Shown piece after piece: positions 1-33,769 of a stretch of DNA of 33,769 nt. Location: contig DASWIF010000037.1 in assembly GCA_036397795.1 (NCBI GenBank), positions 1 through 33,769 of the forward strand. Direction: 5' to 3'. The position numbers and the translations under genes are program-made. This stretch comes from Candidatus Saccharimonadales bacterium. Its GTDB lineage: Bacteria > Patescibacteriota > Saccharimonadia > Saccharimonadales > DASWIF01. The notes beneath the pieces are model-generated. The model did no database searches, was not told the DNA's origin, and saw nothing but the letters and a program-made list of their open reading frames with translations. Within the stretch, counting starts at the first letter, position 1, and each line of letters opens with the position of its first letter.

Positions 1-1
1 C

Positions 2-232
2 ACTAACGGTACAACCGCCAACCTAGTCCGCGACGCTGAATATGCCGGCGACGGCACGGCCGGTGACTTATGGGCTTGGGACGAAACCGGTACAGCTGAT
101 AGAATCGCGACCTCGACCACAGTTGTAGATGATGAGATGCTTATCCTGCGCTTTGCCGCGACATCAGCCATCACTACGCCGACCGGTACCTACACGGTAG
201 TAAGCACCTACATCGCTACACCGACGTTCTAA
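2..232 (+). CDS. C-terminal fragment of a secreted surface protein (5' cut by window edge)
   Basis: An open frame enters from the left edge and ends at TAA 230-232. The visible 76 residues are rich in Thr, Ala and Gly, as in extracellular beta-sandwich proteins. The C-terminus (PTGTYTVVSTYIATPTF) resembles that of the next gene (NPGVYTATLTYIGTATF), so the two are probably tandem paralogues sharing a terminal strand motif. It is the first of four genes that all encode exported or membrane-anchored proteins. No catalytic motif is visible. Family cannot be assigned from this fragment; a structural surface or adhesin-like role is inference. Confidence 0.75.
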   Translation, partial: TNGTTANLVRDAEYAGDGTAGDLWAWDETGTADRIATSTTVVDDEMLILRFAATSAITTPTGTYTVVSTYIATPTF

Positions 233-254
233 AGACTTTAAGGAAGGACCGTGG

Positions 255-1292
255 ATGCGACCACGAACCCCGGTAAAGCTAATGCTGGCGCTGCTGATTA
301 TAGCGGCGCCAGCATTAAGATTTGTACCTATCTACTCGGCACCAGGGCTACTAAACAGAAGTTTACAAGTAGGGACAACCGAAGTAAGCGCTTCAACGAC
401 ATATGGCTTCCAGTTTGATATAACCTCGGCCTCTTCTCTCGGATCGATTAGGTTTCAGTTTTGTTCGAACGACCCGATACCGTTTAATCCGTGCACTGCC
501 CCGACAGGGTTTGATATCAGCGGCGCGACGGTTGGCGCTCAGACTGGTGAAACCGGTTTTACCATCGATCCTGTGATAACACCAAATGAGTTAATCTTAA
601 CCAGGGTGCCGACATTGGCTACCCCACAAACCGTAACCTATGATTTTAATAATGTTATTAATCCGGATACGGCAGCCAGTTACTTTGTCCGATTGATAAC
701 CTACGCCTCGGCAGACGGCAGCGACCCATCGACTGAAGAAGCGGGCATAGCCTTTGCTATGACTGATCGATTTGATGTAACAGCTTTCGTACCCCCCTTC
801 CTGTCATTTTGTGTCGGACTTAGCGTGGCCGCTGACTGCTCCAGCGCTACCGGCAACCTCATCGACCTGGGGATTTTGGACGAATCGTTATCTTCAACCG
901 CAACTTCACAGTTTGCAGGGGCGACGAACGGTGTCGGCGGCTTGGCCATAAGTGTTATAGGTACAACCATGACTTCTGGCGTAAACACGATTACTGGCTT
1001 GGGTACAAGGTCTCCATCGTCAGTTGGCAGCAGTCAGTTCGGTTTTAACCTTAGAAATAACTCCAGTCCGAACGTGGGGATTAACCCAGCCGGACCGGGA
1101 ACGACGGTACCAACGGGCGACTATAACGTTATTAACGAGTTTACGTTTAGAAACGGTGACATAATTGCTTCATCGCCCTTACCGACCAACTACACCGTCC
1201 TAACCGTTTCTTACCTCGTAAATATCAGTCCAAGTCAAAATCCAGGGGTCTATACCGCCACACTGACCTACATTGGCACAGCTACTTTCTAA
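255..1292 (+). CDS. secreted surface protein, paralogue of the upstream fragment
   Basis: 345 aa. The N-terminus (MRPRTPVKLMLALLIIAAPAL) is a basic stretch plus hydrophobic core, a typical signal peptide with probable cleavage near residues 25-30. The mature part is rich in Ser, Thr, Gly and Asn, has two cysteine pairs (around residues 69-80 and 186-194) and ends in a beta-strand-like tail shared with the preceding gene. An AAGGAAGG ribosome binding site at about 240-247 supports ATG 255. The following DUF916-like and PKD-domain anchored proteins suggest this is an exported component held at the surface by its neighbours, as in WxL-type systems, but no WxL motif is visible. Exact family unknown. 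Confidence 0.75.
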   Translation: MRPRTPVKLMLALLIIAAPALRFVPIYSAPGLLNRSLQVGTTEVSASTTYGFQFDITSASSLGSIRFQFCSNDPIPFNPCTAPTGFDISGATVGAQTGETGFTIDPVITPNELILTRVPTLATPQTVTYDFNNVINPDTAASYFVRLITYASADGSDPSTEEAGIAFAMTDRFDVTAFVPPFLSFCVGLSVAADCSSATGNLIDLGILDESLSSTATSQFAGATNGVGGLAISVIGTTMTSGVNTITGLGTRSPSSVGSSQFGFNLRNNSSPNVGINPAGPGTTVPTGDYNVINEFTFRNGDIIASSPLPTNYTVLTVSYLVNISPSQNPGVYTATLTYIGTATF

Positions 1293-1302
1293 GTCGATTT
1301 TT

Positions 1303-1311
1303 TGCTACTAT
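1303..1311 (+). promoter_or_regulatory. extended -10 promoter element
   Basis: TG-C-TACTAT just after the stop of the previous gene and about 30 nt before ATG 1340. No good -35 box is visible; the TG extension may compensate. It implies a leader of about 20 nt that retains the GGAGGAAAG ribosome binding site at 1327-1335. Confidence 0.45.
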
Positions 1312-1339
1312 ATAAAGCAATAAGTCGGAGGAAAGAAAA

Positions 1340-2338
1340 ATGCTTAAAAATAGATCGTTTGACGTGAATCGAATAAGGTTGATGTTCTTAGCCGTGCTAG
1401 TTGGAACGCTAATGCTATTTGCTATTAACACCCACGCCCAGGATGACAACACAAGTTCGGGTAACGGCCTGCGAATAACACCAGTCAGACAAGAATATAG
1501 TTTGGCTCCAGGGCAGGCGGAGTCATATGAGGTAGAAATAACCAACATCTCGCAAGCCCCCATCGAGGTGACGGTAATTGTGAACGACTTTGAATCAGAC
1601 GACGTAACTGGTCAACCAAGAATTATCGTGGACCCGGACCAAAAATCACCATTTAGCCTAAAGCAATACGTAAGTTTACCAGCTGATTTTCGGCTTGAAC
1701 CGGGCGGTTCCCAGAAGGTAACAATAGCAGTAAACTTGCCGGACAGCTTAAACCCCGGTGGCTACTTTGGAATAGTCAGATTTGCGCCGAAGGGTATAAC
1801 TGCCGAAGAAGGTGCAGTCGCCTTAAACGCCAGCGTTGGCAGCTTACTGTTGGTTTCAATTCCGGGCGATGTCACGGAGGGACTGACACTGCAGTTTATC
1901 GAGGCCAGACGTGACGGTTCCACTCGGGGTATCTTTGAATCGGCGCCAAATACATTAGCGATTGGGCTGGACAATACTGGCAACTCGATCTTGAAGCCTT
2001 TCGGCAGGGTAGCGATTGAGAACATCTTTGGCAATGAAGTCTACAGCTATGAGTTTAACGGCGGACAGCTCCGGGGTAATGTATTGCCGCAGAGCAGCCG
2101 AACTTTTGAAGATGAAATTCACAACATCGGAAAGATTGGCCGATATACAGTTGAGGCCAATCTGTCTTTTGGTGAGGGCGGCGGAGAGATTATTGCTGCC
2201 ACGACTACTTTTTGGGTTATACCTTGGCGCCTCATCCTCGTGGCGTTAGCGCTAATCGCTTTGGTTATCTGGTTCGTAACTCGCGGCTTAAAGTCCTATA
2301 ATCGACGGGTGGTTGCTCAAGCCAAAAGAAACTCATAA
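1340..2338 (+). CDS. DUF916-like membrane-anchored surface protein
   Basis: 332 aa. It has a signal peptide (hydrophobic residues about 12-30, ending ...INTHAQ), an extracellular beta-sandwich region, and a C-terminal transmembrane helix (about 294-316) with a short basic tail. The block with ITPVRQEYSLAPGQ, the fibronectin-like middle and the ...LNPGGYFGIVRF segment resemble the DUF916/WxL peptidoglycan-binding family, whose C-terminal helix anchors surface complexes. GGAGGAAAG at 1327-1335 gives a clear start. It lies between secreted paralogues and a PKD protein, so it is probably the anchor of that system. Family assignment is from pattern recognition and should be confirmed with a profile search. 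Confidence 0.7.
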   Translation: MLKNRSFDVNRIRLMFLAVLVGTLMLFAINTHAQDDNTSSGNGLRITPVRQEYSLAPGQAESYEVEITNISQAPIEVTVIVNDFESDDVTGQPRIIVDPDQKSPFSLKQYVSLPADFRLEPGGSQKVTIAVNLPDSLNPGGYFGIVRFAPKGITAEEGAVALNASVGSLLLVSIPGDVTEGLTLQFIEARRDGSTRGIFESAPNTLAIGLDNTGNSILKPFGRVAIENIFGNEVYSYEFNGGQLRGNVLPQSSRTFEDEIHNIGKIGRYTVEANLSFGEGGGEIIAATTTFWVIPWRLILVALALIALVIWFVTRGLKSYNRRVVAQAKRNS

Positions 2339-2353
2339 GATAGGCACCTCGAG

Positions 2354-2362
2354 TGGTATACT
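2354..2362 (+). promoter_or_regulatory. extended -10 promoter, leaderless start
   Basis: TGG-TATACT lies 9 nt before ATG 2372. Transcription would start about 2 nt before the start codon or on it, leaving no room for a Shine-Dalgarno sequence. No convincing -35 box. Confidence 0.5.
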
Positions 2363-2371
2363 GGTGCAAGC

Positions 2372-3271
2372 ATGAGCTTCATCATGAAAAACATAAAAAA
2401 TAAAATTCTTCTCGGTATCGCCCTAGCGTTGGTTAGCTTATATCCAGCACTAGCGCAGGTGACCAACCCCCAAACCGGCTCGGTCGGTATCGAGGGTACG
2501 ATTCCAACCGATCCGCCGACGGTCGGGGCGACAATAAGCTTTCCGACCAACGGCCAGACTTTTCGTGACATACCCATCAAGGTTCAGGGAATTTGCCCGA
2601 AGGATCTGTTAGTTAAGCTGTTTAAAAATCAAGTTTTTGCTGGCGCTGTGCCCTGTTCGAGCCAGGGAACGTTCGAATTGGAAATAGACCTGTTTAGCGG
2701 TAAAAACGAGCTGGTGGCTAAGGTGTTTGATTCGTTAGATCAGCCAGGTCCGGACTCTAATAAGGTCACGGTGACATACGATGACGGACCCCAGGACGAC
2801 GGCATTGCCCAATTGATATTGACTTCGAACTTTGCCCTGAGGGGCGCCAACGCCGGTACACCGCTGACTTGGCCGTTGGCCATCAGTGGTGGCGTACGGC
2901 CGTTTGCCATCAGTGTTGATTGGGGCGACGGTGAAACCTCTCAGCTGGCCCTCGATTTAGCGGGTAATTTTACGGTTGAGCATACTTATTTTGAGCCGGG
3001 TGTCTACAGGATGGTGGTTAGAGCAACTGACGGGCGCGGAAAGACCGCTTTTATCCAGCTGGTAGCAGTTGCCAACGGCCCGAGCGCTCAAGACGCCAAT
3101 GCTGCCGGTACGGGGGAAAGCGGTTCAGGACTCAGCCAAAATCTTCGGATTCCCTTGTTGCCGATTTATGTCATGTTCTTCTTTGTGATTTCGACCTTTT
3201 GGCTGGGACGACGATATGAGGTCAGGCGGATTAAAAACGCCGTTCGAACAGGCAAAGCCGTCCAGCTCTAA
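2372..3271 (+). CDS. PKD-domain membrane-anchored surface protein
   Basis: 299 aa. It has an N-terminal signal peptide (hydrophobic core about 12-26, then LAQ), a first beta-sandwich around residues 47-140, a PKD domain around 145-235 with diagnostic VDWGDGE and HTYFEPGVYRMVVRATD motifs, a short linker, a transmembrane helix around 258-276 and a basic cytoplasmic tail. ATG 2384 is an alternative start. PKD domains usually mediate protein-protein or carbohydrate contacts outside the cell. It belongs to the surface cluster starting at the window edge. It has no enzyme motifs, so a structural or adhesive role is inferred. Confidence 0.75.
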   Translation: MSFIMKNIKNKILLGIALALVSLYPALAQVTNPQTGSVGIEGTIPTDPPTVGATISFPTNGQTFRDIPIKVQGICPKDLLVKLFKNQVFAGAVPCSSQGTFELEIDLFSGKNELVAKVFDSLDQPGPDSNKVTVTYDDGPQDDGIAQLILTSNFALRGANAGTPLTWPLAISGGVRPFAISVDWGDGETSQLALDLAGNFTVEHTYFEPGVYRMVVRATDGRGKTAFIQLVAVANGPSAQDANAAGTGESGSGLSQNLRIPLLPIYVMFFFVISTFWLGRRYEVRRIKNAVRTGKAVQL

Positions 3272-3344
3272 TACACTAGTATTTAGGAGACAGTATTTTT
3301 GGAAAAGGGATCGGTTCTGCCTTATTCCCAGATACAAATTCCTG

Positions 3345-3350
3345 TATACT
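3345..3350 (+). promoter_or_regulatory. -10 box of mnmA with very short leader
   Basis: TATACT at 3345-3350 is followed by 11 nt and then ATG 3362. The expected transcript begins 1-5 nt before the start codon. Confidence 0.5.
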
Positions 3351-3361
3351 TGCGCCTTGTT

Positions 3362-4444
3362 ATGCGCGTATTTGTTGGTTTATCCGGCGGAGTCGATAGT
3401 TCCGTTACGGCGGCTTTATTAAAAGCGCAGGGACATCAAGTAACCGGGGTTTTTATGAAGAATTGGACTAAAAACATCGGCGGGGTGGTTTGTCCGTGGC
3501 GACAAGACATGCTAGACGCTAAACGTGTAGCCGTCCAGCTTGGGATTCCCTTTATAGTGTTTGATTTCCAGCGGGAATACAAGCAAAAAGTGGTGGACTA
3601 TATGATTTCCGACTATAAAGCCGGCCGGACACCCAACCCGGACGTAATGTGTAATCAAGAAATAAAATTCAAGCTGTTTTTAGACACAGCCAGAGAAAAT
3701 GGAGCCGACAAAATCGCCACTGGGCACTATGCTCGCGTTTCGCTAGAACAATCAACAACCAATAGCCAACAACCAAAAAGAGAGCGATTCGTGCTAAAAA
3801 CAGGTGTTGATAAGAACAAGGACCAATCGTATTTTTTGTACCGGATGACGGAAAAAGCCTTAGCCAGGACGCTGCTGCCGATTGGCGAGCTGAGTAAACC
3901 TAAGGTCAGGGAAATTGCTAAAAAAAACCAACTGATTACCGCCCAGAAGCCAGACTCACAGGGTATTTGCTTTGTCGGCGAAGTCGGAATTGACGATTTT
4001 ATTAAAGAGTTCGTACAGGTTAAACCGGGCCGGATAATTGATGTCGTCACGGGTAAAGTTATCGGCCAGCACGGCGGGGCCGTGCTGTATACGATTGGTC
4101 AAAGGCATGGCCTGAACATCGGCGGCGGCCTGCCATATTACGTTACCGCCACCGACGTCAGAAAAAATCTCGTATATGCTACTAAGCAGCTTGATAATGA
4201 ACACCTCTGGCAAGCCCAAATTCAGTTGTCAGATACCCATTGGATAAACGAACCGCCCAAAGCCAAAGCCGGTTATAGCTGCCGGGTACGCTATCGCTCG
4301 AAACTTCTTAGTTGTCAGGTAAGAGCTATTAGGTCGGGGAGAGCTACGGTTATACTAAATCGAGCCGAACGAGCCATCACGCCCGGTCAGTCGGTAGTTA
4401 TTTATGACAACGACGAAGTTTTGGGCGGCGGTATTATTAGTTAG
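3362..4444 (+). CDS. mnmA: tRNA-uridine 2-sulfurtransferase MnmA
   Basis: 360 aa. MnmA activates U34 of Lys, Glu and Gln tRNAs with ATP and inserts sulfur to form 2-thiouridine. The PP-loop SGGVDSS is at residues 8-14. The nucleophile lies in PNPDVMCNQEIKF and the second catalytic cysteine in DSQGICFVGE, so the active cysteine pair is intact. The C-terminal beta-barrel (GQRHGLNIGGGLPYYV onward) is present and length is normal. I chose ATG 3362, where the conserved MRVFVGLSGG begins, not an upstream in-frame ATG at 3299, because a -10 box lies just before it. Confidence 0.95.
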   Translation: MRVFVGLSGGVDSSVTAALLKAQGHQVTGVFMKNWTKNIGGVVCPWRQDMLDAKRVAVQLGIPFIVFDFQREYKQKVVDYMISDYKAGRTPNPDVMCNQEIKFKLFLDTARENGADKIATGHYARVSLEQSTTNSQQPKRERFVLKTGVDKNKDQSYFLYRMTEKALARTLLPIGELSKPKVREIAKKNQLITAQKPDSQGICFVGEVGIDDFIKEFVQVKPGRIIDVVTGKVIGQHGGAVLYTIGQRHGLNIGGGLPYYVTATDVRKNLVYATKQLDNEHLWQAQIQLSDTHWINEPPKAKAGYSCRVRYRSKLLSCQVRAIRSGRATVILNRAERAITPGQSVVIYDNDEVLGGGIIS

Positions 4445-4488
4445 CGCTCGTTGAGTCCTTGTCAAACGGTATTCGCTTTCGTAATTTG

Positions 4489-4516
4489 GTAGGGGCATTC
4501 TATAGAATGCCCCTAC
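4489..4516. repeat. 28-bp perfect palindrome
   Basis: GTAGGGGCATTC, central TATA, then GAATGCCCCTAC: a perfect dyad 45 bp after mnmA. Similar GTAGGGGC...GCCCCTAC palindromes recur in intergenic regions of many environmental bacterial genomes (general knowledge, not checked). As RNA it folds into a 12-bp stem and could act as an mRNA end or weak terminator, although no U-tract follows. Confidence 0.7.
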
Positions 4517-4569
4517 GGATTGCTTGGCATTGGTGTGTGGAATGATAATAATTAGATCTTTTTTAAATA

Positions 4570-4612
4570 TTTTAAAACCGATTCTGGACTAGTCCGTCGA
4601 GGACAGAATCGG
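4570..4612 (-). terminator. Rho-independent terminator of the small membrane operon
   Basis: On the minus strand, CCGATTCTG (4612-4604) pairs with CAGAATCGG (4586-4578) and is followed by TTTTAAAATATTT. The loop contains the smaller palindrome GGACTAGTCC. Between the last small ORF and this terminator (4613-4674) lies another stem-loop (CCCCT...AGGGG with an inner CGAGC...CTCGC-type stem), so the operon has a structured 3' UTR. Confidence 0.7.
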
Positions 4613-4674
4613 CTGCAGTTTAGCCCCTGCGAGTCATCGTTGCTCGAAGGGGTACGATTTGCCTAAGTGGCAGC

Positions 4675-4782
4675 TTAGGCGGGCGATCTATGCCGTATGA
4701 GGCGAAAAATCACCACTAGCACTACCCAGCCCACCAGCCAAACTATCGGATGGTAGTTGTCAGGCAGATCAGCTGTGATCAC
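4675..4782 (-). CDS. 35-aa single-pass membrane microprotein
   Basis: GTG at 4782 (minus strand) opens a 35-codon frame ending TAA at 4677-4675. The product begins MITADLPDNYHPIVWLVGW, continues as a hydrophobic helix (residues 12-26) and ends with a basic tail. The start overlaps the end of the upstream 78-aa gene in another frame, an arrangement typical of translational coupling. There is no strong Shine-Dalgarno. The frame ends just before a structured 3' UTR and terminator. Function unknown; it may be a small subunit or stabiliser of the other two membrane proteins. Confidence 0.5.
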   Translation of the reverse strand: MITADLPDNYHPIVWLVGWVVLVVIFRLIRHRSPA

Positions 4783-5005
4783 GGCGTCTGCTCTTTTTGG
4801 CGGGCTCGAGCACATAGACGAACACCGGCAGCGCGGCCGCGCTTAAGCTCGCAGCGGTCATCTGCAGGGTTAGTACCCAGTTTTTGCTGAGCGCCCAACT
4901 TGCCAAGATGGCAAAGTCGACTACCGCCGCCAGCAAGGCGCCGTTGAGCCGGCCCAGCGCCAGCCGCTTATCGGTAGCGATTGCCGACTCGATGTCATAG
5001 AACAT
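4769..5005 (-). CDS. small membrane protein (two helices)
   Basis: 78 aa starting MFYDIESAIATDKR, with two hydrophobic segments (about 24-42 and 47-66) and a strongly basic tail (KKSRRRDHS). GGAGG lies 6 nt upstream of ATG 5005, which is better than the longer frame that would start at 5038. The gene begins 1 nt after the preceding gene ends, and its ribosome binding site overlaps that gene's 3' end, so they are co-translated. No family recognised. Phage holins have similar size and topology, but no lysis gene is adjacent. Confidence 0.7.
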   Translation of the reverse strand: MFYDIESAIATDKRLALGRLNGALLAAVVDFAILASWALSKNWVLTLQMTAASLSAAALPVFVYVLEPAKKSRRRDHS

Positions 5006-5006
5006 A

Positions 5007-5216
5007 TCAACCTCCGTTGGTAGTCGTGATAAGCCCAATCAAGCTAACCACAAAGAACAGCATTACGTCCGGGTATCGGCCGGAAACGAACTCCCACCGG
5101 CCGACCCATCGCCCCATTCGGTGGGCTTGCTCGCTGGGGTCTAAGAAAGCCGCCACAAGCAAGTTGACTTCCAACAAGAGGCAGAACAACAGCAGGACAG
5201 ACCAGATGATAGGCAT
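5007..5216 (-). CDS. small membrane protein, first gene of a minus-strand operon
   Basis: 69 aa with an N-terminal hydrophobic segment (about 3-24), a charged middle (DPSEQAHRMGRWVGRWE) and a C-terminal hydrophobic segment (about 49-63). GGAGGAA lies 8 nt before ATG 5216. It is divergent from alaS and followed immediately by the 78-aa gene. No known family recognised. The strong ribosome binding site contrasts with the mostly Shine-Dalgarno-less core genes nearby. Confidence 0.65.
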   Translation of the reverse strand: MPIIWSVLLLFCLLLEVNLLVAAFLDPSEQAHRMGRWVGRWEFVSGRYPDVMLFFVVSLIGLITTTNGG

Positions 5217-5246
5217 TTAAAGGTTCCTCCTCGACGAACTTATCTA

Positions 5247-5275
5247 ACCTAACAACACTCAAACTGTGCTGTCAA
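5247..5275 (-). promoter_or_regulatory. candidate promoter of the small membrane operon
   Basis: On the minus strand TTGACA (5275-5270) is followed by a 17-nt spacer and TTAGGT, a good -35 with a poor -10. It nearly overlaps the alaS -10 region, so the two divergent units may compete for polymerase. Confidence 0.4.
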
Positions 5276-5279
5276 ATTT

Positions 5280-5288
5280 TGCTACAAT
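5280..5288 (+). promoter_or_regulatory. extended -10 promoter of alaS
   Basis: TG-C-TACAAT about 35 nt before ATG 5324; expected leader about 29 nt with no evident Shine-Dalgarno sequence. Confidence 0.5.
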
Positions 5289-5323
5289 ACTCCAGATACT
5301 AATTGTGAGCAAAGCTAAAAAAT

Positions 5324-7255
5324 ATGACAGCACAGGAAATCCGGCAAAAGTATTTAGAATTTTTTAAAAAACAGGGGCACGCACTTATCCCCCGAGCGAA
5401 TTTGCTGCCGCTGGGTGACCCAACTACGCTCTTTACCGGCTCGGGCATGCAGCCGCTCATTCAATATTTGTTGGGAGAAAAACACCCCAACGGCCAGCGG
5501 TTGGTTGATTCACAAACCTGTCTTAGGGCCGAGGATATCGACGAGGTTGGCGACAACCGGCACACCACTTTTTTTGAGATGCTGGGCAACTGGTCTTTGG
5601 GCGATTATTTTAAAGACGAACAGCTCGGCTGGTTTTTGGGTTTTTTGACCGAGGAAGTCGGACTAAGCTCAGACAAACTTTATGTCACTTGTTTCATTGG
5701 AGACGAAAGCTTAAAACTCCCGCGTGACGAAACCTCGGCCGCCATCTGGCAGAAATTGTTTAAAAGACACAGGCTCAAGGCCGAAACAGCTGATATCGGC
5801 AGCGCGGCCGATGGCTATAAGCGCGGCATTAAGCCAAACGAACGAATATTTTATTACGATGCCAGCAAAAATTGGTGGAGCCGGGCCGGCCTGCCTAACG
5901 AGATGCCTATAGGCGAGCCGGGTGGACCCGATAGCGAGGTGTTTTATGATTTTGGCACTGATCACGATCCGAAATACGGTGCCCAATGCCACCCAAACTG
6001 CGATTGTGGCCGATTTTTAGAAATCGGCAACTCGGTCTTTATGGAATACGTCAGAACCAAAGATGGCTTTAAGTCCTTACCAAATAAAAACGTGGATTTT
6101 GGCGGCGGACTGGAGCGCATTGCCGCTGCCAGCAATAATAACCCTGATGTATTTAAAATTTCTCTGATGTGGCCGGTGATTGAAAAACTGGCAGAGATGT
6201 CCGGTAAAAAATATGAGGATCATATCGAATCAAAACGAATTATTACCGACCACTTGCGCGCCGCCGTTTGGTTGGCAGTCGACGGGCTAGTGCCGAGCAA
6301 CAAAGAGCAGGGCTACGTTATGCGCCGGCTGATTCGGCGGGCCGTGTTAAACGCCCATGAACTCGGTATTGAGCATGGTCTGAGCGAGGCAGTGGTACCG
6401 GTAGTCGTAAATACGTACAAAGCTGATTTCCCGGAAGTGGCGGAGCGAGCCGAGATGGCGGTTCAAACCATAGCCAAAGAAGAAAAAATCTTCCGCCAAA
6501 CGTTAAAAAAAGGATTGCGTGAGTTCGAAAAATTGGCCATAACAATTTCTGTAAACAACAAAGAAGTAAAAGATACAAAACTTACGGATGCTTTCTATCC
6601 CTATATGAAAGGGGCGGATATTTTTATGCTTTACGACACCTACGGTTTTCCGGTTGAGCTCAGTCTGGAAGAGGCTAAAAAACGCGGCATAGAAGTTGAT
6701 AGCAACTGGCGGCACGACTTTAATCATTTGATGGAAGAACAGCGAGCTCGTTCACGCACCGCCACCAAGGGCCAGTTTAAAGGTGGTTTGGGCGGCCAGA
6801 GCGACGCTCATAAACGGCTGCATACCGCTACTCACCTGCTGTACGCTACGCTAAAGACAGTTTTAGGCGACCACGTTATTCAGCGGGGGGCTAATATCAC
6901 CAAAGAGCGTCTGCGGTTTGACTTTGAGCATCCCGGAAAACTGACCGACAAAGAAAAAGTCAAAGTCGAGAAGTTGATAAACCAACAAATCGATAAATGC
7001 CTGCCGGTTGGCTATACGGAATATCCAACCAGCGAAGCAATCAGTAAAGGTGCATTGGGCCAGTTTGGCGATAAATATGGAGACAAGGTCAAGGTCTACA
7101 CCGTGGGCGAGGGCGATCAGCGTTATAGCTTTGAAATTTGCGGCGGCCCGCACGTCGATAATACCTGCGAACTAAAGGAAACCGGCAGGTTTAAAATTAT
7201 CAAGGAAGAGTCCAGCTCATCAGGCATACGTCGAATCAAAGCTGTTTTGAAGTAA
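5324..7255 (+). CDS. alaS: alanyl-tRNA synthetase, short form
   Basis: 643 aa, against roughly 850-880 in typical bacteria. It charges tRNA-Ala. The class II catalytic core is at residues 1-345 with TTFFEMLGNWSLGDYF (81-96), a small cysteine/histidine cluster (QCHPNCDCG, 221-229) and the motif 3 region GGGLERI (260-266). The editing zinc site is kept as HTATH (500-504) and CGGPH (606-610). Two parts appear missing: the glycine-rich beta-barrel expected just before HTATH, replaced by a short KGQFKGGLGGQSD linker, and the whole C-terminal C-Ala/oligomerisation domain. It is therefore probably monomeric with a reduced editing module. Two hairpins follow the stop. Confidence 0.95.
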   Translation: MTAQEIRQKYLEFFKKQGHALIPRANLLPLGDPTTLFTGSGMQPLIQYLLGEKHPNGQRLVDSQTCLRAEDIDEVGDNRHTTFFEMLGNWSLGDYFKDEQLGWFLGFLTEEVGLSSDKLYVTCFIGDESLKLPRDETSAAIWQKLFKRHRLKAETADIGSAADGYKRGIKPNERIFYYDASKNWWSRAGLPNEMPIGEPGGPDSEVFYDFGTDHDPKYGAQCHPNCDCGRFLEIGNSVFMEYVRTKDGFKSLPNKNVDFGGGLERIAAASNNNPDVFKISLMWPVIEKLAEMSGKKYEDHIESKRIITDHLRAAVWLAVDGLVPSNKEQGYVMRRLIRRAVLNAHELGIEHGLSEAVVPVVVNTYKADFPEVAERAEMAVQTIAKEEKIFRQTLKKGLREFEKLAITISVNNKEVKDTKLTDAFYPYMKGADIFMLYDTYGFPVELSLEEAKKRGIEVDSNWRHDFNHLMEEQRARSRTATKGQFKGGLGGQSDAHKRLHTATHLLYATLKTVLGDHVIQRGANITKERLRFDFEHPGKLTDKEKVKVEKLINQQIDKCLPVGYTEYPTSEAISKGALGQFGDKYGDKVKVYTVGEGDQRYSFEICGGPHVDNTCELKETGRFKIIKEESSSSGIRRIKAVLK

Positions 7256-7258
7256 TCA

Positions 7259-7288
7259 AAAAACTATATAATTAGTTATATAGTTTTT
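7259..7288 (+). terminator. AT-rich hairpin terminator after alaS
   Basis: AAAAACTATATAA (7259-7271) pairs perfectly with TTATATAGTTTTT (7276-7288) around a TTAG loop, 4 bp after the alaS stop. The T-run in the 3' arm suits intrinsic termination in either direction. Confidence 0.7.
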
Positions 7289-7295
7289 ATAATTA

Positions 7296-7322
7296 CAAAA
7301 CCCCTGTTAGACAGGGGTTTTG
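7296..7322. terminator. strong bidirectional terminator hairpin
   Basis: CAAAACCCCTGT (7296-7307) and ACAGGGGTTTTG (7311-7322) form a perfect 12-bp stem with a 3-nt loop. TTTT follows the GC core on both strands. It is the second terminator of alaS and would also stop any minus-strand transcript coming from the non-coding region. Confidence 0.75.
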
Positions 7323-7336
7323 CTGTTTGATATTAT
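7308..7336 (+). promoter_or_regulatory. sigma-70-like promoter of the plus-strand non-coding RNA
   Basis: TAGACA (7308-7313), a 17-nt spacer and TATTAT (7331-7336), each hexamer 5/6 to consensus. Expected start is near 7343. The -35 lies inside the loop and 3' arm of the preceding terminator, so terminator and promoter are interlocked. Confidence 0.55.
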
Positions 7337-7358
7337 GTTTGATTTTAGAGTGAGAGAG

Positions 7359-7694
7359 GACAGATCCAGCCGGGGGTAGAAAACAAAAGAGAGGCCCAGG
7401 TGGCCCAAAGTCAGAAAACGTATTCAAATCGGAAGTGGCTTCCAACGCGAATTTGTTTTTTTGACCCTGGGCCTGGGCGTTGCACCGGGGCGGTTGGGGG
7501 GAGTTTTCGGGGCGAGGGGAGATGAGCGGGGAGCGCACAAGGCGCTGTTTTGCTACGGGGGCCGATCAGAGGGGGCGGGCTGGCGGTGCGAACGGATGCC
7601 AAGCATGGCGAGCTCCTTTCTTGGCGATCGACGTCGGTGGTTTTGGTGCGGGTGCGAGTTTTTGTTTTTTGTCAGCGTCCCGGCTGGATCTGTC
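7359..7694. repeat. 16-bp perfect inverted repeat closing a G-rich domain
   Basis: GACAGATCCAGCCGGG (7359-7374) and CCCGGCTGGATCTGTC (7679-7694) enclose about 300 nt with nested pairs: GGCCCAGG with CCTGGGCC, and TTGCACCG with CGGTGCGA, which has a U-G wobble on the plus strand. It looks like the closing stem of the first domain of the plus-strand RNA. Confidence 0.75.
7487..7519 (+). other. potential four-tier G-quadruplex
   Basis: Four runs of at least four G (7487-7490, 7496-7501, 7509-7512, 7516-7519) are separated by loops of 5, 7 and 3 nt on the plus strand, inside the G-rich domain of the non-coding RNA. This satisfies the usual sequence rule for a stable quadruplex; folding is not shown. 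Confidence 0.6.
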
Positions 7695-8540
7695 GGGGAC
7701 GATTTTCCGCTTGAGGCTTCAAGCAGAGCGTCTAAGTGTCATTGAATCAGGCTTATGCTTAAATGTCAATAGGTGAAATTAAAAAAGACCCTATCGCGGG
7801 CTTGTAGGTTGTGGGGGTGTAGCTTGGTTTGAGTTATTTTTAGGGCGGGAGGGTAGGACAGGTAGAGTGTCAGCTCTGGGCCGAGGCCTTCGCTAATTTC
7901 TCCGACTGTCCGCCAGGCGCATATTAGACGATGTCGATCGAGCGAGACCTTTACAGGTCCTGCTTTTAACGACTCCGCTAAACGAGCCTCGCCAGTTCAA
8001 TCTCCGAAGAGATCTCGCTGCTACCCACCTACCCCGGTGCTGCTTCCGGATAGAGCCGAATCCAGAAACAAATCGAGCGAGGCCTAAGCCAGGCTCTTCT
8101 AAGGAAACTTTCTCACGACGTTTTTTAGGCGCCTTGAGTAGGTTTACCTTGCCCAGGTTGTGCGACTAGTCCTTGCCTAAGATCCGAAGACCTCAAGTTT
8201 GAAACCAGGGCTCTCAACCATGGACTGCCCAGCGGGCGCTCTCTCAGTGGAGGCACTTACCGCAGGCAAGATCTAGAACTTTCGAACACGTCTGAAGTTT
8301 TTAATTCTTCTAAAAACCTCAAATGTGTCCGAAAATAACAATACTCAAACTCAAGCTACGATTGCTTCGCCTCCCAAATGAAGTGAAACAAGTAGAACGA
8401 TTATACGGCTATGGCAGATGAAAGTCAAACCTGACTGACCCAAATTTGTGCACAATTTTTCAACACCTTGCCGTCTTAATCAATTAAAGATTGATGGGAG
8501 CTTGAGTTTATTTAAAGAGGCCGCGGGGCCGGGTGGAGTA

Positions 8541-8596
8541 GTTTGCTCGATTCGGTACCCCAAAAACGCGGGTGTTTTTGGGGTGATTGAGCAAAC
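8541..8596 (+). other. long two-part hairpin in the non-coding RNA
   Basis: GTTTGCTCGATT pairs with GATTGAGCAAAC through two wobbles that are G-U or U-G only on the plus strand. Inside it, ACCCCAAAAAC pairs perfectly with GTTTTTGGGGT around a GCGGGT loop. It is the clearest strand-informative stem of the region. Confidence 0.7.
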
Positions 8597-9102
8597 TTTA
8601 TAGCAAGTCTGGACGGGCGAGAACGACCATATGGTCGGGAGGAAATGGTGCCTTCAACCAAATTTGCTACTCGCTTAACGAAACCCACCCGTTGGCCCGG
8701 CGGCCGCCGCTAGCCTCGATGAGGCCTTACCCAGTTGCACTGGGGCAGTTTTGCGGCCGGTTGCCTCCGATGGGAGACATCGACCGTGGCTGGTTAAGGC
8801 CACAGCCGCCTGCTCTTTTTTTGGCAGTCTACTCTGCCAGACAGGTTTGTGCTTGGAACGGTTGCCCGCCCAGGAACAAACCGAGCAAGCCTAGGTAACT
8901 CAAGCTCTAAGGTTTTAGTTTAGACCTGAGCAGCGATTGGCGTCAAACCAGCTGAAATAAAAAACATCCGAGCGGTTAACTTGGATATTTTTCGGCCACA
9001 GGACTCAAAAAAATTTGAACCGTCTGGTCGGACAAGGCAGGAAAGGTCGATCGAAATCATCGATCAATGTTTCCCGCCAAGGTAATAAAAGAACAAGTTG
9101 GT

Positions 9103-9156
9103 TGATCGGGCTGGGGCCAGGCCGTGCCTGGAGAGCAGGAGGCCCCAGCCTGATCA
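9103..9156 (+). other. 16-bp hairpin in the non-coding RNA
   Basis: TGATCGGGCTGGGGCC pairs with GGCCCCAGCCTGATCA with one wobble, which is G-U on the plus strand and C-A on the minus strand. The loop is 22 nt. Confidence 0.7.
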
Positions 9157-9253
9157 CGCAACGGGACGGGCCAAATTGTGCCAGAGCTGTAGACACAGCC
9201 AGTCCATAGCCCGCTGGTCTCAGCGCGGTGGGAGGACTCCGCGATGAGATTAT

Positions 9254-9337
9254 TCGCCCTGGTGGTTTTGGGGGCCGTAGTAGGCTGCGGTTGCACCTGT
9301 TGGTGGTACCGCGACCGGTAGGGGAACCACCAGGGCG
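9254..9337 (+). other. 13-bp perfect stem in the non-coding RNA
   Basis: CGCCCTGGTGGTT and AACCACCAGGGCG enclose a 58-nt loop containing further complementary segments. A 13-bp perfect GC-rich stem is not expected by chance at this spacing. Confidence 0.7.
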
Positions 9338-9596
9338 ATCTATTAGACGCGATGTTTCAGCGCCAATCCTGGGAGCGGCGGCTGAAGCCAGCCGGGTCCG
9401 CTCCAGGTCACTCGATTGGGGAGGTATAGCCCAACCAAGTAATGCCCGCCGCCTTGGAATAAGGGGCTAATTCTTCGGGAGTCACCCACTTGCTCGGCGA
9501 CCGAACCGCCAGCTAGCGGATGACTCCCGTTGTCGGCGCCAGCGGAGCGCCTTCTGCCAGGCAGCGCCTGCATTCCGGCAGACCTTTTAAACCCCT

Positions 9597-9659
9597 AGGG
9601 GCCACCCCATTTACTCGACTGGTCGCCTGAGAAGCGGTCCGATCGGGCGGGTGGCCCCT
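9597..9659 (+). other. 11-bp perfect stem in the non-coding RNA
   Basis: AGGGGCCACCC and GGGTGGCCCCT close a 41-nt loop. Downstream, GGCGCCGTCGATGGCGCC and CTTATGA/TCATAAG form further hairpins up to about 9745. Confidence 0.65.
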
Positions 9660-9888
9660 AAGTCCTCAGCGTTCTCGGCGCCGTCGATGGCGCCGGACCA
9701 CATAGGGTTGTTCGAGGTACCTTATGACCGCGATGATCATAAGCCTCCTTCCGCGTAGGGGACTGGTGAGCTTAAGACTTTAAGCCCGCTAGCCCCCCAC
9801 GAGGATCAACTCGTTCTTTGTCAAAAAAACACCTTTGCCAAGTAGCGGCAAAAGACCATATTTATTCAACCATTGACCGGTTTTAGTG

Positions 9889-9923
9889 TCAAACAAAAAG
9901 AACCCTGAAATATTTCGGGTTCT
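9889..9923 (-). terminator. terminator of the minus-strand RNA, possibly shared by the convergent RNA
   Basis: On the minus strand AGAACCC (9923-9917), the self-complementary GAAATATTTC, then GGGTTCT (9905-9899) is followed by TTTTTG, a good intrinsic terminator. On the plus strand the same hairpin is followed by GCTTTGGCTT, a weaker tail. It sits where the two proposed RNAs converge. Confidence 0.65.
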
Positions 9924-10843
9924 GCTTTGGCTTCAGCCGGGCTCGATATATCCAGCGCGAGTGAAGATTAAGACCAAGGCGGCAAAGCTGGCCGGGTGGC
10001 CAAATTTGTAGGCCGCCGAGGTCGGGGTGTAGATAGGTTGTTGGTCAAGTGGGGGAGTTCAGGCTCTGGCTACGGGCCAGAGTGAAGGAGCCATCCCTCC
10101 CCGCGCGGGCTGCTTGTTAATGCGTGCCAATTTGTGGCATTCGTTCGGCCACGTTTGGCGGCACGCTCCTTGCGCATTCCTTCACGGCTGCGATAAGGAT
10201 CTTGGACCCGGTTCCGGGGTTGGTGTGACTGATCTTAGGTAAGACCAGTGAGGTACCAACCCCGGAATAGCATCCGCCGCGAGCTGCTCAGCACGAAGTT
10301 TGTGCGGCTTAGCTCAGCGGAAACCTAGCCCGTTCTTTTCAAGCGCCGTGGCATCGCTCCTTATCCAAGGGGGCAAGCCAACGTTTTCTGGTTTTCTGCG
10401 CAAGACAAGAAGCGGGCAGGGGCGCCAATCTCAGGCCAGGCTGCTGAAGGGAGGGCAGCACTAAGCCTTTGATCTGACACCACCGATCAACTCTAACCAT
10501 GAGCGGTCTCGCCGCTAGTTGATCGGGAACCTGGCGCGCGTGGGCGGATGACAACATAGTGGCTCTCAAGCGCCCACGATCCACCATAAAGATGGAATGA
10601 AACCTTGGGAGTTGGTGCTCCCAAGAACTTGTTGATCCCCTGGGGCCCAAAGTCATAAGAGCATTATTACCTCTTCCCTTCGGCGGTGTAGGCAGGCGGT
10701 CACTGTTGTGACTGGTGCTGGTGCCGGCGCCGGGTCAGCTGATGGCGGCGAAAGACGACATGAAGGACGACTTGAGGACCGAAAACAGGGAGTCTCGGTT
10801 GTGTATACGCACCTCCTATCCATGCTCGGGACGTTCCCGAACT

Positions 10844-10881
10844 CGGTGGCTGGAGCAAACCACGGTGGCTGGAGCAAACCA
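10844..10881. repeat. 19-bp tandem repeat, two copies
   Basis: Two adjacent identical copies (10844-10862 and 10863-10881) of a unit beginning CGGTGGCTGGAGC, near the 5' end of the minus-strand RNA. A degenerate third copy may follow (AAGTTGGCTCC). Confidence 0.8.
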
Positions 10882-10973
10882 AAGTTGGCTCCTAGCACCG
10901 AGCTGGGAAAGATAAAAAACCTATCCGTGTTAAAAAACACCCTAAAGCCAATCGACCTTAAGGATTGGGAGGT

Positions 10974-11002
10974 ATCTTAGCATAGAGCAAGGGTTTTGTC
11001 AA
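10974..11002 (-). promoter_or_regulatory. strong sigma-70-like promoter of the minus-strand RNA
   Basis: On the minus strand TTGACA (11002-10997) matches the -35 consensus exactly, the spacer is 17 nt and the -10 is TAAGAT (10979-10974). Expected start is near 10967. It points away from the FtsA-like operon, into the non-coding region. Confidence 0.7.
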
Positions 11003-11059
11003 CAATCAAGGCAAAGCAATTATTTTGTAACTACCCCTTAAGTATAAGCGTTGTTAAGG

Positions 11060-11065
11060 TATAAT
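11060..11065 (+). promoter_or_regulatory. consensus -10 box, leaderless start of the ftsA-like operon
   Basis: TATAAT ends 7 nt before ATG 11073, so the transcript should begin on or next to that A. No clear -35. An upstream in-frame ATG at 11064 overlaps the -10 box and cannot be the start of a transcript made from it. Confidence 0.55.
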
Positions 11066-11072
11066 GGACAGA

Positions 11073-12365
11073 ATGGTTTTAGCTAAACTAAAACAGATAT
11101 CAAATCAAGTAAAAACAGCGGTCAGGACCAAATCCGACGACCAAGCTAAGCATATCGTTGGGTTGGATATCGGCACCGAATTTGTCAAAGCCCTGATTGG
11201 CCGGGTTGAGGGCGATAAAATCAAAATTATCGGAGTCGGCCGCCAACGGCAAGGGTTAAGCGATATGCATTCCGGTGCCATTAGCGACATTTCGGCCGTT
11301 GTGGCTAATTGCGACCAAGCTCTGACCCAGGCCGAAGCCCAGGCCGGTGTCAGTGCCCGCCGGGCGATAATTGGCATCGCCGGTGAACTGGTCAAGGGCA
11401 CGACCAACACCGTCCGGTACAAACGGCCCGAACCGGCTAAAGAAATCACTATCGAAGAGATGGAACATATCCTGAGTCGAGTCCAGAAACGGACCTATGA
11501 GCAGGCTAAAGCCCAAGTTGCCTGGGAGACCGGCAACCAAGACGTTGACGTTAAACTGGTCAATTCGGCGCTGGTATCGATTCATATCGACGCCTATAAG
11601 GTGACCAACCCGATTGGTTTTCAAGGCAAGGACGTAGCCGTCCAGATCTACACGGCCTTTGCGCCGATGATTCACATCGGAGCGCTCGAGCGAGTCGCTA
11701 ACGAACTCGATCTGGAACTTATCGCGGTGGCGGCCGAACCGTTTGCCGTGACACGGGCGGTAATCGGCACCGACGCCAGCAGCAACCTAAGCGCGGTGAC
11801 GATCGACGTCGGCGGCGGTACCACCGACGTGGCCGTGGTTAACGACGGTGGCGTGGAGGGTACTAAAATGTTTGGTATCGGCGGCCGGGCCTTTACTAAA
11901 ACGATTGCGGCCGAACTAACTAAGAGTTTTGACGAAGCCGAGGATATCAAGCTGAAGCTGGGCGAAGCCGGCTTAGAAGAAGCTACCGAACAAAAAGCCT
12001 CGGCCGCCGCCCAAAAAACCCTGAGCGTCTGGTTGGACGGTGTCAAACTGGCCTTGGGCGAGTTCGATAAGGTCGATCAACTGCCCAACAATTTATTACT
12101 GTGCGGCGGCGGCGCGTCGTTGCGGATGTTGACCGACGCCTTAGGCGCCGGCGAGTGGTATAAAGAAGTGGCCTTTACCAAGCGCCCCCAAGTCAAATTA
12201 ATCGAACCGAGCCAGGTAGTCGGGGTGGTTGACTTAAGCGGCAAAGTCACCGATCATACATTCATAACCGCTATGGGCCTGTTACGAGTGGGCCTCGATA
12301 CGGTTAATCCAGCAGAAGATAGCGGCAGTATTCGCGACAAACTCAATAAGTTGCTCAAGGTATGA
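11073..12365 (+). CDS. FtsA/PilM-family actin-like ATPase
   Basis: 430 aa. Actin-fold motifs are visible: phosphate-1 GLDIGTEFVKA (about 31-41), an SHS2-type inserted subdomain (about 75-195), phosphate-2 IDVGGGTTDVAVV (about 244-256) and an adenosine motif LLLCGGGASLRML near 335. FtsA tethers the FtsZ ring to the membrane; PilM is the related type IV pilus ATPase. No C-terminal amphipathic helix is obvious, and the last residues (RDKLNKLLKV) are only weakly amphipathic. It starts leaderless and ends with an ATGA overlap into a membrane protein, suggesting that protein is its partner. No pilN/pilO/pilQ follows, so an FtsA-like or unit-specific role is more likely than a pilus; not certain. 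Confidence 0.8.
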   Translation: MVLAKLKQISNQVKTAVRTKSDDQAKHIVGLDIGTEFVKALIGRVEGDKIKIIGVGRQRQGLSDMHSGAISDISAVVANCDQALTQAEAQAGVSARRAIIGIAGELVKGTTNTVRYKRPEPAKEITIEEMEHILSRVQKRTYEQAKAQVAWETGNQDVDVKLVNSALVSIHIDAYKVTNPIGFQGKDVAVQIYTAFAPMIHIGALERVANELDLELIAVAAEPFAVTRAVIGTDASSNLSAVTIDVGGGTTDVAVVNDGGVEGTKMFGIGGRAFTKTIAAELTKSFDEAEDIKLKLGEAGLEEATEQKASAAAQKTLSVWLDGVKLALGEFDKVDQLPNNLLLCGGGASLRMLTDALGAGEWYKEVAFTKRPQVKLIEPSQVVGVVDLSGKVTDHTFITAMGLLRVGLDTVNPAEDSGSIRDKLNKLLKV

Positions 12366-13969
12366 AGAAAGACACCATTTACATCGATATCGAAGACGAT
12401 ATCACTACCATCATCGACAAAGTCAAGTCGGCCGCGGCTAAAATCGTGGCCGTGGTACCGCCCAAGCGCTCGACCACGTTAATCAGTGCCGTCAATATGA
12501 AACTACTGAAGCGAACGGCGGAAGAGTCTAACAAACAAGTGGTGTTGGTGACCAGTGAAGCCTCGTTGCTGAGTCTAGCCGGCGGGGTCGGTTTGTATGT
12601 GGCGCCAAATCTGCACACCAAGCCCTTTTTGCCGTCGGCCGAAAACGCTCCGCTGGTGGACGAGTCGGTTATCGATGGCGCCGAACTGGATCCGACTGCG
12701 CCGGTGGGCGAACTTGACAAGCATCACACCACCGGCGAGGCTTCTTTGGAAAATGAGCCAGCACCGACCGAGCCGGCTAAAAACACCAGTAAGCCACGGT
12801 TTAAAATTCCTAGTTTCGACCGGTTCCGCAGTCGGTTTTTGCTGATCGGAGCGGCCATTCTTGGCCTCGGTCTATTGTGGTGGTGGGCGTTTTTTATCGC
12901 GCCCAAAGCGAGAATAACCATCAGCGCCCAAACTTCCAGCGTTGACACGGTTTTTGAGTTTACGGCAGACGCTGGGTTGGAGGTCGACGATTTTGAGAAG
13001 AACCAGTTTAAGGCCGAACAAGTCGAGCTGAAACAAACAATCAGCCAGGATTTTACTCCGACCGGCAAAAAGAATATCGGCGAAAAGGCTTCCGGCCCGG
13101 TGGAAGTCAGAAACGAAACCGGAATTGCCCACACGATTGAGGCCGGGACGAATTTTACTTCGAGTGGCGGCCTGAAATTTGAAGCGACAGAATCGGCTAC
13201 CGTACCGGGCGCGACGGTTGACGGCGGCGGCAATGTCGTTCCAGGAACGGTTGATATGCAGTTAAGATCGGTGGCTCCGGGGACACAGTACAATCTGGCG
13301 GCCGGCGAAGTTTATGATATCGACGGGGTTGGTAGTTTGACCTACGGTGTGGGCGGGGACATGAGCGGCGGAACCGATAAGAACGTTACGATAGTTGCCC
13401 AAAAAGACGTCGACGCGGCTAAAAAGCAACTGGCCGACACAGATCGAGCTGACTTGGTGAGCCTGTTGCGTGACGAGTTCGACGACGATATTGTGCCGTT
13501 AAATGAAAGCTTGGTAGTTAAAATTGGTTCAGCCAAAAGCGAGCCGGCGGTCGGCGCCGAAGCAGCGACGGCCAAAGTGACGGCCGAAGCCAGCTTAACC
13601 ATGTTAGGGCTGGCGCGGGAAACGCTGAAAAAGGCGGTTGAGGATTATCAAACCGGCCAGTTTGAGGGTGGCGATCAGATTATTTATCGGAATGGCTTAG
13701 ACGAGCTAGTCTTTAGTCTGGTAGAAAAACAGAGCAACAGCAAAATGGACCTGCGCCTGAGAACCGAAGGGTTTATCGGTCCGGATTTGGACACGGCCCA
13801 GTTGGCTGAAGATATCAGCGGTAAACGTTTTGGCGAGGCCGTCAACATTATCCGCAGCCGACCAGGCGTGATTGAGGTCGATGCCGATTTTGAACCATTT
13901 TGGGTCTTCAGTGCGCCGCGACCGGGCAGAATCGAGTTTATTCTAAACGTCAACGACGCCGCTTTATGA
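12362..13969 (+). CDS. large single-pass membrane protein coupled to the FtsA-like ATPase
   Basis: 535 aa. Residues 1-90 form a compact alpha/beta-looking cytoplasmic domain (IDIEDDITTIIDKVKSA... VVLVTSEASLL), followed by an acidic/Pro-rich linker, a basic stretch, a transmembrane helix at about 159-180 and a long extracytoplasmic region of about 350 aa rich in Val, Gly and Asp. The ATGA overlap with the upstream ATPase and the 4-nt overlap with ruvX show tight translational coupling. I do not recognise the family with confidence; some CPR homologues may be labelled baseplate J-like. Its topology suits a link between the cytoplasmic actin-like protein and the envelope (inference). Confidence 0.75.
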   Translation: MKKDTIYIDIEDDITTIIDKVKSAAAKIVAVVPPKRSTTLISAVNMKLLKRTAEESNKQVVLVTSEASLLSLAGGVGLYVAPNLHTKPFLPSAENAPLVDESVIDGAELDPTAPVGELDKHHTTGEASLENEPAPTEPAKNTSKPRFKIPSFDRFRSRFLLIGAAILGLGLLWWWAFFIAPKARITISAQTSSVDTVFEFTADAGLEVDDFEKNQFKAEQVELKQTISQDFTPTGKKNIGEKASGPVEVRNETGIAHTIEAGTNFTSSGGLKFEATESATVPGATVDGGGNVVPGTVDMQLRSVAPGTQYNLAAGEVYDIDGVGSLTYGVGGDMSGGTDKNVTIVAQKDVDAAKKQLADTDRADLVSLLRDEFDDDIVPLNESLVVKIGSAKSEPAVGAEAATAKVTAEASLTMLGLARETLKKAVEDYQTGQFEGGDQIIYRNGLDELVFSLVEKQSNSKMDLRLRTEGFIGPDLDTAQLAEDISGKRFGEAVNIIRSRPGVIEVDADFEPFWVFSAPRPGRIEFILNVNDAAL

Positions 13970-14367
13970 GCGGTCAGCCGGGCGGAGTAGTATTGGGCTT
14001 GGATATCGGTAGCAAACGACTTGGGGTCGCCCGAGGGAGTACGATTAGTCGATTAGCTACCCCGTTGGCGGTGATTGCAATGGACGGACACGAATTTGGG
14101 CGGCTGAAGCAGCTGATTGATCAGGAGAATGCCGTGGCGCTGGTGGCGGGATTGCCGCGGGGGCTGGACGGCCAGGAGACCGAGCAAACCCGAACCACAA
14201 GAAATTTTGCCAGCCGGCTGGAAAGCTTGGGCCTGCCGTTGTTTTGGCAAGATGAAGCGGCGACATCAGTGGGGTTAAAGCGGCAGCGGCCATTTGGACA
14301 AAAAAAACCAATTGACGACCGGGCAGCCGCTATAATATTGCAAGATTATTTGGACACTCTAAGATGA
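13966..14367 (+). CDS. ruvX: RuvX/YqgF family Holliday-junction resolvase-like RNase
   Basis: 133 aa with an RNase H-like fold. Motifs: GLDIGSKRLGVA near the N-terminus with the first catalytic Asp, GLPRGLDG in the middle, DEAATS replacing the usual DERxTS, and DDRAAAIILQDYL with the terminal catalytic Asp. YqgF proteins act in 16S rRNA 3' processing in E. coli, and some members cut Holliday junctions. ATG 13966 overlaps the previous stop by 4 nt and the end overlaps mltG by 4 nt. Pairing with mltG is widespread in bacteria. Confidence 0.85.
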   Translation: MSGQPGGVVLGLDIGSKRLGVARGSTISRLATPLAVIAMDGHEFGRLKQLIDQENAVALVAGLPRGLDGQETEQTRTTRNFASRLESLGLPLFWQDEAATSVGLKRQRPFGQKKPIDDRAAAIILQDYLDTLR

Positions 14368-15410
14368 AGTACGAGCATCGAATGCCAGTTAATAAACGAA
14401 AATTTAGGCGGTTATTCAGTATTATCGGCCTGGTCTTGCTCGGGCTAGTAATGGCTGGCTGGCTGGTAGCCGAACAATGGTACCGCAGCAATTTACGGCC
14501 GGTTAGTGAGCAAGGAAACGAAGTAGTATTTGCGATTACCCTTGGAACCTCGACAGCCGATGTGGCCGAATCACTCGAGGAGCAGGCGCTAATCCGCAGT
14601 TCTCGGGCTTTTATCTGGTATATCAACCGGTTGGACGGAACGCCAGTACTGCAGGCCGGGACTTATCGGTTGAATGCGGCTTTAACCCTGCCTGAGATTG
14701 CCGACATCATTATTAACGGGCAGGTTGATACCAGTCTGGTAACGATTCCGCCCGGGTTGCGGCTGGACCAGATTAAAGACGCCCTCGAGCGAGCTGGCTT
14801 TAAGGCCGAGGATATCGATTTGGCCTTGAAAAAGCGTTATGACCACCCCTTAATGGTTTACTTGCCCGACGATGCCACGTTGGAGGGTTATATCTATCCT
14901 GAAACATTTAAGATCGACGGTAGCTCGGCCGTGGCCGACACGATTGAGCGGTCGTTCGACGTCTTTTATGAGCAACTCAGCGATCCCATTCTGCGGGGGT
15001 TAAAGCGCCAGAAATTGAGTGTCCACCAAGCTATTATCCTAGCGTCGATTATCGAGAAAGAGGTCACCGATCCTGAGGTGCAAAGACAGGTCGCCCAGGT
15101 GTTTTTAAAACGCCTAAAGGAGGGTATCCCACTCGGCGCTGATCCGACTTTTCGCTATGCTGCCGCCTTGTTAGACGTCGAAGCCACGCCAGATGTGGAT
15201 TCACCATATAACACTCGGATTCATGCTGGTTTGCCGCCCGGCCCGATTGCCAATTTCAATATCTCGGCACTGGAGGCCGTAGCCAACCCGGCCGACACCG
15301 ACCACCTCTATTTTGTCAGCGGTGACGACGGTCAAACATACTTTGCCAAGACTGAAGCCGAACACCAAGCTAACGTCAATAAATATTGCCACGAACTCTG
15401 CCGGTTGTAG
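14364..15410 (+). CDS. mltG: endolytic murein transglycosylase MltG
   Basis: 348 aa, normal length. It has a basic N-terminus, a transmembrane helix at about 18-36, a LysM-like subdomain at about 50-135 and the YceG catalytic domain after that. The conserved Glu lies in ASIIEKE (about 227-233), followed by a QVFLKRLKEGIPLGADPTFRYA segment split here as QVFLKRLKEG and IPLGADPTF, and the characteristic YNTRIHAGLPPGPIANF and HLYFVSGDDGQTYFAKT blocks. MltG cuts nascent glycan strands at the membrane and terminates their elongation. It ends the operon with the FtsA-like gene, consistent with cell-wall growth and division. Confidence 0.92.
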   Translation: MKYEHRMPVNKRKFRRLFSIIGLVLLGLVMAGWLVAEQWYRSNLRPVSEQGNEVVFAITLGTSTADVAESLEEQALIRSSRAFIWYINRLDGTPVLQAGTYRLNAALTLPEIADIIINGQVDTSLVTIPPGLRLDQIKDALERAGFKAEDIDLALKKRYDHPLMVYLPDDATLEGYIYPETFKIDGSSAVADTIERSFDVFYEQLSDPILRGLKRQKLSVHQAIILASIIEKEVTDPEVQRQVAQVFLKRLKEGIPLGADPTFRYAAALLDVEATPDVDSPYNTRIHAGLPPGPIANFNISALEAVANPADTDHLYFVSGDDGQTYFAKTEAEHQANVNKYCHELCRL

Positions 15411-15496
15411 GCGAACCGCAGCTACTTAATTGACTAATTTAAGCATAAATTTTATAGAAATCTTAATAACAGGGGTAATTTTGCTTATGAATAACC

Positions 15497-15526
15497 TTGA
15501 CTTTAAGCGCGCTTATCTGCTAGAAT
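15497..15526 (+). promoter_or_regulatory. promoter of the LysM-CHAP hydrolase gene
   Basis: TTGACT (15497-15502), an 18-nt spacer and TAGAAT (15521-15526), with a TG extension before the -10. Expected start is near 15533. Confidence 0.65.
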
Positions 15527-15532
15527 CGGCTA

Positions 15533-15867
15533 GTTTATCGGTAATTTTTGAGCTGAGGGGTTAGGCACAACGCCCTTAATCACCGGTAACCTTCCGCCAA
15601 ATGTCGATAAGAGGTAGTAACACTTTAAGTAAAGGTCGAAACTCCCTCTGTCCTTATTAGGAGCAAGACAAAGTAACGCGAAGTCGCCGCCGTGGTAACA
15701 CAGCGGCTAAGGAGCCGCGTATCAAACGCAGCCAACAATGGCCGGCAGCCACAGATTCTGCGGCCATATCGAAAAAGAGCATCACACATACTCTGTCGAC
15801 CGCCCGTCAAACGGTAGTTACGACCAGAGAGTCTGTTAAGCGTAGCGCCAAGCGGCACGTTCACTTT
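15533..15867 (+). promoter_or_regulatory. long leader of the LysM-CHAP gene, start codon uncertain
   Basis: Between the promoter and TTG 15868 lie 335 nt. The first part (about 15538-15600) has short complementary segments such as AGGG/CCCT and CGGT/ACCGG. At 15601 an ATG opens 19 codons in the hydrolase frame, ending TAG 15658-15660. From 15661 the frame is open into the hydrolase and encodes a basic, protein-like N-terminus, but it contains no ATG, GTG or TTG before 15868. Cell-wall hydrolase genes are often under riboswitches such as ydaO (c-di-AMP), but I could not match that consensus here. Confidence 0.4.
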
Positions 15868-16872
15868 TTGGCGCCGTTAGCCGTGGCTTTGCTGATCTTG
15901 GCTTTTATATTCTATTCCCGGCCCGATAAGTACCAGCCGACAGATCCGTTAGCTTACATCGGCGGACTGGGCGGCGGTGTCAGCGCCGTCGACGAGTTCT
16001 CCGCGGCTAAAATCGCGGCCGATATTGCCAAGGGCGTTGAACTAATCGTAGCCGACAACGTTCAGAACCTAGCCGACTCGGAACAGGCCAAGGTTCAGTT
16101 TTCCACGACTGAAGGCTCGTATTTAACCAAACCGCAACAAGTTGTGACCGATGCTAAGACCAACAAGGATATCTTAAACTATGTCGTTCAGCCGGGTGAC
16201 ACCATCAGTTCGATTGCCCGTCGGTTCAACATTACCAGCGATACGATCCGCTGGGAAAACGGTTTAAGCGGCAACGCCGTGGCGGCCGGCAAACGGCTGC
16301 GGATATTACCAGTGTCCGGTGTGAGCTACATCGTTCAGCAAGGCGATACGCCCGGCTCGATTGCTGCCAGATTTGGCGCCAATGCCAACTATGTAGTGGC
16401 TTTTAATGACGCCGAGCTGCGCGGGCTAAAGCCTGGCGACAAAGTGATTATCCCCGAAGGCGAGAAACCAGCTGACCGCCCGACTTATTTCTCCAGCGGG
16501 TACGGTTTTGCTTTTGGTTCGCAACCGCTATATGGCGGTAACGGTTATTCTTATGGCTACTGCACCTGGCACGCCGCTAACCGCCGGATTCAGATTGGCC
16601 GGGCGGTGCCGCGGAACTTAGGTAACGCCGTGACTTGGCTGTCGTTAGCTCAAGCCTCTGGCTTGTCGGTCGGCGAGACGCCGAAACAAGGCGCAATTTT
16701 ATGGCACCGGGCGACCTGGGTAGCTGGCGGTTTGGGTCACGTTGGATTTGTCGAACAGGTTAACGACGACGGCTCAATCAAGGTTTCTGACATGAATTAC
16801 CCCTATTGGAACAGCGTAACTTATCGCACGATTGAACCAGGCGAAATAAGCCAGTACAAATTTATTTACTAG
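15868..16872 (+). CDS. LysM-CHAP peptidoglycan hydrolase
   Basis: 334 aa from TTG 15868; the frame is open back to 15661, so the true protein may be up to about 69 residues longer. It has a transmembrane or signal-anchor helix right after this start (APLAVALLILAFIFY), then two LysM domains (LNYVVQPGDTISSIARRF and SYIVQQGDTPGSIAARF) for glycan binding, and a C-terminal CHAP amidase/peptidase domain with its nucleophile in YGYCTWHAA and its histidine in GLGHVGFVEQV. CHAP enzymes cut stem peptides or the amide bond to the glycan. A cytoplasmic basic tail before the helix, as the longer version would give, is usual for such anchors. Confidence 0.85.
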   Translation: MAPLAVALLILAFIFYSRPDKYQPTDPLAYIGGLGGGVSAVDEFSAAKIAADIAKGVELIVADNVQNLADSEQAKVQFSTTEGSYLTKPQQVVTDAKTNKDILNYVVQPGDTISSIARRFNITSDTIRWENGLSGNAVAAGKRLRILPVSGVSYIVQQGDTPGSIAARFGANANYVVAFNDAELRGLKPGDKVIIPEGEKPADRPTYFSSGYGFAFGSQPLYGGNGYSYGYCTWHAANRRIQIGRAVPRNLGNAVTWLSLAQASGLSVGETPKQGAILWHRATWVAGGLGHVGFVEQVNDDGSIKVSDMNYPYWNSVTYRTIEPGEISQYKFIY

Positions 16873-16920
16873 CCAGGGGGCTTTACTGGCGATGGCTTTA
16901 GCTTTAGTGTCATAAGTGTT

Positions 16921-18195
16921 ATGAGCGTGTTTGTTGATTACGTCCAAGTTAAAATTAAGGCCGGCCGCGGCGGTGACGGCCTGGTTAGTTTTAGACGGGA
17001 AAAGTTTGTTGATAAAGGTGGCCCAGACGGCGGCGACGGTGGTCATGGCGGCAGCGTGCTGGCCCGGGCCAGCCGCAATGTCAACACCCTGCAGAACTTT
17101 CGGCACAAACAGTTAGTGATCGCCGCGGACGGTCAACCAGGTGGCCCGCAACGCCGGCACGGCAAGAGCGGAGCCGATTTAGAGATAACATTACCGGTAG
17201 GCACCCAAATCAAGCGAGGCGATCAAGTTGTGGCCGATTTAACCAAGGACGGCCAAGAAGCCGTCATCGCCCGCGGCGGCCGCGGTGGCTTTGGCAACGC
17301 CCACTTTATTAATTCGACTCGCCAAGCTCCCCGAGTGGCGGAAAAAGGCGAACCCGGCGGGGCTTATGACGGCGTGTTCGAGTTGAAACTGCTGGCTGAT
17401 GTCGGTCTTGTTGGACTGCCCAATGCCGGCAAATCGACTTTTTTATCAGTCGTCAGCAACGCCCGGCCAAAAGTGGCGGATTATCCTTTCACGACCTTGA
17501 TTCCCAACCTTGGGGTGGCTGATGTCGGCGGGCGAAGCTTGCTGATTGCTGATATACCCGGGCTGATTGCCGGCGCCAGCCAGGGCAAGGGTCTGGGCGA
17601 CGCTTTCCTGCGCCATATTGAACGCACATCGGTTATTCTTCATCTGATTGACGCCTATAACGAAGACGTAGCCGAAGCATATAAAACAATCCAAGTCGAG
17701 CTGCGCGATTATCATCTCGATTTAACCCGGAAACCGCAGTTAATCGGTCTGACAAAAATTGACGGCCTGGATGATGAAATCGTCAACGACCAGATAAAAA
17801 AATTAAAGCCCCACCTGTCTCGCGCGACGACAGTATGCGCCGTGTCTTCAGTCACGGGCGAAGGCATAAAGCCACTGCTGGCCGACTTGGCTCTAATAGT
17901 TAGCCGAACGCAGGCGGCAAAGACCAAGGTCAAGAGTAAAAGCAGAGTCAAGATCGTAACTTACAAAGCTGAACCCGGCGAATGGTCGGTTATAAAATAT
18001 AAAAATCATTGGCGGGTGGCGGGTGAGAAAATCGAAGGCTTTGCCAGGCGAACAAACTTTGATAATGAATGGGGCGTCCGGCGGTTGAAGGACATCCTCA
18101 AAAAAACCGGCGTGCTCAAGGAGTTAACCCGCCGTGGGGCCCTGGCGGGCGACAAGATCGGGTTTAAAGACGTCAAAGACCGGCTGGAGTACTAA
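16921..18195 (+). CDS. obgE: GTPase ObgE/CgtA
   Basis: 424 aa. It has the glycine-rich Obg fold at 1-158 (GRGGDGLVSFRREKFVDKGGPDGGDGG), the G domain with G1 GLPNAGKS (165-172), switch I TT (191-192) and G3 DIPG (211-214), G4 as TKID (278-281) in place of NKxD, and a SxTGEGI G5 region. The C-terminal OCT domain includes WSVIKYKNHWRV and GVLKELTRRGALAGDKI. Obg assists large-subunit ribosome assembly and the stringent response. ATG 16921 has no Shine-Dalgarno sequence; the upstream spacer is only 48 nt after the hydrolase stop. Confidence 0.95.
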   Translation: MSVFVDYVQVKIKAGRGGDGLVSFRREKFVDKGGPDGGDGGHGGSVLARASRNVNTLQNFRHKQLVIAADGQPGGPQRRHGKSGADLEITLPVGTQIKRGDQVVADLTKDGQEAVIARGGRGGFGNAHFINSTRQAPRVAEKGEPGGAYDGVFELKLLADVGLVGLPNAGKSTFLSVVSNARPKVADYPFTTLIPNLGVADVGGRSLLIADIPGLIAGASQGKGLGDAFLRHIERTSVILHLIDAYNEDVAEAYKTIQVELRDYHLDLTRKPQLIGLTKIDGLDDEIVNDQIKKLKPHLSRATTVCAVSSVTGEGIKPLLADLALIVSRTQAAKTKVKSKSRVKIVTYKAEPGEWSVIKYKNHWRVAGEKIEGFARRTNFDNEWGVRRLKDILKKTGVLKELTRRGALAGDKIGFKDVKDRLEY

Positions 18196-18281
18196 AACCA
18201 AATACCGCGTCTATATGGATTGCCCAGAGGTTGAGTCGGGTGTCAGAACGTTGCGTTCGAGCCGAATAAAAAGCCATCCTT

Positions 18282-18287
18282 TATACT
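18282..18287 (+). promoter_or_regulatory. -10 box, leaderless start of sbcB
   Basis: TATACT is followed by 9 nt and ATG 18297, so transcription should start about 2-3 nt upstream of the start codon or on it. Confidence 0.5.
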
Positions 18288-18296
18288 TTAAGAACT

Positions 18297-19736
18297 ATGG
18301 CCCAGACTTTTTTCTTTTATGATTTGGAGACGTCCGGTATAGACCCGGTCTATCAGCGGATTATGCAGTTTGCCGGCCAGCGGACCGATCTCGCCCTAAA
18401 GCCGATGGGTGAGCCGGTTAATGTACTGGTTAAACTGTCCGACGACATGTTACCGGAACCGGAGGCGGTGTTGGTGCACGGCCTTTCGCCCCAAAAAGTC
18501 AGGGCCGAAGGTATTAGCGAGGCCCAACTCAGCCAACTTCTGATAAACGAGGTCTTTGTTCCCGGCACGATCAGCGTCGGCTTTAATAATATTCGGTTTG
18601 ACGACGAATTCGTCCGCCACCTGTTTTGGCGCAATTTTTATGATCCATACCAGTGGCAATGGAAAGATGCTCGTTCCCGCTGGGATTTACTCGACGCCTT
18701 CCGTTTGACTCGGGCATTGCGGCCGACCGGCCTGAGCTGGCCGGTCGATGGCGAAGGCAAGCCGACCAATCGGCTCATATCCTTAGCTAGTGCTAACAAC
18801 GTCAATCTGATTGATGCCCATGATGCCCTGGGCGACATAAGCGCCACGCTGGAACTGGCCAGAAAGCTCAAAACCGCCCAGCCAAAGCTGTTTAATTTTT
18901 TGCTAGACAGCCGACACAAAGCGGCTGTGGACAAGATTATCGCTAAACAGCCCTTCGTTTATTCTTCTGGGCGCTACGACGGCGAGTTTTTAAAAACGAC
19001 CGTCGCGATTGTTGTCGGCCAAGACGCCCAAGATAGCAATAAGCGGTTGATTTATGACCTGCGCTATGACCCGACCGAATTTATGAGCCTGGATGTAAAA
19101 CAGCTGCGCGAGTTGATCTATCGACCGCGCGACGAGTCAGAACCGCTCCCCCGGCTGCCGGTCAAGAAGCTGGCCGTTAATCGTGCCCCGGCGGTAGCGC
19201 CGATCAGTACATTGGATGAGGCAGCAGAAAAAAGAATCGGGTTGAATCTAGAAACTGCCTTAAAACACCAACAAATTCTCGATAAAACACCAGCCTTTGC
19301 CGCTCGGCTGAACACCGCCTTTGAAGGTATGGAGCGCCTACCACGGCGAACTGACCCGGAAGGACAGCTGTACGATGATCGGTTTGGATTCTTAGGGCCC
19401 AAGGATAAGGCCGCTATTAATACTATTACGGCAGCCAGTCCGGCCGCCTTAGCCGAACTCAAGCTCGATTTTATCGATCAGCGACTAGATGCGCTGTGGT
19501 TACGCTACAAAGCCCGTAATTTTCCTGAGGCCTTAAGCGGTGATGAGGCTGCTCGTTGGGAAGGCTGGCGAACCGATAAGTTAATAAATGGGATAGATAA
19601 CAGCCTAAACTTAGCCAAGTTTGCCGAACGACTTAACCAACTGGCGGCTTATCGGACCGACCCAAAGGACACCTACTTATTAGAAGAGCTCAAGCTCTAT
19701 GCCGAGAGTATTGCTCCGGCCAAGCTGTTTGATTAA
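18297..19736 (+). CDS. sbcB: exodeoxyribonuclease I
   Basis: 479 aa, the usual length. It degrades single-stranded DNA 3' to 5' in recombination and mismatch repair. The DEDDh exonuclease domain shows FYDLETSG (about 7-14, first Asp and Glu), SVGFNNIRFDDEFVRHLF (second Asp) and HDALGDISAT (His and last Asp). After about residue 200 come the SH3-like and helical domains, including the typical KHQQILDKTPAFAARL-type region and DDRFGFLGPKDK. It starts leaderless and its end overlaps a convergent small membrane gene by 4 bp. Confidence 0.92.
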   Translation: MAQTFFFYDLETSGIDPVYQRIMQFAGQRTDLALKPMGEPVNVLVKLSDDMLPEPEAVLVHGLSPQKVRAEGISEAQLSQLLINEVFVPGTISVGFNNIRFDDEFVRHLFWRNFYDPYQWQWKDARSRWDLLDAFRLTRALRPTGLSWPVDGEGKPTNRLISLASANNVNLIDAHDALGDISATLELARKLKTAQPKLFNFLLDSRHKAAVDKIIAKQPFVYSSGRYDGEFLKTTVAIVVGQDAQDSNKRLIYDLRYDPTEFMSLDVKQLRELIYRPRDESEPLPRLPVKKLAVNRAPAVAPISTLDEAAEKRIGLNLETALKHQQILDKTPAFAARLNTAFEGMERLPRRTDPEGQLYDDRFGFLGPKDKAAINTITAASPAALAELKLDFIDQRLDALWLRYKARNFPEALSGDEAARWEGWRTDKLINGIDNSLNLAKFAERLNQLAAYRTDPKDTYLLEELKLYAESIAPAKLFD

Positions 19737-19996
19737 AGACTGATAAGTTCGATGGCGATTTGTTCAACTTGCCGGTTGAGGCGGCGCCGAAAAAAAACTA
19801 TTTCTCCTATCAGCCACGCGCTGAATATTGCCAGGGCGATGACTAAGATCTGATTGAAGCTCAAAAAAAGCTCAGTTCCGGGCACTTGGCCTAACGCTAC
19901 CAACCTTAGAATGGGCGTCTCGAGGTCGTCCCAAATTTTAGAAAAAACCACGGCCGAACCGGTAATGCCGGCCAGCCAGAAAAAAATTTCTGCCAT
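19733..19996 (-). CDS. small two-helix membrane protein
   Basis: 87 aa with hydrophobic segments at about 3-20 and 46-66, then a basic stretch (FFRRRLNRQVEQ). It has its own minus-strand promoter (20047-20019) and a leader of about 16 nt with only weak Shine-Dalgarno similarity. It is convergent with sbcB and divergent from uvrA. No family recognised. Confidence 0.6.
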   Translation of the reverse strand: MAEIFFWLAGITGSAVVFSKIWDDLETPILRLVALGQVPGTELFLSFNQILVIALAIFSAWLIGEIVFFRRRLNRQVEQIAIELISL

Positions 19997-20018
19997 ACTC
20001 GCTCGCTAAATTACAAAC

Positions 20019-20050
20019 AAGATAACAACCATATTGACAGTTGTCAATAT
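20019..20050 (-). promoter_or_regulatory. promoter with a 20-bp dyad over the -35 region
   Basis: ATATTGACA-GT-TGTCAATAT (20031-20050) is a near-perfect dyad that supplies TTGACA on both strands. On the minus strand TTGACA (20047-20042), a 17-nt spacer and TATCTT (20024-20019) form a promoter for the 87-aa gene. On the plus strand TTGACA is followed by TAAAAT at a 19-nt spacing, less convincing. The dyad could also be an operator between this gene and uvrA. Confidence 0.5.
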
Positions 20051-20097
20051 ATATTGAATAAAATGCTTATGCTCTGCCTTGTTTACTTGCTCTGGTC

Positions 20098-20126
20098 TTG
20101 AAAAACAGGGGAGAAAGTCCTATAAT
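20098..20126 (+). promoter_or_regulatory. sigma-70-like promoter of uvrA
   Basis: TTGAAA (20098-20103), a 17-nt spacer and TATAAT (20121-20126). ATG 20137 lies 10 nt after the -10, so the leader is 0-4 nt. Longer in-frame starts upstream overlap the promoter and are rejected. Confidence 0.75.
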
Positions 20127-20136
20127 GCGTCGGCTT

Positions 20137-22947
20137 ATGGCAGAACAAATAACCATTCAGGGGGCGCGGGAACACAATCTGAAGAATATTGATATTGCTC
20201 TGCCGCGGGAAAAATTTATCGTTATCACGGGTTTGTCAGGTTCGGGTAAGTCGTCGTTGGCGTTCGATACGATTTACGCCGAAGGCCAGCGGCGTTACGT
20301 TGAGTCGCTGAGTAGCTATGCCCGGCAGTTCTTGGGTCTGATGGAAAAGCCGGATGTTGACCAGATCGACGGCCTCAGCCCGGCAATTTCCATCGACCAA
20401 AAATCAACCAGCCGCAACCCCCGCTCCACTGTCGGCACGGTAACTGAAATCTATGATTATTTAAGATTGTTGTTTGCCCGAATCGGCGTGCCTCATTGTC
20501 CGGTTTGCGGCCAAGAAGTCCAACGGCTGACCTCCCAGCAAATCGTCGATGCCGTTAGGCAGCTACCAGCCAAGGCGCGATTGCTGATACTGGCACCAAT
20601 TGTAGTCGACAAAAAGGGTGAATTTCAGCACATTCCGGAACAGTTTTTACGGGCAGGATTCGCCCGCGCTCGAGTCGACGGCGTAGTATTCGCGCTGGAC
20701 GAGTGGCCCGAGCTCGATAAAAAATACAAACATACGATTGAAGTCGTAGTCGATCGGGCGGTCAACGAACCGGACTCCCAGAGCCGGTTAGCCCAATCGG
20801 TCGAGCAGGCGATTGAGTTGGCCGACGGCGTGGTGCGGGTAGTGGATGCCGAGCGCGGAAGCGAGCATTTATTTAGTGTCAATTTTGCTTGCGCCGACCA
20901 CCCGGATGTCAGTATTCCTGAGCTGGAACCGCGGCTATTTAGTTTTAACAGCCCTCATGGCGCATGCCCAGTTTGTACCGGCCTAGGCTCAAGAATGGAA
21001 GTCGACCCGGAATTGGTTATACCCAATGGCAATCTGACGATTGCCGAAGGAGCCATCCGGCCCTGGAACCGAATCAGAATAGATACTTGGTATCAGAAAA
21101 AAGTAGCGGCGGTAGCCGAGGCAAATGGTTTTTCGGTTCACGTTCCGACCGGAGAGCTAAACAAAGAACAGTTAGATTTGATCTTATATGGAACCGGCGC
21201 CAATAAATACCGAGTGGCTTTGGGTAGCGGCCGGAGCTATGAGACGACCTTTGAAGGCGTGATTCCCAATTTGGAGCGCCGTTACCGCGAAACCGAATCG
21301 GATTTTATCAAACGCGATATCGAACGCTTTATGCGCGAGCGGCCGTGTCATGAGTGCCAAGGTAAACGACTCAAACCGGAGTCGCTGGCTGTAACCATCC
21401 GGGACTTTTCGATAATTGATATCACTGAACTGGCGATTGAAGACAGCCAGGATTTATTTAAGAACCTCAAACTTAATAACAAAGAACAAATCATCGCCAA
21501 GCAAATTCTTAAAGAACTGAACGCTAGATTGGGGTTTTTGCTCGACGTCGGCTTGGGTTACCTGACTCTTAGCCGCAACGCCAAAACTCTGTCTGGCGGC
21601 GAGGCCCAGCGCATCAGATTAGCCACCCAAATCGGCTCCGGCTTGATGGGAGTGCTATACGTGCTAGACGAACCGTCAATCGGGCTGCATCAGCGAGACA
21701 ATAATCGCCTGATTAAAACGCTCAAGCACTTACGCGATTTAGGCAATACCGTCATCGTCGTCGAGCACGACGAGGAAACTATCCGCCAGGCCGATTACGT
21801 TCTTGATATCGGACCGGGTGCCGGTGTTCACGGCGGTGACATCGTGGCCCGAGGTACACCGTCGGAAATCGCAAAGCAGCCCAAGAGTATCACCGGACAG
21901 TACTTATCTGGTAAGGCTTCAATTCCGGTGCCCAAAAACCGGCGCAGTGGCAACGGTAAGAGGCTAGTTATTAGGAATGCCCGCCAGCACAATTTGAAGA
22001 ATCTCGATGCCACCATTCCGCTGGGAGTGTTGACGGTTGTTTCCGGCGTGTCCGGGTCGGGCAAGTCGAGTCTGATAAATGATATTTTAGCTAAGGAGCT
22101 AGCCCATCGCTTGCAACGTGCCCAGACCGTGGCCGGGCGGCATGACGATATTGAAGGGGTAGAATTTTTGGATAAAGCGGTGGTTATCGACCAGTCGCCA
22201 ATCGGCCGGACACCGCGTTCAAATCCGGCAACCTACACCGGTGTATTTACGCCGATTCGCGAGCTTTTTTCTAATACGCCAGAGGCTAATATCAGGGGCT
22301 ATAAACCGGGGCGGTTCAGCTTTAATGTCAAAGGCGGACGGTGTGAGAACTGCTCGGGGGACGGCATCATTAGAATCGAAATGCACTTTTTGCCCGATGT
22401 CTACGTACCGTGTGAGGTTTGTCACGGCCAGCGTTATAACCGCGAAGCGTTGGAGATTCATTACCGGGGTAAAAATATTGCCGACGTCTTAGCCATGACG
22501 GCCGAAACGGCTCTGGATTTTTTTGCCAATATCCCGGCTATTAAAAGCAAATTGCAAACATTGGTCGAGGTCGGCCTGGGTTATATCCAATTGGGCCAAC
22601 CGGCTACTACCCTGTCCGGGGGTGAGGCCCAGCGGATAAAACTGGCTTCGGAGTTATCACGTCGGGCAACCGGCAAGACACTTTATATCTTGGACGAACC
22701 GACCACCGGCTTACATATGGCCGATGTCAAAAAATTACTCAGTGTGTTGCACGCATTGGTCGAAACCGGCAATAGCATGGTGGTTATCGAACATAACCTC
22801 GACGTTATCAAATCAGCCGATCACATAATCGATCTGGGTCCGGAAGGCGGAGAAGCCGGCGGCAAGATATTAGCCGAAGGCACTCCCGAACAGATTGTCA
22901 AAATAGCTAAATCGTTCACCGGGCAGTATTTAAAGAAGGTGCTTTAG
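20137..22947 (+). CDS. uvrA: excinuclease ABC subunit A
   Basis: 936 aa, normal length. UvrA is the damage-sensing ABC ATPase of nucleotide excision repair. It has Walker [10 protein letters not shown] near residue 31, first-half signature [18 protein letters not shown] and Walker [15 protein letters not shown]. In the second half there are Walker [11 protein letters not shown], signature [15 protein letters not shown] and [13 protein letters not shown]. The first zinc module is CxxH...CPVC (CADH then ACPVC) and the second CENC...CEVC. The start [17 protein letters not shown] was chosen by homology and the upstream promoter. uvrC lies 10 kb downstream; uvrB is not in the window. Confidence 0.97.
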
Positions 22948-22948
22948 G

Positions 22949-23470
22949 ATGGCCGGCGAGCGCGCTGCCGAGACTGATCTTACGGCGCAGTTGCGCAAAA
23001 TAGCAACCCAATTTTGTGCTGGCTTTATCCAGGACGCCTTGTGTTTATCAGATGACAATTTAGCAAGGGAGACTGATGCCATAATCACCTATTATCCAAG
23101 GGAGACCGATGCCATAATCGCCGATTATCCACTGGAAGAGGGCCGGCCGCTTAAACCTGATTACAGAAGTCTAGCTAATACTTTGAAAAACTGCCTGGTG
23201 GCGTTAATTAGAGCCGAAGGGATAGACCAGAATGAAGTAATGTTCGATGAGACATTAAGAACATATTTTGCCGAGCAGGCTAGTGAGAGTTTTACGCAAG
23301 GCAAGTTAGATTGTGACGATTTAGCCAAAAGCCATCCGAAACTGAAGCGCCTAGTCAGCCCATTTACGCCGGAGCTAGTGGGACGCCTACTTAATCCGCT
23401 CGAATGGCACCATGTTCCCTTAAAAGAGCTGGTTATTTATGAAGAAGGTAAAAATTCACGACTCAGTTGA
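22949..23470 (+). CDS. hypothetical protein with an 11-residue tandem duplication
   Basis: 173 aa, mostly helical, acidic, without membrane segments. It begins 1 nt after the uvrA stop, with GAAGGTG inside the uvrA end as ribosome binding site, so it is probably co-transcribed with uvrA. Residues around 40-62 contain two copies of a unit, RETDAIITYYP and RETDAIIADYP, encoded by a 33-bp tandem repeat (about 23065-23130). No family recognised and no catalytic motif. Confidence 0.65.
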   Translation: MAGERAAETDLTAQLRKIATQFCAGFIQDALCLSDDNLARETDAIITYYPRETDAIIADYPLEEGRPLKPDYRSLANTLKNCLVALIRAEGIDQNEVMFDETLRTYFAEQASESFTQGKLDCDDLAKSHPKLKRLVSPFTPELVGRLLNPLEWHHVPLKELVIYEEGKNSRLS

Positions 23471-23496
23471 CAAAGCATAAGTTTGATAGGTAATCT
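23467..23496 (+). promoter_or_regulatory. promoter before the 72-aa gene
   Basis: TTGACA (23467-23472), an 18-nt spacer and TAATCT (23491-23496), followed by 8 nt and GTG 23505, which fits a leaderless GTG start. The -35 overlaps the stop of the previous gene. Confidence 0.55.
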
Positions 23497-23504
23497 GTTG
23501 TCAG

Positions 23505-23723
23505 GTGATCCCAAAAACCGAAATATTATATACACCCTGGGGGCCGGTAGAAAAGCCGACCGCTGAGCCAACCGAAAGACCGAGTTATAACAGGCAGGTT
23601 GGAGCGGAGCTAAGAGCGGCCTGGGCGATCATAATCCTTGTTGATAGCGGAATTGACCTAGCCGATTTACACGACGAGCCTAAACCAGCAACAAAGCCAG
23701 AAGAATCAGAGCGATCGCCATGA
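23505..23723 (+). CDS. 72-aa hypothetical protein
   Basis: Short frame starting at GTG 23505 with its own promoter. The product is Pro/Glu-rich at both ends with one hydrophobic helix-like core (AAWAIIILVDSGIDLADL). Its 3' end overlaps the convergent DedA-like gene by 44 bp. Unrecognised; the promoter is the main support. Confidence 0.45.
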   Translation: MIPKTEILYTPWGPVEKPTAEPTERPSYNRQVGAELRAAWAIIILVDSGIDLADLHDEPKPATKPEESERSP

Positions 23724-24291
23724 ACGAAACGATATCGATATACTTTTCAATCTTGGTTTTATGATTTTCGCCCAAGTACCGGGCCAGATATCCCAGGCCA
23801 AAGAAGCGAAGGCTTCGGCCGAGTAGCGCGCCCAAAATAAAAACGACAAAATTAATACTAAACGCACCGGCAGTCAGTGTTACCAACTTAAACGGAATCG
23901 GCGTAAACGCCGCGGTCAGAACAACCACGAACGCTCCTTCTTGATAGCGTTGTCCAAGTTCATTAAACCCGGCTTGGAGATTAAATGTTTCAATCAGCCA
24001 TTGACCGATAGTTTCAAACAAGCCGACGCCTAAAATATAGCCAAAAATTCCGCCCAAAAGCGAAGCCCCGATAGTTATTAGTACCAATCTGAGCCAGCGC
24101 TGAGGGCGTGAAAATATCATCGCCATTAAGAGCGGATCAGGCGGAATTGGAAATATTATGGCTTCAATAAAACTAAAGCCGAACAAGGCCCGGTCGGCAT
24201 TTGGCCGATCAGCGCGGGCTTCAAACCAGCGGTAGAGCCGTTTAATAGGGGTTAGTTTAGCGGTCGCCACAGAATTTAAGTTTACAATCAT
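23680..24291 (-). CDS. DedA/YqaA-like membrane protein (VTT/SNARE-associated domain)
   Basis: 203 aa from ATG 24291. A longer frame to 24387 would run into trhO and is rejected. There are several transmembrane segments. The pattern FIEAIIFPIPPDPLL, GASLLGGIFGYILG and FTPIPFKLVTLTAGAF matches the YqaA branch of the DedA/VTT family, with paired Pro-containing re-entrant segments. DedA-family proteins include lipid scramblases and transporters needed for envelope homeostasis. Its start is 41 bp from the divergent trhO. Confidence 0.85.
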   Translation of the reverse strand: MIVNLNSVATAKLTPIKRLYRWFEARADRPNADRALFGFSFIEAIIFPIPPDPLLMAMIFSRPQRWLRLVLITIGASLLGGIFGYILGVGLFETIGQWLIETFNLQAGFNELGQRYQEGAFVVVLTAAFTPIPFKLVTLTAGAFSINFVVFILGALLGRSLRFFGLGYLARYLGENHKTKIEKYIDIVSFMAIALILLALLLV

Positions 24292-24318
24292 AACTAGCCT
24301 TAAGCTATGCCAATCATC

Positions 24319-24324
24319 TAAAAT
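24319..24324 (+). promoter_or_regulatory. -10 box, leaderless start of trhO
   Basis: TAAAAT followed by 8 nt and ATG 24333; no clear -35. Only 41 bp separate the divergent start codons of trhO and the DedA-like gene. Confidence 0.45.
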
Positions 24325-24332
24325 GAACCAAC

Positions 24333-25208
24333 ATGCATAAGGTGATTTTGTATTACAAATTCGTAGTCTTAAAAGATCCCGCCGCAATAAAGTTGTGGCA
24401 ACAAGAACTGTGTAAGCGACTGGGTCTAAAGGGGCGGATTATCGTCGCCGACCAGGGTATTAACGGTACGTTGGGCGGTAAGGTAGGCAGTCTTAAAACA
24501 TACATTAAGGCCATAAAAGAAACCGGGTTGTTTAAAGGCATCAAATTCAAGTGGAGCGACGGCGGCCCGGATGATTTTCCACGCCTGAGTGTCAAAGTCC
24601 GGCCGGAGCTAGTCACGTTAGCACCGGAAGAAAAATTCGATATTTTTAATAGCAGCCGAGGTCTGCGGCCCAAGGATTGGCACCAATATCTGAAGGACCA
24701 CCCGCAAACGGTTGTGTTAGACGCCCGCAATCATTATGAAAGCCAGATTGGCCACTTCAAGGCAAAAAATTTGATAAAACCGAAGATTAACAATTTCCGG
24801 GAGATAAAGCCGCTGCTAGAGGTGTTGCCTAAGGACCAGCCGGTGCTGACGTATTGTACGGGTGACATCCGCTGCGAGTATCTGTCGGCCTACATGAGCC
24901 ATAAAGGCTTTGAGGAGGTCTATCATCTTGATGGCGGCATTGTAAAATATGGCCAAGAGTTTAAGGATGACGGCCTCTGGGAGGGCAAGTGCTTTGTGTT
25001 TGACAATCGGATGAGCTTGGCATTTTCCGACAAAGTTAAAGACATCGGTGATTGCTGGCACTGCGGATCAGCCACCAGCGCTTATATAAATTGCGCGGAC
25101 AAAACCTGCAACCGATTGATGCTGGTTTGTGATGACTGCCAAGGTCAAACTGCCTGCTCGGCCGGCTGCCAGACGGCTATAAATCAGATTCAGCACCAAA
25201 GTGCTTGA
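24333..25208 (+). CDS. trhO: tRNA uridine-5-oxyacetic acid pathway hydroxylase, rhodanese-like
   Basis: 291 aa, UPF0176/YceA family. TrhO hydroxylates U34 of certain tRNAs using oxygen. It has an N-terminal acylphosphatase-like domain (MHKVILYYKFVVLKDP... IIVADQGINGTLGG), then a rhodanese domain with the active cysteine in YCTGDIRCEYLSAYM (usually YCTGGIRCE; Gly to Asp here), then a Cys-rich C-terminus with CxxC-type pairs around residues 240-278 that may bind zinc. With mnmA it is the second wobble-uridine modification gene in the window. A terminator follows about 140 bp downstream. Confidence 0.9.
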   Translation: MHKVILYYKFVVLKDPAAIKLWQQELCKRLGLKGRIIVADQGINGTLGGKVGSLKTYIKAIKETGLFKGIKFKWSDGGPDDFPRLSVKVRPELVTLAPEEKFDIFNSSRGLRPKDWHQYLKDHPQTVVLDARNHYESQIGHFKAKNLIKPKINNFREIKPLLEVLPKDQPVLTYCTGDIRCEYLSAYMSHKGFEEVYHLDGGIVKYGQEFKDDGLWEGKCFVFDNRMSLAFSDKVKDIGDCWHCGSATSAYINCADKTCNRLMLVCDDCQGQTACSAGCQTAINQIQHQSA

Positions 25209-25347
25209 CAAGTCAGCCTTATGCGTTAATAATTATTTTTAGAAACATTTAAGTTGTGAGCAATGAAACGTCTTCTGTAGTTGGTCGCTTGGAGGACGCG
25301 GAGCGAGTAGCGAAACCGGGCAGCTGGCCTTTTGGTAAAAAACCATG

Positions 25348-25380
25348 AAGTTCAGTCGACCCGACTGAACTTATTTGTTT
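25348..25380 (+). terminator. Rho-independent terminator
   Basis: AAGTTCAGTC (25348-25357) pairs perfectly with GACTGAACTT (25363-25372), loop GACCC, followed by ATTTGTTT. It ends either trhO or a short RNA in 25209-25347, a stretch with no ORF and a small hairpin at about 25327-25347. Confidence 0.75.
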
Positions 25381-25725
25381 AGCAGAATTTTGGGACTCCA
25401 AATGTGGGCATCTCTAGATTAGTATGTTGACCTATTTAGTGTCCACAAAGTGGGTCGCTTTGACACAAAAAAAAGCGACCGGTCTTTAGCTGCGTGGCCC
25501 CGCATATTAGCGAGGCCTGTTGGCATTTACTAGTGGGCGGCGCCATGTAGCTAGGGATGAGAGTTCAAAGGGCCAGCGAAGTGCGACCACGCTTATCACG
25601 GTCCTGAAGTGCTAAGTATAGCTTTAAAGCTCGCACCTTTTAGTTTGCACTGGGCTCTCTACCTAACTACATGAACCAATAAATTAGCTATTTTTGGTTG
25701 ATTTATGAACCTTAACAAATACTAA
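25381..25725. other. intergenic stretch with hairpins, no gene seen
   Basis: 345 nt without a credible ORF. The clearest element is a 9-bp perfect hairpin, GGTCGCTTT (25453-25461) with AAAGCGACC (25472-25480). Weaker pairs are AACCAATAAATTAGC.../TTTTTGGTT around 25674-25699 and GGTT/AACC near 25696-25711. I could not find a convincing promoter on either strand. It may hold a small structured RNA or the remains of an earlier array unit. Confidence 0.4.
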
Positions 25726-25757
25726 ATTCTGATTACGAGTTCGGATGTAATGTGACC
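25726..25757 (+). repeat. unit 1 left inverted-repeat arm
   Basis: Begins ATTCTGATTACGAGTTCG. It pairs with 26718-26684 over about 31 positions, with two U-G wobbles on the plus strand, one A-C mismatch and a 3-nt bulge. It ends 18 nt before the start codon of unit 1. Confidence 0.8.
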
Positions 25758-25775
25758 GAACAAGTGAGGTGATTC

Positions 25776-26624
25776 ATGAGTATACTATCCGAATTGCCTC
25801 GCATATTGAGGCGCAATTTCAGCAAGGCGGTAGTCGTTATGGCGGTTGTCATAGCGCTGCTCCTTGTGATCTCCCGCCTGAACCCATTCGGCTTCGTAGC
25901 CGGCATCCCAGGTGCGTTCGCTGATACGATGGACGGGATCTTCGGAGAGAGAACGGTTGACGACACCGAGCTGGTGCATCTCAGTGTTGTGGCGCTGGGC
26001 ACCAACCAGGAATTTGGCGAAAGTTGGTTCCTGGCGCATGCAGCCGGCCGGCAAACGTGGTACAAGGGAGGAACTGAGGCCGAGCGGATTTTGCTCGAGC
26101 ACGGTTTCTATCTGGCCACGGCCACTGTCCCGGCCGAGAACGTCACCGTCACGGCTAGTGATGGTGATCTGAGTGTAACGTTGATACCAGCGTTCAAACA
26201 GGCCACCGTGTGGTCTGAACCGCTGAGTCGTAACCCCAAGGCGGCCAACGCGGTCGGGTTCCTCCAGTGGGTAGGCCAGATTGGCGGAGCTGACACCAGT
26301 GACGCAACGGCACGGCGCGAGATGAAGATTGCGGCTGAGAGCCGAGTGTTCGACAACCAAGATTTGATGGTTCTTGCCCAATGTTCAGCGGCTTGGACAA
26401 TCGACAGCTTACTGTCAGAGGTATTGGCACAGGCTGAGATCGAAGCGCAAGTCACGTATACCGGCGTGTACTTTGACCGATGCAATGACTTGCTTGCGCA
26501 GGACAACCCGGACGGTTACGACCGTGATGGTGACGGCATCGTCGATGTCTCCGTACCAGCCGGCGGACACCGTGCTCCAGACATCGACCTCGGGGTCGTT
26601 TACGACGGAAGAGAGGATTTGTAG
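25776..26624 (+). CDS. unit 1: single-pass membrane protein with Ca-binding-like motif
   Basis: 282 aa. A short basic cytoplasmic tail and a transmembrane helix at about 17-33 precede an extracytoplasmic domain of about 245 aa. Residues 249-257 (DRDGDGIVD) form a Dx[DN]xDG-type calcium-binding loop. The middle (VTVTASDGDLSVTLIPAF, then a helical RREMKIAAESRV... LLSEVLAQAEIE) vaguely recalls DUF4230 proteins, which is unproven. A strong ribosome binding site (GAGGTG) precedes ATG 25776, unlike most core genes. The gene is enclosed by its own inverted repeat and ends in a GC hairpin. GC-rich codon choice suggests a different history from neighbouring housekeeping genes. Confidence 0.8.
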   Translation: MSILSELPRILRRNFSKAVVVMAVVIALLLVISRLNPFGFVAGIPGAFADTMDGIFGERTVDDTELVHLSVVALGTNQEFGESWFLAHAAGRQTWYKGGTEAERILLEHGFYLATATVPAENVTVTASDGDLSVTLIPAFKQATVWSEPLSRNPKAANAVGFLQWVGQIGGADTSDATARREMKIAAESRVFDNQDLMVLAQCSAAWTIDSLLSEVLAQAEIEAQVTYTGVYFDRCNDLLAQDNPDGYDRDGDGIVDVSVPAGGHRAPDIDLGVVYDGREDL

Positions 26625-26632
26625 AGAGTGGT

Positions 26633-26672
26633 GTGTAAGCCGCGTTTGCTAATCAGCCGACGCGGCTTACAC
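26633..26672 (+). other. unit 1 terminal stem-loop
   Basis: GTGTAAGCCGCGT (26633-26645) and ACGCGGCTTACAC (26660-26672) form a perfect 13-bp stem, 8 nt after the stop and 11 nt before the right arm. No U-tract follows, so it is a poor intrinsic terminator. Confidence 0.75.
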
Positions 26673-26683
26673 TACCTAAAAAA

Positions 26684-26718
26684 GGCCACATTGCATCCCT
26701 CGAACTCGTAGTCAGAAT
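26684..26718 (+). repeat. unit 1 right inverted-repeat arm
   Basis: Complement of 25726-25757, ending CTCGTAGTCAGAAT. The left arm of unit 2 begins after a single nucleotide. Confidence 0.8.
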
Positions 26719-26719
26719 T

Positions 26720-26748
26720 ATTTGATTGCATGATTTAGCGGTGGTTTG
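26720..26748 (+). repeat. unit 2 left inverted-repeat arm
   Basis: Begins ATTTGATTGCATGATTTA and pairs with 27914-27886 along 29 positions without gaps: 25 Watson-Crick pairs, three wobbles that are G-U or U-G on the plus strand, and one C-A mismatch. Confidence 0.85.
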
Positions 26749-26784
26749 TCTTGCCCTAATTAACCCAAGAAAGGGGATAGCAAG

Positions 26785-27858
26785 ATGACACAAACTACTG
26801 ACAGAACGGTTTTCATACCGTCTTCGCTGCCTGAAACTCAAACCGCAGCGGCGGACGACCCAATTTGGGTCGAACAACCTACCTCGCCGGAAAACGACAA
26901 ACGATTTCGACAGCTTAAAAGAGTTGTAGGCGCCACGGCGCTGACCGCGGTAGTAGCGGTTGGTATCTGGGCCGCCGATAGAGGAGCTGATCCGTCTCCG
27001 GATCAGCCAGTGGTTCGGTCTCTCAACCCGGACACGGTTCCGGGACAGGCGCCCGGCTACGTTGAAGAGTTATCGCCTATGCTGGAGCAGCTAAGGCGAC
27101 AAACCGGCACCATTTCCAAACTCCAAACTGATAATAAAACATTAGAAGAAGCTAATACTCAGCTGAATAATCAACTACTTGGCAAAGACCAAACCATCGA
27201 TTTCATGCAGCTGGACCTCACGGAGGCGCAGGCTCAATTGGCGGCCCATAAAACCCTGCTTAGCCAATCTCAACTCACGTTGACGGAACTTCAACAGACT
27301 CTGCCAAAAATGATTGAAGCCAGTTTTCGGCTAGGCCGGGTCGAGGTGCAGAGGAATGAATCAATCGAGGTAACCTGGTCGATATACGGCTGGTTGCCGG
27401 GGGGCAGCGACGATGAAACCCTCTACTTTATCGGCGACGGCGAAAGGCTATACCAAACGTCCTCCAGAATGGAAGTCGGTTGGGGAGATTCCGGCGGTCG
27501 AGTCGATACCTTAGAGCTGACTTTTGACCTGCCGAGCTTAGTACACGCCGGTTTCGAGGTTTCTACTGTCGGCACCGACGCTAAGCCGGGCGTACTAGCG
27601 CAGGCTGGCCAACTCGGCCCTTTGGGTGAGACCATCATCGACCCGATGGTAGAGGAGGCTTATCGACGAAACCACGCCGCTGCCTGCTCGGATGTTAAAG
27701 CCGCTCGTCAAGTGGCCGAGGAAATGGAGCTTAAGGCGGCTGACTTTAGTGCTTACTTTAAGACTGAAATTAGGTGGCGCGATAGCGACGGCCAGCTACA
27801 TGACTCGGTTCCGCGAGATGACATTTTGCTAAAAAGCATCTGTCCAGCGTCGAATTAG
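26785..27858 (+). CDS. unit 2: membrane-anchored coiled-coil protein
   Basis: 357 aa. A 45-residue cytoplasmic N-terminus precedes a transmembrane helix at about 46-64, then an extracytoplasmic coiled coil at about 98-175 (repeating EQL, KLQ, LEEANTQLNNQL heptads), then a domain with beta strands (ESIEVTWSIYGWLPGG, VDTLELTFDLPSL) and a helical end with two cysteines. The ribosome binding site is AAAGGGG about 8-14 nt upstream. Topology matches its neighbours in units 1 and 3: short inside, one helix, large outside part. No known family recognised. The coiled coil suggests oligomerisation or a spacer through the envelope. Confidence 0.8.
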   Translation: MTQTTDRTVFIPSSLPETQTAAADDPIWVEQPTSPENDKRFRQLKRVVGATALTAVVAVGIWAADRGADPSPDQPVVRSLNPDTVPGQAPGYVEELSPMLEQLRRQTGTISKLQTDNKTLEEANTQLNNQLLGKDQTIDFMQLDLTEAQAQLAAHKTLLSQSQLTLTELQQTLPKMIEASFRLGRVEVQRNESIEVTWSIYGWLPGGSDDETLYFIGDGERLYQTSSRMEVGWGDSGGRVDTLELTFDLPSLVHAGFEVSTVGTDAKPGVLAQAGQLGPLGETIIDPMVEEAYRRNHAAACSDVKAARQVAEEMELKAADFSAYFKTEIRWRDSDGQLHDSVPRDDILLKSICPASN

Positions 27859-27863
27859 AAAAT

Positions 27864-27886
27864 GGCGCGGCCAAAACAGCCGCGCC
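27864..27886 (+). other. unit 2 terminal stem-loop
   Basis: GGCGCGGC (27864-27871) and GCCGCGCC (27879-27886) form an 8-bp perfect stem, 5 nt after the stop. It touches the right arm and no U-tract follows. Confidence 0.75.
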
Positions 27887-27914
27887 AAACCACCATTAAG
27901 TCATGCGATCAAAT
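27886..27914 (+). repeat. unit 2 right inverted-repeat arm
   Basis: Complement of 26720-26748, ending TCATGCGATCAAAT. Seven nt separate it from the left arm of unit 3. Confidence 0.85.
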
Positions 27915-27921
27915 TAGTTAG

Positions 27922-27956
27922 AACTGATTACATGCTGGTAGCAGACAAGCTACTAG
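27922..27956 (+). repeat. unit 3 left inverted-repeat arm
   Basis: Begins AACTGATTACATGCTGGT and pairs with 29258-29221: 18 positions including one U-G wobble on the plus strand, a 4-nt bulge, then about 12 more Watson-Crick pairs. Confidence 0.85.
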
Positions 27957-27975
27957 TCTAGTAAGAAGGTGCGAG

Positions 27976-29160
27976 ATGACGAAATACCAGCTGGGCGACC
28001 AGGTTGTCCGTCGGCGCTTCACACTTGTGAAAGCGCCAAGACTATTCATCGCCTGGTGGCTGGCGGCCAAGACTGCCAATCGATGGATATCAGCTACGGC
28101 AGTGTTTTTGGGCGTGGCTCTAGTTGCCGCCGTGGTCTTGATCGTCTTCAGCATGGGAGGCGAACAAGCGCGGTCACCAACTGATCCGATTGTCGCTATT
28201 GGCGGCATGACGTCAACCACCGACGGGGCTATCAGGCCGCCGGCTACGACCAATACCACCGCGACCACCGTCCCGGTGATCGACGTGACCGACCCGACGT
28301 CAACGACCATCGCCAGTGAAGATTCGTCGTTGCCGCCAGACATTGGCAGTCCCTTGCCGCCGCTCAAGCCGGTGTTAAAGGACTTCGTCAACCCCAAAGT
28401 CAACCTGGCTTTGGGGCCGGTACTGGGCGATATCGTAACTACGACGTCGTTCATGTCTGCCGACGGGCCCAACGCGCCGCCGGAGATGACGGTCAAGGTC
28501 AAAGCCCCCATCTCAGTGCCGCTCAAGCTGTATACCGACAGCGATGGGCGGACGGCGCTCGAGATCAAGAGCGACGACAGGGGGCGTTACGCCGTCTACT
28601 TGCCCTGGGAAGGGGTCGTTATCGACGGCGACCGCATCCGTAGCGACGATGGGCGTCGTTTCGGGAATATCCCAGACACGTTCCTGACGGATCCGGAGGT
28701 TTTTCCGGTGCAAGTCAAGCGGTTTGACCGCCGCTACAAGGCGGTGTATGACCGCAACGTCTATGGCACGTTCTACACTCGTGGGACGCTGCCAAACGAC
28801 CCGCAAGCCTTGGTCGTGCTGAACGAAGGCCTAGCCAAGGTGATGAGTCGGGCGTTTTTCGAGCACGAGGCCTGTCTCGACGCGCTCTACCGCGAGCTGT
28901 GGAAGGCTCTTCGTCCGGCGATTTTGGAATTTCTCGAACACGAAGGGATCTTTCCGCTCGGCTTGACGCTCGTCAGGCAGAGTGAGGTGGCTCAGGCCAT
29001 CTCAGACTCGGCGGACGGGTACGCCCGAGAAATTGCCGGACAGGGGCTCAAGATCGGACCGCCGATCAAGAACGGCCCTATCAACCTTACTCTCAAGCGC
29101 ATAAAGCTTGGAAACAAGCTCTGCGCTGGCAGCGACCTACTCGAGGTGAGCGAGGGATAA
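27976..29160 (+). CDS. unit 3: single-pass membrane protein, possibly DUF4230-like
   Basis: 394 aa. The cytoplasmic N-terminus is basic, with a transmembrane helix at about 38-60, a Thr/Pro-rich low-complexity linker at about 65-120, then a globular extracytoplasmic domain. Strand-like PISVPLKLYTDSDGRTALEIK, then RYAVYLPWEGVVIDGDRI, then a helical block (LVVLNEGLAKVMSRAFF... LYRELWKALRPAILEFLEHEG) recall DUF4230 by order of elements; not verified. AAGGTG lies before ATG 27976. High-GC codon choice (many CTC, GTC, GAC) differs from the AT-richer neighbours, suggesting transfer. It is enclosed by its own inverted repeat. Confidence 0.8.
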   Translation: MTKYQLGDQVVRRRFTLVKAPRLFIAWWLAAKTANRWISATAVFLGVALVAAVVLIVFSMGGEQARSPTDPIVAIGGMTSTTDGAIRPPATTNTTATTVPVIDVTDPTSTTIASEDSSLPPDIGSPLPPLKPVLKDFVNPKVNLALGPVLGDIVTTTSFMSADGPNAPPEMTVKVKAPISVPLKLYTDSDGRTALEIKSDDRGRYAVYLPWEGVVIDGDRIRSDDGRRFGNIPDTFLTDPEVFPVQVKRFDRRYKAVYDRNVYGTFYTRGTLPNDPQALVVLNEGLAKVMSRAFFEHEACLDALYRELWKALRPAILEFLEHEGIFPLGLTLVRQSEVAQAISDSADGYAREIAGQGLKIGPPIKNGPINLTLKRIKLGNKLCAGSDLLEVSEG

Positions 29161-29171
29161 GGAGTCTCGGT

Positions 29172-29208
29172 GTCGGAGGGCGGCCCATATATAAGGCCGC
29201 TCTCCGAC
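29172..29208 (+). other. unit 3 terminal stem-loop
   Basis: GTCGGAG (29172-29178) with CTCCGAC (29202-29208), enclosing CGGCC (29181-29185) with GGCCG (29195-29199). It starts 11 nt after the stop and ends 12 nt before the right arm. No U-tract. Confidence 0.75.
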
Positions 29209-29220
29209 ATGAGCCACCAT

Positions 29221-29258
29221 CTAAAGCTTGTCTGCCTGTTACCAGCGTGTAATCAGTT
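29221..29258 (+). repeat. unit 3 right inverted-repeat arm
   Basis: Complement of 27922-27956, ending GCGTGTAATCAGTT. Its last seven bases are shared with the left arm of unit 4. Confidence 0.85.
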
Positions 29259-29285
29259 GTTGTGTTGTCAGAGGAGAACAAACGG
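29252..29285 (+). repeat. unit 4 left inverted-repeat arm
   Basis: Begins ATCAGTTGTTGTGTTGTC. It pairs with 30071-30032: 21 perfect pairs, a bulge on the right side, then 10 perfect pairs (GGAGAACAAA with TTTGTTCTCC) and a CGG/CCG end. This is the most perfect of the four repeats. Confidence 0.9.
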
Positions 29286-29307
29286 TTTTCCCGGCACTGG
29301 AGGAGGT

Positions 29308-29463
29308 ATGAGTAAACTATCACGTCTCCTCTGCCTCATGCTGGTGGGGATGGTACGCGATTTGCTGATTGGCCTATTCATTACGGCGAGCATCGTCATG
29401 GTGGCGGCGCTGGTAGTAGTGAGTGGAGTCGGCCAACGGATACTGGAACAAGTCATTCCGTGA
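29308..29463 (+). CDS. unit 4, first gene: 51-aa membrane microprotein
   Basis: MSKLSRLLCLMLVGMVRDLL followed by a long hydrophobic helix (about 21-41) and a short polar end. GGAGGAGGT directly precedes ATG 29308, closer than usual but a strong match to the anti-Shine-Dalgarno. The next gene starts 17 nt after the stop, so the two are co-transcribed inside one inverted repeat. Unrecognised. Confidence 0.65.
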   Translation: MSKLSRLLCLMLVGMVRDLLIGLFITASIVMVAALVVVSGVGQRILEQVIP

Positions 29464-29479
29464 GAAGAGAGGATATGTA

Positions 29480-29962
29480 ATGTTGCCCGACAAGAGAAGA
29501 GAAGCCCCGGACCTTACGTTGTTGCGAGCGAACCCCGAGAAGTCTCGTCGCTTTATGAAGATCTTCTGGGCCACCATGTTCATCATGTTGTTCCTTCTGG
29601 TGGCTGTGGTGTTCATGAAGAGCCAATATGACTCGGGAGCCAACGGCACCTTGGGCGAGAGAGAAGGTATGTGGGCTGTATTCAAGACAGCCTTCCTTCT
29701 CGGCGGAGCGTTCACGGTTTACATGCTGACGAGATGGGTGGCTCCCGGGACGCTCAACTACCCATGGACAGTGGCTGTCGGGATGATTGCCGCATGGCTA
29801 TCGCGTGGATTTGTCGAAGACGCGTCCGGACTCCAAGGTGGCACTCTTGGTGTGGGGATTGGAATCAGAGTCCTCGTTGCTGGTGGTATTCTCGTGGCCG
29901 TTGTGGTGCTGACGCTTCACTCGGTCTGGCATCGAAGCAGGAGGGAAGTCATAGGCGACTAG
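29480..29962 (+). CDS. unit 4, second gene: four-helix membrane protein
   Basis: 160 aa with a 25-residue charged N-terminus and four hydrophobic segments at about 27-46, 68-85, 93-110 and 124-147, ending in a basic tail (HRSRREVIGD). AGAGG precedes ATG 29480. Together with the 51-aa protein it forms the only two-gene unit of the array. No family recognised. It contains few charged residues inside the helices, so a structural or complex-forming role is as likely as transport. Confidence 0.75.
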   Translation: MLPDKRREAPDLTLLRANPEKSRRFMKIFWATMFIMLFLLVAVVFMKSQYDSGANGTLGEREGMWAVFKTAFLLGGAFTVYMLTRWVAPGTLNYPWTVAVGMIAAWLSRGFVEDASGLQGGTLGVGIGIRVLVAGGILVAVVVLTLHSVWHRSRREVIGD

Positions 29963-29968
29963 TTGATT

Positions 29969-30027
29969 GCCGGATGGCGAGAATGAACGTGGGGGCTTAA
30001 CCTTCGCGAACAATCTCGTCATCCGGC
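29969..30027 (+). other. unit 4 terminal stem-loop
   Basis: GCCGGATG (29969-29976) with CATCCGGC (30020-30027), and inside it CGAGA (29978-29982) with TCTCG (30014-30018). It starts 6 nt after the stop and ends 4 nt before the right arm. No U-tract. Confidence 0.75.
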
Positions 30028-30031
30028 CGCG

Positions 30032-30071
30032 CCGCTTTGTTCTCCTACAATCTGACAACACAACAACTGAT
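30032..30071 (+). repeat. unit 4 right inverted-repeat arm
   Basis: Complement of 29252-29285, ending ACACAACAACTGAT. No further left arm with a partner is visible after it. Confidence 0.9.
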
Positions 30072-30101
30072 ACGCGCAAAATATTAATCGGAGTTTTGGT
30101 T

Positions 30102-32315
30102 ATGGGGAGCGAAGGTCGGAAGCCAGAAGATATAATTAAAAATGTTCTCGAGGCAGATGCTAGACGGCGTGGAAACTTTGAAAGGGCCTTAGGCGAGGGA
30201 TTAGATCCTCACACTGATGCCTTAGCGGGTAGACTCGCCAATGCCCTGGATAGGCACGGTCTAAGCATCGTTGAGCAAAATCCTCCCGGCTTACCGGAAG
30301 CTCCTCCTATAAGAGGGATTAGAGGTTTATTTTTGGAATATGTTCCAACCGACGATGAGCCGGAGGCAGGTAATGGCCACAGAAAACCTCAAACCAAAGC
30401 TGCCATCGGCGGTATTGCCGCTGCTACCACAGTTATTATGCCACCAGGGGCGTCAGTTGAACCACCTGCAGTTGAAATAGTAGATTCGACACAGGCTGCC
30501 GTGCCAATAGCCAACACAGTACCAGCGCAGCTTCATGACTCGTCGCTGAATGTATTAATTTCCGGACCAGAGCAGACTGCTCAAGCCCCGGTGTTTACGA
30601 TTAACGTTGACCAGAAACTTCCGACGCACATAAAACCACCTAAGCAGCTGCTGCGGCGCAATACCGTTATCCCCCCAGGGGAACCGCCACCGATTGATAC
30701 CGGCAATCCCAAATTACCCAAAACAATATCAACAGAGAGAATTTTTGATCCCGAGGATGACATTACTGGTGGTGAAAAGCCAAAGTACGCGGATGGCGGG
30801 TACTTTACCGTGCCAAAGGATGGAATTACCGGTGAGGAGTTAACAAAATTGGCACAGAGGTATATCCCAGACACTAAAGCCAAGGTCATACTTGAACATC
30901 CAGCCAACGATCCTATCCAAAAACGCGCGGATTCACGAGGGCGTCTGCTCGGTCTAAACGGAACAATGCCAGATGATAAGGTGTTGATACCCGGCCTGCG
31001 TGATTATCGGGTAAAGCCTGGTGATACTTTGGGTGAAATTTCGCGCCGGTTAAAAATTACGACGGGTGTATTACTGGAACTGAACCCCTGGCTAGTTAAC
31101 CCTGATAAGTTAGAGATCGACGATACTATTCTTGCGCCGCATGATGACAAAAAGTGGGTCGAACCTAAGTCAGAAAAGCCAAGCCCCAAAGAGCCAAAAG
31201 AAAAAGGCGATGAAGCTGAAAAAAGGGACAAGTATAAAGAACTATTTAATAAAAAGGGATATGAAATAAAGCAAGAATTACAAAGTCAAGCACTGAATGG
31301 GGAAAGTGGGAGGTTAAGATCGGATCAACTTGACATACTTGGTTCAGCCTGGGGAGCAGAACAGCTATTTCCTGACGCAGCAGAGGCATTTCGATTACTT
31401 AACACGGCGTTTAAAGACAAGTTTGGTCATAATCTGGAACTTGTTGATACTTACCGCAGCTATGATCAACAGGTCGCGACAAAAAAATGGTGGGAGGATC
31501 AAGGCAAGGGATATATGGCGGCCACACCAGGGCGGTCTAATCATGGCTGGGGGTTGGCCATCGATTTCGGCGATCAGGATTCAAGTACCAGTAGCGTTGC
31601 CTTAAAGTTTACGGATGAGGAGTATGGATGGTTGATAGAGCGCGCGCATGATTATGGTTGGGTTAATCCAGATTGGGCTCACGACGGCGTCGGGAGTGAA
31701 GAAGCCTGGCACTGGGAATATATTGGCCGCCCGCTAAGCGATCTACTCAATCCTCAAAAGGATGATGATAAAAAAGAAGACGGCTCAAAGGAAAACACAG
31801 GTAAAGGAGACAAAAAGAAAGATAACTCAGGTAAAGAAAAGAAAGAACTAGGTTACGAAAGAAAAGACTACTATGAGCCGGGGAGTGATGATTTGACAGA
31901 TCTTTTTAGGTCGGCTGCAAAAGTTGCAAATGTTCCAGCCAGCTGGGCAGAATCAGAGGCCCTACATAAAATCGTAAAAGCAGAATCGGGGGGATGGGTG
32001 GGTATACCGAACTATACTTACGGTGATAAAAAATCTGACCGGTCTCGCTGGAAAGAAGTGCACAACGAGCTTAAACGAGGCGAAATAACCGCTCGATCTT
32101 CAGCATCAGGGTTAGGACAGCTAATTTTAGTTAATGTAAAATCTTACTACCCCAGCGGGGTGGACGGGCTAGGCAATGAGCTAGAAGAGGCCGTTGGTAT
32201 GATGCTTTACGTAGAAGCAAGATACGAAACTCCTGAGATAGCCTGGGGAAATCATGGTCAAAATCCAAACCGCCATGTAGGCGTCCCAGTTATTTATACC
32301 GATGAAGGCTATTAA
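30102..32315 (+). CDS. LysM / D,D-carboxypeptidase (VanY-type) / lytic transglycosylase-like fusion
   Basis: 737 aa from ATG 30102, with GGAG 9 nt upstream; a longer frame from 29967 would cross the unit 4 repeat arm and is rejected. The N-terminus (about 1-100) is polar; a weak hydrophobic Ala-rich segment (AAIGGIAAATTVI) may be the membrane anchor. After a Pro-rich region there is a LysM domain at about 300-343 (DYRVKPGDTLGEISRRL), a Lys/Glu-rich linker, then a peptidase M15B domain at about 449-540 with SNHGWGLAIDFGD and EAWHWEY metal/catalytic residues, another Lys-rich linker, and an SLT-like domain at about 596-730 with IVKAESGGW and SASGLGQL. It should bind glycan, trim D-Ala or cut peptide, and cleave glycan strands. 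Confidence 0.85.
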   Translation: MGSEGRKPEDIIKNVLEADARRRGNFERALGEGLDPHTDALAGRLANALDRHGLSIVEQNPPGLPEAPPIRGIRGLFLEYVPTDDEPEAGNGHRKPQTKAAIGGIAAATTVIMPPGASVEPPAVEIVDSTQAAVPIANTVPAQLHDSSLNVLISGPEQTAQAPVFTINVDQKLPTHIKPPKQLLRRNTVIPPGEPPPIDTGNPKLPKTISTERIFDPEDDITGGEKPKYADGGYFTVPKDGITGEELTKLAQRYIPDTKAKVILEHPANDPIQKRADSRGRLLGLNGTMPDDKVLIPGLRDYRVKPGDTLGEISRRLKITTGVLLELNPWLVNPDKLEIDDTILAPHDDKKWVEPKSEKPSPKEPKEKGDEAEKRDKYKELFNKKGYEIKQELQSQALNGESGRLRSDQLDILGSAWGAEQLFPDAAEAFRLLNTAFKDKFGHNLELVDTYRSYDQQVATKKWWEDQGKGYMAATPGRSNHGWGLAIDFGDQDSSTSSVALKFTDEEYGWLIERAHDYGWVNPDWAHDGVGSEEAWHWEYIGRPLSDLLNPQKDDDKKEDGSKENTGKGDKKKDNSGKEKKELGYERKDYYEPGSDDLTDLFRSAAKVANVPASWAESEALHKIVKAESGGWVGIPNYTYGDKKSDRSRWKEVHNELKRGEITARSSASGLGQLILVNVKSYYPSGVDGLGNELEEAVGMMLYVEARYETPEIAWGNHGQNPNRHVGVPVIYTDEGY

Positions 32316-32326
32316 AAGCCCTGTGA

Positions 32327-32332
32327 GATAAT
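32327..32332 (+). promoter_or_regulatory. -10 box, leaderless GTG start of uvrC
   Basis: GATAAT is followed by 6 nt and GTG 32339, so transcription should begin on the start codon. No clear -35 box. Confidence 0.45.
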
Positions 32333-32338
32333 CTTGGG

Positions 32339-33769
32339 GTGAGCGTCACCGATGAAATTAAGCATAAACTTAAGAAACTGCCAACTAAGTCCGGAGTTTA
32401 CTTTCATAAAAACAAAGCCGGACAGGTAATTTATGTCGGCAAGGCAGCGGTGCTGAAAAACCGAGTTAGGCAGTACTTCCAGCAGTCTCGGAACCGTGAT
32501 CCTAAAACCGAAGCTTTGGTAGCGGAGATCGTCGATATCGATTGGATCGAAACCGAGTCGGAGATCGACGCATTATTTTTAGAAGCCGAGCTGATTAAAC
32601 GCTACAAACCGCGATATAACATTGAGTTGAGAGACGACAAGTCTGATTTATTTGTCCGGATCGATATCAAAAGCGCGCACCCGACGGTGCAATATACTCG
32701 CCGGCCGCTGGACGATGGGGCGGAGTACTACGGCCCGTTTACCAGTCCTTACGGGGTTAGGCGCGCCATGAAGTATCTACGGCGGATTTTTCCATATGAT
32801 ATGAAAAAACTGCTGAATAAGAGCCGAGTATCATTGGACTACCATATCGGTTTATCGCCCGGCTTGGAAGAAAATAAAACCACCCTGGATCAGTACCGAT
32901 ACAACTTGCGGCAGCTGATCAAATACATAACCGGGCGGCGGGTGGCGCTACTTAAAGACATAGAAAAAGACATGAAGCAGGCGGCCAACCGCAAGGATTT
33001 TGAAGCGGCGGCCAATTACCGAAACCAGTTATCGGCTCTAAAGGCCTTGAGGCAGCAGGTTATTTTTGGCGACCGCGAGTTTATGGATATTAGCAAGGAC
33101 AAAGGGCTCAACGGGCTAAAAAAATTGCTTAATCTAGATTCAGAACCAAAACGTATCGAGGGCTATGATATCTCCCATATGTCCGGTCAGGACACAGTTG
33201 CCAGCCTGGTGGTTTTTACCAGGGGGATACCAGATAAATCACAGTACCGTAAGTTCAAATTACGGCTTCCCGGCAATGACGACTTTGCCCACATGCGAGA
33301 AGTTATCAGCCGGCGGTTTTCCGGCCGCCATGAAAATTGGCCAAAACCGGATTTGTTGTTGGTCGATGGCGGCAAAGGCCAGCTCAGCAGCGCGCTATCC
33401 GCCATGGCGGAGCGAGGGTTGTCGATTCCGGCTATCGGCTTGGCAAAACGGCATGAGCAGATCGTTAGAGTTTCTGGCGGGCGATTTGAACTTATTAAAC
33501 TCGATGCACAGAGCGACATAATCAAATTGCTCCAGCGGGTGCGTGACGAGTCGCACCGATTTGCCATTAGCTACCATTCAACGGTTAAAACCAAACGCCA
33601 AACCGCCAGTTTATTGGAGGGTATTCCGACCGTCGGGGTGGCCACCAGAAAAAAATTAATCAAGGAATTTGGCAGTATCCGCGGTGTGATTCAGGCTAGA
33701 GAATGGGAGTTAGCGCGAACCGTGGGTACCAGTAAGGCCAGATTGATTAAACAATACCTTCGTTCGACC
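32339..33769 (+). CDS. uvrC: excinuclease ABC subunit C (3' end cut by window edge)
   Basis: 477 codons are visible and the frame is open at the edge. UvrC makes both incisions in nucleotide excision repair. It has a GIY-YIG nuclease domain at about 1-95 (SGVYFHKNKAGQVIYVGKA, catalytic-type Arg in LKNRVRQYF and Glu in LFLEAELIKRY), a UVR/UvrB-binding helix pair (DMKQAANRKDFEAAANYRNQL), then an RNase H-like domain with EGYDISHMSG, LLLVDGGKGQ and RDESHRFAISYH. The segment aligned with the iron-sulfur cluster site has no cysteine: RRIFPYDMKK and SLDYHIGLSPGL stand where E. coli has four. The HhH end is partly visible (GIPTVGVATRKKLIKEFGS). Confidence 0.95.
   Translation, partial: MSVTDEIKHKLKKLPTKSGVYFHKNKAGQVIYVGKAAVLKNRVRQYFQQSRNRDPKTEALVAEIVDIDWIETESEIDALFLEAELIKRYKPRYNIELRDDKSDLFVRIDIKSAHPTVQYTRRPLDDGAEYYGPFTSPYGVRRAMKYLRRIFPYDMKKLLNKSRVSLDYHIGLSPGLEENKTTLDQYRYNLRQLIKYITGRRVALLKDIEKDMKQAANRKDFEAAANYRNQLSALKALRQQVIFGDREFMDISKDKGLNGLKKLLNLDSEPKRIEGYDISHMSGQDTVASLVVFTRGIPDKSQYRKFKLRLPGNDDFAHMREVISRRFSGRHENWPKPDLLLVDGGKGQLSSALSAMAERGLSIPAIGLAKRHEQIVRVSGGRFELIKLDAQSDIIKLLQRVRDESHRFAISYHSTVKTKRQTASLLEGIPTVGVATRKKLIKEFGSIRGVIQAREWELARTVGTSKARLIKQYLRST

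Follow-up and report, generated by a model that had tools for sequence, protein, structure and literature searches.

In a contig of a Candidatus Saccharimonadales bacterium, four consecutive gene units are each bordered by a left and a right arm that are complementary to one another, raising the question of what purpose is served by placing gene after gene between paired ends. The source organism belongs to the Saccharibacteria and is a tiny, parasitic-type bacterium. No description of such a conserved arm-enclosed arrangement was found in the literature.

Layout of the array and its leader

The features of the window, i.e., the whole analysed stretch of 33,769 nucleotides, are collected in Table 1. 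Inverted-repeat searches recovered all four arm pairs at the positions given in an earlier note on this DNA, and every part of the common plan described there (ribosome binding site, membrane-protein ORFs, GC stem-loop before the right arm) was found. That description had, however, missed the class-II c-di-GMP riboswitch and the terminator preceding the array. The riboswitch is the sole Rfam match of the array region, and the layout of the terminator behind it is identical in the genome G040 and on contig C4 of the organism's own genome. The sequence between riboswitch and unit 1 is structured (fold z-score −6.7 for 25331–25724), and its leader portion (25381–25724) has no Rfam match. Treating the leaders of the window and of G040 (~390 nt) as homologs was abandoned, the alignment being unconvincing.

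Table 1. Features of the array and its surroundings in the window
Feature	Position	Strand	Basis and remarks
Class-II c-di-GMP riboswitch aptamer (RF01786)	25247-25330	+	Rfam, 54.7 bits (gathering score 53.5)
Terminator-like hairpin with U-rich tail, putative riboswitch expression platform	25347-25380	+	read from sequence
Structured non-coding leader	25381-25724	+	between terminator and unit 1; hairpin closed by CATGTAGCTAGG...CCTAACTACATG
Unit 1 left arm	25725-25757	+	inverted-repeat search and spacer test; inner part also local hairpin GTTCGG/CCGAAC
Unit 1 ORF	25776-26624	+	282 aa, one TM helix; no Pfam match
Unit 1 3′ GC stem-loop	26633-26672	+	inverted-repeat list
Unit 1 right arm	26684-26719	+	inverted-repeat search and spacer test; 3-nt extra stretch
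Unit 2 left arm	26720-26748	+	inverted-repeat list and spacer test
Unit 2 ORF	26785-27858	+	357 aa, TM helix and coiled coil
Unit 2 3′ GC stem-loop	27864-27886	+	read from sequence; adjoins right arm without gap
Unit 2 right arm	27886-27914	+	inverted-repeat list and spacer test
Unit 3 left arm	27922-27951	+	inverted-repeat search and spacer test; inner part also local hairpin CTGGTAGC/GCTACTAG
Unit 3 ORF	27976-29160	+	394 aa, TM helix and Thr/Pro-rich linker
Unit 3 3′ GC stem-loop	29172-29208	+	read from sequence
Unit 3 right arm	29225-29258	+	inverted-repeat search and spacer test; 4-nt extra stretch
Unit 4 left arm	29252-29282	+	inverted-repeat search and spacer test
Unit 4 ORF 1	29308-29463	+	51 aa membrane peptide
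Unit 4 ORF 2	29480-29962	+	160 aa membrane protein
Unit 4 3′ GC stem-loop	29969-30027	+	inverted-repeat list
Unit 4 right arm	30036-30071	+	inverted-repeat search and spacer test; 5-nt extra stretch
LysM/VanY cell-wall hydrolase gene	30102-32315	+	downstream of array, outside any arm pair

Start codons in the window units lie 20–36 nt past the left arm, and the ribosome binding site is outside the stem in every unit examined closely. The right arm of unit 3 and the left arm of unit 4 overlap by 7 nt (29252–29258), so that the two stems compete. Sixty further genomes of the order, as well as plasmids and phages, yielded no relative of the unit 3 protein, and protein P0014 has no homologs among phages, plasmids and viral contigs.

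Among inverted repeats with arms 100–4000 nt apart, the four arm pairs are the best four in the window, and they rank within the top eight over 523 kb of the organism's own genome. Local alignment gave complementarity scores of 46, 39, 47 and 56 for consecutive spacers as opposed to 13–18 for non-consecutive ones, and in 2000 dinucleotide-preserving shuffles per pair, with maxima of 29, 32, 32 and 39, the observed score was never reached. When the 150-nt flanks of 567 ORFs were compared genome-wide, units 1–3 took ranks 1–3; unit 4, containing two ORFs, was scored in the spacer test only. The organism's own contigs were read in stretches totalling ~0.7 Mb, leaving out C65–C80 and a few contig tails. 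Similar pairing of ordinary or shuffled flanks, which the earlier note had named as fatal to its claim, was not observed.

Conservation in relatives and pairing in the transcript

The same plan recurs elsewhere. A second array is located on contig C4, downstream of a c-di-GMP-II-GAG riboswitch that exceeds the cut-off as RF03169 in a covariance-model search; one of its units, unit B, lacks arms in the spacer/flank test. Two further arrays follow riboswitches in G040, which belongs to a different family, and the arms of C4 unit A differ from those of a G040 unit by two compensatory pairs. An arm-enclosed unit directly upstream of a conserved surface-protein gene was present at 26 of the 40 loci fetched from related genomes, and additional units occur in G126, G406, G343 and G088. 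A search of 393 genomes with the pattern AAGYCAGATRGATA returned paired arms in G040 only, the remaining matches being chance-like, and what looked like another array on L013 proved to be a repeat arising by chance within other genes. In all 39 units, the ORF is oriented alike with respect to the leader, and a 3′ hairpin is present in 38; the main ORFs mostly encode secreted or membrane proteins of 130–620 aa.

The arms had been considered unrelated between units. While this holds locally, it does not hold across genomes: arm families are kept across genera, although the proteins that they enclose are merely ~25–60% identical. Within the window, too, the arms of units 1–3 share an outer motif near TGATTRCATG. 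Homologous loci that keep the genes and lose the complementarity had been proposed as a refutation; the opposite was observed, complementarity being kept while the proteins diverge.

In the best arm family, alpha, comprising 21 loci, 98% of cells pair, a value that falls to 30–44% once the partner is slid, and three pairs are changed on both sides (C-G/U-A, A-U/G-C). On the coding strand, G-U mismatches outnumber A-C ones 17:1 in alpha, 21:6 outside this family (p=0.006) and 38:7 combined, these counts and those of covariation being raw and ignoring kinship. The DNA scoring used for arm detection penalises G-U and A-C equally. The G-U excess on the coding strand indicates that pairing acts in coding-strand RNA. 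As shown by sequence comparison, the arms pair at the level of the transcript, covary and are conserved.

A local 5′ hairpin is also predicted for the inner left arm, as an alternative to the long-range stem. In single-sequence folds, alpha left arms reach −16 to −30 kcal/mol locally as compared with −31 to −43 kcal/mol for the long-range duplex, so that a competition between two folds of the left arm is predicted. RNAalifold returned only 3 pairs on the 5′ alignment A1 since gaps in this alignment break the hairpin.

A proposed model: mRNAs closed end to end

The reading that we regard as reasonably probable, judging from the sequences, is that each mRNA is closed by a 5′–3′ stem serving processing, stability or timing. 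The operon would be transcribed from upstream, in the window from behind the c-di-GMP-II riboswitch and terminator. A stem of 17–30 bp would join the 5′ UTR to the 3′ end of one gene, or pair of genes, encoding surface or membrane proteins, each gene forming the loop of its own stem next to its own 3′ GC hairpin. During RNA synthesis, the inner left arm may first adopt the local 5′ hairpin, which the more stable end-to-end stem could displace once the right arm emerges. Most likely serving in processing and protection, the stem would then mark the ends of the message, probably for RNase III; cleavage would free single-gene mRNAs from the long transcript in the manner of pre-rRNA, and these may stay closed, stable and perhaps timed in their translation. 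Both roles, closure of the mRNAs and RNase III stems, had been put forward in the earlier note, and both gain support at the level of structure from covariation, the coding-strand G-U bias, the single orientation and the organism's own 16S rRNA, which has a 28-nt stem of like kind and the same geometry with arms 1.8 kb apart. An RNase III gene is encoded in the genome, and the units possess the enclosing double-stranded stem of ~20 bp or more expected of an RNase III substrate. Since arm-to-start distances of 20–36 nt in the window contrast with mostly 120–300 nt in alpha, one mechanism may not fit all units. The invariance of much of the outer alpha helix suggests sequence-specific binding alongside pairing.

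Several known systems share features with the units. In the type I toxin mRNAs aapA3 and hok, both ends engage in long-distance pairing and the 5′ end forms metastable hairpins (PMC6733600). Pairing of the 5′ and 3′ ends is likewise apparent from the unit sequences. In the toxin mRNAs, a local hairpin near the 5′ end arises first and gives way in the full-length mRNA to stable end pairing; a similar succession may occur in the units, for which folding predicts both structures. In contrast to these small hydrophobic toxins, the units encode large surface proteins (see above for ORF sizes) and can be tandem, their stem does not include the ribosome binding site, and their arms are retained throughout a bacterial order. 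In icaR of Staphylococcus aureus, pairing between the 3′ UTR and 5′ UTR of one mRNA creates an RNase III substrate (PMC3868564). The unit sequences likewise provide for pairing between the 3′ end of an mRNA and its own 5′ UTR. However, the icaR motif spans 7 nt and pairs at the Shine-Dalgarno region, whereas the unit stems of 17–30 bp recur gene after gene and end before the ribosome binding site, farther from the start codon in alpha than in the window; because the site is outside the stem, a direct translational block of the icaR type is not evident. Pre-16S and pre-23S rRNA stems processed by RNase III resemble the units in having long complementary arms around each gene of a multigene transcript, but the RNAs enclosed in the units are mRNAs, which have a ribosome-binding site, a GC hairpin at the 3′ end and a predicted competing hairpin at the 5′ end.

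Alternative explanations

A trans-acting RNA-binding protein might read the double-stranded arm and localise or silence the mRNA, e.g., near a secretion site, with pairing merely building the site. Helix columns 6–9, 11–13 and 16 are indeed fixed in alpha while the enclosed proteins diverge to ~25% identity; yet the arms found elsewhere (window, beta, delta) are very different, and a single sequence-reading protein would not serve all of them, making this an unlikely explanation.

Mobile gene cassettes, blocks that a recombinase would move by recognising the structure of their ends, in the manner of integron cassettes with their attC hairpins, appear distinctly improbable. Like integron cassettes, the units are promoterless single genes of the same sense, arranged in tandem with structured repeats. 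Exchange of whole units would also fit the lack of similarity between the unit proteins of G000 and G040 at the hydrolase locus, the differing arms and ORFs of G343 and G088, members of one genus, at the same infB-linked site, and three genomes without the array (G053, G064, G080), in which the riboswitch directly precedes a large ORF of hydrolase-like size at the same place by uvrC. However, attC places a single local hairpin at the end of a cassette, whereas complementarity here links both ends of one unit, and boundaries of neighbouring units overlap. The integron integrase (TIGR02249) exceeded the cut-off in 0 of 5 genomes, weak integrase matches also appeared in 14 of 14 control genomes, and no attC bounds (RYYYAAC/GTTRRRY) were seen on reading the window spacers; with no integrase over the cut-off and the wrong geometry, an identity with integrons was rejected. 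The G-U bias reflects pairing of coding-strand RNA, alpha keeps its position ahead of one and the same gene family at 21 loci, and the uniform ORF orientation and compensatory changes also speak against the cassette role envisaged earlier.

Invertible segments of phase variation, also proposed earlier, or terminal repeats of small transposons would explain single genes flanked by long inverted repeats, but are scarcely credible: no transposase was seen within any unit, all 39 have one orientation, and the arms keep pairing through compensatory change and carry right-arm bulges. Chance or trivial similarity of intergenic flanks is practically negligible in view of the shuffles, the non-neighbouring spacers, the genome-wide ORF test and the retention of arms across genera.

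Codon usage and implications

Closure of the mRNAs leaves one property of the enclosed ORFs unaccounted for, namely their high GC3 (0.75 vs 0.48 in flanking genes; 38 of 39 units), which the next gene of the same operon does not share. TTA is rarer in the enclosed ORFs (1.3 vs 12.2 per 1000), AAA and ATA are also avoided, and TAG and TGA stops are favoured. It is conceivable, though very improbable, that the closed mRNAs are ready-made, exonuclease-resistant messages that the epibiont could deliver to its host: an AT-rich RNA shell of arms and hairpins would surround GC-rich surface-protein ORFs, whose codon usage would suit an actinobacterial host rich in GC, with c-di-GMP as the controlling, attachment-type signal. 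The same codon bias would follow from repeated transfer of genes from hosts or from selection for compact RNA. The GC3 contrast constitutes a separate puzzle that can be tested at these loci.

End-to-end pairing of bacterial mRNAs has so far been a matter of single cases, i.e., toxin mRNAs and icaR. If the closed-mRNA reading is true, message closure would be a general regulatory layer throughout an order of epibionts, sometimes in tandem and under c-di-GMP, and would offer a handle on the control of the host-facing surface in these hard-to-access bacteria.

Organization of the array

The window is contig C37 in its entirety, one of 80 contigs that make up a 780-kb genome; the best matches of its uvrC, at 55–60% identity, are from Saccharibacteria. 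As the earlier note had claimed, there are four units, each enclosed by its own inverted repeat. They lie between the TrhO-type and hydrolase genes, all in the same sense. In each, the left and right arms enclose, in this order, a ribosome-binding site (RBS), one or two ORFs for membrane proteins, and a GC stem-loop. The arms pair over 29–36 nt with few mismatches. Consecutive spacers yield complementarity scores of 46, 39, 47, and 56, against 13–18 for other spacer pairs; shuffled spacers never reached the observed scores, which argues against chance pairing. In an arm-complementarity test on 567 ORFs of the genome, units 1–3 took ranks 1–3.

Ahead of the array lies a riboswitch overlooked in the earlier note; the terminator-like hairpin comes next, then a structured leader with a fold z-score of −6.7. 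Three related genomes (G053, G064, and G080) have no array at this place: 74–91 nt past the riboswitch, or after one further gene, comes a large ORF that adjoins uvrC. The array therefore sits between riboswitch and large gene in the window lineage. Class-II c-di-GMP riboswitches occur in 32 of 295 genomes of the order, often directly 5′ of large secreted-protein or cell-wall hydrolase genes.

Features of the arrays, their leaders, and related loci
Feature	Location	Strand	Remark
UPF0176/TrhO-type gene	24333-25208		upstream border of array
Class-II c-di-GMP riboswitch	25247-25330		ahead of array
Terminator-like hairpin	25347-25380		3′ of riboswitch
Hairpin domain	25548-25672		array leader
LysM/VanY hydrolase gene, then uvrC			downstream border of array
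c-di-GMP-II-GAG variant riboswitch (RF03169)	L005 16699-16779	minus	ahead of second array
Hairpin domain	L093 (oriented) about 1185-1355		G040 array leader
tmRNA gene	L093 13783-14171	minus	G040
Structured leader	L198 9960-9745	minus	non-riboswitch unit
Structured leader	L227 8280-8425		non-riboswitch unit
Structured leader	L228 2030-2120		non-riboswitch unit
Structured leader	L281 3190-3242		non-riboswitch unit
Membrane-protein gene	L227 7619-8053		5′ of alpha unit
23S rRNA gene (5.7 kb)	L233 10040-15742		own genome, contig C15
LAGLIDADG-like ORF	L233 12907-13434		23S region

Distribution and arm families

A second array lies on contig C4 of the same genome, 3′ of a variant riboswitch. A secreted protein is encoded together with a class-F-like sortase in one unit (arms GACAAGCCAGATGGA/TCCATCTGGCTTGTC), another unit has 28-nt arms, and a pair of tiny membrane ORFs lacks arms. 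In G040, a genome that belongs to another family, units occur at two riboswitch loci. One has two units 5′ of a LysM gene; at the other, a lone unit encloses an LPXTG protein, and its arms, AAGTCAGATAGATAG/CTATCTATCTGACTT, differ from those on C4 by two compensatory pairs. The tmRNA gene of G040 is directly 5′ of the array's c-di-GMP-II riboswitch. Both array leaders, in the window and G040, contain small non-coding hairpin domains, with closing pairs CATGTAG/CTACATG and CATGCAG/CTGCATG.

Scanning for uvrC turned up a unit in UBA6572, and the protein of this unit led to others with nearly identical arms in G406 and G343. The conserved surface-protein gene 3′ of these units, used as bait, was matched in 78 of 393 genomes; among 40 loci examined, 26 carry an arm pair directly 5′ of it, mostly around a GC-rich ORF. 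The arms form alpha (GCAAACTAGATAGTCAT...), beta (TGTGTCAAATCATGCTAT...), delta (CAAGTCAGATCATTACAGTGCATGTC...), and window-type (outer end TGATTRCATG) families.

Four units without riboswitches also have structured leaders, sharing GAGGT- and TTAACA-like motifs and possibly representing a new leader or riboswitch class; three of them (L198, L227, and L228) gave no Rfam match. Some alpha leaders contain a GTTTGCG stretch that could pair with the left arm, and one alpha unit directly follows a further GC-rich gene for a membrane protein, which has a promoter, leader, and terminator to itself.

In 38 of 39 units the enclosed ORFs exceed the flanking genes in GC3 (0.75 versus 0.48), and the two also differ in codon and stop usage. 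The high GC3 may reflect gene transfer from hosts rich in GC, selection for compact RNA, or a message that is used in a host of high GC content.

Pairing of the arms in RNA

Across the 21 alpha loci, 98% of cells in the 17-bp outer helix are paired and three pairs have changed on both sides; pairing is lost when the partner is slid. Non-Watson–Crick cells are G-U on the coding strand rather than A-C (17 to 1 in alpha, 21 to 6 in other families, and 38 to 7 overall, counts not independent of phylogeny). Since DNA-level signals would lack such direction, this excess argues that arm pairing acts in RNA. Enclosed proteins diverge down to about 25% identity, and the arms are therefore held tighter than the coding sequence.

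The left arm is predicted to have a second fold competing with end-to-end pairing. In alpha, the outer helix is followed by GGGTCTTTAA, which folds locally with TTAA-CCC further 3′ in nearly all leaders; window counterparts are GTTCGG/CCGAAC (unit 1) and CTGGTAGC/GCTACTAG (unit 3). Several members carry a T-to-A change in this alpha stretch (GGGAC); the right arm has the matching GTTC, and in at least one locus (L261) the local partner matches too. Folding of alpha units predicted, in every case, a long-range duplex stronger than the local hairpin.

Relation to known systems

In icaR, the RBS is covered by the 3′ UTR (PMC3868564), whereas no 3′ arm covers it in the units examined closely. In aapA3 and hok mRNAs, a transient 5′ hairpin later gives way to pairing of both ends (PMC6733600); the likeness lies in the opposition of local hairpin and end pairing, predicted for the units. 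Membership in either system was rejected, as their other defining features fail here.

Pre-rRNA stems have the same geometry as the unit stems; in this genome a 28-nt stem encloses the 16S rRNA, and an RNase III gene is present. Within the 23S rRNA gene of this genome, long inverted repeats flank two large insertions, which are probably introns or intervening sequences of the rRNA. Of the roles suggested earlier, closed mRNAs and RNase III stems gain support, at the level of structure, from RNA-level pairing, the 16S geometry, and the encoded RNase III; we infer that the stems may act in cleavage, stability, and timing.

The literature searched, covering few subscription journals, held nothing on Saccharibacteria inverted repeats with riboswitches or on comparable long-range pairing in bacterial mRNA. 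The units are grouped here with end-paired mRNAs, a kind already known, in an apparently undescribed form. Because their design resembles aapA3/hok mRNAs and their geometry pre-rRNA stems, we propose that every unit makes up one message, which would be closed, excised, or protected.
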